The notes beneath the pieces were generated by a model. That model did not search any database. It was given only the letters and a program-made list of their open reading frames with translations, and was not told where the DNA came from. The position numbers and the translations under genes are program-made. From positions 3,098,048-3,162,047 of the forward strand of contig NZ_AP017560.1 in assembly GCF_003967015.1 (NCBI RefSeq): a stretch of DNA of 64,000 nucleotides. The letters run 5' to 3'. Position 1 is the stretch's first letter. Every line of letters begins with the position of its first letter. This document shows positions 1 to 64,000 of the stretch, piece by piece. This DNA is from Pseudanabaena sp. ABRG5-3. GTDB lineage: Bacteria > Cyanobacteriota > Cyanobacteriia > Pseudanabaenales > Pseudanabaenaceae.

Positions 1-613
1 CAACAGTACGTTGAATCTGACTACCTGTTTTTTTGTATGCCAAGCCTTCTAATGAGTACGCATTGTGAAGATCAAACGCTGGATTAGCCCTTAGCTGCAT
101 ATCGTCAATACTTGGATCGAAACCATACAGTGCTGCAATGCGAGAAGCTGAAAGTCTTGGATGTATACGAGAGAAGTGTGTATGCTCTGCAAGAAACCAT
201 GCTTCAATCTCCATCACACCTAATACAAAATCAACCGAGACAGGCTTTGTTCTTAATCGATAGCGGAGTCCATTTCTTAACTTAGGCAAATCTGATAGTG
301 AAAAATCGGGATAGACATCTCGAACACCAATAACCATCTCAAAGCCTGAATTCATGAGGGCTGCATAGTTATCTCGAATGTCGGAACCAACTCGGTTATC
401 TGTCCCTGAATTAACTATTCGTATGTAGAATTCCTTGTCTGACCCACCACCACTATCATAGACAACATTGTATGTACGGGTAATTCGAGTCCCCCCTCCA
501 GAAGCTTTGACCAATACAATTTGTAGGCTCTTCTCATTGGCAATCTCTCGTATTAGTCTGTCAATGAAACGTAACTCTGTTTCACCTTCGACGAAAATAG
601 CCATTTTTTTCAT
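1..613 (-). CDS. TOPRIM-like / DUF4276-like protein, 3' end cut by window edge
   Basis: About 204 residues can be read before the window ends. The protein starts MKKMAIFVEGETELRF, the hydrophobic-strand-plus-EGxTE motif that opens TOPRIM-like nuclease domains of the OLD/DUF4276/DUF4435 kind. A later VIGVRDVYPD strand carries two acidic residues, and a MEIEAWFLA helix follows; both fit an acidic metal site. The ATG overlaps the stop of the upstream ATPase gene as ATGA, so the two are probably translationally coupled and made in fixed ratio. A second ATG three codons in (604) is an alternative start. By analogy with ATPase-TOPRIM pairs in phage defence (OLD, PARIS) it may be the effector nuclease; that is inference, since the C-terminus is missing and the family cannot be confirmed. 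Confidence 0.75.
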   Translation of the reverse strand, partial: MKKMAIFVEGETELRFIDRLIREIANEKSLQIVLVKASGGGTRITRTYNVVYDSGGGSDKEFYIRIVNSGTDNRVGSDIRDNYAALMNSGFEMVIGVRDVYPDFSLSDLPKLRNGLRYRLRTKPVSVDFVLGVMEIEAWFLAEHTHFSRIHPRLSASRIAALYGFDPSIDDMQLRANPAFDLHNAYSLEGLAYKKTGSQIQRTV

Positions 614-1803
614 GAACGGATTCCAACTATTTGTTCTGCGTCACTCAGATTCTCTGTAAAAAATACTTCGTTCTCGTTAATGAAGTCCATAGCAAGAAAA
701 TCAAAGTTATTCAGTCCAGTAAATTTAAAATTGTCAAATGCCGCTTTTGAGTTCTTGTAATTATGTACCTTTATATTGCCACCTTGTCGGCTTAATAGAG
801 CCCACTCCTCAAGTGGGACATTATTCATCACAAATCGATCATTAGTACTCATGACCAACTGGATTTTTGAATCCATTGCACATTGGCGGATGATGTGGAT
901 CAAGCGGCAAGATCGGTCAAAGTCAAGCCCCTCGCCGATATCGTCAATAAGTATAAAGCTGGGATGATCTGCATAAATTGCGTACTGGAGATGGATGATT
1001 ACTGAGAGCGCACGAAACATACCCTGCGATATTTCCATTTGCTCAGTCCATCCCGATAGTGATCGCTCCTTAACAATTAAAACGATAGGCGTAACTGGAA
1101 TGATTGAATTAGACTGTATTTGTATGTTTTGAGGGGTGGTTGCATTAATATCTTCGATGTCGTAGCCAATATAATTCATCGCCTTAATAACTGAATCTTT
1201 AAAGACATCTGGATATTGCTTCGCACCCTTCCGAAACAGTCCAATTACCTCATTAGGATTTGTCGGGTCAGGTTGCGATGCACCATCGACAAGAAAACTA
1301 ATCGTATTTTTGCCCATGGTGTCTCCAAAGAAATAATGGCGCACGCCTGAACCCCAATCACTCAAAGGGCTAAGAAAAGCATGTTGTATTGCATCTATTC
1401 TGGCAACAACTGCTGCATCAGTCTCTGGGGTCTGAAATTTTAGGCTTCGTTTCTCATCTTCATGCCAGATTGATCCCTTACCACCTTCACCACGTTTAAG
1501 AAGAACATCTTCACCATTTGTAAAAGACTCAAAAACAACTTTATGGTCTAAGATTTTGAGAATATACCTAAGAATATGTTCATCGTGTTCAAATGTGACA
1601 TCGAAACTACAATAGGTCAGCTCACTTGGTTTCTTTCTACCTGAAAGTAGCTTTCCAAGATTACTAAGCACATTTAGAGTGCGGGTTTTTCCAGTAGCAT
1701 TCTTGCCAACTACTAAGTTGATGGGCTCTAGAGTAAAGTCGGATATTGACCACTCCTTCGGCTCACCTAAAAACTCTGAATACGAGACTGATTTTAATCT
1801 CAT
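610..1803 (-). CDS. AAA family ATPase (AAA_21/SMC-like)
   Basis: A 397-residue protein with an SMC/RecF-type ATPase fold. Near the N-terminus NLVVGKNATGKTR is the Walker A loop (about residues 30-42). In the C-terminal third FILIDDIGEGLD is the Walker B/D-loop region, followed by LVMSTNDRFVM, the usual sensor strand. The middle lacks a long coiled coil, so it resembles stand-alone AAA_21/AAA_15 proteins rather than true SMCs. It starts ATGAGATTAAAATC and its stop overlaps the start of the TOPRIM-like gene, forming a two-gene unit. In known ATPase-TOPRIM pairs the ATPase senses or restrains the nuclease; that role here is inferred from context only. Confidence 0.85.
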   Translation of the reverse strand: MRLKSVSYSEFLGEPKEWSISDFTLEPINLVVGKNATGKTRTLNVLSNLGKLLSGRKKPSELTYCSFDVTFEHDEHILRYILKILDHKVVFESFTNGEDVLLKRGEGGKGSIWHEDEKRSLKFQTPETDAAVVARIDAIQHAFLSPLSDWGSGVRHYFFGDTMGKNTISFLVDGASQPDPTNPNEVIGLFRKGAKQYPDVFKDSVIKAMNYIGYDIEDINATTPQNIQIQSNSIIPVTPIVLIVKERSLSGWTEQMEISQGMFRALSVIIHLQYAIYADHPSFILIDDIGEGLDFDRSCRLIHIIRQCAMDSKIQLVMSTNDRFVMNNVPLEEWALLSRQGGNIKVHNYKNSKAAFDNFKFTGLNNFDFLAMDFINENEVFFTENLSDAEQIVGIRS

Positions 1804-2230
1804 CTAAATGACTACCACAAATTCGAGCTTTTATTTTTGAGTAGTATACGAGAGAGCCGTAACTGCTAGCAAGTTTCTCTAACTAAATCAATACTCTCTC
1901 TTGCTGTATTAAAACACAATCTAGTGGGGGCGCTAATCATATAGTGCGATCGCCGATCTTGTAGCCTGCGTTAATGTAGCGCACATTTTTGATGATTGTT
2001 ATTAATGCGTTACGCTCTGCTAACCCATGCTCAGACTGAGCGATCGCGAATTTGTTAACCACAAAGTAGGATCTCTAGCGAGATGGAGTATGCGTCTCAA
2101 AACTTGACTTTCAGCCCATGTAATTTATAGTTAGATTAGACTGAATTTTTTAGTCTAATTCATAATTTGGCTATCAAAAATACGCTAATCATCATCAAGA
2201 AGAAATAGGATAACCGCCCAAGAACGAGTC
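1804..2230. other. intergenic region, 427 bp
   Basis: No complete gene is visible between the divergent ATPase and metallophosphoesterase genes. It holds two HIP1-like GCGATCGC sites, a possible decayed reading frame on the minus strand (separate entry), and A/T-rich sequence just before the metallophosphoesterase that probably carries its promoter. No clear -10/-35 pair could be assigned. Confidence 0.5.
1937..2074 (-). pseudogene. possible C-terminal coding remnant
   Basis: Between two in-frame stops the minus strand encodes about 46 residues with protein-like composition (segments such as FAIAQSEHGLAERNALI and NVRYINAGYKIGDRTI) but no plausible start codon. It may be the tail of a lost gene. 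I do not recognise the family, and chance cannot be excluded at this length. Confidence 0.25.
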
Positions 2231-3127
2231 ATGGTGGAAATGAGAGATATAGCGATAGTGTCTGCTGATGCACCCCGTACTCTAGGATGTTTGCGGTTAG
2301 TGATCGTTTCTGACACACATAATGTTGATATACCTATTTCTCTTTTCCCTGAAGGGGATTTGTTGATTCATGCAGGAGACCACACGAAGAATGGTCTTTT
2401 TTCTGAGCTTACTGATGCAGCAACATGGCTACGTTCGCTAGCGGCTCGTTACACCTATGGCGTTGTGGCGATCGCGGGAAATCATGACAAGCCACTAGAC
2501 GTAGAAACATGGCTCCAAGTCGCATCCCTTTCGCACCCAGAAGAACAATGGAGCAGTGAATTGATGGCTACTGCACAGAACTTGTTCAAGGACAACGAAA
2601 TTGATGATCTCCACGCTCCCATGCGCCTACTTCAGCATTCTGCTGAAGAGATAGCAGGGTTAAAATTCTTTGGTTCACCATACATAGGTTTGACACCTCG
2701 CCGACAAGCCATGACCCAAGAGAATCCTCTGCGTTACGAGGGTTTTGCTCGCGCCCCTCAGCGTTTAATGGAACTTTATGCAGATATCCCCTCTGGACTA
2801 GATGTGCTGATCACGCATAGCCCACCTTTGGGAATTCTCGACTCCAGTGTGCAATATGGTGGAGTTCTGCGGGAAAAGCCCATTGCAATTGGCAGTGTAG
2901 CTCTGCGAGAGCGTCTGCGGGGAATGCTTCCAGATGAGCGCCCCCGTTTACACATTTTTGGTCACGAGCATGACTCTAGAGGGGTATTCTGGGATAAGGA
3001 ATTGGAGATTCTCTTTGTCAACGCATCTGCTGTCAATGGTGATCAAAGTGTCCTTAAGCAGGGCGGTGATTATGTCATGAAAGAAGGCTTCCGTCCTTGG
3101 GTCATCGACATCAGAGTGAATCCCTAG
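2231..3127 (+). CDS. calcineurin-like metallophosphoesterase
   Basis: A 298-residue binuclear-metal phosphoesterase. The family signature is complete and in order: VIVSDTHN (D-x-H), LLIHAGDHT (GD), VAIAGNHDKP (GNHD), LITHSPP (H) and HIFGHEHDS (GHxH), together supplying the metal ligands. There is no signal peptide, so it is cytoplasmic. Length and the HSPPLG/GHEHDS spacing resemble the MPPED/UPF0046-type phosphodiesterases; the substrate cannot be deduced. ATG is used, with another in-frame Met three codons later. It stands alone, convergent with recQ. Confidence 0.85.
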   Translation: MVEMRDIAIVSADAPRTLGCLRLVIVSDTHNVDIPISLFPEGDLLIHAGDHTKNGLFSELTDAATWLRSLAARYTYGVVAIAGNHDKPLDVETWLQVASLSHPEEQWSSELMATAQNLFKDNEIDDLHAPMRLLQHSAEEIAGLKFFGSPYIGLTPRRQAMTQENPLRYEGFARAPQRLMELYADIPSGLDVLITHSPPLGILDSSVQYGGVLREKPIAIGSVALRERLRGMLPDERPRLHIFGHEHDSRGVFWDKELEILFVNASAVNGDQSVLKQGGDYVMKEGFRPWVIDIRVNP

Positions 3128-3163
3128 CCCTATAGTAAAACCTATATAGGGCTATCTGCTTAA

Positions 3164-5386
3164 CTATAAAGGTTCTTTCTCGTTTTGCCAGATGGCGCGG
3201 ACAATCTTGATTTCATCATAGCTATATTCCTCTCGTAGATGATCAAAGAGATTGCGGAGAGAATCGCCGCCGATCGCCTCGAGAGCCTCATAAATGACAT
3301 TTTGGCGTTCGGGACTAACAAGGCGATCGCAATTAATCGCATAGCCCGCCTCAATTAGTTGCACCAGATGTGTCCAGACTGTTGCAGGTTTTAATCCGCG
3401 ATCGCGTGCAATCTCATCAATATCCAGACCATTCTCATACATCACCAAGGTTTCACGCTGCGTACTTGCCTTCGATAGTTTCGATTTAGGCGTGACGGAT
3501 TCTTGCTTAACCCTAGAAGTTGTTGATTCTTCTGTTTCCGCAGGCGGATATTTAAGATGATGTTCGAGAATGATCGCAATAAAATCATCGGCATACTGCT
3601 CTAGTTTTTTCGCACCAACGCCCGATAATTTCGCAAATTCTTTGCGGCTTGTGGGTTGCTGCTCTGCCATTTGATTGAGGGTGGCATTACTAAAAATAAC
3701 GTAGGGCGGAACTTCCTGCTCATCCGCAAGATTTTTGCGAAGTAAGCGTAATCTTTCAAAGAGAATTTCCACATCAACAGGTCGTTCGCTCGTTTCCCGT
3801 TCTACAACCGTTACAGGTTCCGTATCCCGTTCGATCGGTAACAGCACATTACGCTGACCACGCATCACTTCCCAACTGCGATCATTGAGTTTGAGAATGG
3901 CGTAACCATCAGTGGTTTGGGATAAATAACCTTGATGAATTAGCGATCGCGAAAGTTGTCGCCATTCATCCAGACTGCGATCTTTACCGATGCCGTGCGT
4001 AGAAAGATTTTCATGCCCATGCTGCAAAATCTTTTTATTCTGCGAACCTCGCAAAATATCAATGACATGACCCGCGCCAAATCGTTCCTTCACCCTTGCC
4101 ACACAGGATAAGAATTTTTGCGCCTCCACCGTCCAATCTTCCATTGGCTTCGGCGTGAGACAGTTATCGCAATTGGCACAATCCCCTTGAAAATGTTCGC
4201 CAAAATAGCGTAAGAGAATCGTGCGACGACAGGCTAAACCTTCGGCATAGTCAACCACTTGGCGCAATTGCTGTTGAGCAATTCTTTGTTCCGCTTCCAA
4301 CGGCTCATTGGTATGCGGATCGACCTTTTGGGCAATGAGAAATTTAATCGTTTCTAAATCTCCATAGCCCAAAAATAAAGTACAGTGAGAATCTTCCCCA
4401 TCACGTCCCGCTCGACCTGATTCTTGATAATAGCCTTCGATATTTTTGGGCAAGTCATAATGAATCACAAACCGCACATCGGGCTTATTAATCCCCATCC
4501 CGAAAGCGATCGTCGCCACCATCACCTGCACATCATCACGAATCCATCGAGTCTGATTTTCTTCCCGTTCCTTCGCACTTAAACCCGCATGATAGGGAAT
4601 CGCCGCAATACCGTCCTCTCGCAATCGTTCGGCAATTTCATTAACACGTTTACGGCTGAGGCAATAGACAATTCCTGAGCCTTGCATTCTTTTGATTTGC
4701 CTTAGCAAATCCACATAGGATTGTTCGGTTCCTTGTTTGGGAACAACTTCATAATAGAGATTGTTGCGATTGAAGCTAGCAACATGGACGTAGGGCTGTT
4801 GCAACTGCAATTGTTGAATGATGTCTTCCCTGACTCGTTCAGTTGCCGTAGCTGTCAAGCCAATGACGGGTACATCGGGATAGAATTGCCGCAGACGGCT
4901 CAATTGACGATATTCAGGGCGAAAATCATGACCCCATTCTGAGACGCAATGGGCTTCATCGATCGCAAATCCTGCAATGCCAATCTTATTCTTAACAATA
5001 TTCAGAAATTCGATAAACTGCTCGGCAAATAGGCGTTCAGGTGCAACATAGATTAATTTAATCGCTCCATTTAAAATTGCTTGCGATCGCTGATTAGTTT
5101 CCCTTCCCGATAAAGTACTATTTAAAAAAGTTGCACCAATGCCATTCTCTTTAAGCGCCGTAACTTGATCCTGCATCAAGGCAATCAAAGGTGATACAAC
5201 AATGGTTACGCCAGTTTTTAATAGGGCTGGCAATTGAAAACAAATGGATTTCCCACCCCCTGTGGGCATAATCGCCAAGGTGTCACGCCCTGCAAGATGC
5301 GCTTCGATAATCTCGCGTTGCCCAGCGCGAAAGGAGTCATAACCAAAATATTGTTTTAGCGCTTGCTGTAAAGGATTGCTTGTCAT
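3164..5386 (-). CDS. recQ: ATP-dependent DNA helicase RecQ
   Basis: A 740-residue RecQ-family 3'-5' helicase for recombinational repair and stalled-fork processing. Walker A PTGGGKS lies at residues 41-47 and the DEAH box (AIDEAHCVSEWGHD) at 143-146, followed by the RecQ aromatic-rich loop. The second RecA lobe ends in SGRAGRDG. Cysteines in ACRR and GDCANCDNC form the RQC zinc site around residues 380-405; a winged helix and an HRDC domain (KEFAKLSGVGAKKL) follow. The last ~110 residues match the extra helix-turn-helix (HTH_40) of long RecQ proteins. The start lies 3 bases after the Uma2 gene's stop, so the two are probably co-transcribed. Confidence 0.95.
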   Translation of the reverse strand: MTSNPLQQALKQYFGYDSFRAGQREIIEAHLAGRDTLAIMPTGGGKSICFQLPALLKTGVTIVVSPLIALMQDQVTALKENGIGATFLNSTLSGRETNQRSQAILNGAIKLIYVAPERLFAEQFIEFLNIVKNKIGIAGFAIDEAHCVSEWGHDFRPEYRQLSRLRQFYPDVPVIGLTATATERVREDIIQQLQLQQPYVHVASFNRNNLYYEVVPKQGTEQSYVDLLRQIKRMQGSGIVYCLSRKRVNEIAERLREDGIAAIPYHAGLSAKEREENQTRWIRDDVQVMVATIAFGMGINKPDVRFVIHYDLPKNIEGYYQESGRAGRDGEDSHCTLFLGYGDLETIKFLIAQKVDPHTNEPLEAEQRIAQQQLRQVVDYAEGLACRRTILLRYFGEHFQGDCANCDNCLTPKPMEDWTVEAQKFLSCVARVKERFGAGHVIDILRGSQNKKILQHGHENLSTHGIGKDRSLDEWRQLSRSLIHQGYLSQTTDGYAILKLNDRSWEVMRGQRNVLLPIERDTEPVTVVERETSERPVDVEILFERLRLLRKNLADEQEVPPYVIFSNATLNQMAEQQPTSRKEFAKLSGVGAKKLEQYADDFIAIILEHHLKYPPAETEESTTSRVKQESVTPKSKLSKASTQRETLVMYENGLDIDEIARDRGLKPATVWTHLVQLIEAGYAINCDRLVSPERQNVIYEALEAIGGDSLRNLFDHLREEYSYDEIKIVRAIWQNEKEPL

Positions 5387-5389
5387 AAA

Positions 5390-6091
5390 TTAGGATTCTG
5401 TCGGAGATTTCGCGAAAGTTTGAAGTAACCATCTTGCGATCGCGCCATCATCTTCGTCCGCTTGACTACGCTTTAAGGCTTCTTCGACGATACTAATTTC
5501 TAATCCTTCGAGAACTTTTGATGTACTAATTCTGCCACTATGACCATCAGCGATCGCAAAGGCAAATACTTCTGATGTATTGGCGTTCACTGCCCAATAT
5601 TCTTGAACCCCTAAACGTTCATAAAGTAGTCTTTTATAACTCAAATCATCCTGAATCGTAGTTGCCGAAATTTCCACAGCTAGAGTGGGCAAATCAAACT
5701 CATTTAAATCAACAGGAGAATTATTTCTAGGTGGAATCTTCAATCCATTTCCCAAGAAAAAAGCTATATCTGGCTGAAATTCCGCGTTATTCTTTTTTCT
5801 GAAACTACAGTTAGTATATTCATAGATAACAATATTTGCAAGAGTAGCAAATAGCCGAATCACATTAGAAACAATTGAATTTTCGTGGGCGTGAATTGGC
5901 CCAACGGGTGACATTTCTATCCTCATTAAATGCTGGTCATAATAAAACTTAGCCTTTTCTAAGCTTGGTTCTTCAGCGAGAGCTAGAAACTCTTCCCAAG
6001 AGGCTTTAACCCAAACATCAGAAACAATTTCTGGCTTGACTTCTACAATCTCTTTTAGATCATTTACCTTTGCGCTAACCGTAATAGTCAT
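5390..6091 (-). CDS. Uma2 family endonuclease (DUF820)
   Basis: A 233-residue member of the Uma2/DUF820 family, which is greatly expanded in cyanobacteria and has a PD-(D/E)xK nuclease fold. Family landmarks are WEEFLAL near the start, the MSPVGPIHAHEN segment, FQPDIAFFL (the PD motif), LAVEISATT (the ExK-like strand, without an obvious Lys) and GVQEYWAVN. It is the upstream member of a tight pair with recQ. Many family members are thought to have reached cyanobacteria by mobile DNA; no flanking element is seen here except the palindrome 60 bp upstream. The biological role is unknown. Confidence 0.9.
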   Translation of the reverse strand: MTITVSAKVNDLKEIVEVKPEIVSDVWVKASWEEFLALAEEPSLEKAKFYYDQHLMRIEMSPVGPIHAHENSIVSNVIRLFATLANIVIYEYTNCSFRKKNNAEFQPDIAFFLGNGLKIPPRNNSPVDLNEFDLPTLAVEISATTIQDDLSYKRLLYERLGVQEYWAVNANTSEVFAFAIADGHSGRISTSKVLEGLEISIVEEALKRSQADEDDGAIARWLLQTFAKSPTES

Positions 6092-6153
6092 AGTTAATCC
6101 AGTTAGTTTTGATTCTTGAATATTTTAACATAGCGTTTTTCAGGCAAGGCTGT

Positions 6154-6210
6154 GTAAAACCCAAAATAGAGTTGCGACGCTTCGCGTCGCAACTCTATTT
6201 TGGGTTTTAC
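6154..6210. repeat. 27-bp perfect palindrome, TTC loop
   Basis: Two 27-base arms, perfectly complementary, around a 3-base loop. The outer arm is GTAAAACCCAAAATAGAG and the apex GCGACGC-TTC-GCGTCGC. It lies between the starts/ends of mnmE (stop at 6239) and the Uma2 gene (start at 6091), both on the minus strand, so it may terminate mnmE transcription. The AAAACCCAAAA outer arm recurs at 32097. Confidence 0.9.
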
Positions 6211-6238
6211 TAGCATAATTGGCTAATGCCATAAACAA

Positions 6239-7663
6239 TTACTTCCCAATACAGAAGCGACTGAAGATTTGATCGAGAACTGATTCTGTTACTTCTTCAC
6301 CTGTGATTTCACCGATCGCACTGATGGCAGCTCGTAGATCAATTGTCCAAAAGTCAAGGGGCAATTGATCGGTAATAGCAATTTTGACATTCTCTAAAGA
6401 TTGCACAACCCTTAACAGACAAGCTTTCTGGCGTTGATTAATCGCCACATCCAGATTTGCGGCGGCGATCGCATCTTGCTGAATACATTTAAGGATAGCG
6501 GTTTCTAAGTCTTCAATACCCTGATTTTGAGAAGCTGCAGTTTTCACGATGGGAATTCCCTCACCCCCAACCCCTCTCCCAAAGGGCGAGGGGAGAAAAT
6601 CCAGACTCCCCCTCTCCTGCGGGAGAGGGGGCTGGGGGGTGAGGGCAAGATCGATCTTATTCATTACCAAAATCACAGGACGATCGCTGACAATTTCATA
6701 AATTTCTGTATCCTTCTCAATCCAGCCAATACTGGCATCAATCACCATCAGGACTAAATCCGCCGACTGAGCCGCTTGGCGCGATCGCTCTACGCCGATT
6801 TTCTCTACGACATCTTCCGTTTCACGAATGCCTGCTGTATCAAGAACTTGAATAGGAATCCCACCAACTACTAATTGTGAATCCACCACATCGCGAGTTG
6901 TCCCCGGTAAATCTGTAACGATCGCGCGATCGCTGCGGCTCCAAGCATTTAACAAACTCGATTTCCCTACATTCGGACGACCAACAATCGCCACTTTTAA
7001 GCCTGTGCGGAGCAATTCACCCCGATCTGCCGTCGCTAAAATTTGCTGTGATTCCTGCGCGACAAACTTAATTTCTGACTTTACCCATTCCACATCAAGG
7101 GGTGGTAAATCATCTTCAAAATCAATCCTTGCTTCTATTTCCGTGAGCAGATTCAAGCATTTACCACGCAGATACTTAAGGGAATTAGCTAACTTACCCC
7201 GCAAAGAAGCGATCGCCGATTGCGCCGCCTGTGCCGACTTTGCCCCCACCAGATCGTTAATGCTTTCCGCCTGTGTGAGATCGATTCTGCCATTGAGAAA
7301 AGCCCTTAAACTGAACTCCCCAGCCTCCGCCAACCTTGCGCCATTCTCCAAACAAAGATTTAGCACCTGTTGCACCGCCATAATTCCCCCATGACAGTGA
7401 AATTCCACCACATCCTCACGGGTAAAAGAACGGGGAGCTTTCATGAGTAACAATAGACTTTCATCAATCGTTTCTTTAGTTAATGGATTTCGCACAAAAC
7501 CATAGAGAATGCGATGACTTTCCCAAACCTGTCTCCCCCCTGCATGGAAGATTTGCTGAGCGATCGCCTCTGCGCGATCGCCTGATAATCGCACAATACC
7601 CACACTGCCCTGTTGTGGGGAAATAGCCGTAGCGATCGCCGCGATCGTGTCAGATAGACTCAT
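6239..7663 (-). CDS. mnmE: tRNA-5-carboxymethylaminomethyl-uridine GTPase MnmE (TrmE), with in-frame repeat insert
   Basis: A 474-residue GTPase that with MnmG modifies U34 of certain tRNAs. The N-terminal tetrahydrofolate-binding domain begins DTIAAIATA and includes FHCHGG; the G domain has GRPNVGKSS (G1), [10 protein letters not shown] (G3) and VMNKIDL (G4). The C-terminus ends in the conserved FCIGK with its catalytic cysteine. Between G4 and the G5 region (IPIVKTAAS) are about 30 extra residues, including [10 protein letters not shown] and FGRGVGGEG, encoded by a GC-rich palindromic repeat. The frame stays open, so the gene is probably functional. It stands alone, divergent from the hybrid kinase. 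Confidence 0.95.
6558..6645. repeat. GC-rich palindromic repeat inside mnmE
   Basis: An 88-bp element bounded by CCCTCACCCCC and its complement GGGGGGTGAGGG, containing two smaller hairpins (CCCTCTCCC/GGGCGAGGGG and CTCCCCCTCTCC/GGGAGAGGGGG). Elements of this type are widespread in cyanobacterial genomes and give the peptides [10 protein letters not shown] and GRGVGGEG when translated. Here it is read through in frame. Confidence 0.9.
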
Positions 7664-7759
7664 TCGTAATTTTTCTAAATTTGAAAAAATCTTAAAGTAA
7701 TAACGTTAATTCTATAATAACTGCTCTAAGTAGTTAAGAAACACAAGTAAACTTAAACC

Positions 7760-7802
7760 CTAGAGCTTGTGCCATCTACATAGTTGCTGGCACAAGCTCT
7801 AG
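7760..7802. repeat. 15-bp inverted repeat, 13-base loop
   Basis: CTAGAGCTTGTGCCA and its exact complement, separated by 13 bases. Lying between divergent genes, it is not a simple terminator for either. The sequence just after it (CTATGCTGACCTACT) closely resembles that after the trmD terminator (CTATGCTGAGCTACT), suggesting a shared repeat family. Confidence 0.8.
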
Positions 7803-7815
7803 TTTTGGATTTCAA

Positions 7816-7935
7816 CTATGCTGACCTACTCGACACTCTAGATAAACCTTCTCCCGTCGGAGAAAAAAGAAACCAAGATAGGGTTTGTCCCCCTCCACCA
7901 GTAGCTAAAATTAAATCCTTACTGATATTAATCAA
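7816..7935 (-). other. possible short ORF or coding remnant, 39 codons
   Basis: From a TTG codon the minus strand reads about 39 residues including DLILATGGGGQTLSW and SPTGEGLSRVSSRSA before a TAG. The composition is protein-like but there is no ATG and no clear ribosome-binding site. It could be a small peptide, the end of a lost gene, or a translated repeat. The family was not recognised. Confidence 0.25.
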
Positions 7936-8144
7936 AGCAAACTTTCATTAATTTTTGGGCTAACTCTTGCTTCATAGGATTTAAGATATAACTAGAATAG
8001 TTAAAGAATGAGATTATACATTTAGAGCTAAAAACTTAGTTCTAACCTCATAGGGGGAGACTTTTAAAAGATTTAAACTCATTAATTTATTATCGATTTA
8101 CCAACAAATTTGGATTAATTTCGCATCTGGGTCTTACTGAAATT

Positions 8145-11100
8145 ATGCTTATATCTACTAATGGTGATTTACCAACTTACCCAGAAAAAAGTAAATCTGC
8201 TTCCAAGAAGGTAGCTACAAAAAAATCATCATCAAAAAAAAATACTCAAGAATCTCTAGGATTGCATCAGGCAATTTTGGATAGTGCAAACTATTCAATT
8301 ATCGCCACAACAGTGGATGGGGTAATTAGTGTTTTCAACAAAACAGCAGAGAATTGGCTAGGATACAAAGCGTCAGAACTTGTGGGGAAATTTACTCCCG
8401 AACGTTTTCATGATCCTGAAGAGATTAAACAACGGGCGATCGCTTTAACCGAAGAACTTGGTATTCCTGTTGATGCAGGATTTGAGGTGTTTGTCGCTAA
8501 GACAAAACTAGGTCAAATGGAAGAAAGTGAGTGGACATATATCCGCAAAGATGGCTCAAGATTTCCTGTTAAGCTTTCTATTTCTACATTACGTAATGAG
8601 GCAAATGAAGTAACAGGCTTTTTAGGTATTGCCAATGATGTCACCAAACAGAAACAATCTGAGCAAGAATTACAGACAATATTGCGAGAGTTAGCGTTTC
8701 AGAAATTTGCCCTTGATCAAGCTGCAATCGTAGCTGTAACTGATCTTTATGGCGATATTATCTATGCCAACACCAAATTTTGTGAAATTTCTGGATATAG
8801 TCAAGAGGAGCTATTAGGCAAAAACCATCGCATACTCAATTCGCAATACCATTCTCAAGATTTCTTTACCAATTTGTGGGATACGATCGCTAGTGGAAAA
8901 GTATGGCGTGGTGAAATTCGGAATAAAGCTAAGTCTGGGAATTATTATTGGACAGATAGTACGATCATCCCTCTCCTCGACGATCATGGAAAACCCATGA
9001 AATACTTGGCAATCCGCTTTGACATTAGCGATCGCAAACAAGTTGAAGAAACTTTGCGACTTAGAGAAAGAGCGATCGCAGCTAGTCATAACGGAATTGT
9101 CATTACTGACTGTAAACTTCCGAATAATCCAATTGTCTATGTAAACGCTGCCTTTGAAAAAATCACTGGCTATTCTGCTGCTGATGTCATGGGCAAGAAT
9201 TGCCGTTTTTTACAAGGAGATGATGTATTTCAAGCAGAAAAAGAAGTAATCCGTGCAGCAGTATTAGCGGGAAATCCTTGTACTGTCGTCATCAGAAATT
9301 ATCGAAAGGATGGCACATTATTCTGGAATGAGTTGAATATTTCACCAATATTTGATAATCATGGCAATGTGACTCACTTTGTGGGAATTCAAACTGATAT
9401 TACAGCACGAAAAGAAGCCGAAAAGGATTTAAAAAGGCAAATGCGCCTCACCGTTTTACTAAATCGGATTACTGATGAAATTCGGCAAAGTCTTGATGTT
9501 GAAAGTATTTTCCAGACTGCGGCACACCAAATTCAATTAGCTTTTCATTCTAGTCGATGTCTAATCTATCGGTTGGAATATCCACCAGTTAGTAAAGAGC
9601 AAAAAACATCAGCTCAACCCAAGGTTTCGCTCATGTCAGAGCAATTAGCTGACAGAATTTTTTCTGTTAAAGATATTGAACTACCACTCTTAAATAGTAG
9701 TTTCGGACAGAAAATAGCGAGTCAGGATCAAGCGATCGCCATTACCAACGTTTATACTGAGCCTGAATTAGATGAATTTGGCGACCTATTCTATCGGATG
9801 CAGTTGCGATCGCTATTAGCTATTCGCACTTCATCCCATGGCATAACCAATGGAATTATTTTGCTACATCATTGCAACAGTTTTCACAAATGGACAATTG
9901 AGGAAAAACAACTCCTCGAATCCGTTGCCAATCAGGTCAGTATTGGTTTATCTCAAGCCCACTTACTAATTCAAGAAACAAGGCAAAGAGAACAACTAAT
10001 CAAGCAAAATGAAGAATTAGAAGAAGCAAAAATAATTGCAGAGGCAGCAAACCGCTCTAAAAGTGAATTTTTAGCAACCATGAGCCATGAGATTCGGACT
10101 CCCATGAATGCTGTAATTGGAATGACAGGAGTTTTACTAGATACTAATCTCACGAAGGAACAGCGTGAATTTATTGAAATCGTACGCAATGCTGGTGATA
10201 CTTTACTGACTATTATTAACGATATTTTAGATTTTTCTAAGATTGAATCGGGACATCTAGAATTAGAAGAACAAACTTTTGATTTGCGCATTTGCCTAGA
10301 AGATACGATTGAACTGCTCTCAGCAAAAGCGGTTGAGAAAGGTATTGAAATCGGTTATTTAATTCATCCTGATGTGGAATTAATTGTCATTGGCGATATG
10401 ACCCGACTACGCCAAGTTTTAGCAAATTTGATTGGGAATGCAATTAAATTTACGAATCGGGGTTCTGTAAATATTTCGATTACCCAATCGCCGATATTCC
10501 ATTATGAACGATGTGATCTCCACAGCCATAAAGAAGATTCTCAATTACTACGGACATTACAGTTTGCAGTGAGAGATACTGGAATTGGCATTCCTAGCGA
10601 TCGCCTTCATCGATTGTTTCAACCTTTCAGCCAAGTGGATGCTTCCACCACCAGACAATATGGCGGCACTGGACTAGGCTTAGCCATTAGTAAACGTCTA
10701 TGCGAACTCATGGGCGGCACAATGTGGGTGGAAAGCGATATTCACCAAGGCTCCACTTTTCACTTTACGATTACAGCCCCTACACACAACTGGGAACAAG
10801 TTCCCCCAATTAGCATTGCTACTTCACAAGCAATCTCCCCATCGACCAATGGTAAATTACTTACAGGTCAAGGGATCAGTCACATTAACACCGATCGTTA
10901 TCGACGGAATTATAACTTTGATCCTAAGATGGCGAGAAATCACCCACTGCGAATTTTGATCGCAGAGGACAATGTGATTAATCAAAAAGTTGCCATTCAT
11001 ATCTTGCAACAGATGGGCTATCGTGCTGATGTTGTCGCCAATGGATTAGAAGTTTTAGCAGCCCTCTCTCATCAGACCTATGATCTGATATTTATGGATA

Positions 11101-11687
11101 TGCAGATGCCAGAAATGGACGGGCTAGAAGCTACTCGACAGATATATCAGAATTGGGAGCATAAAAAGCTTACTAATAGACCCCGCATTATTGCGATGAC
11201 AGCAAATGCCATGCAGGGCGATCGCGAAATTTGTTTAGCAGCAGGTATGGATGACTATCTGAGTAAGCCAATTCGTAACTCCGAACTGGTGCGCGTATTA
11301 ATGGCATGTCAACCAGCTACAAATCCCCCCGCGCATTTATCATCAATTAATATTGGTACGCTTCACGAAACTGCTAATGATATTGGTGGGGAAGATCCAT
11401 CTTTTTTAATTGAGCTAATCGATAGTTATTTAGATAATACGCGATCGCTCCTCCAAGAGTTATATACTAGCTTTGCACAGCAAAATTTTGATTTAATGCT
11501 ACGAACTGCCCACACCTTAAAATCTAGTAGTGGTGTTATTGGTGCTGAAGAGCTATCAGAAATGTGTCGTGATCTGGAGATGGGTCTCCGTAGTAAAAAT
11601 TATGAGGACTTAGATATCAAAATCAATAAAATAGCCGATGAGTATGCAAGCGTTAAATCTGAACTAGAGCAGGAAAAGTATAATTAA
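8145..11687 (+). CDS. hybrid sensor histidine kinase (PAS x3-GAF-HisKA-HATPase-REC-Hpt)
   Basis: An 1180-residue cytoplasmic phosphorelay protein with no membrane segment. After a Lys/Ser-rich start come three PAS domains (about 45-170, 180-300, 305-425); the third has the NCRFLQGD motif of LOV-type flavin PAS domains, so light or redox sensing is possible. A GAF domain (about 440-605) precedes HisKA with MSHEIRTP near 646, then HATPase (DTGIGIP near 811, GGTGLGLAI). REC follows ([15 protein letters not shown] with phospho-Asp near 984), then an Hpt domain with AHTLKSSSG (His near 1122). Thus all phosphorelay steps are on one chain. The next gene, 46 bp on, encodes a REC-GGDEF protein and is the likely output partner. 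Confidence 0.95.
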
Positions 11688-11733
11688 CGCTATTGCCATC
11701 TCCTAGTTTTGTCCAATACTGTCCAGTTATGTA

Positions 11734-12777
11734 ATGACCATCGAAGATAGCGATCACAATAAGCATCCGCCCCAAGAAGTAAATATTTCAGAAATAACCG
11801 CATCCGAACCCGCATTGATTTTAATTGTGGATGACGACCTGTTTATGCGAAAAATTTTGGTGCGTTATTTGGAACGCGAAAACTATCGAGTGGTTGAGGC
11901 GGCTGATGGGATGGAAGCCTTGCAGATCTATCAAGAGCGGCAACCAGATATGATTTTACTAGATGCGATGATGCCTGTCTTAGATGGTTTTGAATGCTGC
12001 GCAAGGTTACAAAAACTTCCGCATGGAGATCACACACCTGTATTGATTATTACAGCACTTGAAGATCGCGAGTCTGTTGATCGCGCGTATGAAGTGGGGG
12101 CTTCGGACTATGTGACTAAGCCAATTCATTGGGCTGTATTGCGCCAAAGGGTAAAGCGCTTACTCGAACAAGCAAATTTACGTCAGCAACTAGAAGCCGC
12201 GAATAAACGTTTGGCAGTAGTAGTCAAGGAACTTCAGCGATTAGTATCTATTGATGGATTGACGCAAGTAGCAAATCGCCGTTGTTTAGATGAATATCTC
12301 GAACAAGAATTTAAACGTTCTAGTAGAGAAAAAGTCCCTATTTCCTTGGTGTTATGTGACATTGATTTTTTTAAAAACTATAACGATAACTATGGACATC
12401 AAGAAGGGGATCTCTGTTTGCAAGCCGTTGCCCAAGCAATTAGTAAAGCGACAAATCGTCCTGCCGATTTAGTCGCTCGCTATGGTGGGGAGGAATTCGC
12501 AATTGTTTTACCAAATACAGATCGAGAAGGGGGAATGAATGTTGCGATGAGAGCGAACGAGATTGTGCGATCGCTACAATTGCCCCATGAGCATTCTGAA
12601 GTGGCTAACTATGTGACCATTAGCTGTGGTGTTGCTACCCTTTTTCCCCATCAACATACTCAAGCAATAAATTTACTACTCAAATCTGCGGATCGCGCTT
12701 TATATGTAGCTAAGGCTGAAGGACGCAATTGCGTAAGGCAAAGTGATAATAATCTAGAAGAAATAGCAAAAACATAA
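11734..12777 (+). CDS. response regulator with GGDEF domain (diguanylate cyclase)
   Basis: A 347-residue two-domain regulator. The REC domain has the acidic pair in IVDDDLFMRK, the phospho-acceptor in LLDAMMPVLDG and the conserved Lys in YVTKPIHW. A short helix leads to a GGDEF domain (from about residue 170) with active-site RYGGEEF near 250. RPAD five residues before it is an RxxD inhibitory site, so product feedback by c-di-GMP is expected. Phosphorylation should activate c-di-GMP synthesis. It follows the hybrid kinase by 46 bp in the same direction; the kinase's Hpt domain is the obvious phosphodonor, though this is inferred from adjacency. A long hairpin overlaps its stop. Confidence 0.95.
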   Translation: MTIEDSDHNKHPPQEVNISEITASEPALILIVDDDLFMRKILVRYLERENYRVVEAADGMEALQIYQERQPDMILLDAMMPVLDGFECCARLQKLPHGDHTPVLIITALEDRESVDRAYEVGASDYVTKPIHWAVLRQRVKRLLEQANLRQQLEAANKRLAVVVKELQRLVSIDGLTQVANRRCLDEYLEQEFKRSSREKVPISLVLCDIDFFKNYNDNYGHQEGDLCLQAVAQAISKATNRPADLVARYGGEEFAIVLPNTDREGGMNVAMRANEIVRSLQLPHEHSEVANYVTISCGVATLFPHQHTQAINLLLKSADRALYVAKAEGRNCVRQSDNNLEEIAKT

Positions 12778-12827
12778 AAAAGAGATGCAGCACTTGACAC
12801 TACATCTCTTTTTTATGTTTTTGCTAT
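12763..12827 (+). terminator. 25-bp stem hairpin terminator
   Basis: Perfectly paired 25-base arms around a 15-base loop; the right arm contains CATCTCTTTTTTATG. The stop codon of the diguanylate cyclase gene lies inside the left arm. Likely transcription terminator for the kinase/cyclase unit. Confidence 0.8.
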
Positions 12828-12925
12828 AGTGTTCGCTATAATCACAAAGCAGCAAACTAATGGTTAGGGTATAAAGAACATATCCTTATCATTTAGATAT
12901 TTAATTGAGACATTAAACGAAATCT

Positions 12926-13540
12926 ATGGAATGGCATATTACCGATGCACAAAGCTTAGCCATCATCGATCAAGAAATTGGTGAGCATTCCCTATCTCCA
13001 TCCGAATATGAGATTGTGCGCCAAGTAATTTATGCAACCGCCGATTTTGAATATAAACACCTTGTCAGATTTTCTGAAAATGCTTTACAGGCTGGTGCAT
13101 CGGCTTTAGCTACTCGTACCACAGTGGTCGTGGATGTCCCCACTGTACAAGCAGCTATCTTCCCTAAGATTTGTGACACGTTTGCCAATCCAATTTACTG
13201 TGGTGTGGATGCAATTACTCGTCCCCAAAAGGGCAAAACGCAGGCAGCTTGGGGTATCGAGACTTTAGCTAAGCGCTATCCTGAAGCCATATTTGTTATT
13301 GGGGAGTCCCAACCTGCTTTAGCGACTCTTGTGGATTTGATCGAAGTAGAAGAAGTAAAGCCTGCGTTGGTGATTGGTGCTCCTGCTGGTTTTATTGATA
13401 CCGATGTGATTAAGTCTCGATTGCATGATTCGCAAATTCCCCATATTCGCGTGGACGGGCGTAAGGGCAATGCGATCGCTGCCGCCGCAATATTTAATGC
13501 TCTTGTGAGTTTGGCATGGCAAGCCTATGGAACCAAATAA
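12926..13540 (+). CDS. cobH: precorrin-8X methylmutase
   Basis: A 204-residue CobH/CbiC enzyme that moves a methyl group from C-11 to C-12 of the corrin ring, giving hydrogenobyrinate or its cobalt form. The family pattern is visible: ATADFEYKHLVRFSENA near residue 40, DVPTVQAAI, TQAAWGIE, FVIGESQPAL, VIGAPAGFIDT and the conserved GRKGNAIAAAAIFNAL at the C-terminus. Length is normal. It stands alone after a terminator; other cobalamin genes in the window (cbiG-cobJ, cobO) lie 16 and 39 kb away, so the pathway is not clustered. Confidence 0.95.
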   Translation: MEWHITDAQSLAIIDQEIGEHSLSPSEYEIVRQVIYATADFEYKHLVRFSENALQAGASALATRTTVVVDVPTVQAAIFPKICDTFANPIYCGVDAITRPQKGKTQAAWGIETLAKRYPEAIFVIGESQPALATLVDLIEVEEVKPALVIGAPAGFIDTDVIKSRLHDSQIPHIRVDGRKGNAIAAAAIFNALVSLAWQAYGTK

Positions 13541-13582
13541 GTAGGCAGAAACAATTAAAACCTGAGCCGCTTGCGTATCAGT

Positions 13583-13685
13583 TACAGCACTTTGCGCTCA
13601 AACCCGAACAAGAAAATTTTTAAAAGCGTTGCTTTGCAACGCTTTTAAAAATTTTCTTGTTCGGGTTTGAGCGCAAAGTGCTGTA
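13583..13685. repeat. 50-bp perfect palindrome, TTT loop
   Basis: Both 50-base arms are exactly complementary around a 3-base loop. The left arm begins TACAGCACTTTGCGCTCAAA and the apex is GCGTTGC-TTT-GCAACGC. A second member at 60594 shares the first ~25 bases of the outer left arm but has a different inner arm and a decayed right end. It follows cobH by 42 bp and could terminate it. Confidence 0.95.
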
Positions 13686-13708
13686 GTTCAAAGTTTGATT
13701 GGGTATTT

Positions 13709-13810
13709 AAGTAGCTTGGCATAATTAAAAACCAGAACCAAAACCTGTAGCGCACGCGCAGCGTGCGCTACAGGTTTTGGGGTTTTATATTTAATTGCAC
13801 CCAGCTACTT
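13709..13810. repeat. palindromic repeat bounded by AAGTAGCT
   Basis: A 20-bp perfect core (CCAAAACCTGTAGCGCACGC, loop GCA) inside imperfect outer arms ending in AAGTAGCT and AGCTACTT, with ATAATTAAAAACC on one side and GGTTTTATATTTAATTGC on the other. The same core (CTGTAGCGCACGC) occurs at 39902 after the aminotransferase gene. Confidence 0.9.
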
Positions 13811-13903
13811 AGTGATGTTTTGATGTTGCCGTCGAAGTCGAGAACATCACGAGAAAGGCTATAAAATGCAATGTGTTAGGACTTATGAGGATTGTATAGA
13901 CCT

Positions 13904-14701
13904 ATGAACTTTAGTCTGAACTTAAGTCTAAGTTTAGGTCGCGTTTGGGCGATCGCCACTAATGTCTTTCGCGAAACAGTGCGTGAGCAAGTGCTTTATC
14001 TTTCTTTGTTATATACATTGATTGTGGTGTCAGCAATGCTGATGCTGCCCGAGTTTTCCTATGACTCTTCGGCAAAGATGATTGTGGATACGGGCATAGC
14101 TGCGATCGAGGTGGTGAGTTTAATTGTAGCGATATTGGTTGGTACGAATCTGATCAATAAAGAAATCGATAAGCGAACAATTTTTATTCTCATTGCTAAG
14201 CCAATGCACCGAGCTGAGTTTGTCCTTGGTAAGCATCTGGGCTTGACTGCTGTAGTTGGTGCGCTGGTATCAATTATGAGCATAATTTTTATTATCTTGA
14301 TGGCAATCAAGCAAATTCCGATTCCCACTCCTGCGATTCTCACCGCCAACTTTTTTATATTTTGGCAAATCATGCTGCTAGGAGCGATCGCTATTTTCTT
14401 CGGCACATTTACAGGTTCACTAATTGCCTCTTTACTCACCCTTGCCGCCTATGTCATCGGCAATTTTAGTCGTGATCTACTGTTACTGGGTGAAATTTCT
14501 AAAAATCCTAGTTTGCAAGCAGTTACACGTACTTTTTATATGATTTTGCCTGATTTATCACGGGCTAATCTCAAGAATGAGGCAGTTTACAATATTCTGC
14601 CTAGTCTGACCGATATGTTTAGTAATGGGATCTATATATTGAGTTATGCGCTATTAACTTTAGCGATCGCCATTCTTATCTTTTCACGCCGCCAGTTCTA
14701 A
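13904..14701 (+). CDS. ABC-2 type permease-like membrane protein
   Basis: A 265-residue integral membrane protein starting MNFSLNLSLSLGR. It has about six hydrophobic helices, among them LYTLIVVSAMLML, VVSLIVAILVGTNLI, VVGALVSIMSIIFIILMA and YALLTLAIAILIF. The segment NKEIDKRTIFILIAKPMHRAEFVLGKHLG after helix two is typical of ABC-2-type permeases related to the ABC transporter permease subunits common in cyanobacteria. No ATPase gene is adjacent. The ATG at 13904 is preferred over a TTG four codons upstream because GAGG at 13887 is then better placed. Its substrate is unknown. Confidence 0.75.
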   Translation: MNFSLNLSLSLGRVWAIATNVFRETVREQVLYLSLLYTLIVVSAMLMLPEFSYDSSAKMIVDTGIAAIEVVSLIVAILVGTNLINKEIDKRTIFILIAKPMHRAEFVLGKHLGLTAVVGALVSIMSIIFIILMAIKQIPIPTPAILTANFFIFWQIMLLGAIAIFFGTFTGSLIASLLTLAAYVIGNFSRDLLLLGEISKNPSLQAVTRTFYMILPDLSRANLKNEAVYNILPSLTDMFSNGIYILSYALLTLAIAILIFSRRQF

Positions 14702-14706
14702 AAAAT

Positions 14707-14735
14707 AAAAAAGCCTCGCAATGCGAGGCTTTTTT
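14707..14735. terminator. bidirectional terminator
   Basis: AAAAAAGCCTCGCA and TGCGAGGCTTTTTT form a strong stem with runs of A and T on both sides. It lies between the convergent permease gene and leuA and can serve both. Confidence 0.9.
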
Positions 14736-14749
14736 ATTGGTAGCAACTT

Positions 14750-16399
14750 TTACAAAGCTGCTTCTTTCTTAAGATTATCGCGATCAATTACCTTCGTAGT
14801 AGGTGTCTGAAGCGCGAAGTAGAGTTTATTTAAAGCACTGAGATAGGCTCTTGCCGAGGCAACAATGACATCGGTATTGGCGGAATGTCCAGAGAGCGTA
14901 CCAACATCAGGATGCTTTAGACGAATGGTAACTTCGCCGAGGGCATCAATACCTGCGGTCACAGACTGCACCGAGTACTCGATCAAATTATTGGGGACAT
15001 TGACGATGCGATTGATTGCTTTATAAACTGCATCTACAGGGCCAGTTCCCACAGAGACATCGGTAATTTCTTGACCATCGGGCATTACAACCGTAACCGT
15101 TGCAGTGGGGATGGCGCGATCGCCACAGCTTACCTGCACCTGTTCGAGCTTGAAGGCTTCAGGCGCATGACGAATTTCATCATTGACGATCGCTTCTAAG
15201 TCGCGATCGCTAATTTCGCGCTTCTTATCAGCCAACTCCTTAAAACGCACAAAGGCAGCATTAAGTTCTTGTTCAGAAAGCTCAAAACCAAGCTCCTTAA
15301 GACGGGAACTCAAAGCATTGCGACCAGAGAGCTTACCAAGAACGATCAAGTTATCGGTCAAACCAATGGATTGAGCATCCATGATTTCGTAAGTGAGGCG
15401 ATTTTTTAATACGCCGTCCTGATGGATTCCTGACTCATGGGCAAAGGCATTTGCACCAACGATCGCCTTATTAGGCTGTACCAACATTCCCGTAAGGTTA
15501 GACACAAGGCGCGAAGTTTTGTAAATCTGCTTAGTGTCAATGTTGCAGAGAGGTGCTGTCGATTCCGCAGGACGACCAAGATAGGCATTGAAATACGCAC
15601 GACGGACATGTAGCGCCATTACCAATTCTTCGAGAGCGGCATTGCCTGCGCGTTCACCAATACCATTGATTGTGCATTCCATTTGACGTGCGCCATTCTT
15701 AGCCGCTTCAAGGAAGTTTGCCACTGCCAAGCCGAGATCATTGTGACCATGAACAGAAATTATCGCCTGATCAATATTGCGCACATTATCTTTGATTCCC
15801 TTGATCAAGGCTCCAAATTCTGATGGAGTTAAATAGCCCACGGTGTCGGGAATATTCACTGTCGATGCACCCGCAGCGATCGCCGCCTCTAGCACTTGAT
15901 AGAGGAACTCAGGATCGGAACGTCCCGCATCTTCAGGAGAAAATTCAACATCAGCAACTTTTGATTTAGCATAGGCAACCATCTCTGGCACAATCGCTAA
16001 AACTTCAGCGCGAGTTTTCCGAAGTTTGTATTCCAAGTGAATATCGGAAGTTGCGAGAAAGGTATGAATTCTTCCTTTTGCAGCAGGTTTGACCGCTTCA
16101 GCCGCCGCATCAATATCGCCTTTAGTAGCACGGGCTAATCCACAAATCGTTGGACCATTCTCAGTACCAACGAGTTTTGCGATTTCTTGCACTGCATAAA
16201 AATCGCCTTTACTAGCAAAGGGAAACCCAGCCTCGATGATGTCTACACCAAGTCGAGCCAGTTGCTGAGCGATTAGCAGTTTTTGCTCCACGTTAAGGGT
16301 TGCGCCTGGTGACTGTTCACCGTCGCGTAGGGTGGTATCAAAAAAGATAATGCGATCTTGAGCAACGTTAGACTCTGATGGTGTTACTGATGTAGACAT
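14750..16399 (-). CDS. leuA: 2-isopropylmalate synthase
   Basis: A 549-residue LeuA, the first committed enzyme of leucine synthesis, condensing acetyl-CoA with 2-oxoisovalerate. The catalytic TIM barrel starts [14 protein letters not shown] (substrate- and metal-binding R-D) and includes the metal ligands in HGHNDLG and the [10 protein letters not shown] signature. [15 protein letters not shown] marks the linker region. The C-terminal ~150 residues match the LeuA dimer regulatory domain that binds leucine ([15 protein letters not shown]), so feedback inhibition is expected. The length is normal for a full LeuA. It is a single gene with a shared terminator and 158 bp of upstream sequence holding its promoter. 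Confidence 0.97.
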
Positions 16400-16557
16400 A
16401 ATGCGTTAATTCATGAATGGTTAATGTGACAATGTAACGATAGAGATATTCTTAATTGTGATTGTGAGCAGAACACAAACAAATTAAGTTATTTCCAATC
16501 TTAGCCCTTTTCTTTAAAAATTGGTAAGTCAATTTCGTTTTGTCTTAACCAATTGTT

Positions 16558-18900
16558 CTAGGCAAACTGGCAAGTATCATCATCGCTACGAAAGATTGCA
16601 CTTGGCTGGGTAAAATCATCATTATTATCTTGAGATGATAGTAAACCACCCTCCGCAGGATGCTGCATTGATTTCGCTTCTAGTTGATCGTAGAGATTCT
16701 TAATCACTTGGAGAATATAATTAGCCGACTGTTCATAGGCGATCGCTTCACTCAGCGATCGCGCAGTTTGCCAAATTCCATGCTCTACCCTGTCAAAGGT
16801 GGGATAAGCATAGAATAGTTGTCGAAGTAGTCCATCTAGTTCATGGGCGCGTAAATCTTGCCAGCTATCGTGGTCAGGATTAAAAGGATAGTAAAGCGTA
16901 GAGAACAATAAAATTTTGGTTCGCATCGCATTAGTAAACCGCATCAATTCTAAGCGCAAATCAAAAAGATCATTGGCAATTTGAGGATCAAAGGGAATTT
17001 TATTTTTTATCTGATGATGCTGATTATCTAGATCAGCATTAGCTCCATTACTGGGATAGACAGACGGTGCGATCGCTTCGACATAGTTACTAGAGTTGTT
17101 AGAGATATTAGAGGCGCTATCAGGATAAAGTTGTTCTAATTTTGTGAGCAGCATATTACCAATCACGGCATATTCCGCAGGCTTAGAAACCCTTTGCACT
17201 GACTCTTGAATTAAAGCCCGCAATTGAGGGAAAGTGGGCATAAAGGAAACTAATTCCTTAAGGAGTGCTGCCCAATCTACACTATTTAACTGACGGGGAT
17301 CACTTTCCCAAACATCTTGATAGGTATATAACAAAAGTTTTTTGAGCCGCATCTGTTGAGCATCCGTATCAATATCATGGGCTACCAAAGTATAGATATC
17401 AGCAATATCCGCAGCTCCGTAAGGATAGGGAGCAAGGAGTGATAGTTCATCTTCAGTAAAGCCCATTAATTCCTCATAGGAGGGAAGATCTGAATTGTTA
17501 TCATCAAAGACTTCCTTTTCTACCTTGTTGGGATTCTGTTGCGAAGTGTCAAGCGGGGCAAGGATTTGCGCTGAGCCAGCATTAATTACTAGATTACTAA
17601 CTTGATATGATGTTGGTGTACTAACTGATGGTGGATGAGCGGATATTTGAGAAGAACTAATAGGCGTAGCGATCGCAGCTTTCTCATAGAGCCTAGAAAC
17701 CATCTGAAAAACCATTTTGGCAATAATCAAATATTGACGCTGTTTCGGAGCTGCGATCGTTTTTACTGATTTGACTAAGTTCTCTTTTAAGGATTCTATT
17801 GTCGGATATTGCTGATATAAATCTTGCAGCAATTCCCCAAAGGTAAAGTTATCCAAACGGTGCGAATCATTTTCCAGAATGCCAGTACAGACTAAGCATA
17901 CCAACTTCTTGGCTCTAACAGGATCTTCACTCATCTCAAGATCATCGGAAATATCCTCAATTAGAAGTTCCGTTGGAGTCTTAGCAATGCTTTGGAGATT
18001 AGAACTATTATCAGAAGTTAATGACAACTCTTCTGGTAGAGATGGTGTAATAACACTAAAAATCGTTTGGGCAAGGGACTGGGAGAGTAGAGGTTGTAGA
18101 GCTTCTAATACTTCATTTGCTGATTGGTAACGCTGCCGAAAATCAAAGCGCACCATTTTATCGATAATGTCTGCCAATGTGGGTGTTACTTTTGCATACT
18201 CCCGCCAGCGAAACTCGCTGGTGAGTGGATCTTCAGGGATTTGATTTGGTTGTAAGCCCGTCAATGCTTGAATCGCGATTATACCGATCGCATAGATATC
18301 ACTGGCAAACATAGTTTTGCCGCTATATTGCTCATTGGGCATATACCCTGGGGAGCCAATCACAAGGCTAGAAGTATTCCCAAATTGACTAATCGGTTGA
18401 GTACTAACTTCTTTAACTGCCCCAAAGTCAATTAAAACAATTTTGCGATCGCTAGCCCGACGAATTAAATTACTCGGCTTAATATCTCGGTGAATGACCT
18501 GCTGACGATGTACAAAATTAAGGGTTGTTAAAATATCGGTCAAAAACTCAATTGTGTACTTTTCTCCTAAGCAAATACCCCGTTTAATCTCTTGCGTCAA
18601 GACATCGCCTTCAATTAATTCCTGAGCCAGAAAGAACTCTTCATCCTCCTCAAAGTGTGCCAATAAACTGGGAATACATTCATGCTTACCCAAACGATAA
18701 AGTACCTTAGCCTCTTTATCAAACAGTTCTCGCGAAATTTCTAATACCTCTGTTTGAGATGAAGCAGGCTTAAGTTGCTTGATCACACAGGAAGGTCGAT
18801 CAGGCAAGTATCCATCTTCAGCAATAAATGTTTGGCTAAAGCCGCCGCCACCAAGTTGTTTGACGATCTTATAGCGCCCAGTCAGGGTTTTGCCGAGCAT
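16558..18900 (-). CDS. Ser/Thr protein kinase with three C-terminal repeats
   Basis: A 780-residue Hanks-type kinase starting MLGKTLTGRYKIVKQLGGGGF, the usual cyanobacterial form; in-frame upstream codons (ATG at 18906, TTG at 18921) are less likely. The catalytic Lys is in SCVIKQLKP; HRDIKPSNL and DFGAVKE are intact, as is GSPGYMPNEQY, so it should be active. The kinase ends near residue 275. There is no transmembrane helix. The rest contains three degenerate copies of a ~78-residue unit (about 327-405, 515-592, 656-738), each with a pattern like LLxxLxxxYPTxxxL followed by a helix ending near LY. I do not recognise these repeats; they may be all-helical protein-binding modules. Confidence 0.9.
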   Translation of the reverse strand: MLGKTLTGRYKIVKQLGGGGFSQTFIAEDGYLPDRPSCVIKQLKPASSQTEVLEISRELFDKEAKVLYRLGKHECIPSLLAHFEEDEEFFLAQELIEGDVLTQEIKRGICLGEKYTIEFLTDILTTLNFVHRQQVIHRDIKPSNLIRRASDRKIVLIDFGAVKEVSTQPISQFGNTSSLVIGSPGYMPNEQYSGKTMFASDIYAIGIIAIQALTGLQPNQIPEDPLTSEFRWREYAKVTPTLADIIDKMVRFDFRQRYQSANEVLEALQPLLSQSLAQTIFSVITPSLPEELSLTSDNSSNLQSIAKTPTELLIEDISDDLEMSEDPVRAKKLVCLVCTGILENDSHRLDNFTFGELLQDLYQQYPTIESLKENLVKSVKTIAAPKQRQYLIIAKMVFQMVSRLYEKAAIATPISSSQISAHPPSVSTPTSYQVSNLVINAGSAQILAPLDTSQQNPNKVEKEVFDDNNSDLPSYEELMGFTEDELSLLAPYPYGAADIADIYTLVAHDIDTDAQQMRLKKLLLYTYQDVWESDPRQLNSVDWAALLKELVSFMPTFPQLRALIQESVQRVSKPAEYAVIGNMLLTKLEQLYPDSASNISNNSSNYVEAIAPSVYPSNGANADLDNQHHQIKNKIPFDPQIANDLFDLRLELMRFTNAMRTKILLFSTLYYPFNPDHDSWQDLRAHELDGLLRQLFYAYPTFDRVEHGIWQTARSLSEAIAYEQSANYILQVIKNLYDQLEAKSMQHPAEGGLLSSQDNNDDFTQPSAIFRSDDDTCQFA

Positions 18901-19072
18901 AATCATTTTAGCCAGTACCAACGGAGAATGTACTTAGGATGGGCGGCATGAAGCAGGATCTATCCTAGGTGGTAATATTTTGACATCTGATTAACCTGAT
19001 AGCAAGTTAATTTTCGTTAGATCTTTAGGGGTAGGTTGATAACTTGCGCTGTGGTGTAAATCATCACCTTTG

Positions 19073-19876
19073 CTAGATTGAATTAACACTAACGCGATCA
19101 TCAAATACAAAGCACTCACCTTCCCAAACACTTTCTTCTGATGGTACTTCTTCTAAATATTTGAGAATGCCACCCTTAAGGTGATAAACCTCAGAAAATC
19201 CTTGAGATAACATATAGGCACTAGCCTTTTCGCAACGAATTCCACCTGTGCAGAACATCGCAATTTTTTGATGTTTCTCAGGATTTAATTGCTCCTGTAC
19301 ATAGGTAGGAAATTCCCCAAAGGTTTCGAGATTAGGGTTGATCGCACCTTGAAATGTACCAAATTCCACTTCATAGTTATTGCGCGTATCAATCACAATT
19401 ACTTCAGGATCAGCAATCAGGTCGTTCCAATCCTTGGGATCAACATATTTACCAACGCGATGACGCGGATCAATATCTGGGACTCCTAAGGTAACGATCT
19501 CTTTTTTTAGTCGTACTTTCATACGTTGGAATGGAACCCCTTGGCAATAGGATTCTTTATGTTCTAGGTTTTGGAGACGGGGATCACTCCGCAAATAGCT
19601 CAGCAAGGCATCGATCGCTTCACGGCTACCTGAGATCGTAGAGTTAATGCCCTCTTTTGCTAGCAGAATTGTGCCTTTGAGTTGATGAGCATCACAAAAT
19701 TCCTTGAGAGGATTCCGCATAGTTTCATAATCGGGCAAGTCTGTAAAGTGATAAAAAGCTGCCACTACACAAAGCTCAAGATCGTCTTGATTATTGGCTT
19801 GAGCCTTTGCTTTTGCTTCTATAACTTGTGCTTGCAGACGATTGATTTGCTTAATCCTACTCATTTGCCCATTCAT
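19073..19876 (-). CDS. trhO: tRNA uridine(34) hydroxylase TrhO (rhodanese-like)
   Basis: About 267 residues of the UPF0176/YceA family, which hydroxylates U34 of tRNAs in an oxygen-dependent way. The N-terminal acylphosphatase-like domain includes [11 protein letters not shown] and [13 protein letters not shown]; the rhodanese domain has [15 protein letters not shown] and active-site [14 protein letters not shown]. The reading frame extends 31 codons upstream into the preceding gene, but family alignment favours the ATG at 19876 (or 19864). It is downstream of a 90-residue hypothetical gene in the same direction, 61 bp away. Confidence 0.93.
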
Positions 19877-19937
19877 TTTTAATATTCGCGATCGCCTTTT
19901 TATAAGTCCTAGTACATCAAATATAGCGCTTTGCGTT

Positions 19938-20210
19938 CTAGTTGTCCCATTCCTGAGTAAGTAAACCACTATCGATCTTGTCGCGAATCAGTTGCCGCAC
20001 CAATGTCACTTCTTCGACCAAAACTTTACCATCACCACGAATAGTCCGATCAATTACCTCCATTTCGTATTTAGAAATTCTACCGTCAGCGATCGCCCGA
20101 TCAATTACTGCCTGAAGTTTTTGCAAACTTTGCAGTTCATTTGAGGTTAATTCTTTGCGGTTAGGATGTTCAACTAACATTGTTCCAAATCCAAACTCAT
20201 CTATTCCCAC
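19938..20210 (-). CDS. small conserved-looking hypothetical protein
   Basis: A 90-residue hydrophilic protein (80 if it starts at the second Met, 20180). The body reads as a helical protein: [19 protein letters not shown], then [18 protein letters not shown] and [15 protein letters not shown]. The D-G-R/I-S and D-G-K segments vaguely resemble helix-loop-helix turns in TerB/EF-hand-like folds, but no family was recognised. It is immediately upstream of trhO and probably co-transcribed with it. Confidence 0.65.
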
Positions 20211-20292
20211 AATAGCGAAATTGATTAGGTTTTGGGATTCATCGATACAAGCTGTTACATTTGCAACCTTTTATCTAGATATAAGCATAGCC

Positions 20293-20332
20293 AGCAATAT
20301 AAGGTGACGCAATGCGTCACCTTAATATTGCT
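20293..20332. terminator. hairpin at the end of the CBM20/SGNH gene
   Basis: AGCAATATAAGGTGACGCA pairs with TGCGTCACCTTAATATTGCT with one unpaired base. It abuts the stop codon at 20332 and so probably terminates that minus-strand gene. Confidence 0.75.
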
Positions 20333-22599
20333 TAATCTGGATTAGGAGGACACCAAAAGAGATTTTGACTGGATATACCTAGAGACTCCAAAATTTCTTT
20401 CATCTTTTGGGTACATTCCATCCAATAGTCGAGACTGTCATACATCCAGTCAGGGCTAAAGTGTAAATCATAATGGAGTAAGTATGGAATATCCGTAAAC
20501 TCATCGGATGTTTGCTTGGAAATGAGTAATACTCGGAAAGGCTTCCCTTCACATTTAATTTTGAGTTTATCAATTAAATCTAGAACATAGTCACGATTAG
20601 TGACACCAGTGCGAATGAATAGAATTTCATCACTATGTTTGAGCGTATATAAAAACCTCTTGGCACGGGCCGAATAGCGGACTCGCATCCTTTCATAGAT
20701 AGGCTGCATGTTGTTAACTGGATCGTCGGAATCTTCAACTTCATGACCAAAAGATAGTCCTGACCATTTGGAATGATAAACACGACGATCAGTAGGATTG
20801 TAATGTAGGTAGACAGGATTCCACATATCCTGAAAGTCATTGACTACTAGATCAGTAACATCACCAAGATTTGTAGAACGCGCTAAGTCAAAAGGAAACG
20901 CAGGTCCATCATACTCCATTTTATACAGCAGCATTCTCGCCGCACAACGATCACCTAGGGGCAAAATTGCAATTCGATGTAGCTCTGACAATTGGCACTT
21001 GTATTTGAGTAGCATCGTTGATTTGGCAGGGGCTTTGACCCGACTTTCCAAACCACGATCGCCAATAATCATTGTCCGAAAAGGCATGTCAGGATGGACA
21101 GGATCGTGATATACCGCCGCAGGCATAGCTGCTAGAGCCGTGCGAATTTCTTTCCACATGGGATGGATATTATAGGCTTCATTAGATTCGTTGATAATCC
21201 GAATTGTGCGATCGCCTTCTTTAAGAATCCCTAAATATCCATCATAGTAAAGAATCTCGGAATTTTGAGGGGCAAAGAATTTCAGGGCGGAGCAGTATTG
21301 CAAATCTACGCCAACAGGAATTGCTACTGTATTCTCAATTGAACCATTTACCCCAACTGTCAATAATGGCAAGGTTCCCAACTCATCATTTTTGGAAATA
21401 TAGGTTCCCGAAATCAGTTCTGCTTTACGTTTTAAAGCTGCTTGCAACTCATTCCAAGTAGGAGTGATATTGTAGGAATGCTCAGATTTATTGATAATTC
21501 GTAAAGTTTGTGCTTCAGGACAGGCAAATACTTTAAACCCATACTTATCTTCGTAAATAGAAATCTCTTCTGTTTTTTGACTCTGCAATAAGGATTTCTG
21601 TGCCTGTAAACGACGCTCACGAGTTATTTTGAATAGATCGAGATTGATGGATTCAAACATCAGGCGATGCCCTGCGGTATTGGGATGAGCCACATCTAGA
21701 GATATGTTATGCTTCCATCCACCATAGCCATTATCGATCGCATCTAACCAATTGAGAATGGGAACTTCCCAATTTAACATCCGTTGGTGGGTATCACGCA
21801 AAAGCCAGTTATGCTCTGGATTGTAATCACCATTAGGATATAGACCACCAATAATAGGAATTGCCCCCAAATCTTGAGTCATTTTCACCAATTGCTGTAG
21901 CCCACTCTCAAAGCGTCGTTGAACTGCACGACGATCATGGGGACGGCAATAGGCTAGCCCTTCATTGCCGAGGGAAAGCGCGATAATCACAATATCTGGT
22001 TGTTCTGGGACAACCACAGAAGCAAAGCGATCGATGGTGTTACTAACAGTTGCCCCCAATTGTGAGCGATTGATAAGTTGATGCCCATATTTTTCTTGTA
22101 ATGCTTCGCCTAGCTGACTTGCCCAGCCCCTAAGCATCCAAGCACTACATCCCATCGCTACCGAACTACCAAGAACTAAGACTTTAATCCCACTCGCTGG
22201 ATTTAGAAGTTTAGGAGTTGTGGCGATCGCATTTTCTAGATAACCGTAGGGGAAAGCATGAATATAACTAAATGCACCATCATCAATAATAACTGTAGAA
22301 CTTGTCGAATTAATATATTCTTGTTCAATAGGAACCCATCGATTTTCACCACGTTCAGATTCCCATTGCACTTTTCCATTGGCAGCAATCCGCACATACT
22401 TATACTCAATCCGATCTAGTGGATTCGGCAAGCCTAAAGGGTCAATTGCAACGTCTACAGACCAAATAGGATAGCGATCGCTAGATGTGTTTAGAGATAG
22501 ATATTTATTGACATCCCACAATCCTAATTGAGGAATTGAACCAACTATACCAATCATTTCCCCATCTTGGGTGGGAGCCTTTGCCTGAAATCGATACAT
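20332..22599 (-). CDS. multidomain protein: CBM20, SGNH hydrolase, duplicated module, DUF1796 papain-like domain
   Basis: A 755-residue protein starting MYRFQAKAP; an upstream Met (22668) would add 23 residues that do not fit the first domain. Residues 1-105 match a CBM20 starch-binding domain (GIVGSIPQLGLWD; YKYVRI). An SGNH/GDSL hydrolase follows, with LVLGSSVAMG near 143, LSLGNEG and DVAHPNTAGH near 302, supplying the Ser, Asn and Asp/His residues. Two related modules begin near 366 and 468 (LRIINKSEHSYNI; IRIINESNEAYNI). The C-terminal 210 residues match DUF1796, a putative papain-like cysteine peptidase, beginning ILPLGDRCAARML near 548 with FPFDLARST. No signal peptide is seen. Substrate and role are unknown; glycan modification is a guess. 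Confidence 0.85.
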   Translation of the reverse strand: MYRFQAKAPTQDGEMIGIVGSIPQLGLWDVNKYLSLNTSSDRYPIWSVDVAIDPLGLPNPLDRIEYKYVRIAANGKVQWESERGENRWVPIEQEYINSTSSTVIIDDGAFSYIHAFPYGYLENAIATTPKLLNPASGIKVLVLGSSVAMGCSAWMLRGWASQLGEALQEKYGHQLINRSQLGATVSNTIDRFASVVVPEQPDIVIIALSLGNEGLAYCRPHDRRAVQRRFESGLQQLVKMTQDLGAIPIIGGLYPNGDYNPEHNWLLRDTHQRMLNWEVPILNWLDAIDNGYGGWKHNISLDVAHPNTAGHRLMFESINLDLFKITRERRLQAQKSLLQSQKTEEISIYEDKYGFKVFACPEAQTLRIINKSEHSYNITPTWNELQAALKRKAELISGTYISKNDELGTLPLLTVGVNGSIENTVAIPVGVDLQYCSALKFFAPQNSEILYYDGYLGILKEGDRTIRIINESNEAYNIHPMWKEIRTALAAMPAAVYHDPVHPDMPFRTMIIGDRGLESRVKAPAKSTMLLKYKCQLSELHRIAILPLGDRCAARMLLYKMEYDGPAFPFDLARSTNLGDVTDLVVNDFQDMWNPVYLHYNPTDRRVYHSKWSGLSFGHEVEDSDDPVNNMQPIYERMRVRYSARAKRFLYTLKHSDEILFIRTGVTNRDYVLDLIDKLKIKCEGKPFRVLLISKQTSDEFTDIPYLLHYDLHFSPDWMYDSLDYWMECTQKMKEILESLGISSQNLFWCPPNPD

Positions 22600-22756
22600 A
22601 GAGATGTCTTCTCTGGATAAGGAGGTAGTAATTATGCCTAATAGAACTTCCACAGTCATGATAGGCATGAACCATTTTTTAAGCTATCACCTATTGCGCT
22701 CTAAGTGTGTTTTAGAAATTACAGCATTATTGATAAGTTGTTCTATAGCAAAAATT

Positions 22757-22811
22757 AAAACCAAAAATACAAGTGGCAGTGCGAAGCACTGCTACTTGTA
22801 TTTTTGGTTTT
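22757..22811. repeat. 26-bp palindrome, GAA loop
   Basis: Arms starting AAAACCAAAAATACAAG pair with one G/T mismatch; apex GCAGTGC-GAA-GCACTGC. Outside the core, TATAGCAAAAATTAAAACC and GGTTTTATATTTTAAGCAGC resemble the flanks of the elements at 13709 and 52086. Confidence 0.9.
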
Positions 22812-22855
22812 ATATTTTAAGCAGCTTTTTTTTGCTATGTCGCAGTCCTCAATAG

Positions 22856-22894
22856 TTTGTGGAAGATTAAACTTTTGGGGCGCTCTTCCACAAA
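22856..22894. repeat. 10-bp inverted repeat
   Basis: TTTGTGGAAG and CTTCCACAAA, 19 bases apart, in an intergenic region. No function is evident. Confidence 0.6.
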
Positions 22895-22957
22895 GCAGAA
22901 GATGATTTTTTACTCCAAGACTTGCGTTAGCCGATCGCCAAAATATCCACTAACTGA

Positions 22958-23086
22958 TGTTACGTCGAACCATCACTCCGTAAGGTAATCCTGTGCACAG
23001 TAGGGGCGGGTTTAGTTGATAACTCTGGGCTTAAAGTAAGATTTATATGCAAAACCCGCCCCTACTTTAGAAACTTCCACGTAACA
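22958..23086. repeat. nested inverted repeat, MITE-like
   Basis: Outer arms TGTTACGT/ACGTAACA enclose inner 15-bp arms AGTAGGGGCGGGTTT/AAACCCGCCCCTACT (22999-23013 and 23052-23066). The size of ~130 bp and absence of coding capacity resemble a miniature mobile element, but no target-site duplication could be identified. Confidence 0.6.
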
Positions 23087-23104
23087 CTCAGTCACTAACA
23101 ATAT

Positions 23105-23632
23105 TCACTCAGGAGTTGCCAAATCCACTTGGTAGGTAATCTGCACCAAGCCTGTATTAAATACTTGCAAATCCTCTAGTTTTAAATTTAGTGTAGGTAG
23201 CGGGGGCGGGAATAAAGCTATCCCTTCGCCTAAAATTATGGGGTGAATCGATAGGATAAATTTATCAACTAAATTATTTTCTAAACAGGTTTTGGCGATC
23301 GCCGCTCCACCAACTAGCCAAATATCCTTACCATCTTGATTTTTTAGATTATTAACAAAACTCACTAAATCGCTAGATACAAAAGTCACGTTGTCATCGT
23401 GATCTTGCTGAATAGTTTGTGAAAATACAAAACCTTGCTTGTCTGGGTAAGGATAATCTCCCCAAGACTGGATCTGCTCATAGGTATTGCGCCCCATCAA
23501 AAGGCGATCGCAGGTTTCGTAAAAAGCCTCATAGCCATAATCCTGATCAGTAAAAAGCCAGTCCACCTCACCAGAACTACGCGCAACATAGCCATCCAAG
23601 CTCGTTGCAATATACAAGATTAATTTACCCAT
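23105..23632 (-). CDS. dihydrofolate reductase family protein (RibD C-terminal domain)
   Basis: A 175-residue single-domain reductase of the DHFR/RibD-C superfamily, starting MGKLILYIATSLDGYVA. Family landmarks are DWLFTDQDYG, the RLLMGRNTYEQI segment, DIWLVGGAAIAKTCLEN (the nucleotide-binding GG turn) and LSIHPIILGEG near the end. Such stand-alone proteins (YyaP/YwjB type) are NADPH-dependent reductases of unknown substrate. The start at 23632 fits the family; an upstream Met adds nine unrelated residues. Not part of an operon. Confidence 0.9.
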   Translation of the reverse strand: MGKLILYIATSLDGYVARSSGEVDWLFTDQDYGYEAFYETCDRLLMGRNTYEQIQSWGDYPYPDKQGFVFSQTIQQDHDDNVTFVSSDLVSFVNNLKNQDGKDIWLVGGAAIAKTCLENNLVDKFILSIHPIILGEGIALFPPPLPTLNLKLEDLQVFNTGLVQITYQVDLATPE

Positions 23633-23866
23633 AGCAGAAAATCTAATCGTTTTCGGCAAACCAGCGATCTTTCGATCCCCATTAAATGATATTTTGAGAA
23701 GCGGTTAGCTTTATATGTGAGTGCAAACAATCAGACTATGAGTTTCAACCAAAAGTTAAACTTTTTATAGTTTGATATTTTGATGTATTGCATTTTCTTG
23801 CATATATCTGCTTGTACGTCATTTCATTGCAAATTTTTTAGATTCTGAGTTAAGAGGCTGGAGTAA

Positions 23867-25309
<1,443 letters not shown>

Positions 25310-25311
25310 GC

Positions 25312-25394
25312 ATTAGCTATTAGCGTTTAGCTGTTAGCGTCTAGCTCATCAAAAGCTAACAGCTAACAGCTAACAGCTAATAGCCAGCAGCTAT
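25312..25394. repeat. inverted heptamer (STRR-type) array between atpD and atpC
   Basis: Twelve consecutive 7-base units in perfect register. Five resemble ATTAGCT/GTTAGCG, one is a spacer (CATCAAA), then three copies of AGCTAAC, one AGCTAAT and two decayed units. The two halves are complementary and could form a hairpin in the atpD-atpC transcript. It matches the STRR heptamer repeats of filamentous cyanobacteria in design. Confidence 0.9.
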
Positions 25395-25427
25395 AAAGTT
25401 AAAACCTATTACCAAATATTCTAAAAA

Positions 25428-25832
25428 ATGACCCTAACTGTAAAAGTAATTTCCCCAGATCATACAATTCTGGATACTGTCGCAGAGGAAGTGATTTTAC
25501 CTAGTTCCACAGGGCAACTTGGTATTTTAACTGGTCACGCTCCTCTGATTTCCGCACTAGAAACAGGCGTATTACGTTTTCGGAAAGATAAAGCTTGGGC
25601 AGCCGTCGCTCTTACAGGTGGTTTTGCTGAAGTTGAAGAAAATGAAGTAACCGTTTTGGTGCGTAATGGCGAACTTGGCAGTGAAATCAATGCTGAAGAA
25701 GCTCGTCAGGAATTGGCAAAAGCTGAGCAAGATCTGGCAAATATTAAGCCTGATGATAAGCAAGGCAAAATTCAAGCTGAACAACATTTGCGTACTGCTC
25801 GCGCTAGAGTGCAAGCAACTACTCCTATCTAA
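25428..25832 (+). CDS. atpC: F0F1 ATP synthase subunit epsilon
   Basis: A 134-residue epsilon subunit of the central stalk. The N-terminal beta sandwich starts LTVKVISPDHTILD and includes LPSSTGQLGILTGHAPLISAL; a C-terminal two-helix region (INAEEARQELAKAEQDLAN) can inhibit ATP hydrolysis. The length is normal for cyanobacteria. It is the second gene of the atpD-atpC pair and ends in a strong hairpin shared with the convergent sigma factor gene. Confidence 0.97.
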   Translation: MTLTVKVISPDHTILDTVAEEVILPSSTGQLGILTGHAPLISALETGVLRFRKDKAWAAVALTGGFAEVEENEVTVLVRNGELGSEINAEEARQELAKAEQDLANIKPDDKQGKIQAEQHLRTARARVQATTPI

Positions 25833-25841
25833 ATCAGATTG

Positions 25842-25892
25842 CTATCGATTAAAAAAGCACTCACCTTTGGTGAGTGCTTTTTTAATCGATAG
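25842..25892. terminator. 24-bp bidirectional terminator, TTT loop
   Basis: Arms CTATCGATTAAAAAAGCACT and its complement extend to 24 perfect pairs around TTT. The right arm contains the stop codon of the sigma factor gene, and T-runs occur on both strands. It serves atpC and the sigma gene. Confidence 0.92.
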
Positions 25893-27087
25893 GCGTAGCC
25901 AAAATCTTTTTGAGGGCAGTTAAGCCTTTTTTGAGCTGTCGTGACACGGTAACTGCACTAATCCCTAATGTGTCAGCGACTTCGCGATGGGTAAATTCTT
26001 TTAAAAACACAAATTCCACCACTTCACGGGTACGATCTTCTAGCAGATCGAGAGCCTGCTGCAAGCGGATGTTATCTTCTTGGGCAAGCTGAAAACTTTG
26101 ATATTTGTGATCGGTGACTAGATCGCCAATCGAGGTAGTACTATCTTCACTCTGATCAACGGGGGTATCGAGACTAATGGGCGATCGGTTTTGGCAAGCA
26201 AGTTTAATGTCATACCACTCGCTGACAGTAATACCTAGCTCATTAGCAATTTCTTGGCTAGAGGGTTCACGCCCAGTCTCAGTGCGCTTATTGCGAATAA
26301 TTTTACAGCCTTGGTTGTAGGTGGCTAGCCAAGCACGGGGCATCCGTACCGTTGGGCTTTTATCCCGTAAATAATGCTGAATTTCCCCCTTGATATATGG
26401 CACAGCAAAGGAGCTAAAGGCATGACCCTTGCTCACATCAAATCTTTCGATCGCATTGATCAGACCAATCGAACCAACCTGCATTAAATCTTCAAAACTT
26501 TCTTGGCATTGATTTTTCCAGTGATAGGCTTCACGGCGCACTAAGCCAATATTCAAATTGACGAGATGATTGCGAAGTTTAGTTGTGGGGTTCGCCCGAT
26601 AGGCTTGCAAAATTTCGAGAGTTTCTTGTTTGCGGTTAATCGTGGGAGTAATATCAACATCTTGCTCGTCCTGTGGTTCGTTACGATTGTCTAGATGTTG
26701 TCTTTGCAAAAAATTCTCTAGGTGTTGATAGATTTGCGATCGCGCAAATTCCGAAAAATTTGTATCTTGCTCAGGATTAAATTGCACTAGAGCTTTCTTA
26801 AATCCTATTTTGCCGATTTCGAGTAGCTCGCGATCGCTTTCTCGGCGTTCCCCAGTTCTGCGATTAGACACACGCCGTTCAGTTACCACTGGACGATCTC
26901 TAGATCGGCGATCGCCAATCCTTGTTTGATTAATTAGAGATATGGGTAGGTCGGCGATCGTTTCACGGATTAAACCCATATAAATTTCGACAATCTGCTC
27001 TTGCAAGTTTGCCGATGGAGAAACTTTATATGCCCTCAAAAGAGGCAATATATTCTCATTCGCTAATTGATTTGAATCTAATGGCAT
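25882..27087 (-). CDS. RNA polymerase sigma factor with duplicated region 2
   Basis: A 401-residue group 3-like sigma factor starting MPLDSNQLANEN, with GAGG upstream; another Met (27156) would add 23 residues. From about residue 154 it is a complete sigma protein: region 2 (LVNLNIGLVRREAYHW, DLMQVGSIGLINAIERFD, FSSFAVPYIKGEI), region 3 (VRMPRAWL, PSSQEIANELGI) and region 4 with helix-turn-helix EFTHREVADTLGISAVTVSR. Residues 13-130 look like a second, diverged copy of region 2 (LLRAYKVSPSANLQEQIV; ELLEIGKIGFKKALVQFN; FSEFARSQIYQHL) split by a linker at 56-86 with 12 arginines. It may be SigJ- or SigF-like; the group is uncertain. Confidence 0.9.
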   Translation of the reverse strand: MPLDSNQLANENILPLLRAYKVSPSANLQEQIVEIYMGLIRETIADLPISLINQTRIGDRRSRDRPVVTERRVSNRRTGERRESDRELLEIGKIGFKKALVQFNPEQDTNFSEFARSQIYQHLENFLQRQHLDNRNEPQDEQDVDITPTINRKQETLEILQAYRANPTTKLRNHLVNLNIGLVRREAYHWKNQCQESFEDLMQVGSIGLINAIERFDVSKGHAFSSFAVPYIKGEIQHYLRDKSPTVRMPRAWLATYNQGCKIIRNKRTETGREPSSQEIANELGITVSEWYDIKLACQNRSPISLDTPVDQSEDSTTSIGDLVTDHKYQSFQLAQEDNIRLQQALDLLEDRTREVVEFVFLKEFTHREVADTLGISAVTVSRQLKKGLTALKKILATPID

Positions 27088-27389
27088 ACGGCAGACATCC
27101 TCAAAGATGTAAGCAGCTAGAAGATATGCCCAACACATAAGATGAGAACTTTGCATACATGTGCTTTATACCGATAGTTTTCACTTGCACACAGAATCTA
27201 ACAGAGAAGGCTGGATTACCTCAATTTTTGCTAGCCCCAATTTAATTAGTGTAAGAACATTTTAAAGATATAAACAATATAAAAACATAAATCTTATATA
27301 GTTTACATTTTACGCCCATGTCAATGCTCTAGATTATACATGCATAGCAACATGCAGAGAGAATTCAGAAGTTTTGTGACCATACTCCC

Positions 27390-28664
27390 TCAAATCATCA
27401 TTATTTGTACTTCATCTCCTGCGGGTACATAGGTCTGATTTACACGCATTACAGCCATTGCATTTATCCCGATCGCACTAATCAAATTTCCAGAAATATC
27501 GTTCTGAGTCGGCTGAAAAATTGGACTTCCGTTCTGATAGGTGAGTCGTCCCCATAGGTAAGTTTCTCTCCTACCCTGAGCCTGTAAATCTTCAGTAGTC
27601 ATAGCTTTGATGAATTTGGGATGCCAGTAAGTGGGATTAGCTCCATTCAGTTTGGTGATCGCCCCCCGAATAAATCTCCAGAAACTCAGCATTGCCGAAA
27701 CAGGATTTCCCGAAACTCCGAAATAGAGAACTTTATCCTCACTTCTATTCACATTAGGATTCACATGAAGAGAGGGAGTGAGGGAAGCTACGGTAAGAGG
27801 TTTTCCGGGTTTAATCGCCACTGATCGGACATGAATATCAGCTCCGATTTTTTCTAAAACGTCATCAACATAATCATAATCACCAACAGAAACTCCTCCT
27901 GATGAAATGACGATATCGGCACTAGCGATCGCTTGCCGCATGATAGTTTCTAACTCTGCTCGATTATCACAAACTGAACCAAAGGGAAGCGCGATCGCCC
28001 CTGCTTGGGTAATTAGTGCTGACAGGGCATAGAGATTGGAATCAATAATTTGTCCTAACTGAAGTGGTTGAGAACTCTCAAGACTAACTAATTCGTTACC
28101 TGTGGAAATAATTGCGACTTTAGGCTGACGATAAATTTGCACCTGTTGGCATCTTGCGCAAGCTAAAGCACCTATTTCCGTTGCTCCTAGTTTTGTACCA
28201 GCACTGATGAGAACTGTGCCTGCCTTAATAAATTCACCTTTTCGGCGCACATATTCTCCTTGGGTTGGCTTAACCTTAAGATGTAAAAAATTGCCTATGC
28301 GTTCCGTATCTTCCTGCATAACTACAGTATCTGCACCATTTGGCAACATCCCACCTGTAAAAATTCTTGTACATTCACCTTGTTTTAGGGATGTGGAGAT
28401 CGTCGTACCTGCGGGAATTTCATGGGAGGTGATCGCTAATTTAAAATTTTGCCAATCAGTGACATCAGCAATATCAGCATAACGTAGCGCATAGCCATCC
28501 ATTGCTGAGTTGTCCCAATGGGGAAAGTCCAATTCGCTTGTAATATCCTCCGCTAAAATTCGGTTACTAGCCTGCGACAACGGCAAAATTTCACTATCAA
28601 TTTCAGGTACAAAAGGTTTTACCAAATTTAAAATTATTTTTTCGACTTCAGATACAGGCAACAT
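27390..28664 (-). CDS. moeA: molybdopterin molybdotransferase MoeA
   Basis: A 424-residue enzyme inserting molybdate into adenylylated molybdopterin. It starts MLPVSEVEKIIL; the longer reading frame would run through a palindrome and into trmD, so it is rejected. Landmarks are LDFPHWDNSAMDGYA, FTGGMLPNGADTVVMQED, VRRKGEFIKAGTVL, VAIISTGNEL, ISSGGVSVGDYDYV and FGVSGNPVSAMLSFW, the last forming the MoCF-binding pocket. Domain IV follows. No other molybdopterin genes are nearby. It is divergent from trmD across 58 bp that contain a hairpin. Confidence 0.95.
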   Translation of the reverse strand: MLPVSEVEKIILNLVKPFVPEIDSEILPLSQASNRILAEDITSELDFPHWDNSAMDGYALRYADIADVTDWQNFKLAITSHEIPAGTTISTSLKQGECTRIFTGGMLPNGADTVVMQEDTERIGNFLHLKVKPTQGEYVRRKGEFIKAGTVLISAGTKLGATEIGALACARCQQVQIYRQPKVAIISTGNELVSLESSQPLQLGQIIDSNLYALSALITQAGAIALPFGSVCDNRAELETIMRQAIASADIVISSGGVSVGDYDYVDDVLEKIGADIHVRSVAIKPGKPLTVASLTPSLHVNPNVNRSEDKVLYFGVSGNPVSAMLSFWRFIRGAITKLNGANPTYWHPKFIKAMTTEDLQAQGRRETYLWGRLTYQNGSPIFQPTQNDISGNLISAIGINAMAVMRVNQTYVPAGDEVQIMMI

Positions 28665-28677
28665 AGCTACATTACAA

Positions 28678-28708
28678 GTAGAGGGCAGCGCTACGCGCTG
28701 CCCTCTAC
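28678..28708. repeat. 14-bp palindrome between moeA and trmD starts
   Basis: GTAGAGGGCAGCGC-TAC-GCGCTGCCCTCTAC. It lies between two divergent start codons only 58 bp apart, so it overlaps the likely promoters or leaders of both and is not a conventional terminator. Confidence 0.85.
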
Positions 28709-28722
28709 TATAGAATTTATTT

Positions 28723-29391
28723 ATGCGTATAGATATTGTCACCCTATTTCCTGAATTTTTTACATCGCCTTTGCAGACCAGTTTGCTAGGAAAGGCGATC
28801 GCTAATCAAATTGCTGAGGTACATCTCACTAATCCCAGAGATTTCACCACCGACAAGCACCATCGTGTTGATGATGAACCCTATGGTGGCGGTGTGGGCA
28901 TGTTAATGAAGCCTGATCCTATTTTTGCGGCGGTGGAGTCTTTGCCAATTTTGCCCAAGCGCGAAATCATCTATATGACTCCGCAGGGTGAGCCAATGAA
29001 GCAGGAAATGTTTAAGGATCTGGCTAATTACGATCAGCTAGTTCTCATTTGTGGCAGCTATGAAGGTGTGGATGAACGAGTATGTGAACATCTCGTAACT
29101 CGCGAAGTTTCCCTCGGTGATTTTGTGCTGACCTGTGGTGAGATTCCTGCACTGGCGCTCATAAATGGAGTAGTACGTTTGCGTCCGGGAACAGTTGGGA
29201 AAGAAGATTCTCTCAAGTTTGAGAGTTTTGAAGATGGATTATTAGACTATCCACAATATACTCGTCCACCCATATTTCGGGGGTGGGAAGTTCCCGAAGT
29301 ATTGCGATCTGGCAATCATAAATTGATTGCCGAATGGAGAAAGGAACAACAAATTTTAAGAACAAAGCAACGCCGTCCCGATTTGCTATAA
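28723..29391 (+). CDS. trmD: tRNA (guanosine(37)-N1)-methyltransferase
   Basis: A 222-residue SPOUT methyltransferase that makes m1G37 and prevents frameshifting. It starts MRIDIVTLFPEFF and contains the family segments HHRVDDEPYGGGVGMLMKP, LICGSYEGVDERV (SAM-binding trefoil knot), LGDFVLTCGEIPAL and the C-terminal YTRPPIFRGWEVPEVL with SGNHK. It is complete though slightly short at the C-terminus compared with longer homologues. Its stop codon lies in a 20-bp hairpin shared with the convergent cbiG-cobJ gene. Confidence 0.97.
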   Translation: MRIDIVTLFPEFFTSPLQTSLLGKAIANQIAEVHLTNPRDFTTDKHHRVDDEPYGGGVGMLMKPDPIFAAVESLPILPKREIIYMTPQGEPMKQEMFKDLANYDQLVLICGSYEGVDERVCEHLVTREVSLGDFVLTCGEIPALALINGVVRLRPGTVGKEDSLKFESFEDGLLDYPQYTRPPIFRGWEVPEVLRSGNHKLIAEWRKEQQILRTKQRRPDLL

Positions 29392-29427
29392 CCCTGCAAG
29401 TAGCGACGCTACTTGCAGGGTTATAGC
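29385..29427. terminator. 20-bp hairpin between convergent trmD and cbiG-cobJ
   Basis: GCTATAACCCTGCAAGTAGC pairs perfectly with its complement around a GAC loop. The trmD stop is within the left arm. It lacks a long T-run but its position suggests a bidirectional terminator. Confidence 0.75.
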
Positions 29428-29440
29428 TATGCTGAGCTAC

Positions 29441-30850
29441 TTAATATTTACGTGGTGTGTAAACCCTCAAGCGATCGCCTAATTCTAAAACCTTAGTCTT
29501 GCTCGATCCTACAATAATAACCGTTTGCATATCGGCAAGTTCAGGCTCTAATTCCGCAAGCGTAATCACCTTCACATTTTCTCCTTTACGTCCCATTTTA
29601 TGACCAAGAACTACTGGTGTATTAGGCGATCGCCATTTCAATAATGTCTCTTTGGCGGCTGGGAGTTGCCATTTGCGTTGCATGGAAATGGGATTATAAA
29701 TCGCAATCACAAAATCAGCTTGGGCGGCGGCAGATAATCTCTGTTCGATAACTTCCCAAGGTTTGAGAATATCTGATAGAGAAATAGTACAGAAATCATG
29801 TCCAATGGGTGCGCCAATGGCGGCGGCGGCAGCTTGGGCGGCAGATATGCCGGGGGCAACATGAATATCGATATGGTTCCATTTGGGACTATCCTGATCG
29901 ACTACTTCAAATACAGCCGAAGCCATGCCATAGATTCCCGCATCTCCCGACGAAACAATGACTACAGATTTTCCTTCGGTGGCTAATTCAAGGGCATGAC
30001 GAGCGCGATCAAGTTCCACACGGTTATCGGAAGCATGGATCGTTTTTCCTTTGGTAAATCCTTTAACTAGATTCACGTAGGTTTTATAACCGACAAAATC
30101 TGTAGCTGCTTCCAAAATTGCCTTGACCTCGGGTGACATCCATTTTGCTGACCCCGGCCCTGTGCCAATGATGGATAACTTGCCGATGGTGCTGGGATTT
30201 AGAGAGGATTCTGTTTGATATACTAAGTACTTGGAACTTAGTTTAGAAGCGATCGCTTCTAATTTCACGTCCTCAGCAATAACTTCTATTTGATGAGTGG
30301 CATCATCAGCAAAGGGAAGATTACTATCACTTAGCCAAGTTGCCTCACCAATGAGTTTAACCCTTGCCCCTGCTAATAAATCTGCTACAAAAGTCTTTGC
30401 CTGCTCATCGGAATTTAGCAATCGATAATTAGCAGGTGGCGCTAACAATGAAGTTTGAAAGCGTAAGTCGCCTGTGGTCGTGATGGCTGGCTGGATTTGA
30501 AGTGATTTGGCGATCGCTCTGGCAAGTTCATTAGCACCATTTAATCCGCCCAATAGAGGCACAACCGCACTACCATCTTCAGCGATCGCAATTACGGGAG
30601 GTTCGGTGCGTTTATCTGAGAGGAGGGGCGCTAGCGATCGAATGAGGATGCCTGCGGCACAAATGCCAATGATTGCATGTCCTTGGCTAAATAATTCACT
30701 GACAGTTTCGCTAAATTTGTCATAGGTGTGATCGGCGGTTTGGGTGCGTGAGGCAAGCCCATAGATTGTGGCGTTAGGAATTACGGTTTGCACTTGTCTC
30801 GCGATCGCAATACTCTTTTCCCCTAAGACGATGATTACAGATGATTTCAT
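29441..30850 (-). CDS. cobJ: CbiG N-terminal / precorrin-3B C17-methyltransferase (CobJ) fusion
   Basis: A 469-residue bifunctional cobalamin enzyme. Residues 1-~205 match CbiG domains: IIGICAAGILIRSLAPLL, PPVIAIAEDGSAVVPLLGGLNGANELA and the TTTGDLRF motif. From about 225 the SAM-dependent CobJ/CbiH methyltransferase begins LSIIGTGPG and includes VGYKTYVNLV, VVIVSSGDAGIYGMA, HVAPGISAAQAAAA and FVIAIYNP. CbiG opens the delta-lactone in the anaerobic pathway while CobJ/CbiH contracts the ring, so a fusion joins consecutive steps; such fusions are known in cyanobacteria. It stands alone. Confidence 0.93.
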   Translation of the reverse strand: MKSSVIIVLGEKSIAIARQVQTVIPNATIYGLASRTQTADHTYDKFSETVSELFSQGHAIIGICAAGILIRSLAPLLSDKRTEPPVIAIAEDGSAVVPLLGGLNGANELARAIAKSLQIQPAITTTGDLRFQTSLLAPPANYRLLNSDEQAKTFVADLLAGARVKLIGEATWLSDSNLPFADDATHQIEVIAEDVKLEAIASKLSSKYLVYQTESSLNPSTIGKLSIIGTGPGSAKWMSPEVKAILEAATDFVGYKTYVNLVKGFTKGKTIHASDNRVELDRARHALELATEGKSVVIVSSGDAGIYGMASAVFEVVDQDSPKWNHIDIHVAPGISAAQAAAAAIGAPIGHDFCTISLSDILKPWEVIEQRLSAAAQADFVIAIYNPISMQRKWQLPAAKETLLKWRSPNTPVVLGHKMGRKGENVKVITLAELEPELADMQTVIIVGSSKTKVLELGDRLRVYTPRKY

Positions 30851-31066
30851 TTGTTTTCTGCTGTTTGACTGTTATTTTTACTGTTTATTTGTTAATTTGT
30901 TCTTCGATAAAACTGGGGCAATTAGTAATAGTTTTGATGAACAGATTGCCCTATCTTTAGTGTAGTTTTTTGTAGCTTTTCTTGACTTAGCTTTTTAATT
31001 TGGCTATATTTTAATCCATAGATTGTCAGCAAAATTTCCTCTAAAACTACTGTGTCTTAAAACTTA

Positions 31067-31849
31067 ATGAGCCGCGTAAATCCCACCTTAGGTGAAATTA
31101 ACCAGTGGTTAAATGAATTGCCAACGATTGAAGAGCTTAAGCAAGTTCCCGGTTTTGAGATTGGCAAAGCATACTATTTTGTACGAATTGGTGGCACATG
31201 GCGCATTGGGAAGGAAAATCCATATGTTGATGTCAAAAATATTGCAGGTAAACCCGATAATATTCTTTGTTTTGCAGAAGGTGATGAAATCAACAAAAGA
31301 ATTGCGGGTAAAAGAGACTGTGAATCAGCAAGTCTGCATACCATTAGAATAAAAGCCGAAAAAAAAGATGCTAATAGCTTCGATAGGTTATTGGTAGGTA
31401 TAGGATTACGCAAGGAGTTTTTAGAGTTTGTTTGGGATAAGAATCCAAGGGAGCTTTATGAGAAGCAGATTGCAGACTATAAAAAATCACATAATATTAA
31501 TAATGGCATAACAATCCTTACTTTTCTGATTGTTGTTGTAATTATGATGTTCCCCTATGGGAATAAATTGATATCTTGTGATTTCACAGGTAATCTACAA
31601 ATTGCTAATGATGGCTTGGTGGATGGACTAAGTTGGAAATATCAAAATCTATCATCAGACAAGAAGATTTTATTTTTACAAAAAACTGGATTAGATAGGA
31701 CACTAAATGCAAAATGTACTCTTGAAAACAGTGATTTAAAGGATCTAATTTCAAGATACTTAGATAGCAATAAAGATCGATTTAATGACAATACACAAAG
31801 GGATCTATTTTTGCAAAAATTATCCAATGAAATTAGCCATATCCAATAA
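31067..31849 (+). CDS. hypothetical membrane protein
   Basis: A 260-residue protein of unknown family. Residues 1-~140 are soluble and mixed alpha/beta (AYYFVRIGGTWRIG; PDNILCFAEGDEIN; DCESASLHTIRI). A single strong hydrophobic helix, ITILTFLIVVVIMMFPYG, lies at about 150-168. The remainder is a hydrophilic C-terminal domain ending in helical, charged segments with a DKDR-like acidic stretch. It could be a single-pass protein with domains on both sides of the membrane. Base composition is more A/T-rich than its neighbours and it has no close partner genes. Confidence 0.7.
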   Translation: MSRVNPTLGEINQWLNELPTIEELKQVPGFEIGKAYYFVRIGGTWRIGKENPYVDVKNIAGKPDNILCFAEGDEINKRIAGKRDCESASLHTIRIKAEKKDANSFDRLLVGIGLRKEFLEFVWDKNPRELYEKQIADYKKSHNINNGITILTFLIVVVIMMFPYGNKLISCDFTGNLQIANDGLVDGLSWKYQNLSSDKKILFLQKTGLDRTLNAKCTLENSDLKDLISRYLDSNKDRFNDNTQRDLFLQKLSNEISHIQ

Positions 31850-32166
31850 AAAGCCCTCATGCGATCGCATGGGGCTATGAGGGAGTTTTCAAACAGTTCG
31901 AGAAGCCTTAAATAACTGCTGAAATAACCGTTGTAATAAGTCCCTGACACCATAAGGGACAGACAGCTAAAAAATTTATCTAGGATTTGGCTTTTAAGCT
32001 GCTCAGATATTCTAGAGAAAAGCAATTGGTCAATACTTGGGTATAAGGATTAATCTTAACAGTAATGAAATTTTAAAAAAGCCTTGCTGAGGATATAAAA
32101 CCCAAAAGATGAGTTGTGGGCGCGAAGCGCCCACAACTCATCTTTTGGGTTTTTATTTTTTTAAGA
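31850..32166. other. intergenic region, 317 bp
   Basis: Lies between two convergent genes. It contains weak inverted repeats around a HIP1 site just after the hypothetical gene (CCCTCATGCGATCGCATGGG) and a strong palindrome at 32097. No gene or RNA was recognised in the A/T-rich middle. Confidence 0.5.
32097..32153. repeat. 27-bp perfect palindrome, GAA loop
   Basis: Outer arm AAAACCCAAAAGATGAG, apex GGGCGC-GAA-GCGCCC, T-run after it. It is 13 bp past the stop of the minus-strand beta-helix gene and can act as a terminator. The outer arm matches the palindrome at 6154. Confidence 0.92.
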
Positions 32167-33867
32167 TCATGGTTTAATCGCTTCAATTCTTGCTGATAGA
32201 CCTTGTTGGGCGAGGCGCGATACCTGCACTTCGGCAATGCGGCGATCGCTATAGGCTCCAATCTGCACGACTAGATAACCATTGAGTCTTGATGCAAAGG
32301 CATTTGGCACAATTTGACGGACTTGAGCCACGCCACTATGAGAAGAAACAGGAACAACTACACGATACTTGGGAGGATTTTGTGGAGCGAAGCTAGTATT
32401 GGAAAGAGGCGCAATCTGAATCGGTTGATTGACAGGTTCACCGCTAGGAGGAGATGCTAATACAGGTGGTAAGTTTGATGAAATTTCTGTATTAGAGGGA
32501 ATTGGGGAACTGAGTCCCTTAGGAGTAATTCTGATGATTACAGAAGTTACAGGTTCATACCAAAAAGGATTATTAGCTTGGGTTGTGGAATTAAAGTTAT
32601 TACTGAGACTGGATGAAGCATTTCTGACTAATGCTGGCGGAGTATCGAGATTAGGCGCAAAGTTCATGGGCTGACTGCTGGCAATCTGTTGTTCGAGTTG
32701 TTGATTGATATTGGCGAAGCGATCGCTTTTGGGCAAAGGACTACTTGGTGCAGTTATATTTGGTGATGGACTGCTCGCAGTAGGCTTTGTCGCAAGACTA
32801 TTGGCAAATAGATTGGATGGCTGACGCACATTCGCTACTTGCAAATTTCCCTTCACTCTCTTACTGTCTAATTGATTCCCGCTCAGAGCAACCGCATTAC
32901 GGCTGACATTTTGGATATCAAATGTGCCATTCCCCTGAAAAGTATTGTTACCATCATCATTCGCTTTTCCTAAATCAGGCATCGCATTATCGGAAATTGT
33001 CAGTCCATAATTACGATTGTTGATGATTGCATTACCGCGCAAAATGGGTTTAGCATTAGCTTGGATTAAGATGCCATTTTGGTTTTGAGTAAAGGTGTTT
33101 TCAGTAAGTTGGGGAGTCGCCTCTTGACGAATACTCATTCCAAAAGTAGTTTGCTGAAAGAGATTGCCCCGAATATCTGGACTCGCTTCCCCCTCGATCG
33201 CTAAGCCACTAGTTCCATTCCGAAAAAATTGATTTGTGGAAACAATCGCAGTGGACTTGCCCGTAATTAATGCGCCATCTTGCTGATTATCGATAAAGGT
33301 ATTATTAGCGATCGCAGGACTAGCATTCTCAATCCATAGTCCATAACCTCTAGGATTCGGATTCGTTACCGTTACACCGCGCAGTTCTGCACGATCAGCG
33401 AGAGCGATCACCACATTTTGCGGAAATCCTGAACCCGTTAATAAAATTCCACCACCAATAATCGTAATTCCTTTCCCCTTCTCAGCCTCATTTCCCCGTA
33501 AAGTCACATTTGGACGTACTCGAATTGGGAACTTCTCACCCGTAGCACTACTATAGGTTCCATAGGCTAGTTGGATAATTTGCCCAGCCTGAGCGCGACC
33601 AATTGCATAGGTAATCGTTTTGAATGGGGCAATATTGCTCCCTTGTTCTGGGCGATCGCTACCTGTTTGTGGATTTACATAGATGATATTTTGGGTAACT
33701 TGAGGGCTACTCTGGGTACTCTGAGGTACTTGGGACTGAGCGATGACTGGGGGCGCGATCGCTAAGCTTGGCGATAGGATCACGATAGGAAGCAAATAAA
33801 AACCTTGAAAACTAAAGCCTTGAGATGTCTGACGGATACTCATTTTCATGTACGGATTGCTTCCCAT
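32167..33867 (-). CDS. secreted DUF1565 beta-helix protein with SPOR domain
   Basis: About 566 residues starting MGSNPYMKMSIRQ; starts at 33849 and 33843 are equally possible. A signal peptide is evident (FYLLPIVILSPSLAIAPPVIAQS). The DUF1565 domain opens IIYVNPQTGSDRPEQGSN and APFKTITYAI, followed by right-handed parallel beta-helix repeats with N-T-F, G-N and A-x-P turns (ANNTFIDNQQDGALI; LRGNAIINNRNYGLTI). A proline/serine/asparagine-rich linker of ~170 residues leads to a C-terminal SPOR-like domain (YLVVQIGAYSDRRIAEVQV, LAQQGLSARIE). SPOR domains bind glycan strands of peptidoglycan, so attachment to the cell wall or septum is likely; the beta-helix ligand is unknown. Confidence 0.88.
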   Translation of the reverse strand: MGSNPYMKMSIRQTSQGFSFQGFYLLPIVILSPSLAIAPPVIAQSQVPQSTQSSPQVTQNIIYVNPQTGSDRPEQGSNIAPFKTITYAIGRAQAGQIIQLAYGTYSSATGEKFPIRVRPNVTLRGNEAEKGKGITIIGGGILLTGSGFPQNVVIALADRAELRGVTVTNPNPRGYGLWIENASPAIANNTFIDNQQDGALITGKSTAIVSTNQFFRNGTSGLAIEGEASPDIRGNLFQQTTFGMSIRQEATPQLTENTFTQNQNGILIQANAKPILRGNAIINNRNYGLTISDNAMPDLGKANDDGNNTFQGNGTFDIQNVSRNAVALSGNQLDSKRVKGNLQVANVRQPSNLFANSLATKPTASSPSPNITAPSSPLPKSDRFANINQQLEQQIASSQPMNFAPNLDTPPALVRNASSSLSNNFNSTTQANNPFWYEPVTSVIIRITPKGLSSPIPSNTEISSNLPPVLASPPSGEPVNQPIQIAPLSNTSFAPQNPPKYRVVVPVSSHSGVAQVRQIVPNAFASRLNGYLVVQIGAYSDRRIAEVQVSRLAQQGLSARIEAIKP

Positions 33868-34000
33868 AAATTTGCTGAAGTTGCTGAACAGGATAGTAGT
33901 CGGGGTGCTTGAAAATATTAAATCTAGATTAAATTTAAAAGGCAAGTCTTAAGAATCATAAACTACCCTAAGTTCAAAATTGTGGCAAGCCCAAAACAAT

Positions 34001-34027
34001 AAGAGACAAAGCTGTGCTTTGTCTCTT
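34001..34027 (-). terminator. hairpin after the MalG-like permease gene
   Basis: AAGAGACAAAGC-TGT-GCTTTGTCTCTT, 12 perfect pairs; on the minus strand it is followed by ATTGTTTTG. It is 4 bp past the stop codon and probably ends the permease/beta-lactamase operon. Confidence 0.85.
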
Positions 34028-34030
34028 GAG

Positions 34031-34879
34031 CTAGCCCTTAACACCAATACTTGCCTCAGTCGGGATAATGTAGCGCTGGAGAAATACAAACACAATAAAT
34101 ACGGGCAGCATCGAAATTGCGGAACCTGCGGCAATTAAGCGCCAATCCTCAGAAAAGGCACTAGCAAGACTGGCGATCCCCCTTGGTAAGGTATAAAGCT
34201 CAGCCTTATCAACAATCACTAATGGCCAGAGAAAATCACCCCACATCGCCACAAAGGTAAAAACTGCAAGGGTCGTCAGGGCAGGACGAGCCGCAGGCAA
34301 CATCACATGCCACCAAATTCCCATACTAGAGCAACCATCCATCCGCGCCGCTTCCTCCATTTCCTTAGGAACACTTTGGAAAGCTTGACGTAATAGAAAT
34401 ATGCCAAAGGCAGAAATTACATAGGGGAAAATCAGACCTGCATAGGTATTTTTGAGATTTAGCTGCACAGCAAGAATATATAGAGGAATCATCGTGATTT
34501 GGAATGGAATCATCGTCGTGCCAACGATCGCCCAAAATATAGGATCGCGTCCCTTAAATTCCAATCTTGCGAGGGGAAAGGCGGCGAGGGAGCAGAATAG
34601 TAAATTTAAAATGACGGTGATACTAGCAACCAAAAAGCTATTCCACAGATAAAGATCGAAACGGGAATTTTTCCAGACCTTGATGAAATTATCTAAAGTC
34701 GGTTGTGAGGGTAATAGCTGTGGTACAGATTGAAAAATATTTTCGGTGGGTGCTTTAAAAGCAGTACTTACTAGCCAGAGCAGAGGAAATACCGTTAAAG
34801 TAGCGATCGCAATTAAAACAATAAATTGAGGAATATTACTAAAGATATTTGATGATGATTTTAGATTTTTCTTTTTCAT
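34031..34879 (-). CDS. carbohydrate ABC transporter permease (MalG-like)
   Basis: A 282-residue CUT1-type permease with six predicted helices, the first IVLIAIATLTVFPLLWLV and the last MLPVFIVFVFLQRYII. The EAA loop that docks to the ATPase is EEAARMDGCSSMGIWWHVMLPAARPAL, near residue 190, matching the MalG consensus. It would pair with the MalF-like gene two genes upstream in the operon. No solute-binding protein or ATPase gene is in this locus, so these must come from elsewhere; the substrate is probably a sugar or polyol but cannot be deduced. Confidence 0.93.
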   Translation of the reverse strand: MKKKNLKSSSNIFSNIPQFIVLIAIATLTVFPLLWLVSTAFKAPTENIFQSVPQLLPSQPTLDNFIKVWKNSRFDLYLWNSFLVASITVILNLLFCSLAAFPLARLEFKGRDPIFWAIVGTTMIPFQITMIPLYILAVQLNLKNTYAGLIFPYVISAFGIFLLRQAFQSVPKEMEEAARMDGCSSMGIWWHVMLPAARPALTTLAVFTFVAMWGDFLWPLVIVDKAELYTLPRGIASLASAFSEDWRLIAAGSAISMLPVFIVFVFLQRYIIPTEASIGVKG

Positions 34880-34913
34880 GATTTAGATGAAATGATATTG
34901 ATGGATTGGTTTA

Positions 34914-35777
34914 TTAATCAATGAGTTGTAAATTCTTAAAAGTGTCAAATAAAATCTTTTTACGAGTAGGAATCATTGGGAAATTGGGATCTTGATTAAC
35001 AATATTCAGAGCATAAAAATAAACATCATTATCTCGTTCTAAATAACCAACATACCAACCAATATTTTTCATCCCATCAACATCTCTACCCCAACCAGTC
35101 TTACCTCTGAGCGTGTAATTATCTTGGCGATCAATTACCATAACGTCCTTCACCGTTTTCATCACCGCAGGCGAGAAGGGTAAATTTTCTTGATAAAGCC
35201 TCACTAAAAACTTAATTTGCTCCTCTGGCGAAATTCTCAGTTTGCCTTTTAACCAAAAAGTATCAATCTTATCCCCGATATCCTGATTACCATAGCCAGC
35301 AGCTTGAATATACTTACTCATTCTTTCATTGCCAGCCCTTCTAGCTAACTCTTGATAAAACCAAACCACCGATCGCTTAAAGGCAGTTCGCATGGTCTGA
35401 TCTTGATTCCATTCTAGAAATTCATTATTAGCCACCCCATTCCAAGGAATCACGGTATTTTCATCCGCGATCGCTTTAGTTTCGAGGGCAACCAGTGAAT
35501 TAAAGATCTTAAATGTCGATGCAGGAATAAAGCGTTTTTGGCAATGTTGAGAGTTATAGCGAATATAGCGATCGCGCTTCAAGTCATACAAAATGAAACA
35601 TCCCTCAGAGTTAGCTGCTTGGAGATTTTGAGCCAAATTCCGTGAGAACTGTGACTGAAACATAAAATGAGATTTAGGAGTCGCGTTTGGAGATAGAGTC
35701 TCTGCGTAAATGGGCTGGGTGATCGCGCAAGTAATACCAACTAAAGCTAGACACATCTTAAAAATAGATAACTTCAT
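34914..35777 (-). CDS. class D beta-lactamase
   Basis: A 287-residue secreted serine beta-lactamase of the OXA class. A signal peptide (MKLSIFKMCLALVGITC to about residue 25) directs it to the periplasm. The active-site STFK is at 87-90 in PASTFKIFNSL; SVV (KRSVVWFYQELARR) and KTG (RGKTGWG) complete the catalytic triad of motifs, and FWLKG fits the conserved omega-region tryptophan. All essential residues are intact. It begins 3 bases after the MalF-like stop and ends 34 bases before the MalG-like start, so it is embedded in the transporter operon. It could also be a penicillin-recognising sensor-like domain, but the soluble, complete form argues for hydrolase. Confidence 0.93.
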   Translation of the reverse strand: MKLSIFKMCLALVGITCAITQPIYAETLSPNATPKSHFMFQSQFSRNLAQNLQAANSEGCFILYDLKRDRYIRYNSQHCQKRFIPASTFKIFNSLVALETKAIADENTVIPWNGVANNEFLEWNQDQTMRTAFKRSVVWFYQELARRAGNERMSKYIQAAGYGNQDIGDKIDTFWLKGKLRISPEEQIKFLVRLYQENLPFSPAVMKTVKDVMVIDRQDNYTLRGKTGWGRDVDGMKNIGWYVGYLERDNDVYFYALNIVNQDPNFPMIPTRKKILFDTFKNLQLID

Positions 35778-35780
35778 AAA

Positions 35781-36695
35781 CTAGTTCCCTTCACCAATGG
35801 TTTTAGCTGGATTAATAAATTTAAAAGTCAAAATCGAAATAATAAAAATAATTAAGAATAGAAATACACCAATCGCTGACGCATATCCCATTTCTAAGCT
35901 CGTAAAACCTTTGTCATATAAATAATAAACTACCGTTTTTGTGCTATTAGCTGGGCCACCCTGAGACATGATATAAACCTCTTCAAAGACCTTCATTGCC
36001 CCAATTGAAGAAATCACTGCCACGAGAATAATATAAGGCTTCATTAATGGGATCGTAATATCTAAATGCTTTTGCCAACCATCAGAACCATCGATCGCCG
36101 CCGCCTCATATAAATCTGCGGGGATAGCCTGTAAACCTGCCAGATAGATGACCATATAGTAACCAACACCTCGCCAGATTACTACGGCAATAATCGCAAA
36201 AATGGCAGTTTTAGGGTCGGTTAACCAAGGAATTTTTATGTCTTGAAATGAAATCGTTGATAGAAAATAATTTAAGATGCCATTTTGGGCATAAACCCAT
36301 TTCCAAGCAATCCCAGCCACGACAACGGAAACAATTACAGGAAAATAGTAAATGGCTCGAAAAAACTTGATGCTGCGTAACTTTTGATTAACTAAAATTG
36401 CTAAAGCTAGTGGCAAAACTACGAGACTAGGAACGGCAAATATCAAATAGACTAAGGTATTACTTAAGGTTTTCCAAAAGGTTTGATCATTCCAAAGCGT
36501 TAGATAGTTTTTCCATCCAATAAAAGTAGGACTACCAACAAAGTCATAATTCGTAAAACTTAAATATATAGCTTGAAATACTGGTAAGAATGATGTCAAA
36601 AATAGAAATGCGATCGCTGGCAAGAGAAATAAGTATGGAGTCCAAGAAAATTTCTTACCTAGTTTTTGCCGTTTTAGTTTTACGTTGGTCTGCAT
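35781..36695 (-). CDS. carbohydrate ABC transporter permease (MalF/UgpA-like)
   Basis: A 304-residue CUT1-type permease starting MQTNVKLKRQK; a TTG four codons upstream is less likely. Helices include YLFLLPAIAFLFLTSF, TLVYLIFAVPSLVVLPLALAIL and AIGVFLFLIIFIISIL. The EAA loop is LYEAAAIDGSDGWQKHLDITIPLMKPYI near residue 205. It is the first gene of a three-gene operon with the beta-lactamase and MalG-like permease. The 263 bp upstream probably holds the operon promoter. ATPase and binding protein are not encoded here. Confidence 0.93.
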   Translation of the reverse strand: MQTNVKLKRQKLGKKFSWTPYLFLLPAIAFLFLTSFLPVFQAIYLSFTNYDFVGSPTFIGWKNYLTLWNDQTFWKTLSNTLVYLIFAVPSLVVLPLALAILVNQKLRSIKFFRAIYYFPVIVSVVVAGIAWKWVYAQNGILNYFLSTISFQDIKIPWLTDPKTAIFAIIAVVIWRGVGYYMVIYLAGLQAIPADLYEAAAIDGSDGWQKHLDITIPLMKPYIILVAVISSIGAMKVFEEVYIMSQGGPANSTKTVVYYLYDKGFTSLEMGYASAIGVFLFLIIFIISILTFKFINPAKTIGEGN

Positions 36696-36958
36696 AGAAG
36701 ATCTCAAAAATTAGCAACTATCAAAGGTAGTTAACACAATATTGCCACTCATCTTACCAAACTGCTCTATCACAGAGAAAACCCAATATTAAGTAAGGGA
36801 ATATATTTAGCGATCGAGTGGATTAATTACTTCTTTACTCCCCATCTCACTAGGATGGCGATGATTATGCAAAGATATTTTACCCTCCATGCATAGTCTA
36901 GGCAATTCAAGAGATAAACCAATATAAACACAATTTTCTCTAGAATAAAGTGAAGTCT

Positions 36959-38452
36959 ATGGTTAATCAATTAAGAGATACAGACTATCAACACATGGAT
37001 CTATACAGCCGTATTCAGGCATTTTCTTTAGATCAACCAAATACTCAGTTATCGTTTAGCATACGATTGGCTAGGGATAATAGTTGGTCAACCGACTATG
37101 CTAAGAGAGTGATTGAGGAATATAAAAAGTTTGTATTTCTAGCTGTTGTAGCAGGTCATCCCGTAACGCCATCTGACCAAGTTGATCAAGTTTGGCACTT
37201 GCATCTGAGTTATACACGATCATACTGGCAAGAGTTCTGTCCAAAAATTTTACAAACCACATTACATCACGATCCAACTCGTGGAGGTTCATCCGAGCAA
37301 TTAAAATTTGACAGTTGGTATAGCAAGACTCTAGAGAGTTATGAACAGTTTTTTGGACATATTCCACCAATAGATATTTGGTCTAAACCCAAAGACCGAT
37401 TTGGGCAAGATTTACATTTTACGCGGATCAATACTCAACAAAATTGGGTTTTGCCAAAACCCAATTTCAAAATCTCATTCAAACCACAATTGCGGCAAGT
37501 AGTAACCTTTACCTTTTTGGTCGTCCTTTCGCTTGTTGTAACTAGCTGTCAGGTAATCTCCCTGATTCCTAACCCAATCAACTTTACAGGTTCGGAGTTT
37601 TTAACATTCTATATTTCGATAGGAGTGATAGGAATTGGTTTGGCTTCTTGGCTGCATTTTTTCCTTCGTTTGCCTAACGGTAACACAAATCAACATCCTG
37701 ATTTAAATACTTATGAGATAGCTTTCTTAGCTGGTGGCAATAACCGCATGATTATGACTGCAATCACCAGTTTGGTAAAACAAGGCTATGTAGAGGTAGT
37801 AAAAGAAAAACTACCATTTTTCACTTTTACTACAAGACCACAAACCAAACTATTTCTGAGAGAAAAGATTGATAATATTACTGATCCATTAGAAAAAGCG
37901 GTTGCACAAGATATTTTGGCAACTGATGGAGAAATTAAACAGGTTTTCCAAGAATCTACAGGAAGGAATGATAGTATTCGTTCCCGCCTACAGCATCTTG
38001 GTTTGGTTCTGAGTGATAACCAAGCATTAAAAGCTCAAATTTATCCATCATTAATCGTCTTTATTATTCTAGGACTAGGCTTATCCAAAATGGTTGTTGG
38101 AATTTCTCTAGATAAGCCAGTTGGGTTTCTTTTCATTTGTATGTTGGTGCTTCTAGCTTCTGGATTTAGGTTTTTTATAAAGCCACATCGTAGCCGTTAT
38201 GGAGATCTCATTTTTAATGATTTAACAAATCGCTTACAAGACTTAAAAATAGTCAATAGCCACGATTCTAGGCTTGCACTAGCGGTTGCGTTGTTTGGAT
38301 TAACAGTTCTAACAGCCGATAGTGCTTTAGCAGATTTGTATCAAATATTTGCTTCTACAACTGGTGGCGGTGGCGGCGGCGATAGCGGCGGCGATGGTGG
38401 CGGTGGTGGTTGTGGTGGTTGTGGTGGTTGTGGTGGTTGTGGTGGTGGTTGA
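36959..38452 (+). CDS. glycine-rich-domain / TIGR04222-like membrane protein
   Basis: A 497-residue protein starting MVNQLRDTDY; a GTG three codons upstream is an alternative. Residues 40-135 match the N-terminal helical domain of glycine-rich-domain proteins (FVFLAVVAGHPVTPS, VDQVWHLHLSYTRSYW). After two helices (FTFLVVLSLVVTSC and FYISIGVIGIGLASWLH) comes a TIGR04222-type region with EIAFLAGGNNRMIMTAITSLVKQGYV. Two further helices (IYPSLIVFIILGLGL; FICMLVLLASGF) precede a soluble stretch. The tail is Gly-rich then (GGC)n-like, ending in four Cys, encoded by tandem TGTGGTGGT. Similar tails occur in TIGR04222 proteins. Function is unknown. Confidence 0.8.
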   Translation: MVNQLRDTDYQHMDLYSRIQAFSLDQPNTQLSFSIRLARDNSWSTDYAKRVIEEYKKFVFLAVVAGHPVTPSDQVDQVWHLHLSYTRSYWQEFCPKILQTTLHHDPTRGGSSEQLKFDSWYSKTLESYEQFFGHIPPIDIWSKPKDRFGQDLHFTRINTQQNWVLPKPNFKISFKPQLRQVVTFTFLVVLSLVVTSCQVISLIPNPINFTGSEFLTFYISIGVIGIGLASWLHFFLRLPNGNTNQHPDLNTYEIAFLAGGNNRMIMTAITSLVKQGYVEVVKEKLPFFTFTTRPQTKLFLREKIDNITDPLEKAVAQDILATDGEIKQVFQESTGRNDSIRSRLQHLGLVLSDNQALKAQIYPSLIVFIILGLGLSKMVVGISLDKPVGFLFICMLVLLASGFRFFIKPHRSRYGDLIFNDLTNRLQDLKIVNSHDSRLALAVALFGLTVLTADSALADLYQIFASTTGGGGGGDSGGDGGGGGCGGCGGCGGCGGG

Positions 38453-38456
38453 TTTG

Positions 38457-38733
38457 ATGGAACTTAGCTTATTGATTCTTGCTTATTTTATAGGCTCAAT
38501 ACCAACAGGTCATATGGCGAACTACATCGATTAGTTCTTTATTGGCAGCGATCGCAGCCACAAGTCTAATGCTTTTGAGTCAATCACCCTTCGCCTATAA
38601 ATTGATGGTTTGTATCGGTAGTTTGCTCATACTTTACCGACATCGCAGCAACCTCGATCGCCTATGGCATGGTAAAGAGCAAAAAATCAGTTTCCTTGAG
38701 AGTGATCGCCATGAAAGTATATCCGCGCATTGA
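38457..38733 (+). pseudogene. plsY: plsY remnant with internal deletion and frameshift
   Basis: The first 25 codons encode MELSLLILAYFIGSIPTGH, the invariant N-terminus of glycerol-3-phosphate acyltransferase PlsY, then hit a stop at 38534. In another frame immediately after, SISSLLAAIAATSLML and YRHRSNLDRLWHGKEQKI match the PlsY C-terminus (last helix and RHRSN motif). The ~110 middle residues, including the catalytic GG-GKGGK region, are absent. The join lies near 38525, apparently an out-of-frame deletion. The gene cannot make a working enzyme; since PlsY is normally essential, an intact copy should exist elsewhere. The downstream gene starts within its end. Confidence 0.85.
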
Positions 38734-39889
38734 CTTAGATATCACTATTAAGGATTTAAGTTTAAGCCTAATTTCTTCCTTTGCATGGTCTGATCGAGCA
38801 AAAATAATTGCTCAGATTCAATCCCACTGGCATACACCGAAAGAAGTGTTGGTCACACTTTGCGTCAGAACTTCTTTCGATCTACTACTCCAAGCCTTAT
38901 GCTTACCTGCTGGCTCAGAAGTTATGATGAGTGCCGTGAATATCATTCATATGGAAGAGATTGTCAAAAAGCATAATTTGATTCCCGTTCCCATAGATAT
39001 TGACTTAGAGACCCTTGCGCCATCCTTAGAACTATTCAAAGCATCCATTTCTAGTCGCAGTCGGGTATTTGTTGTAGCGCATCTATTTGGTGCGATCGCA
39101 TCCCTTGATGATTATGTAGAGATATGCAAGAGCCATAATATTTTGCTTGTAGAAGATTGCGCTCAAGCTTTCGATGGACTACGTTATCTTGGACATCCTG
39201 ATGCGGATATCAGTCTTTTTAGTTTTGGTCCGATCAAATCCTGTTCAGCTTTAGGTGGTGCAATCACCCTAGTTCAAGATCAAGATTTGGCGCAGAGAAT
39301 ACGTGATCTTGAGCAAAGCTATCTAGTTAAGACTGATTTTTGGTTCTTTAAAAGACTACTCAAATATCTTTGCCTTAAAACTCTTGCTAATCCTTTAGTC
39401 TTTGGAATTCTGATCGCTTGTTTAGATTGGCTCAAAATAGATGCCAATAATTTTATTAGTACGCTAACTCGTGGATTTCGGAAAGGAGATATTCAGGCTC
39501 AGTTGCGATATCGCCCTCCCAGTGGAATGCTCAGGCTTTTACAACATCGGCTAGAGCATCTTGATACTTCCTACTATGATCGGCGATCCCAGGTTGCTAG
39601 AGACTTTCTTAATTTATTAGAGAGTTCGGTTGCAAGTATTGGGAAAGATGCAATGCGACATTCCTATTGGGTAGTTCCTTTGATGATGGAGAATCCAGAG
39701 ATGCTAATGCAGAAATTAAGGAAAGCAGGATTTGACTCGACCACAGGAACTACCAGCTTGAAGTCACTAGCAAAAGAGGCAGTATTTGCAACTAAGTTAA
39801 TGAATAGCGTTCTTTACTTACCGATTTATACGTCTGTTCCATCGGAAGAATTAACTCGCCTTGCACAATTAATTAATCTGAATAAGTAG
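38711..39889 (+). CDS. DegT/DnrJ/EryC1/StrS-family aminotransferase-like protein
   Basis: A 392-residue PLP-fold protein starting MKVYPRIDLDI. Family features are the cofactor-ring region (VRTSFDLLLQALCL), EVMMSAVNIIHMEEIV, FVVAHLFGAI, LLVEDCAQAF (the PLP-binding Asp) and SFGPIKSCSALGGAI with the Schiff-base Lys. The helical C-terminal region has RYRPPSGMLRLLQHRLEHL and ends in LPIYTSV. Close relatives act on nucleotide sugars or amino-ketones, but no sugar genes surround it, so the substrate is unknown. The start overlaps the plsY remnant by 23 bp; upstream in-frame extension is rejected. Its stop lies in a repeat element. Confidence 0.85.
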   Translation: MKVYPRIDLDITIKDLSLSLISSFAWSDRAKIIAQIQSHWHTPKEVLVTLCVRTSFDLLLQALCLPAGSEVMMSAVNIIHMEEIVKKHNLIPVPIDIDLETLAPSLELFKASISSRSRVFVVAHLFGAIASLDDYVEICKSHNILLVEDCAQAFDGLRYLGHPDADISLFSFGPIKSCSALGGAITLVQDQDLAQRIRDLEQSYLVKTDFWFFKRLLKYLCLKTLANPLVFGILIACLDWLKIDANNFISTLTRGFRKGDIQAQLRYRPPSGMLRLLQHRLEHLDTSYYDRRSQVARDFLNLLESSVASIGKDAMRHSYWVVPLMMENPEMLMQKLRKAGFDSTTGTTSLKSLAKEAVFATKLMNSVLYLPIYTSVPSEELTRLAQLINLNK

Positions 39890-39958
39890 CTGGGTGCAAT
39901 TAAAAAACTGTAGCGCACGCTGTGCGTGCGCTACAGTTTTTTGGGCTTTATAACGGCG
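39884..39958. repeat. palindromic repeat providing the aminotransferase stop codon
   Basis: Outer AAGTAGCTGGGTGCAATT, then a 19-bp perfect core (AAAAAACTGTAGCGCACGC, loop TGT), then GGGCTTTATAA. The TAG of the upstream gene is bases 39887-39889, inside AAGTAGCTGGG. Same family as 13709. Confidence 0.88.
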
Positions 39959-40089
39959 ATCACGCTTTAACTGTCTAGCGCCTTATCCTCAGTAGGAACA
40001 CCATTTTAGATTAACAAATCCAAGTAATGCTTAACACTTTGTAATATTTTTGTAATAGCATAGACATATCTACACAAGTTACAAAATCT

Positions 40090-43083
40090 ATGTTGGAACC
40101 TTCGCTCACCGTGACAACCCAAGATTCTCCGATTACAGAAACATCTACAGAAACAAAAGAATTGAGGGTTCCAGCCTTTTCAAATCATGCTAAGCATAAT
40201 GACTATCTAGCAGATTGCCTCAGTGATGATGCACTTGCACCCACCGATAGCTTTATTCGTCGTCATATTGGCGCAACATCCGTAGAAATCCAGCAAATGC
40301 TGACGGCGATCGGTTGTGACTCTCTCGATGAAATGATTGATAAGACCGTGCCTGCGGCGATCAGGATTAAGCAGCCATTGCAACTAGGGGAAGCACGCGG
40401 GGAATATGAACTGTTACAAGAATTGAAGGCGATCGCCTCGAAAAACCAAGTTTGGCGATCGTATATTGGTACGGGCTATTACAACTGCATCACGCCAACG
40501 ATTATTCAGCGCAATATTTTGGAAAATCCGGGGTGGTATACGCAGTACACACCTTACCAAGCTGAGATTGCTCAAGGTCGTTTGGAGGCTCTGCTCAATT
40601 TCCAAACCATGATTATTGATTTGACAGGTTTAGAGATTGCCAATGCGTCGCTTTTAGATGAAGGAACTGCTGCTGCGGAAGCGATGACGATGGCAGCAGG
40701 AATTGCTAAGAATAAGGGGAATAAGTTCTTGGTATCCAGTGATTGCCATCCCCAAACGATCGCTGTCGTCAAAACTCGTGCGATTCCTTTAGGGATTGAA
40801 GTGGTAGTTGCTAAGCATGATCAGGTAGTGCTTGATCAAAATTATTTTGGTTTTTTGCTGCAATATCCTGCTAGCGATGGCGCAATCTATGACTACACCG
40901 ATGTAATTGCTCAAATCCATGCTCAAAGTGGTTTAGCGATCGTTGCTGCTGATTTATTAGCACTAACGTTGATTAAATCGCCTGCCGAATTGGGTGCGGA
41001 TATTGCGATCGGTAGCGCCCAGAGATTTGGCGTTCCCTTTGGTTATGGTGGTCCTCACGCCGCATACATGGCAACCAAGGAAGCCTACAAGCGACAAATG
41101 CCCGGACGTTTAGTGGGAGTTTCCAAGGATGTGCATGGTCGTCCTGCGCTGCGTCTAGCATTGCAAACCCGCGAGCAACATATCCGCCGCGATAAGGCAA
41201 CGAGTAATATTTGTACGGCGCAAGTATTGCTGGCAATTATGGCGAGTATGTATGCGGTTTATCACGGTGCGGAGGGCTTAAAGAGAATCGCTCAGCGTGT
41301 CAATCTTTTAACATCAAGTCTTGCCCAAGCGATCGCCGATCTTGGTCACACAGTTACGCATCAAGCTTTCTTCGATACGATTCGCGTTGAGCTAAAGGGC
41401 ATCTCTAGCGATGAAATTAAAACCAGAGCCGCCGCCAAGCAAATCAATTTACGGTATTTAGCAGATAATGCGATCGCGATCAGTCTCGATGAAACTGTAT
41501 CTAAGCAGGATTTACTCGATCTCATTTCTATATTTTCTGAAAATGAATTACGAATTACGAATTACGAATTACGAGCTTCTGATTCTCAATTCGTAATTCG
41601 TAATTCTCTCATTCGTAATTCTCCCTATCTCACCCATCCTGTATTTAATTCCTATCATTCCGAATCAGAATTATTACGCTATATCTATCGTCTGCAATCG
41701 AAGGATTTATCGCTGACTACATCGATGATTCCTCTTGGTTCCTGTACGATGAAGCTCAATGCTACTTCGGAGATGCTTCCTGTGACATGGGCAGAATTTG
41801 GGAATATTCATCCCTTTGTGCCATTGGAGCAAACTCAGGGCTATCAAATTCTGTTTCAACAATTGGAAACATGGCTTGCGGAAATTACAGGTTTTGCAGG
41901 TGTATCTTTGCAACCGAATGCAGGCTCACAGGGTGAATATGCAGGTTTACTCACAATTCGCGCTTACCATCAACATCGCGGTCAAACCAATCGCCATATT
42001 TGCCTAATTCCCACTTCTGCACATGGTACAAACCCTGCGAGTGCAGTCATGGCAGGGATGAAGGTAGTGACGGTAAATTGCGATCGCGACGGCAATATTG
42101 ATGTCGATGACCTCAAGGTAAAAGCCGAGAAGTACCAACATGAACTCGCCGCCCTGATGGTGACCTATCCTTCCACGCATGGTGTATTTGAGGAATCAAT
42201 TAAGGACATTTGCGATATCGTTCACTATTACGGTGGACAGGTATATATGGATGGCGCAAATATGAATGCTCAAGTCGGTCTCTGTCGTCCGGGAGATATC
42301 GGTGCGGATGTCTGCCATTTGAATCTGCATAAGACTTTTTGCATTCCTCATGGTGGTGGTGGGCCAGGGATGGGACCAATTTGTGTCGCTCCACAATTAG
42401 TTCCATTTTTACCTGAGCATCCTTTGGCAGAAGTTCTAGAACCAAATACGATCTCAGCAGCGCCTTGGGGTAGTGCGAGCATTCTCACAATCTCATGGGT
42501 ATATATTGCTTTGATGGGAGCGAAAGGCTTAAAACTGGCGACTGAAGTGGCGATTCTCAATGCCAACTATATGGCTCAACGTCTTGCGCCCCACTATCCG
42601 ATTCTCTATACAGGCAAAAATGGCTTAGTTGCCCATGAATGTATTATTGACCTCCATGATTGTAAAAATATTGCAGGAATCGAGGTGGATGATATTGCCA
42701 AGCGCTTGATGGATTACGGCTTCCATGCGCCGACGGTTTCTTGGCCAGTGGCAGGGACGATGATGATCGAGCCAACGGAAAGCGAATCGAAAGCGGAACT
42801 CGATCGCTTCTGTGATGCGATGATCGCCATTAAGCAAGAGGTGAATGCGATCGCATCTGGTGATCTCGACAAGCTAGATAATCCGCTTAAAAATGCACCG
42901 CATACTGCGGAAAGTCTGCTTGCCGATAGCTGGGATCACGCCTATAGTCGCCATCAAGCCGCCTATCCTGCACCTTGGCTGAAAGAGCATAAGTTCTGGG
43001 CAAGCGTGGGACGCATCGATAACGCCTTTGGCGATCGCAATTTCGTTTGCTCTTGTCTCCCCATAGAAGCCTACGAAGCTTAG
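40090..43083 (+). CDS. gcvP: glycine dehydrogenase (decarboxylating), P protein, with in-frame repeat insert
   Basis: A 997-residue P protein of the glycine cleavage system, essential in photorespiratory glycine breakdown. The N-terminal half begins near [16 protein letters not shown] and includes [20 protein letters not shown] and [11 protein letters not shown]; the C-terminal half has [25 protein letters not shown] and the PLP lysine in [15 protein letters not shown]. About residues 485-510 ([23 protein letters not shown]) are encoded by an inverted heptamer array between the two halves, where normal proteins have a shorter linker. The frame is intact. No gcvT or gcvH is adjacent. Confidence 0.97.
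41545..41621. repeat. inverted GAATTAC heptamer array inside gcvP
   Basis: Four consecutive GAATTAC units (41545-41572), a spacer, then GTAATTC at 41593, 41600 and 41615 on the opposite sense. The array is translated in frame; 21 bases encode a 7-residue period. Same architecture as the array at 25312. Confidence 0.93.
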
Positions 43084-43087
43084 ATAT

Positions 43088-43122
43088 AAAATAAAGTCCT
43101 GCCAAAGGCAGGACTTTATTTT
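43088..43122 (+). terminator. gcvP terminator
   Basis: AAAATAAAGTCCTGCC-AAA-GGCAGGACTTTATTTT, 16 perfect pairs ending in T-rich sequence, just after the gcvP stop and 13 bp before the rppA-like start. Confidence 0.9.
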
Positions 43123-43134
43123 TAAAGGAAACCT

Positions 43135-43818
43135 ATGCGAATCTTGTTGGTGGATGATGAGGAAGAATTGGCGGAACCTTTGCAAAGGGTTTTGACGAAT
43201 CAGGGCTATGTGGTGGATAGCGCCAATAGTGGCGATCGCGGTTGGGAGTTGGCACAAGTTGGTGAATATGATCTGCTGATTTTGGACTGGATGATGCCAG
43301 AGAAATCAGGTGTCGAGATTTGTCGAGATTTGCGCGAAAAAGGGGATAGTACGCCAGTGCTGATGCTTACCGCCAAAGATACCCTTGATGATCGCGTGAC
43401 GGGTTTAGATAGCGGAGCCGATGACTATCTGGTCAAACCCTTTGAATTGCGAGAATTATTAGCCAGAGTAAGAGCTTTGTTGCGCCGCGCCCCAACACCG
43501 ATCGCTGCAACCAGTGAAACTTCACGGTTAAGCTATGGGGATTTAGAACTCGATCACGAAAATCAATTGGTCTATCGCGATCAGGTGGCGATCGCTTTAA
43601 CCGAAAGAGAATATCAACTTTTAGAATATTTCCTACTCCATCCCAATCAGTTGCTAAGTCATGAGCAGATCTCGCAATATATCTGGAAAGAAGGTGAAGA
43701 TTTGCCCACTAGTAATGCCCTCGCCGCCCAAATAAAGTTACTACGCCGCAAAATAGATCGCGATCGGCAAATCTCTCTGATCAATACAGTGTATGGTAAG
43801 GGCTATCGTTTTGGTTGA
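43135..43818 (+). CDS. rppA: OmpR-family response regulator, RppA-like
   Basis: A 227-residue regulator. The REC domain has MRILLVDDEEEL, phospho-Asp in LLILDWMMPEKSG, the conserved Thr in MLTAKD and Lys in YLVKPFELRELLARV. The C-terminal OmpR/PhoB winged helix includes LTEREYQLLEYFLLHPNQ and SNALAAQIKLLRRKI, ending GYRFG. The sequence resembles cyanobacterial RppA (redox-responsive regulator of photosynthesis genes) in which a partner kinase RppB usually follows; no kinase is adjacent here, so it is an orphan. The symbol is by similarity of pattern and not certain. Confidence 0.85.
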   Translation: MRILLVDDEEELAEPLQRVLTNQGYVVDSANSGDRGWELAQVGEYDLLILDWMMPEKSGVEICRDLREKGDSTPVLMLTAKDTLDDRVTGLDSGADDYLVKPFELRELLARVRALLRRAPTPIAATSETSRLSYGDLELDHENQLVYRDQVAIALTEREYQLLEYFLLHPNQLLSHEQISQYIWKEGEDLPTSNALAAQIKLLRRKIDRDRQISLINTVYGKGYRFG

Positions 43819-43862
43819 GTGATAATTGTGTTTAGCGATACAGATGAAACTAAATACAATCA

Positions 43863-43891
43863 TTTAAGTCTTTGCTTTGCAAAGACTTAAA
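43863..43891. terminator. 13-bp hairpin, TTT loop
   Basis: TTTAAGTCTTTGC-TTT-GCAAAGACTTAAA between the rppA-like gene and tamB. It probably terminates the regulator transcript; apex GC-TTT-GC matches other palindromes in the window. Confidence 0.75.
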
Positions 43892-43953
43892 ATCTGAAAA
43901 TTGCGTACATGTGTAAAAATGGTGTCGTGAGGGCATCAATGGAGTGAAAATTT

Positions 43954-46900
43954 GTGGGACAGGCTCAACTACCACCGCAGGAACCAGCCAACTCTACACT
44001 CGCCAGAAACCTTGGGCGTGTAGGTGTTGGACTAGCGATCGCATTAACGGCAAGCAGCTTAGGAGCTTTTTGGTATGGACGCTATTTTCTCAATGAGCGC
44101 CTATCACCTTTATTAGAGGTGGAGTTAACCAAAGCCCTCAAACGTCCTTTACAGCTTGGCAAAGTCGAGCGAGTGGGCATGTCCAGCATCAGGTTTGGTA
44201 AGTCGATAGTACCGCCAACCGATAAAGAGTCCAATTTCCTAGCCGTTGAAGCCATTGAAGTTAAGGTTGATCCTTGGAGCTATCTCACCCGTCGCCAAAT
44301 TGGCTTAGATGCGATCGTTGAACAGCCACAAGTATTTCTGAAGCAGGACGTTACAGGGCTTCTGCAATTACCGAAAATCACGCCGCCCGAACGCCCCACC
44401 CAAGAGGGCTTTATTGATTTACGGACAATTACCTTTACCGATGCTCAGTTAACAATCCAATCGATCGCTAAAGGCGAATTGATTTCCCTCAGTCAAGTCC
44501 AGATCGATAGCAATTGGAAAATTGTCGATCTCAATAATCAAAGTGTACAAATGAACGGTAAAGGTCATGTGACCTTACCAAATCTTGCCGCGATCGCTAC
44601 GCCACCGAATCCTGAACAATTGAAAAAGGCGATCGAAACTGCTAACGCAGAAAAGGATGGCAGTAAAGGGAGTGTTTCTTTTGCCGTTGATTGGGACTTA
44701 ACCAAAGGACAAGGTACAGTTGATATCCAATCTCCAAATCTGCAAATCGCCGCAGTCCAAGGATTTGCCGTAAATTCGCCCATTGAAATCCAGCAAGGAT
44801 TGCTTGACTTTGAGGCGAAAGTTGCCATAGTTGCGGGCAAAGAAGCTCCTAATGTATCCATAACAGCTCAGCTCAGTGAAGGGTCTATTAAAGCTCCACA
44901 ATTAGCCAAATCAATTACCGAAATCGGTGGCAAAGTTAGCTTTGATGGCGCAACTGCTACTTTAACGGAGTTTTCTGCTCAATATGGGTTACTAAAGGGA
45001 ATCGTTAGTGGCACTTTTAATCAACAAAAGGGCTTTAATCTCGATTTTTCTACGGCGGCGTTGGATTTAGCTAAAGGCATTGAGAGCTTTGGTGTCAAAA
45101 CGCCTGTAGCGATCACAGGGGATGTTAAGGTTGGTGGCAAACTGACGGGAACTCTGCAAAAACCTTCCCTAATCTTAAATATCACTACACCTAAAAACGT
45201 TAGCTTCGATCGCATAAAAGTCGATCGCTTTCTTGCCACGATTGAACTGAAGGATCTAAATACAGTACTGATCAAGAAAGTTCAAGCGGCTTCCACAGGC
45301 GCAACCTTGACAGGCGAAGGACAAATTAAACTGCCACAAAAAGATAAACCTGCGGAAATTTTATTTAATTCTAGTTTGGTTGGTGTTGCCGAAGAATTTA
45401 CAAATCTCTATGGGGCAAAGCTGCCAGTAGCCATCGGACAAGTGACCAGTTCTTTACAAATTACTGGCAATCTCAATAACCCTCAAGTTCTCGCCCAGAT
45501 TGAAGCTCCCAATGCAACCTACCCAGCCCGTGGCGAAGTATTTGTCGATGATGGCTTAGCCACGATTCGTAATACTAGAGTTCGCTTTCCCATTGGGGAG
45601 ATAGGGCTAGCAGGTACTTATAACATCGCCAGTGGCGCATGGAAAACACAGCTAAATAGTAATGGCATTCCCCTAGCCGCTTTCATCCCCAATCAAAAAG
45701 GGATTCTCCAAGGTTTAATTAATCTACGAAGCGATCGCGGTAGTTTTTCCTTGGCTGATATCATTGGCGATGCTTCGATCCAGCTACCACAGGGACTCAC
45801 GGAGCTTCCCGATGCGATCGCCGCCAATCTCACATGGGATGGCAAAAATCTGCTAATCCCTTCCTTGCAAGTTGGCAATTATTTAACCGCAAATGGAAAA
45901 GTTGATCTTGCTTTCCCTAATAATTCACCCAATCAACTACCCACAGGAATTGCAGGGATTAATCTTGACATGATTTCCCGCAATGTCAGTATTAGTCGCC
46001 TAGCATCTCTCTCTAGTGCCATATCTCCGCAGGCATCGGGACTGTTGAACTTTCGCGGCAATCTATCGGGGGCGATCGATCAGCTCAAAATTGCAGGAGC
46101 ATTACAACTAGATGATGTTAATCTAGCTTCTCTTGGTTCAGGGTTAGCCAAACAAGGATTAGTTGCACCATCTAGAGGATCTCTCAATTTTAATGGTTCC
46201 GTTAATGGCTATTTGACCGATCCCCGACTAGTTGGCAATTTGCGAATAGCGGCTCTCAAGGTCAATCAAGTGGAACTTGATAGCCTCAACTTTAATGGTG
46301 TTCTCGACGGAATTAGTCAGGTTCCCCAAGCCACTGGCGATCTCCTCCTAGCAGGCTTGAGAGTAGATAAGCTCGCCTTCGATCCCCGTTTAGAAGGCAA
46401 AGTTAACTTTAATGCTAATCAAGGCGTAAATGTTGATCTGCGAGGAAATCGCGATCGCATTGCCGCAAGACTCGACCCCTCTTTTCGCCCCATTGACTTC
46501 ACTGTGAATTTAGGTGAAGCCACGGCCCGTGGTCGGCGATTAGATAACAACCCCAATCGCTTACAAGTAGCTGTTGCCAATTTACCCCTCCCCCTCATTG
46601 CCTCCTTTACAGGTCAAAATGATGTGAGTGGCAAGATTTCGAGCAATCTCATCGTAGATTTTAGTAGTAATCCCAGTGCCAATGGCGAAATTACAGTGGA
46701 ACGTCCCAGATTCGGGCGTTTTATCGCAGAGCGAGCCGTAGCCAAAGTAGCCTACGCCGATGGGGTATTTGCGGTGCGTGACGGTAATTTGAGTGTACGG
46801 CAAGGTGAATCCACGAATGAATACAAGTTCAGTTTGACCTACAATCCCGCCCTTGAAGATCCGCTTGCTGGGGTTGTTGAAATCGCGCAAGGGAGAATGC

Positions 46901-49071
46901 AGGATGTATTTGCGACTCTGCAATGGGCAAACGTCGTTGATGCCACTCAGGTATTTAGTTTGACGAAAACCAGAGCCGCAGATTTACAACCTCTAGAAGC
47001 CATTAAGCTCTTAGGTGAACCTCTTTACAAGCAGTTACAATATCTCACCCAAATCGAGCTTCGCCAAGAACAGCAGGAAACGGTCAACTCATCGCGCAAC
47101 TTCAATCTTCCACCATTAACAGAATTCCGTGGTGATATTAAAGGGAAAGTTACTTTTGGATTTAATAAGAGTCGAGGTATTCGCTTAGGATTTGATCTAG
47201 TTGGTAAAAAGTTTGAGTATGGGAAATTTGCTGTTGATGATATCAAAGTCGTAGGTCGTTACTTCAATGGTGTATTTGCGATCACCAATGCCAACTTCCA
47301 GTCCGACAAGAGCTATGGCAAAATCACCAAAGCTCGCCTCAGACTTGCTCCTGCCTCTAATCCCTTACTGCGTGTCCGTGAGCAAAGTGGCGAAATTGAG
47401 CTGAAGGATTTCCCTATTGAGTCTCTGCGTCCATTACCATTCTTTAGTGCTATTCCCGTTGATTTGACAGGTAAAATTAACGGCAATCTCTCCATTACAG
47501 GAACAAATCTTTTTGATACTAAAGTTGTTGGCAAACTGAGTTTGACCGATGGTACGGTTAATCGCCAGCCGATTGAATTCATTGCCGTTCAATTTAACTA
47601 CGACAAGTTAAATGTCAACTTCAACGCGAATATGAAGACTTCAGGTAAAGAGGCTGTCGTCGCTTCGGGTAATGTTGGTGTTTTTGGTAACTTCAATGTG
47701 AAATTGAATGTCAAAAATGAAGGGATTGCCTTTATCAATATCTTTAATCAACCTGTGCGTTGGGTTGATGGGCAGGGCAATATTAACCTCACAGCAAGTG
47801 GAACCTTTAAAGATCCCAAGATTGCAGGAAAAATCACCGTCGATAATGCCAAAGTCAAAATTGCAGGCTTACCAGGGGACTTTACAGAAGTGCAAGGGGA
47901 TATCGCTTTTACTAGCGATCGCTTAATTAGCAACATCACCAGCAACTTTAGTGAAGGGAAACTAGCGTTAAAGGGAATTCTGCCCATTAGCAACCCCAAT
48001 CTCCTCAAACCTGATACTCCTGAATATCAACAAGCCCTAGCGATTAATGCCGATAAGTTGAAATTAAATATTCGTGACATTAGCTCTGATAACTTCAATA
48101 GTCGGGTGATCATCCTTGGTTCACTGCTAACACCGAAAATCACAGGCGAAGTGCTGCTAGGTGATGGCAGAGTGGTTATTGGCAATGATGCTGACCCCAA
48201 TAGTGCCGCTAATGCCAGTGCTAACAGTGATGTACCTGATGTCGCCTTTGATCGCCTTGCGGTTAAATTACAAAATATGCAGGTAACGCGCTTCCCTATC
48301 TTTAACTTCCTTGGTGAAGGCACGCTGATTGTCAATGGAACTTTACAAAGACCAGAACCAGAGGGACGAGTTAAAATCACCCGTGGTCAGTTCAACGCAA
48401 TTTCGGCAAGATTCCGTCTCGATCGCTCCTACGAAAACTTTGTTGACTTTAAACCCTCACAAGGGCTAAATCCTAGCCTCAATGTCCGAGTTTCAGGAGC
48501 CGTAGCCGAGGTCACACGTGTCCCAATTAACTCGAATCGCCCCAATGATTTGTTTAGTCCTAACGAAGTACCTGTCAGCAATCTGGGGGCTCAGCGTACA
48601 CTGCAAGTCCAAGCTAGTGTGACGGGGACTGCCCTCGCCCCCGATATTCGCCTATCTAGTAGTCCACCCCGTAGTCAAGCAGAAATCATTGCGCTCATTG
48701 GTGGTGGCGTATTACAAAAACAAGGAGCTTCCGATCCTGCCGCCGCCCTTGCTAACTTTGCAGGTAGTACCGTCTTAAACTTTCTACAAGATGCGATCGG
48801 TGATGCACTCAATCTTGCGGAGTTTAACCTTAGTCCTGTCACAACCAATACCTCAGGTAGTAGTAGAACAGGAACACTTGGGCTGTCGGCTGAGGCTGTC
48901 ATCAATGTCAGTAATAGCTTCTCTGTGGCGCTACAACGGATTATCAACGACTCCACTCAACCAACTAATTTCTCGGTTCGTTATCGTGTTGATCCGAATA
49001 TTTTGTTGCGCGGCAACTATGGATCTGACGGGAATAAAGGGATTTCCATCGAATACGAGAATCGGTTTTAA
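43954..49071 (+). CDS. tamB: TamB-like translocation and assembly protein (DUF490)
   Basis: A 1705-residue protein starting at a GTG (GTGGGACAGGCT) with GGAG eight bases upstream. A single N-terminal anchor (VGVGLAIALTASSLGAFWYG, ~26-45) is followed by a long, repetitive beta-rich region with AsmA-like strands such as GTYNIASGAW and GEVLLGDGRV. The C-terminal ~350 residues match the TamB domain (GEGTLIVNGTLQRPEPEG; SRSQAEIIALIGGG-like SPPRSQAEII; IGDALNLAEFNLSP), ending in a hydrophobic beta strand. TamB bridges inner and outer membranes and moves outer-membrane lipids or proteins. No outer-membrane TamA/Omp85 gene is adjacent. Full length for cyanobacteria. Confidence 0.93.
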   Translation: MGQAQLPPQEPANSTLARNLGRVGVGLAIALTASSLGAFWYGRYFLNERLSPLLEVELTKALKRPLQLGKVERVGMSSIRFGKSIVPPTDKESNFLAVEAIEVKVDPWSYLTRRQIGLDAIVEQPQVFLKQDVTGLLQLPKITPPERPTQEGFIDLRTITFTDAQLTIQSIAKGELISLSQVQIDSNWKIVDLNNQSVQMNGKGHVTLPNLAAIATPPNPEQLKKAIETANAEKDGSKGSVSFAVDWDLTKGQGTVDIQSPNLQIAAVQGFAVNSPIEIQQGLLDFEAKVAIVAGKEAPNVSITAQLSEGSIKAPQLAKSITEIGGKVSFDGATATLTEFSAQYGLLKGIVSGTFNQQKGFNLDFSTAALDLAKGIESFGVKTPVAITGDVKVGGKLTGTLQKPSLILNITTPKNVSFDRIKVDRFLATIELKDLNTVLIKKVQAASTGATLTGEGQIKLPQKDKPAEILFNSSLVGVAEEFTNLYGAKLPVAIGQVTSSLQITGNLNNPQVLAQIEAPNATYPARGEVFVDDGLATIRNTRVRFPIGEIGLAGTYNIASGAWKTQLNSNGIPLAAFIPNQKGILQGLINLRSDRGSFSLADIIGDASIQLPQGLTELPDAIAANLTWDGKNLLIPSLQVGNYLTANGKVDLAFPNNSPNQLPTGIAGINLDMISRNVSISRLASLSSAISPQASGLLNFRGNLSGAIDQLKIAGALQLDDVNLASLGSGLAKQGLVAPSRGSLNFNGSVNGYLTDPRLVGNLRIAALKVNQVELDSLNFNGVLDGISQVPQATGDLLLAGLRVDKLAFDPRLEGKVNFNANQGVNVDLRGNRDRIAARLDPSFRPIDFTVNLGEATARGRRLDNNPNRLQVAVANLPLPLIASFTGQNDVSGKISSNLIVDFSSNPSANGEITVERPRFGRFIAERAVAKVAYADGVFAVRDGNLSVRQGESTNEYKFSLTYNPALEDPLAGVVEIAQGRMQDVFATLQWANVVDATQVFSLTKTRAADLQPLEAIKLLGEPLYKQLQYLTQIELRQEQQETVNSSRNFNLPPLTEFRGDIKGKVTFGFNKSRGIRLGFDLVGKKFEYGKFAVDDIKVVGRYFNGVFAITNANFQSDKSYGKITKARLRLAPASNPLLRVREQSGEIELKDFPIESLRPLPFFSAIPVDLTGKINGNLSITGTNLFDTKVVGKLSLTDGTVNRQPIEFIAVQFNYDKLNVNFNANMKTSGKEAVVASGNVGVFGNFNVKLNVKNEGIAFINIFNQPVRWVDGQGNINLTASGTFKDPKIAGKITVDNAKVKIAGLPGDFTEVQGDIAFTSDRLISNITSNFSEGKLALKGILPISNPNLLKPDTPEYQQALAINADKLKLNIRDISSDNFNSRVIILGSLLTPKITGEVLLGDGRVVIGNDADPNSAANASANSDVPDVAFDRLAVKLQNMQVTRFPIFNFLGEGTLIVNGTLQRPEPEGRVKITRGQFNAISARFRLDRSYENFVDFKPSQGLNPSLNVRVSGAVAEVTRVPINSNRPNDLFSPNEVPVSNLGAQRTLQVQASVTGTALAPDIRLSSSPPRSQAEIIALIGGGVLQKQGASDPAAALANFAGSTVLNFLQDAIGDALNLAEFNLSPVTTNTSGSSRTGTLGLSAEAVINVSNSFSVALQRIINDSTQPTNFSVRYRVDPNILLRGNYGSDGNKGISIEYENRF

Positions 49072-49085
49072 ATTTGGCAAGTTTC

Positions 49086-49112
49086 AAAAGGCGGCGCTAA
49101 GCGCCGCCTTTT
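49086..49112 (+). terminator. tamB terminator
   Basis: AAAAGGCGGCGC-TAA-GCGCCGCCTTTT followed by more T. A classic intrinsic terminator 15 bp past the tamB stop. Confidence 0.95.
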
Positions 49113-49228
49113 TTGTTTTTGTAGCGACTGCGAGATTACTGTTAGACTAGTAAATGCGCGAAATTGTGTAACCCGTCAACTTTGCGTGACAAATTTAACT
49201 TTTGAAAGATTTTCGGATAATTACCACT

Positions 49229-50821
49229 ATGTTCTGGGCGGATAAATTTGCAGCAGATGCAAGCGGCGATCGCATTATTGTTAACGATTCCAAAACCCCC
49301 TCTGGGCGCGTCCATGTTGGCTCATTGCGCGGGGTTGTGATTCACGATGCCATCTATCGCGCCCTTAAACACGCAGGCAAACCCGTCACTTTTACCTATG
49401 GTGTGGATGACTATGATGCTCTCGACACCGTACCCCATTATTTAGACAAGGAGAAATTTGCGCCCTATCTCGGCTATCCCCTTTGTAATGTTCCTTCGCC
49501 TGAAGCGACAGCAACTGACTATGCTAAGTACTTTATGGGCGAATTTTTGGAAGTATTCGAGCATTTAGGGGTACGTCCTGAAATCTATTACCTGCGCGAT
49601 CTCTATCGTTCAGGCAAGATGAATCCCTATATAGATCTCTTCTTGAACAATGCTCACCTTGTCCGTGAAGCCTACAAAGAAGTCAGCAAAGCCGATCGCC
49701 CCTCAAATTGGTATCCATTCCAAACCATTTGCGAAAACTGCGGCAAGATTGCGACTACCGTTGTCACTGACTATCAAGATGGCAAAGTCTTCTATACCTG
49801 TCAGCCCAATGCTATGGAATATGTCAAGGGTTGCGGTCATACAGGCTGGGTATCCCCCTTTGATGGCAATGGTAAATTACCTTGGAAAGTAGAATGGGTC
49901 GCCAAATGGGAAGTTGTTGGTGTATCGATCGAACTTGCTGGTAAGGATCACTCGCAAAAGGGGGGTTCCCGTGATGTCGCTAATTCCATCTGTCGCAAAG
50001 TCCTCAAAAAGAATCCACCCACCCATGCTCCCTATGAGTTTATCTTAGTAAATGGAACAAAGATGAGTTCTTCTAAGGGTGTGGGTTCTAGTGCTAAGGA
50101 AATTGCGGATTTATTACCCCCTGAGTTACTGCGATTCCTGATGTTGCGGACACAGCCTCGGAGTGTGATTAACTTCATGCCTAACTATGAGACCGTCACT
50201 CGCCTCTTCCGTGACTATGATACTTTGATTGGCAAATATCAAGATGATGCCCCGAAAGATGAAAAGGCTCAAGAAGAACTAGTTCCCCTCATCTATTCGC
50301 AGTTGAATACTGAGGAAACAGTAGAAGGCTATCAAGCCTTTGATTTCAGTACTTTGATTTCTTTGCTGCAAATCCCTCACCTCGATCTCGAAGCGGAAAT
50401 TGCGGCGAGAAGTGCTAATCCTCTTAGCGATCACGATTGGGCTGTGGTACGCGATCGCATCCGTGTCGGCAAAAAGTGGCTACAGGACTATGCCGATGAA
50501 GAAGAAAAGCTAGTTCTCTATCTTGATTCGATTCCCGACAAAGCCAAAACTCTTACTGCTGAGCAAATCACTTACCTTGAAGCCTTGGCAACTAACCTTG
50601 CAGGTGATGTTAATTGGGATGGTGAAGAGTTGCAAACTTTACTATTCAGTACTTCTAAGCAAGTTGAAGTTTCTCAAAAGAGTGCATTTGCGGCAGTTTA
50701 TTACACTTTCTTAAATAAGGAAAGAGGACCCAAAGCAGGTAGTTTACTTTCTTATTTAGAAAAAGATTTCGTGATTCAACGGATTAAAGATGCGATCGCG
50801 CTAAATCTTGTGGCTAACTAA
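49229..50821 (+). CDS. lysS: lysyl-tRNA synthetase, class I
   Basis: A 530-residue class I LysRS (LysK type) charging tRNA-Lys. It starts MFWADKFAADASGD; a TTG nine codons upstream is possible but less likely. The HIGH-like motif is GRVHVGSLRG and the KMSKS-like loop is TKMSSSKGVGSS; a zinc-type insert has CENCGK and CQPNAM with KGCGH. The long C-terminal helical region includes EAEIAARSANPLSD. Class I LysRS is unrelated to the class II enzyme that most bacteria use, so its presence in a cyanobacterium is notable. The gene stands between two strong terminators and is a single transcription unit. Confidence 0.93.
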   Translation: MFWADKFAADASGDRIIVNDSKTPSGRVHVGSLRGVVIHDAIYRALKHAGKPVTFTYGVDDYDALDTVPHYLDKEKFAPYLGYPLCNVPSPEATATDYAKYFMGEFLEVFEHLGVRPEIYYLRDLYRSGKMNPYIDLFLNNAHLVREAYKEVSKADRPSNWYPFQTICENCGKIATTVVTDYQDGKVFYTCQPNAMEYVKGCGHTGWVSPFDGNGKLPWKVEWVAKWEVVGVSIELAGKDHSQKGGSRDVANSICRKVLKKNPPTHAPYEFILVNGTKMSSSKGVGSSAKEIADLLPPELLRFLMLRTQPRSVINFMPNYETVTRLFRDYDTLIGKYQDDAPKDEKAQEELVPLIYSQLNTEETVEGYQAFDFSTLISLLQIPHLDLEAEIAARSANPLSDHDWAVVRDRIRVGKKWLQDYADEEEKLVLYLDSIPDKAKTLTAEQITYLEALATNLAGDVNWDGEELQTLLFSTSKQVEVSQKSAFAAVYYTFLNKERGPKAGSLLSYLEKDFVIQRIKDAIALNLVAN

Positions 50822-50825
50822 CATA

Positions 50826-50854
50826 AAAAAAGCGGCGCATTGCGCCGCTTTTTT
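50826..50854. terminator. bidirectional terminator
   Basis: AAAAAAGCGGCGCA and TGCGCCGCTTTTTT, nearly adjacent, with A and T runs. It lies between the convergent LysRS and antiporter genes and can serve both. Confidence 0.93.
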
Positions 50855-50871
50855 ATTAAATCGGAGTTTGA

Positions 50872-51954
50872 CTAAACTGGTTGGAAATAGAAAGCAAAGC
50901 CTAGAATTGCGTAGGTTGCTACGAGTAGAGAACCTTCTAGCCAATTTGATCGCCCATCAGAGCTGATTGAGTTGGCAATCAAAACTGCTACGGCAACTGC
51001 TACTAATTCAAAGGGATTGAAGTTTAAATCCATTGGCTTACCAAGGAACCAACCGACAATTACAAGGGCAGGTGCGACAAAGAGAGCAATCTGCATACTG
51101 GAGCCGACCGCGACTGATACGGACAATTCCATTTTGTTCTTCATCGCTACAGTAATTGCCGTTGTATGCTCCGCCGCATTACCAATAATTGGCAAGAGGA
51201 TTACCCCAGTAAATAGTTCCGTTAAACCTAGTTGGGCAGTTGCTTCTTCTAAAGTTCCTACTAACAGTTCTGATTCAAAGGCGACTAGTAGAGTTACCCC
51301 AAACAGCACGGCAATCCATAGTGGTAGATTCACTTTTTGAGGATGACCTTCTTCTGCCTCAGCGTCATCAGCTTCCGATTTACCGACATCATAGAGATAG
51401 GCGTGGGTCTTCATCGAAAATAGAAGCGTGAGACAATAGACAATAATCAGTACGATCGCTACAGACAGAGATAATTTTTGTAAAATCTCTTCACTAATTC
51501 CCGCAGTTGTAAAGTTTGCGGCTGTGGGCAATAAAATCGCAATTACCGCCAAATTCATTACCGAAGCATTTAATCTCGCCATAGTTGGCTGAAATTCTTG
51601 CTCTTTGTAGCGTAGTCCTCCCAAAAACATGGACAGTCCCATAACTAGCAAGAGGTTCCCAATTATCGAACCTGTGATGCTTGCTTTTACCACACTGGTA
51701 AATCCTGCATTTAACGCCACGATCGCAATAATTAGCTCAGTCGCATTGCCAAAAGTAGCATTCATCAATCCACCCCACGAGGGACCAAGTACTACCGCAA
51801 TCTCCTCAGTAGCCGTGCTGAGCCAGCCTGCTAAGGGCAAAATGGCGATCGCGGAAGTGACAAATATAAGCGTAGAATCCCATCCGAGAAAATGACCAAT
51901 GATTGAGATCGGAACAAACACAAGTAAACCAAAGGAGAAGATGTTCTTAAACAT
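50872..51954 (-). CDS. cax: calcium/proton exchanger (CaCA family)
   Basis: A 360-residue antiporter starting MFKNIFSFGLLVFVPISI. The reading frame extends 69 codons upstream, but that part runs through a palindrome and lacks family similarity. About eleven membrane helices are visible. The two alpha repeats have MNATFGNATELIIAIVAL and LLPIIGNAAEHTTAITVAM, with the ion-binding Glu residues conserved. An acidic loop between them (EADDAEAEEG) is typical. It would export Ca2+ from the cytoplasm in exchange for H+. Single gene. Confidence 0.93.
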   Translation of the reverse strand: MFKNIFSFGLLVFVPISIIGHFLGWDSTLIFVTSAIAILPLAGWLSTATEEIAVVLGPSWGGLMNATFGNATELIIAIVALNAGFTSVVKASITGSIIGNLLLVMGLSMFLGGLRYKEQEFQPTMARLNASVMNLAVIAILLPTAANFTTAGISEEILQKLSLSVAIVLIIVYCLTLLFSMKTHAYLYDVGKSEADDAEAEEGHPQKVNLPLWIAVLFGVTLLVAFESELLVGTLEEATAQLGLTELFTGVILLPIIGNAAEHTTAITVAMKNKMELSVSVAVGSSMQIALFVAPALVIVGWFLGKPMDLNFNPFELVAVAVAVLIANSISSDGRSNWLEGSLLVATYAILGFAFYFQPV

Positions 51955-52085
51955 AACCAGCCATTGTAGTGTCAAGGGTAAATGTACCAACGTAATGATA
52001 TAGCAGTTTTCATTTTGCCGTAGGTAAAATGAAAACTCATAAACCTTGATATAGCTACCGCCAAGTGTATTAAGACGTAAAAGCC

Positions 52086-52124
52086 AAAAGAGAGGGACGG
52101 CGCGAAGCGCCGTCCCTCTCTTTT
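52086..52124. repeat. 18-bp palindrome, GAA loop
   Basis: Arm AAAAGAGAGGGACGGCGC, apex GGCGC-GAA-GCGCC, flanked by AAAAGCC on the left and AGGTTTTGATTTTAAAA on the right. It lies between the divergent antiporter and cobO genes, about 130 bp from each start. Confidence 0.9.
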
Positions 52125-52215
52125 TAGGTTTTGATTTTAAAACCACTAAACAGCATCGCAAGTTTGCGTATTACACTTTAAAATGTTGCTATATTGCGAC
52201 TTACAAGAAATCTTT

Positions 52216-52824
52216 ATGACTGAACTTACCGCCGAACAACATCGTGTTAAGATGCAACGCCGCCAAGAGGTACAGCATCAAAGGATTGCTGAGCGCAAAC
52301 TCGAAAAAGGATTGATCATCGTCAATACAGGTGACGGCAAGGGAAAAACGACTGCGGCTTTAGGAATGGTGTTGCGATCGCTTGGTCATGGTTACAAAGT
52401 GGCGATCGTCCAGTTTATCAAGGGAGCATGGGAGCCTGCGGAAAAGAAGGTCTTTGAAATGTGGCAAGATCAACTGGTTTTTAAGGCTCTGGGTGAGGGC
52501 TTTACATGGGAAACTCAAGACCGCGATCGCGATATTGCTAAAACTCAGGAAGCATGGGAGGTAGGACTTGGCTATATCAAAAATCCTGAATATAAGTTAG
52601 TTTTGCTGGATGAAGTAAATATTGCACTCAAATTGGGCTATCTCGATGTGGAAACGGTAATAGCTGGTCTCAAAGAGAAACCTGATGATTCCCACGTAAT
52701 TCTGACTGGTCGTGGTGCGCCTGCGGAATTGATCGAAGTTGCAGATTTAGTCACAAGAATGGAACTGGTCAAGCATCCCTTTAGAGAGCAAGGTGTCAAA
52801 GCTCAAGCAGGAATCGAGTTTTAG
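52216..52824 (+). CDS. cobO: cob(I)yrinic acid a,c-diamide adenosyltransferase
   Basis: A 202-residue CobO/BtuR enzyme that adds the adenosyl group to the corrinoid cobalt. It starts MTELTAEQHRVKMQ; an upstream Met would add 11 unrelated residues. The P-loop is TGDGKGKTTAALG; VAIVQFIKGAW, KLVLLDEVNIALKLG and HVILTGRGAP are family landmarks, and the KHPFREQGVKAQAGIEF end is characteristic. Full length. It stands alone, upstream of a Gfo/Idh/MocA gene by 58 bp and could be co-transcribed if the intervening hairpin is leaky. Confidence 0.95.
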   Translation: MTELTAEQHRVKMQRRQEVQHQRIAERKLEKGLIIVNTGDGKGKTTAALGMVLRSLGHGYKVAIVQFIKGAWEPAEKKVFEMWQDQLVFKALGEGFTWETQDRDRDIAKTQEAWEVGLGYIKNPEYKLVLLDEVNIALKLGYLDVETVIAGLKEKPDDSHVILTGRGAPAELIEVADLVTRMELVKHPFREQGVKAQAGIEF

Positions 52825-52849
52825 AAATAATGCTTTGCATTATTTCTAA
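52821..52849 (+). terminator. 13-bp hairpin, TTT loop, at cobO stop
   Basis: TTAGAAATAATGC-TTT-GCATTATTTCTAA with the TAG stop of cobO in the left arm; followed by an A-run and ATTTC rather than T-run, so its strength as a terminator is uncertain. Confidence 0.6.
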
Positions 52850-52881
52850 AAAAATTTCATGTCGCGAAAGTAGTGAGAAAT

Positions 52882-53970
52882 ATGTCAAAAGTTGGTGTTG
52901 GTATTATTGGCACGGGATTTGGACAGATTATCCATATTCCTGCTCTGCAAATTCATCCAGATACAGAAGTTGTCGCGGTCTACCATCGCGATCGCCTCAA
53001 AGCGCAACAGATTGCGGATAAGTTTGGCATTCCCCATGCTTGCGATCGCCTAGATGATTTACTTGCGCTTCAGTCAGTCCAAGCCGTAACCATCTCTACG
53101 CCGCCAAGTTTTCACTATGAACAGGCAAAAATGGCGATCGATGCTGGTAAGCATATTTTGCTGGAAAAGCCTGTGACCATGAACTTTCAAGAAGCGATCG
53201 CCTTATATCGTCTTGCTCAAGAGAAACAAGTAGTTACAGCAACAGATTTTGAGTTCCGTTGTGTACCGCAATGGAAATATTTCAAATATTTGCTAGATCA
53301 CAATCATGTGGGCAAAAAGCGGATGATTACCATTGATTGGCTAGTGCAGGGTCGAGCCGATCCTAAGCGAGTGTGGAATTGGTATAGCCAAAAAGCTTAC
53401 GGTGGCGGTGCATTGGGTGCTATCGGCTCCCATGCCTTTGACTATGTGCGTTGGCTCTTTGGTGATATTAAAAGTCTTTCTGGGCAACTCAGTACAGGCA
53501 TTACTGAACGTCCCGATGCTGAAGGGAATCTGCGCCCTGTGGATGCTGATGATACCTGTAATATTCTCTTAGAACTTGCTGATGGCACACCCTGCAATAT
53601 TTCGCTCAGTACTGTCACCTATCGCGGTCGTGGACATTGGCTGACGGTTTATGGAGAAAATGGAACTTTAGTACTTGGAAGCTCTAATCAAGCCGACTAT
53701 GTGCATGGATTTAGTTTGAGACAGGGCAAACTCGATCGCTCAGAAATGGAGATTGTCCCGATACCATCCGAATACGATTTACCGAAAACCTATACCGATG
53801 GGCGGCTTGCCCCAGTTTTAGCTATATGCGATCGCTGGGTCAAGGCAATTCAAACTGAACAGCCCATGACACCAAGCCTCTATGAGGGTGCATGGTCACA
53901 GCTACTGATGGATTTAACCCAAGAGTCACATCAGCAAAAGAAATGGATTGATGTTCCAGAGAAGATTTAA
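52882..53970 (+). CDS. Gfo/Idh/MocA family oxidoreductase
   Basis: A 362-residue NAD(P)-dependent oxidoreductase starting MSKVGVGIIGTGFG (GTG three codons upstream is possible). The Rossmann motif GIIGTGFGQ is at residues 7-15; ISTPPSFHYEQ and HILLEKPVT carry the family's EKP motif. The C-terminal alpha/beta domain has GGGALGAIGSHAFDYVRWL, with the conserved His. Substrates in this family range from sugars to biliverdin; the sequence does not settle which. It follows cobO and is followed by a perfect hairpin. Confidence 0.92.
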   Translation: MSKVGVGIIGTGFGQIIHIPALQIHPDTEVVAVYHRDRLKAQQIADKFGIPHACDRLDDLLALQSVQAVTISTPPSFHYEQAKMAIDAGKHILLEKPVTMNFQEAIALYRLAQEKQVVTATDFEFRCVPQWKYFKYLLDHNHVGKKRMITIDWLVQGRADPKRVWNWYSQKAYGGGALGAIGSHAFDYVRWLFGDIKSLSGQLSTGITERPDAEGNLRPVDADDTCNILLELADGTPCNISLSTVTYRGRGHWLTVYGENGTLVLGSSNQADYVHGFSLRQGKLDRSEMEIVPIPSEYDLPKTYTDGRLAPVLAICDRWVKAIQTEQPMTPSLYEGAWSQLLMDLTQESHQQKKWIDVPEKI

Positions 53971-54008
53971 TTGCTCTGCCTCGCAAAGCGAGGCAGAGCA
54001 ATTAAATC
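53964..54008 (+). terminator. 21-bp hairpin, AAA loop
   Basis: GATTTAATTGCTCTGCCTCGC and its complement around AAA, overlapping the oxidoreductase stop codon. Apex GC-AAA-GC. Confidence 0.8.
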
Positions 54009-54049
54009 TTTATGATAGTTGCTGAAAGGGAAGTAAGAGAATGCCGAAT

Positions 54050-54086
54050 AACAAAAAAGGCGGCGCATCGCGCCGCCTTTTTTGTT
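54050..54086. terminator. 17-bp terminator for atpG
   Basis: AACAAAAAAGGCGGCGC-ATC-GCGCCGCCTTTTTTGTT. Its right arm ends at the stop of atpG, which is on the minus strand; A and T runs on both sides make it effective in both directions. Confidence 0.93.
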
Positions 54087-55033
54087 TAAGTCAAGGCGGA
54101 TGCACCACCGACAACTTCAAGAATTTCTTGAGTAATTGCGGCTTGACGAGCTTTGTTGTACTGCAAGGTGAGGGACTTGATTAAGTCAACGGCGTTATCA
54201 CTTGCATTATTCATTGCAGTCATCCGTGCTGCGAGTTCGCTAGCTACGGATTCTTGCAATGCACGGAGGATTTGGTTGCTGAGATAGAGAGGTAATAGAG
54301 CATCGAGGATTTGCTCAGGATTTTGCTCAAAAAGTAATTCTTTGGGCAATTCCTTAACAGTAATTTCGCGCTTTTCACGCTCGACTTGGAACTTACCGCC
54401 ACGGGTGATCAGGCGGAAAATTTCATCGTCATGGGGTTCTAAACCTTGTGGCTCAAGGGGCAGTAGGGTTTGAACTACTGGACGAGAGCTAATTAAAGAT
54501 ACGAAGCGGGTGTAGATCAACTCAACACGATCAATTACACCAGCCAAAAATGCTGAGGTAATTTCATCTTCGATCGCATTAGCTTCAGCAGCATTAGGAA
54601 TTTGGTTTAAGTTCGTAAACTTCGCGGCGATCGGTTGGTCACGACGCGAGAAATATTGAGCAGCCTTACGACCGACCAAGATAAAGGTGTAATTAATACC
54701 TTGTTCTTTTAATTCCTTAGCGCGAGCTTCAGCACGACGAATAATCGTTGAGTTATAGCCACCACAAAGACCGCGATCGCCTGAAATTACCAGTAGACCA
54801 ACGGTTTTTACAGGACGCTTATCGAGTAGGGGCAGACTGACATCCTCGAAAGCGATGCGCTGCTGGAGACGGTATAGGACTTGTGCTAAGCGATCGGCAA
54901 AAGGACGGGTTGCTAAAACTTGCTGCTGAGCGCGTCTGACCTTTGCGGCGGCGACAAGACGCATTGCTTCAGTGATCTTGCGAGTATTCTTAACAGTGCC
55001 GATGCGATCGCGGATGGATTTGAGGTTAGCCAT
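54086..55033 (-). CDS. atpG: F0F1 ATP synthase subunit gamma
   Basis: A 315-residue gamma subunit (central stalk). It starts [24 protein letters not shown] and ends with [25 protein letters not shown], the two helices of the coiled-coil stalk. The insertion around residues 195-235 ([20 protein letters not shown] to [10 protein letters not shown]) matches the photosynthetic-type gamma subunit, though the chloroplast regulatory Cys pair is absent, as expected in cyanobacteria. No atpA or other subunit gene is adjacent, unlike the usual atpA-atpC(gamma) order; it has been separated or stands alone. Confidence 0.96.
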
Positions 55034-55177
55034 GAAACTAAATTGCTACTTGCTATGGGAATACTATGGAAAATTGGGGATATTACAAAAGACACTAAAG
55101 TATCTTGATTATCTTAATAAAAAATTGCACCTTCAAACTGCAAACTGTTGTATATCCTTGAAATTGATTCCTGTGAA

Positions 55178-55205
55178 ATTTAGATGCACTAACGTGCATC
55201 TAAAT
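55178..55205. repeat. 12-bp hairpin upstream of thiG
   Basis: ATTTAGATGCAC-TAAC-GTGCATCTAAAT, 47 bp before thiG. It may lie in the leader. No TPP-riboswitch signature was found around it. Confidence 0.65.
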
Positions 55206-55252
55206 GTCTCAAGTCCACAAATAATCTTTTAATCCCCTGTTAATCCTTTGAT

Positions 55253-56104
55253 ATGGTCGCTTCTTCGCCTTCTTTTACAATAAACAACCAAATATCTAAT
55301 CCTGCTGACTCATCAGACGATCTACTCGAAATTGCGGGACGTAAGTTCCGATCTCGCTTAATGACTGGCTCAGGCAAATATGCCAACTTTGAGATCATGC
55401 GTCAGGCGATCGCTTCTAGTGGTTGCGAGATCGTCACCGTGGCCGTGCGACGTGTCCAGACCAATGCGGCGGGGCATGAAGGTCTAGCAGAAGCGATCGA
55501 CTGGAGCAAATATTGGCTTTTACCTAATACCGCAGGTTGCCAAACCGCCGATGAAGCCGTGCGTGTGGCAAGGCTAGGACGCGAGATGGCAAAGATTTTG
55601 GGACAGGAAGATAATAATTTCGTCAAGCTAGAAGTTATTCCCGATCTTAAATATTTACTGCCCGATCCCCTTGGCACTTGTAAAGCTGCTGAACAATTAG
55701 TGAAAGAAGGCTTTGCGGTACTACCTTATATTAATGCTGACCCCAGATTGGCGAAAACCCTTGAAGAAATCGGTTGTGTAACAGTGATGCCCCTTGGTTC
55801 ACCCATTGGTTCAGGTCAGGGAATTAATAATGCGGCAAACATTCGGATCATTATCGAAGAGGCAAAAGTGCCTGTAGTTGTCGATGCGGGAATCGGTGTC
55901 CCCAGTGAGGCAGCGGCGGCAATGGAGCTAGGTGCAGATGCCTTGTTGATCAATACCGCGATCGCCTGTGCGAATAATCCTATGGCAATGGGTCGGGCGA
56001 TGGGCATGGCCTGTGAAGCGGGGCGTACTGCCTATCTTTCTGGACGAATTCCCATCAAAGCCTATGCCAGTGCTAGTTCGCCATTAACGGGACTAGTAAA
56101 TTAA
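55253..56104 (+). CDS. thiG: thiazole synthase
   Basis: A 283-residue ThiG, forming the thiazole moiety of thiamine. After an N-terminal extension of ~25 residues it reads [19 protein letters not shown], then [11 protein letters not shown], the catalytic lysine strand [15 protein letters not shown], the phosphate-binding [13 protein letters not shown] and [14 protein letters not shown] near the C-terminus. It is a stand-alone gene; in many cyanobacteria ThiG is fused to ThiO, but not here. thiS, which supplies sulfur, is not adjacent. Length is normal. Confidence 0.95.
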
Positions 56105-56112
56105 GTAATACC

Positions 56113-56146
56113 AATTTACAAAAGTGCTAGCACACTTTTGTAAATT
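56113..56146. repeat. 14-bp hairpin after thiG
   Basis: AATTTACAAAAGTG-CTAGCA-CACTTTTGTAAATT, 8 bp past the thiG stop; probable terminator. ATTAAAAACCAAATCC after it resembles one arm of the AAAACC palindrome family. Confidence 0.75.
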
Positions 56147-56167
56147 AAAAACCAAATCCAGTAAGAG

Positions 56168-56214
56168 TTATACAAAAACACAAAATGGCTAAGCCATTTT
56201 GTGTTTTTGTATAA
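56168..56214. terminator. 22-bp hairpin, TAA loop
   Basis: TTATACAAAAACACAAAATGGC and its exact complement. It lies immediately before the stop of the minus-strand GGDEF/EAL gene (56216), so it can terminate that gene and, from the other side, thiG. Confidence 0.85.
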
Positions 56215-56215
56215 T

Positions 56216-58867
56216 CTAGGAAAAGACAGCGCTTTGCGCCGCTCTTTCTAGCAAGTCTGAAGCCGCTTCAGCACTTAGCGATCGCGCAAAATAGTAGCCC
56301 TGTGCAAAATCACAATCCCATGCTTGGAGTTGAGTTATTTGTTCTCGCTGCTCTATACCCTCCGCAATAACTTTAATATTCATGGCATGGGCGAGAGCAA
56401 TAATCGCCTTCACAATTTCGATATTGCGATCGCCTGAATGGATTTGACTAATAAAAGAGCGATCGATCTTAATGATGTTCACGGGAAATCTTTGGAGATA
56501 ACTCAGGGATGAAAAACCCGTGCCAAAATCATCAAGGCTCAATTGAATATGGCGTGCGCGTAACTGCTGAAAGACTTTAACCGCAATCTCCGTATTCTCA
56601 ATGAGAATTGTTTCCGTAATTTCCAAATTTAAACAGGTGGGAGAAATCCCTGTTGTTTGTAAGATCTCATCAATTGTAGAAATGATTTGTGGATCTTTTA
56701 ACTGCTTACCTGAAAAATTAACATTAATCGTTAGTTTGAGCGATGGATATGCTGATAGCCATAATTGAATTTGATGACAGGCAGTCTGTAATACCCATTT
56801 TCCAAGAGCTACAACCATTCCTGTTTCTTCGCAAATAGGAATAAAATCACCCGCAGCAACTAAACCCCTAGTAGGATGCTGCCAACGTATCAAGGCTTCA
56901 AATCCACATAAATTCATCGTTTTCAGACAAACAATTGGTTCGTAATAAACCAAAAACTCCTCATGAGTAATCGCTTTTCGTAATTCATTCTCAAGCTGAA
57001 GACGACTGAGCAGTAAATCATACATCGTATGATCGAAGATTTCGTAACAGGCTCGACCTTGATCCTTCGCTCGATACATGGCAATGTCGGCATCCCTAAG
57101 CAGCTCACTGGCAGTTTCATAGTCATGGGAACCAAAGACAATACCAATACTGGCACTAGTCAAAATTTTATTCCCATCGATTTCAATTTCGCTTTGGAGT
57201 CGCGCATGAATGCGTTCCGCCACCTCAATCGCTTCATGGGAATTATCAATATCATCAAGGAGAATCGTAAATTCATCGCCCCCCAGCCTTGCCACCGTAT
57301 CAAAGGAACGCACTGACTTTTCTAGAATTTGGGAGATTTTGATTAATAGGCGATCGCCGACAAGATGACCAAGGCTATCATTGATTACTTTAAAGCGATC
57401 TAAATCAATAAATAGAATGGCAAAGCGATGCTCTGCGATCCGTTTAGATTTTTTTAGAACCATTTCAAGGCGATCTGTAAAGAGAGTACGATTGGGTAAA
57501 CCCGTTAAACTATCGTGAAAAGCTTGATAGATAAGTTGCTCTTCACTAGATTTGCGATCGGTAATATCCTGTCCAATACCAACAATACTTTGAATCTCTC
57601 CCGATAAATTACGAATGGGAACTGCCCTTTCAAATAGCCATTTAACTTCACCATTAGGCTGTACTAGACGATATTCAAGACTCCACCCTGTTTGCAGATA
57701 CTGCTGATAAATCGTGAGTACCTTTACGCGATCTTCTTCATGAATTGCATTGATAAATGATTGAGGATGTTCATAGAGACTCTCACAGGAACAGCCTGAG
57801 ATCTTTTCATAGGCAGGATTGACGTAGATAAATCTTGTGAAATCTGCATCAATCATCCAAAAGATTTCATGGATATTTTCTGCCATTTGCCGAAATCTCT
57901 CTTCACTTTCTCTGAGAGCCTTTTCTGCTTTCTTGCGCTCAGTGATATCTTCGGCAAAGCAGAGCAAATATTGCGGATGATCGTTGCAATCATAGAGAGG
58001 AATTTTTACAGTATGGAGAATTATGGAGCCTAAACTATGGCTATCAATCAGTTCTTCAGGAATATCTTCAAGCAATCCACTGGCAAAAACTTCTAAATCC
58101 TTTTGACAGATATAATCGGCCTGTTCTTTAGGGAGATGATCGTATATGGTCTTGCCGATCGCATCCTGCGCGGTGATCCCAAACATCTTCTCACTGGTGC
58201 GATTCCAAAGTAACATTTCCCCAAAATGCTCATTTCTGCCATCTTTAACAAACACAGCAACAGGCAAGTGATCGATCACATTTTGCAAAAAATTGCGCGT
58301 AGCTTCCAGTTCTGAGGCTAAGGAGGTATAGCGCTTTTCACTTTCTCGCAAAGCGATCTCTGTTTGTTTGAGATCCGTAATATCGATAAATGTAACGATA
58401 ATGCGCGTAATTATACCTGTTTTATCAAGCTCAGGATAAGCGTTAATCAAAGCCCAGACAAAATCATTAGTTTCAGGACGATACAAGCCCATCGCATAAT
58501 TGGTTAGGACTTGCTTCTCTCGTAATATTCTATTAACTGGAAAATCCTCTAGAGGCATTAGACGACCATCGCCGTGATAAAAATTCCAGTTAGGATCGCT
58601 ACTGTCCTTGCCTGCTAGTTCTGATTGCATCATCCCTAAGAATTTTGCCGCCGCAGGATTGGCAAATAAAATCTTGGTATCAGCGCCATGGACAATGATA
58701 CCTGTTTGAATATTTTCAACTAGGTTTTGAGATAAATTTGCGATTAAAAACTCAGATTTATACTTCTTAAGCCGATCCGCAGAAATTTGTGCCAAAAGCT
58801 CCCTTAACGAAAGATTTTTCGCTTCTAGTTCCGTAATCTTTAACTGCAAGATATCTACTTCAACCAT
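56216..58867 (-). CDS. PAS-PAS-PAS-GGDEF-EAL protein
   Basis: An 883-residue cytoplasmic c-di-GMP enzyme. A short coiled coil (ITELEAKNLSLRELLAQI) begins it, then three PAS domains (about 47-170, 195-315, 325-445), the second and third followed by PAC-type ends (ITERKKAEKAL; ITDRKSSEEQL). The GGDEF domain has ARLGGDEFTILLDD with an RSFD inhibitory site five residues before it. The EAL domain has EALIRWQHP, NVNFSGKQL, ETILIENTE, LDDFGTGFSSLSYL and EGIEQREQ, all catalytic positions present. Both synthesis and hydrolysis appear possible; which dominates cannot be told from sequence. Single gene. Confidence 0.95.
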   Translation of the reverse strand: MVEVDILQLKITELEAKNLSLRELLAQISADRLKKYKSEFLIANLSQNLVENIQTGIIVHGADTKILFANPAAAKFLGMMQSELAGKDSSDPNWNFYHGDGRLMPLEDFPVNRILREKQVLTNYAMGLYRPETNDFVWALINAYPELDKTGIITRIIVTFIDITDLKQTEIALRESEKRYTSLASELEATRNFLQNVIDHLPVAVFVKDGRNEHFGEMLLWNRTSEKMFGITAQDAIGKTIYDHLPKEQADYICQKDLEVFASGLLEDIPEELIDSHSLGSIILHTVKIPLYDCNDHPQYLLCFAEDITERKKAEKALRESEERFRQMAENIHEIFWMIDADFTRFIYVNPAYEKISGCSCESLYEHPQSFINAIHEEDRVKVLTIYQQYLQTGWSLEYRLVQPNGEVKWLFERAVPIRNLSGEIQSIVGIGQDITDRKSSEEQLIYQAFHDSLTGLPNRTLFTDRLEMVLKKSKRIAEHRFAILFIDLDRFKVINDSLGHLVGDRLLIKISQILEKSVRSFDTVARLGGDEFTILLDDIDNSHEAIEVAERIHARLQSEIEIDGNKILTSASIGIVFGSHDYETASELLRDADIAMYRAKDQGRACYEIFDHTMYDLLLSRLQLENELRKAITHEEFLVYYEPIVCLKTMNLCGFEALIRWQHPTRGLVAAGDFIPICEETGMVVALGKWVLQTACHQIQLWLSAYPSLKLTINVNFSGKQLKDPQIISTIDEILQTTGISPTCLNLEITETILIENTEIAVKVFQQLRARHIQLSLDDFGTGFSSLSYLQRFPVNIIKIDRSFISQIHSGDRNIEIVKAIIALAHAMNIKVIAEGIEQREQITQLQAWDCDFAQGYYFARSLSAEAASDLLERAAQSAVFS

Positions 58868-58961
58868 GCTCTAGCTTGATATTGAGTATCTATTTATAGG
58901 TGCTTATTCCTGCCCCCTGTGATGATTTTACAGCACTGATCCCAATTACAAGAATGTAGAT

Positions 58962-59972
58962 TCATTTAAACCTCAATTTCTTTTTGAGCTTAGATAATAT
59001 TCTTTGCGATCGCAGTTTTGTGATTTGCCAATAGCTCAAGTCAGGAATATCGCCTTGATGTTTTTGTTTATGGTCAAAAAATTCATTGACCTCTTCTAAA
59101 ATTATTTGTAAGCGATGAATAATATTGGCAGAACGATATTCTTCTAATATTGAGGATGGTAAAGAAGCTGTTTGATTTTTTTGAATTACTTTGAGAATCC
59201 TTTGCAGGTCAAATTCTTGAGAATATCCTGCGATTTTATGACAATTGAAAGCGGGATCTAAATAATCAGATAAGCCATGATTAACACTCGAAAAAACCTG
59301 ACAGCCACAAGCCATCGCTTCCATTGGTTGTAGTCCAAATCCTTCCGTTACTCCCTGTACTGCCCAATACTCTGCGGAGTCGTAAAGATAAACCTTAGCG
59401 CGATTAAATAATCCTTCTAAATCTTCTACATAATAATCAACTACTTCCACTCGGCATTTTTGCTGTAAAGCAGGCACTAATTGATTCATCAAATATCTAG
59501 AGGATTTTCGGGTTTGGACTAAAACATCAATATCGCGATCGCTGTGCCAATTTGTAAATTTATCAGAAATCTCATTGGGTAAATAGTAAATTAAGGAATG
59601 TGGCGATCGCTGTCCCCAATAGCCAAGAGTATTACGACTGACCGTAATAATTGGCACGCTAGCGGGCAAACTAAAGCCATAGCCCGCACTATGGGCATGG
59701 TAAATTGCATGAAAATTCTTTAACTTTGAGGCGAGTTTCGCAGCATCGAAACCCCAACTTATGACAAAAATCGCATCATCAAGGGTCTGCGATGAACTAT
59801 GGGAATTCAGTAAATCATCTAACCATAAATGCTCTGGTTCCCGTTGACGATAGGTGACAACTTCTGCTGCACAAACCTCCTGAGCTAGTTTTAAGGTTTT
59901 CAACTCCGCCCATAGCCCCCCACAGGCAAATTTATTGGTGGTTCCCGGCAGCAAAAAGTATAGTCTTCTCAT
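58962..59972 (-). CDS. glycosyltransferase, GT4-like
   Basis: A 336-residue GT-B fold protein. The N-terminal domain starts MRRLYFLLPGTTNKFACGG and contains YHAHSAGYGFSLP and VITVSRNTL-like segments; the C-terminal nucleotide-sugar domain has VLVQTRKSSRYL and VTEGFGLQPMEAMACGCQVFSS with the conserved E-x7-E motif. It is shorter than typical GT4 enzymes. Divergent from a small membrane protein gene 43 bp away; no polysaccharide cluster is present. The acceptor is unknown. Confidence 0.85.
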   Translation of the reverse strand: MRRLYFLLPGTTNKFACGGLWAELKTLKLAQEVCAAEVVTYRQREPEHLWLDDLLNSHSSSQTLDDAIFVISWGFDAAKLASKLKNFHAIYHAHSAGYGFSLPASVPIITVSRNTLGYWGQRSPHSLIYYLPNEISDKFTNWHSDRDIDVLVQTRKSSRYLMNQLVPALQQKCRVEVVDYYVEDLEGLFNRAKVYLYDSAEYWAVQGVTEGFGLQPMEAMACGCQVFSSVNHGLSDYLDPAFNCHKIAGYSQEFDLQRILKVIQKNQTASLPSSILEEYRSANIIHRLQIILEEVNEFFDHKQKHQGDIPDLSYWQITKLRSQRILSKLKKKLRFK

Positions 59973-60015
59973 AGGGGGCGCTAATTCAGCTAGTTAAATC
60001 ATCAGGATTAAGTCT

Positions 60016-60591
60016 TTGTTAAAGCAGTTTAGGGCAAAAGGGCAAACCACAAGAACTTCCTATTTAAGTTTTCTGTCACTTTGGATTGTTGCCACAGCGA
60101 TCGGTTATGCAGGTGGTGGGTTCGTTAGTGGGATCATCGCCAGATCTGTGGGTGGAGGATTGGGACTGCTCCTAAGCTTTGGCATAATCAGCATGACGAT
60201 CGCCTTAGCCCAGTGGCTAGTGATCAGAACTAAAATTATCGGTAGAGGCTGGCTATGGACAACATGGGTAGGCGGTACTTTAGGAGGTGCATTTAGTTCT
60301 TGGGCTAGTTTTCAGCTCGCAGTGACCTACGGTGATACTGTTGATCTTTTAACGATCTATGGCTGCCTGCGCGGACTTTCGACGGGATTTGCTCAATGGC
60401 TTGTTTTGCGAAAATATAGTAAGTTTGCAGACTGGTGGATTGTCGCTTCGGCAGTAAGTTGGTATATCAGCATCCTCATTGGCAGTTTTTTGATGAACAC
60501 ATTGGGATATTTCTTGATATTGGTTGTCGGCACAATTTACGGCTTACTCACAGGACTTGCCTTGTTATTAATTTTGCGAGAACGTCGATAA
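60016..60591 (+). CDS. small multi-pass membrane protein
   Basis: A 191-residue protein with five or six hydrophobic helices and the motif ALAQWLVIRTKI repeated as GFAQWLVLRKYS, each followed by a Trp-rich helix (GWLWTTWVGGT; DWWIVASAVSW). This two-fold internal symmetry is common in a family of uncharacterised cyanobacterial membrane proteins. The best start is TTG (60016), since no ATG occurs nearby; this may be wrong. Divergent from the glycosyltransferase gene. Confidence 0.7.
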   Translation: MLKQFRAKGQTTRTSYLSFLSLWIVATAIGYAGGGFVSGIIARSVGGGLGLLLSFGIISMTIALAQWLVIRTKIIGRGWLWTTWVGGTLGGAFSSWASFQLAVTYGDTVDLLTIYGCLRGLSTGFAQWLVLRKYSKFADWWIVASAVSWYISILIGSFLMNTLGYFLILVVGTIYGLLTGLALLLILRERR

Positions 60592-60593
60592 TT

Positions 60594-60698
60594 TACAGCA
60601 CTTTGCGCTCAAACCCAAACCAAGAGATTTTTTGAAAGGCTTGCTTTGCAAGCCTTTCAAAAAATCTCTTGTGGTTCGTTTGATCGATAATTGCTGTA
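60594..60698. repeat. palindromic repeat, sibling of 13583
   Basis: Outer TACAGCACTTTGCGCTCAAA is shared with the element at 13583. The 24-bp inner core CAAGAGATTTTTTGAAAGGC... with apex GCTTGC-TTT-GCAAGC is perfect but different; the right outer arm has diverged (GTGGTTCGTTTGATCG). It follows the small membrane protein gene by 3 bp. Confidence 0.9.
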
Positions 60699-60846
60699 AG
60701 TGTTATTTGTGCGTTATTTGTACGTTATATAGCTGCCATCGCTCTATTTCTGGTTCTAACGATATAAATGGCAATTATCAGCATCTATCGAACTCACGCT
60801 AAACTAGATTCCAAGTTGATTTTTTAGTTCATCAGTTATATAAGGC

Positions 60847-62796
60847 ATGGCACTTTTTACATTGCGATCGCTCCGAAAAGATTTTGGCATTAAAGAAATT
60901 CTCAAAGATGCTAGTTTTAGCCTTGATGAAGGTGACAAAGTCGGGCTGATCGGTACAAACGGGTCAGGCAAATCCACATTACTAAAAATGATCGCAGGAT
61001 TAGAACATAGCGATGGTGGGGAGCTATGGGTAAATTCCAGTGCCAAAATTATCTATTTGCCACAGCAACCTGACCTAAATGAGGAAAATACAGTTTTAGA
61101 GCAGGTGTTTGCCGATAGTGGGGAACAAATGGCTCTGGTTAAAGAATATGAAGAAATTTCCGATAAGTTATCCCACGGTCATGGGGATCAAGATCGGCTA
61201 TTAGCCCAGTTATCGAGCGTATCGGAACGCATGGATCAAACTGGTGCATGGGATTTAGAAACCAATGCCAAAATAGTTCTCACGAAACTTGGTATTGATG
61301 ATTTAGAAGCAAAAATTGGCAGCCTTTCGGGTGGATATCGTAAACGAATCGCGATCGCTTCCGCCTTGCTCTCTGCTCCCGATGTCTTACTGATGGATGA
61401 GCCAACCAACCACCTCGATGCCCTTTCCGTGGAATGGTTACAAAGCTATCTGAATCGCTATCGTGGTGCGTTACTGCTAATTACCCACGATCGCTATTTT
61501 CTCGATAAAGTCACCAATCGCATTATCGAAATTGATCGTGGTGATTTATATTCCTACTCAGGAAATTATTCCTACTATCTAGAAAAAAAAGCCGAAGCAG
61601 AAGAATCGGCATTAAGTACTCAGCGCAAACATGCAGGGCTATTACGACGGGAACTAGAATGGCTAAAAAAAGGACCCAAAGCACGTAGTACAAAACAAAA
61701 AGCTCGCATTGATCGCGCCCATGCTTTACAAGCTCAGGAATTTAAACAAGCCAATGCCAAAGTTGACATCACTACCGCAGGGCGACGCATTGGTAAAAAA
61801 GTGGTGGAACTGAATCGCATTAGCAAGTCCTATGGCGATCGCACTCTAATTAAAGACTTTTCCTATAACTTCACCCCTGAAGATCGCATTGGGATCATCG
61901 GCAGCAACGGTGCAGGCAAATCCACGCTGATGAATATGATTACTGGTAAGTTACAGCCCGATGCAGGCACAGTGGAAATCGGTACAACGATCCACTTTGG
62001 CTATTTCGATCAACATTCCGATGATCTCCTCGAACATGGTAATCAGCGCGTCATCGACTACCTCAAAGATGTCTCAGAACTCGTCAAGACCTCTGATGGC
62101 AGCATAATTACGGCTTCGCAAATGCTAGAGCGATTTCTCTTCCCCGGTAATCAGCAATATGCACCGATCAATAAACTCTCTGGTGGTGAAAAACGGCGCT
62201 TATTCCTTCTAAAAGTATTGATGGCAGCTCCCAATGTCTTAATCCTTGACGAACCGACCAATGATCTTGATGTCCAAACTCTCGCAGTTTTAGAGGAATA
62301 TCTCGAAGACTTTAACGGCTGCGTAATTGTGGTTTCCCACGATCGCTATTTTCTAGATCGGACAGTCGATATGGTGTTCTCCTTCGAGGCTGCTGGCGAA
62401 GTACGCCTATACCCTGGCAATTATTCTGTTTACTTAGATTATAAAAAAGACGAAGCGGAGCAGGAAAGCAATAATAACATCAAAGATCAGGGCAATAAAG
62501 TGTCAAGGGATCAAAAAATTACCAATCCAGAACCAACTGCTCCTGACATCTCCAAGCCCAAAACTGAAATCCGCAAGCCCACAAAAGTTTCCTACAAAGA
62601 GAAACGTGAGTATGAAGAACTTGAGGTGAAAATTCCCCAAATGGAAGCTGAAAAAGCACAAATCGAGAAGAAACTTTATCATAATCCCCCCAATGGACAT
62701 CTAGAACTCCAGAAGCTATCCGATCGCTTAGCAGAACTGACTGAGGCGATCGATAAATCCACTGAGCGTTGGCTAGAACTGGCTGAGCGAGTTTAG
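60847..62796 (+). CDS. ABC-F family ATPase, Uup-like
   Basis: A 649-residue protein with two ABC domains and no membrane segment. Walker A motifs are GTNGSGKSTLL (residues ~37-47) and GSNGAGKSTLM; signatures LSGGYRKR and LSGGEKRR; Walker B LLMDEPTNHLD and LILDEPTNDLD. The inter-domain linker of ~80 charged residues (RRELEWLKKGPKARSTKQKAR) and C-terminal coiled coil (EYEELEVKIPQMEAEKAQIEKK) match Uup-type ABC-F proteins acting on ribosomes or branched DNA. No drug-resistance signature is evident. Ends in a terminator. Confidence 0.93.
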   Translation: MALFTLRSLRKDFGIKEILKDASFSLDEGDKVGLIGTNGSGKSTLLKMIAGLEHSDGGELWVNSSAKIIYLPQQPDLNEENTVLEQVFADSGEQMALVKEYEEISDKLSHGHGDQDRLLAQLSSVSERMDQTGAWDLETNAKIVLTKLGIDDLEAKIGSLSGGYRKRIAIASALLSAPDVLLMDEPTNHLDALSVEWLQSYLNRYRGALLLITHDRYFLDKVTNRIIEIDRGDLYSYSGNYSYYLEKKAEAEESALSTQRKHAGLLRRELEWLKKGPKARSTKQKARIDRAHALQAQEFKQANAKVDITTAGRRIGKKVVELNRISKSYGDRTLIKDFSYNFTPEDRIGIIGSNGAGKSTLMNMITGKLQPDAGTVEIGTTIHFGYFDQHSDDLLEHGNQRVIDYLKDVSELVKTSDGSIITASQMLERFLFPGNQQYAPINKLSGGEKRRLFLLKVLMAAPNVLILDEPTNDLDVQTLAVLEEYLEDFNGCVIVVSHDRYFLDRTVDMVFSFEAAGEVRLYPGNYSVYLDYKKDEAEQESNNNIKDQGNKVSRDQKITNPEPTAPDISKPKTEIRKPTKVSYKEKREYEELEVKIPQMEAEKAQIEKKLYHNPPNGHLELQKLSDRLAELTEAIDKSTERWLELAERV

Positions 62797-62798
62797 GT

Positions 62799-62850
62799 AA
62801 AAGCAAAGAAAGGTAGCGCAGGCATCAGTCCACTACCTTTCTTTGCTTTT
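62799..62850 (+). terminator. 18-bp hairpin terminator after ABC-F gene
   Basis: AAAAGCAAAGAAAGGTAG and CTACCTTTCTTTGCTTTT around a 16-base loop, followed by T-rich sequence. Right after the ABC-F stop. Confidence 0.88.
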
Positions 62851-62873
62851 TGGTTGTTAGTCAAGAAAAAGTA

Positions 62874-64000
62874 ATGAAGATCAATCAACTATCTACCGTA
62901 ACTGTATCTAATAACTCAAAGTGGAACCTAGCCAAATTTGGGATAGAACTTAACGATCCCCATTGGTGGGCACAGATACTCTGCATCGCTTGCACATATT
63001 TTGTTTCCTCTTGGGTACTATCCGTTACTATTCCTAGAATCTATGGACCTTCCCCCGTTTGGCCAGGGGCAGGATTTAATGTCGGGTTTCTGTTAGCTTG
63101 GGGGCGATCGCGTTGGCTTGGGGTCTTTTTAGGTGTACTAGTTTTCAACCTGCATCGCAACTGGTTAAAAGTGCTAATTCCCGCCCTAGGCTCAAGTACT
63201 GGTGCAACTATCGGTGCATTAATCATAGTCTCGCTAATTTTAAAATTTACAGGTACAAATCAACCCTTCTCAAAAGTCCGCCATGTAGTCATATTTGCTC
63301 TTTGCTCCATATTTAGCGGCACGATTTTCCAAACCATAACTGGAATTTGTTTCTATGTAATTAATAATCGATATGCCGTTGGCTATAACCTTCTTCAAGA
63401 TCTTTTCTTGCCATGGTGGATTGGTGATTCCGTTGGCATTTTATTGTTTGGCTCCCTAACTTTGACATGGCTGCGAACGCACCCAAAGATAAATCTCAGA
63501 TCTGTATTTAATTGGGAATTCATAACGGCTGTAAGCAGTCTAGTTTTTGTTGCCTATCTATCTTTTTACGAAAGCCAGCCCCTTGAATATCTACTATTAC
63601 CACCATTGCTATGGTCAGCTTTTCGATTTGGGGCAAAGCTAACTACATTTCTGATTGTGCTTGTGAGTATGGCGGCTTCGGTGTCAACAGCCTATAGGTT
63701 TGGAGTTTTCTATAAGGCTGTATCCCAAGGAGATTCTCTATTATTGCTGCAAATCTTTATGAGTGTGATTGCGATGACGACGATCATTACTCTCGCAATT
63801 GTGGAGGAAAATCACAAAGCAAATCTACGCTTACAAAGATCCAATGAGGACTTAGAGCAACGAGTTTTTGACCGCACTCGCGATTTACGCCAAAGCGAAG
63901 CCAAAGCATTGGATCTAGCCGCGAAAGCTGAAGCTGCGAATCTCGCGAAAAGTGCTTTTATTGCCAATATGAGCCATGAACTGCGATCGCCCCTAAATGC
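62874..64000 (+). CDS. MASE1-domain histidine kinase, 3' end cut by window edge
   Basis: The frame starts MKINQLSTVTVSNNSKWN (ATG at 62874) and stays open to the window end, about 375 codons. Eight or so hydrophobic helices form a MASE1 sensor domain: YFVSSWVLSVTIPRIYGPSP, WPGAGFNVGFLLAWGRSRW, WWIGDSVGILLFGS and LLLPPLLWSAFRFGAK are typical. After FMSVIAMTTIITLAIVEE a coiled coil (RSNEDLEQRVFDRTRDLRQ) leads to AFIANMSHELRSPLNA, the HisKA phosphorylation motif with its His. HATPase and any receiver domain lie beyond the window. Its signal is unknown. Confidence 0.93.
   Translation, partial: MKINQLSTVTVSNNSKWNLAKFGIELNDPHWWAQILCIACTYFVSSWVLSVTIPRIYGPSPVWPGAGFNVGFLLAWGRSRWLGVFLGVLVFNLHRNWLKVLIPALGSSTGATIGALIIVSLILKFTGTNQPFSKVRHVVIFALCSIFSGTIFQTITGICFYVINNRYAVGYNLLQDLFLPWWIGDSVGILLFGSLTLTWLRTHPKINLRSVFNWEFITAVSSLVFVAYLSFYESQPLEYLLLPPLLWSAFRFGAKLTTFLIVLVSMAASVSTAYRFGVFYKAVSQGDSLLLLQIFMSVIAMTTIITLAIVEENHKANLRLQRSNEDLEQRVFDRTRDLRQSEAKALDLAAKAEAANLAKSAFIANMSHELRSPLN

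Follow-up and report, generated by a model that had tools for sequence, protein, structure and literature searches.

A conserved cyanobacterial protein joining CBM20, SGNH and DUF1796 domains is co-inherited with an acyl-CoA synthetase and may act on cytoplasmic glycogen

The window analysed here is a stretch of 64,000 nucleotides of the Pseudanabaena sp. ABRG5-3 genome (contig NZ_AP017560.1, positions 3,098,048 to 3,162,047), and its reverse strand carries a gene for a multidomain protein, annotated from the open reading frame (20332-22668, 778 aa). We placed the start at the methionine of MYRFQ, the boundary already taken by an earlier sequence-only reading, because orthologues begin there and an in-frame TAA lies upstream in several Pseudanabaena; residues are numbered from this methionine. 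The same reading had described a starch-binding domain, a GDSL-type hydrolase, two modules of about 95 residues and DUF1796 on one chain, and Pfam (all three matches exceed the curated cut-offs), hhalign and conservation agree with that layout (Table 1). As it had also stated, no signal peptide is present; CBM20 begins at residue 3 in Pfam, and its first strand at residue 2 in the model. AlphaFold2 modelled the whole chain with a mean pLDDT of 84; the C-terminal half, modelled separately since the full-length fold search was swamped by the SGNH domain, reached 91.

Table 1. The gene and the parts of its protein, in window coordinates
Feature	Coordinates	Strand	Details	Basis
Whole gene, CBM20 - SGNH - module 1 - module 2 - DUF1796	20332..22599	-	755 aa, stop included in coordinates	
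CBM20 starch/glycogen-binding domain	22318..22593	-	residues 3-94	Pfam CBM_20 (4e-19), alignment to 1ac0, invariance
SGNH/GDSL domain	21661..22176	-	residues 142-313 (Pfam), fold 132-326	Pfam Lipase_GDSL_2 (2e-13), invariance, fold match
Module 1	21271..21582	-	residues 340-443, predicted beta-sandwich like GH13 domain C	model, fold search, hhalign
Module 2	20995..21270	-	residues 444-535, second copy, more conserved, YNIHPMW invariant	model, fold search, hhalign
DUF1796	20335..20964	-	Pfam residues 546-694, plus conserved C-terminal tail	Pfam (1.6e-8), alignment

The combination had been called unusual, which was right in kind, the architecture being a new combination of known domains, but it is not a one-off. 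The chain with CBM20 and DUF1796 recurs at full length across Cyanobacteria with 48-97% identity in dozens of genomes, a conservation that excludes chance, and the protein is thus real and conserved, and also unstudied, as we found no paper on its function or biochemistry, and none about a CBM20-GDSL protein among the matches by title and abstract. The full architecture is present in 23 of the 26 genomes of the genus group; two of the three lacking it are incomplete assemblies. It was also found in Oscillatoria, Microseira, Nostoc, Calothrix, Anabaena, Elainella and others. A sample of the phylum contained 26 carriers among 386 genomes, one of them with the gene as two adjacent ORFs. A search of plasmids and phages returned only generic SGNH matches, and PADLOC gave no defence match. 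The full architecture was also present, at 52.5% identity, in a metagenome-assembled genome labelled Chloroflexaceae (L066), reflecting either misbinning or transfer. Separately, another CBM20 protein of about 650 aa and different architecture occurs in many cyanobacteria (e.g., G119:C1:4324553-4324819).

In a few genomes the chain is broken. It is split into a CBM20-SGNH ORF and a module-DUF1796 ORF in G192 and L073, and its two halves lie on different contigs in G055. These natural breaks fall in or beside the linker between the SGNH domain and the modules, so that the protein resembles two functional halves, although assembly or sequencing error is possible.

The CBM20 match scores 68.6 against a gathering threshold of 23.3 bits. 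Alignment to the glucoamylase starch-binding domain (1ac0) places W28 and W79/E80 at its LGDWE and VEWES, and all three residues are invariant in an alignment of 29 diverse sequences; W28 and W79 correspond to the Trp pair of starch-binding site 1. The SGNH domain has, in this alignment, Ser146 (GSSV), Gly182, Asn212 (GNEG) and Asp302/His305 (DxxHPN) invariant, while its GDSL box reads GSSV (GDS to GSS). The predicted structure contains an SGNH fold (Z 14-18.9 against many SGNH structures), with low pLDDT in the loop following Ser146. Its nearest neighbours are the carbohydrate esterases PbeAcXE and CspAcXE (Z 17.8-18.9), followed by TesA (about 16) and Axe2. PbeAcXE, CspAcXE and Axe2 share the fold (Z 14.5-18.9) but only 16-20% identity, lack CBM20 and, judging by the titles of their entries, act on acetylated plant polysaccharides.

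The two modules had been described as copies of an unrecognised unit. They are indeed homologous to each other (hhalign probability 98.5%, E 2.6e-15), and no convincing Pfam match was found for either; fold prediction, in contrast, likens both to a known domain. In the models both modules look like domain C, the beta-sandwich at the C-terminus of GH13 amylases and CGTases (Foldseek probability 0.93-0.99, single-module matches), with fold matches of Z 8.0 over 88 aa at 3.0 A and Z 7.7 over 78 aa at 2.3 A, one per copy, where Z 8 is at the edge of the range reached by unrelated models. GH13 domain C made up nearly all top fold matches and was found by both copies. A sequence-profile search of solved structures with module 2 gave nothing convincing, and a Pfam match of module 2 to TyeA (best E 0.0007, 10 of 19 members) was judged spurious.

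DUF1796 (PF08795) scores 35.0 against a gathering threshold of 23 bits and is marked by Cys552 (GDRCAAR), PFDL and His619 (SFxHE), the Cys and His being invariant in orthologues, as is FWCPP close to the C-terminus in the 29 sequences. When standalone DUF1796 proteins were added, the Cys was present in all rows and the His in at least 90%. The model runs from a strand through the Cys helix, a further helix and a hairpin into alternating helices and strands (alpha/beta). The fold matches listed for this range were weak (Z 6.4-6.8) and comprised the family-2 carbohydrate esterases 2wao, 2wab, 2waa and 2w9x and the acyltransferase SsfX3 (3skv); no papain-type structure was among the matches listed for the C-terminal-half model. 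Profile comparison found no relation of DUF1796 to the protein's own SGNH domain, a sequence-profile search of solved structures gave nothing convincing, and our literature search gave no paper about this domain. Nearly all DUF1796 matches within the class belong to the full five-part architecture. Elsewhere in the phylum, family f43 commonly has standalone DUF1796 proteins about 250 aa long; these and their relatives (L074-L083) share the GxxC ... FPFD ... F-x-H motif but are mostly alone on the chain and in loci of surface-glycan type. Whether standalone or fused, the copies in L074-L083 mostly have as neighbours genes read from their sequences as glycosyltransferases, DegT-type aminotransferases and acetyltransferases, and one is fused behind a GT2 glycosyltransferase (L079:1183-2655, reverse strand; Pfam). 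By sequence, these neighbourhoods are putative glycan-biosynthesis loci.

The gene has an AMP-forming acyl-CoA synthetase as a neighbour, a few kb away at most, in 16 of 42 loci. Adjacency takes four arrangements, among them the same strand downstream in Oscillatoriales and convergent orientation in Nostocales; in G192 the synthetase gene precedes the split gene by 137 bp on the same strand, as in an operon. Close orthologues of this synthetase (type 1, 62-79% identity) were present in 18 of the 386 sampled genomes, all 18 among the 26 carriers and in 0 of 360 non-carriers (p 4e-25, phylogeny ignored). In family f28 it occurred in 12/12 carriers and in 0 of at least 23 non-carriers (p 1e-9, relatedness ignored). 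Outside the sample, six further carriers encode it (53-77% identity), and it is absent from 13 further non-carriers in which all candidates were scored. Carriers in genera g35, g39 and g45 have both genes and non-carriers neither, and both are kept 0.65-2.5 Mb apart in five genomes (G238, G168, G158, G027 and G047), which together disfavour simple linkage. Pairwise distances computed for the one protein correlate with those for the other, with r 0.88 over the whole set and 0.81 when nine pairs, unlinked or on different contigs, are taken alone; joint vertical inheritance would give this pattern. Remnants of the gene persist in two more genomes of the sample (G216:C3:6269090-6269305, 72 residues; G167:C100:24179-24618, fragments) that also lack the type-1 synthetase, which suggests joint loss.

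Pseudanabaena lacks type 1 and has instead a second synthetase type, 36-40% identical, in 22 of the 23 carriers of the genus; this type is absent from the complete non-carrier genome G018 and adjoins the gene in P. biceps O153. The partner in the source genome (G000:C1:2745054-2746532) lies outside the window, and for that reason the sequence-only reading missed it. Eight carriers outside Pseudanabaena are without type 1, and since eight carriers were counted with neither type, the link is strong yet neither absolute nor obligatory. AMP-binding and C-terminal domains were found in the synthetase, and the TSGTTG and PRNxxGK lysine motifs are intact in type 1; the TSGTTGxPKG pattern as used had no match in type-2 proteins. 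The best NCBIfam model, PRK07514 (malonyl-CoA synthase), likens the partner to the malonyl-CoA synthetases MatB and ACSF3, but its 393 bits fall below the curated cut-off of 558 and the substrate can therefore not be assigned. Across 65 loci only the protein and the synthetase are widely shared, with no third conserved partner gene.

The main carbon store of cyanobacteria is glycogen. The earlier proposal of cytoplasmic action on glycogen-bound material gains support from the missing signal peptide, the invariant CBM20 site-1 residues and the amylase-like modules, and that of an uncharacterised pathway from our finding no paper on it. We tentatively propose, with somewhat less than even confidence, that the protein is an O-acyl enzyme bound to glycogen in the cytoplasm, with a dedicated acyl-CoA synthetase as its partner. 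It would sit on glycogen via CBM20 and the two modules, and its SGNH serine triad would make or break O-acyl esters on the alpha-glucan. DUF1796, through its Cys and His, might work on this glycan too, perhaps offering another site for acyl handling or transfer. The synthetase would supply the acyl-CoA donor for acylation or recycle the acid released by deacylation, whatever acyl group is involved. Of the two directions we slightly prefer acylation, given the biosynthetic surroundings of DUF1796 and a partner that makes acyl-CoA.

This O-acyl model is favoured by the domain content with its invariant catalytic and binding residues, by the likeness of the SGNH fold to carbohydrate esterases and of the modules to GH13 domain C, by standalone DUF1796 in putative glycan-biosynthesis loci, once fused to GT2, by the co-inheritance, adjacency and intact type-1 motifs of the synthetase, and by the natural splits at or near the SGNH/module boundary. 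It also has a precedent in OctT (Rv2418c), the mycobacterial MGLP octanoyltransferase, an SGNH protein that uses octanoyl-CoA to acylate early precursors in the making of an intracellular alpha-glucan (PMC4555173). OctT has Ser/Gly/Asn/His and Asp and no classical GDSL box, and shares the alpha-glucan context and the acyl-CoA donor (PMC4555173); in contrast, no CBM20, modules or DUF1796 are described for it. Against the model, the literature searched yielded no paper about glycogen in acylated form; the carriers outside Pseudanabaena without type 1, the weak DUF1796 fold match and the hydrolysis of lipids and thioesters by other SGNH domains such as TesA also count against it, and co-inheritance does not specify the reaction.

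It is possible, but on balance somewhat unlikely, that cyanobacteria make a cytoplasmic glycogen bearing O-acyl groups, or a pool of acyl-alpha-glucan, and that this protein and its dedicated synthetase write or erase the modification. If true, it would be a bacterial covalent modification system for storage glycogen, similar in logic to mycobacterial MGLP or to eukaryotic glycogen phosphate. The pairing of a conserved SGNH protein targeted to glycogen with an acyl-CoA synthetase inherited alongside it hints that cyanobacteria chemically decorate or un-decorate stored glycogen, and offers a direct, testable two-gene hypothesis.

It is rather unlikely that the protein is specifically a glycogen de-acylase or repair enzyme, with the synthetase salvaging the released acid as its CoA thioester. 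Such an enzyme would follow the plan of laforin, in which CBM20 brings a repair enzyme to cytoplasmic glycogen, but would act on esters, laforin being a eukaryotic phosphatase (CBM20 plus dual-specificity phosphatase) without SGNH or DUF1796. The closeness of the SGNH fold to carbohydrate esterases suits this reading, whereas the DUF1796 relatives among biosynthetic glycan genes better fit synthesis, and the literature searched is as silent on its acylated substrate. We consider it improbable that glycogen is only an anchor and that the SGNH domain is a thioesterase or lysophospholipase that forms a cycle with the acyl-CoA synthetase and so couples lipid turnover with storage carbon; TesA is a neighbour in fold and sequence and the nature of the partner would suit such a cycle, but carbohydrate esterases outscore TesA (Z 18.9 vs. 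about 16) and three glucan-type domains and a glycan-locus domain share the chain. Very improbable, finally, is the earlier view of DUF1796 as a papain-like cysteine peptidase acting on glycogen-bound proteins, which has the Pfam name and the family-wide Cys and His in its favour and was not disproved, but is unsupported by a predicted order of strands and helices after the Cys helix unlike that of papain, by weak fold matches to SGNH esterases with no papain among those listed, and by contexts in glycosyltransferase loci. Predicted fold and gene contexts point to glycan chemistry over a peptidase, and the 'papain-like peptidase' label of DUF1796 deserves reconsideration in that direction.

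Upstream of the gene, the window also contains a hairpin at 22750-22818 (33-nt arms, 91% complementary, 3-nt loop) with related copies at 12 or more places in the genome (23 matches, both strands), resembling REP or MITE elements, and a second inverted repeat at 22999-23066 (28-nt arms, AGTAGGGGCGGGTTT...) that is also repeat-like.
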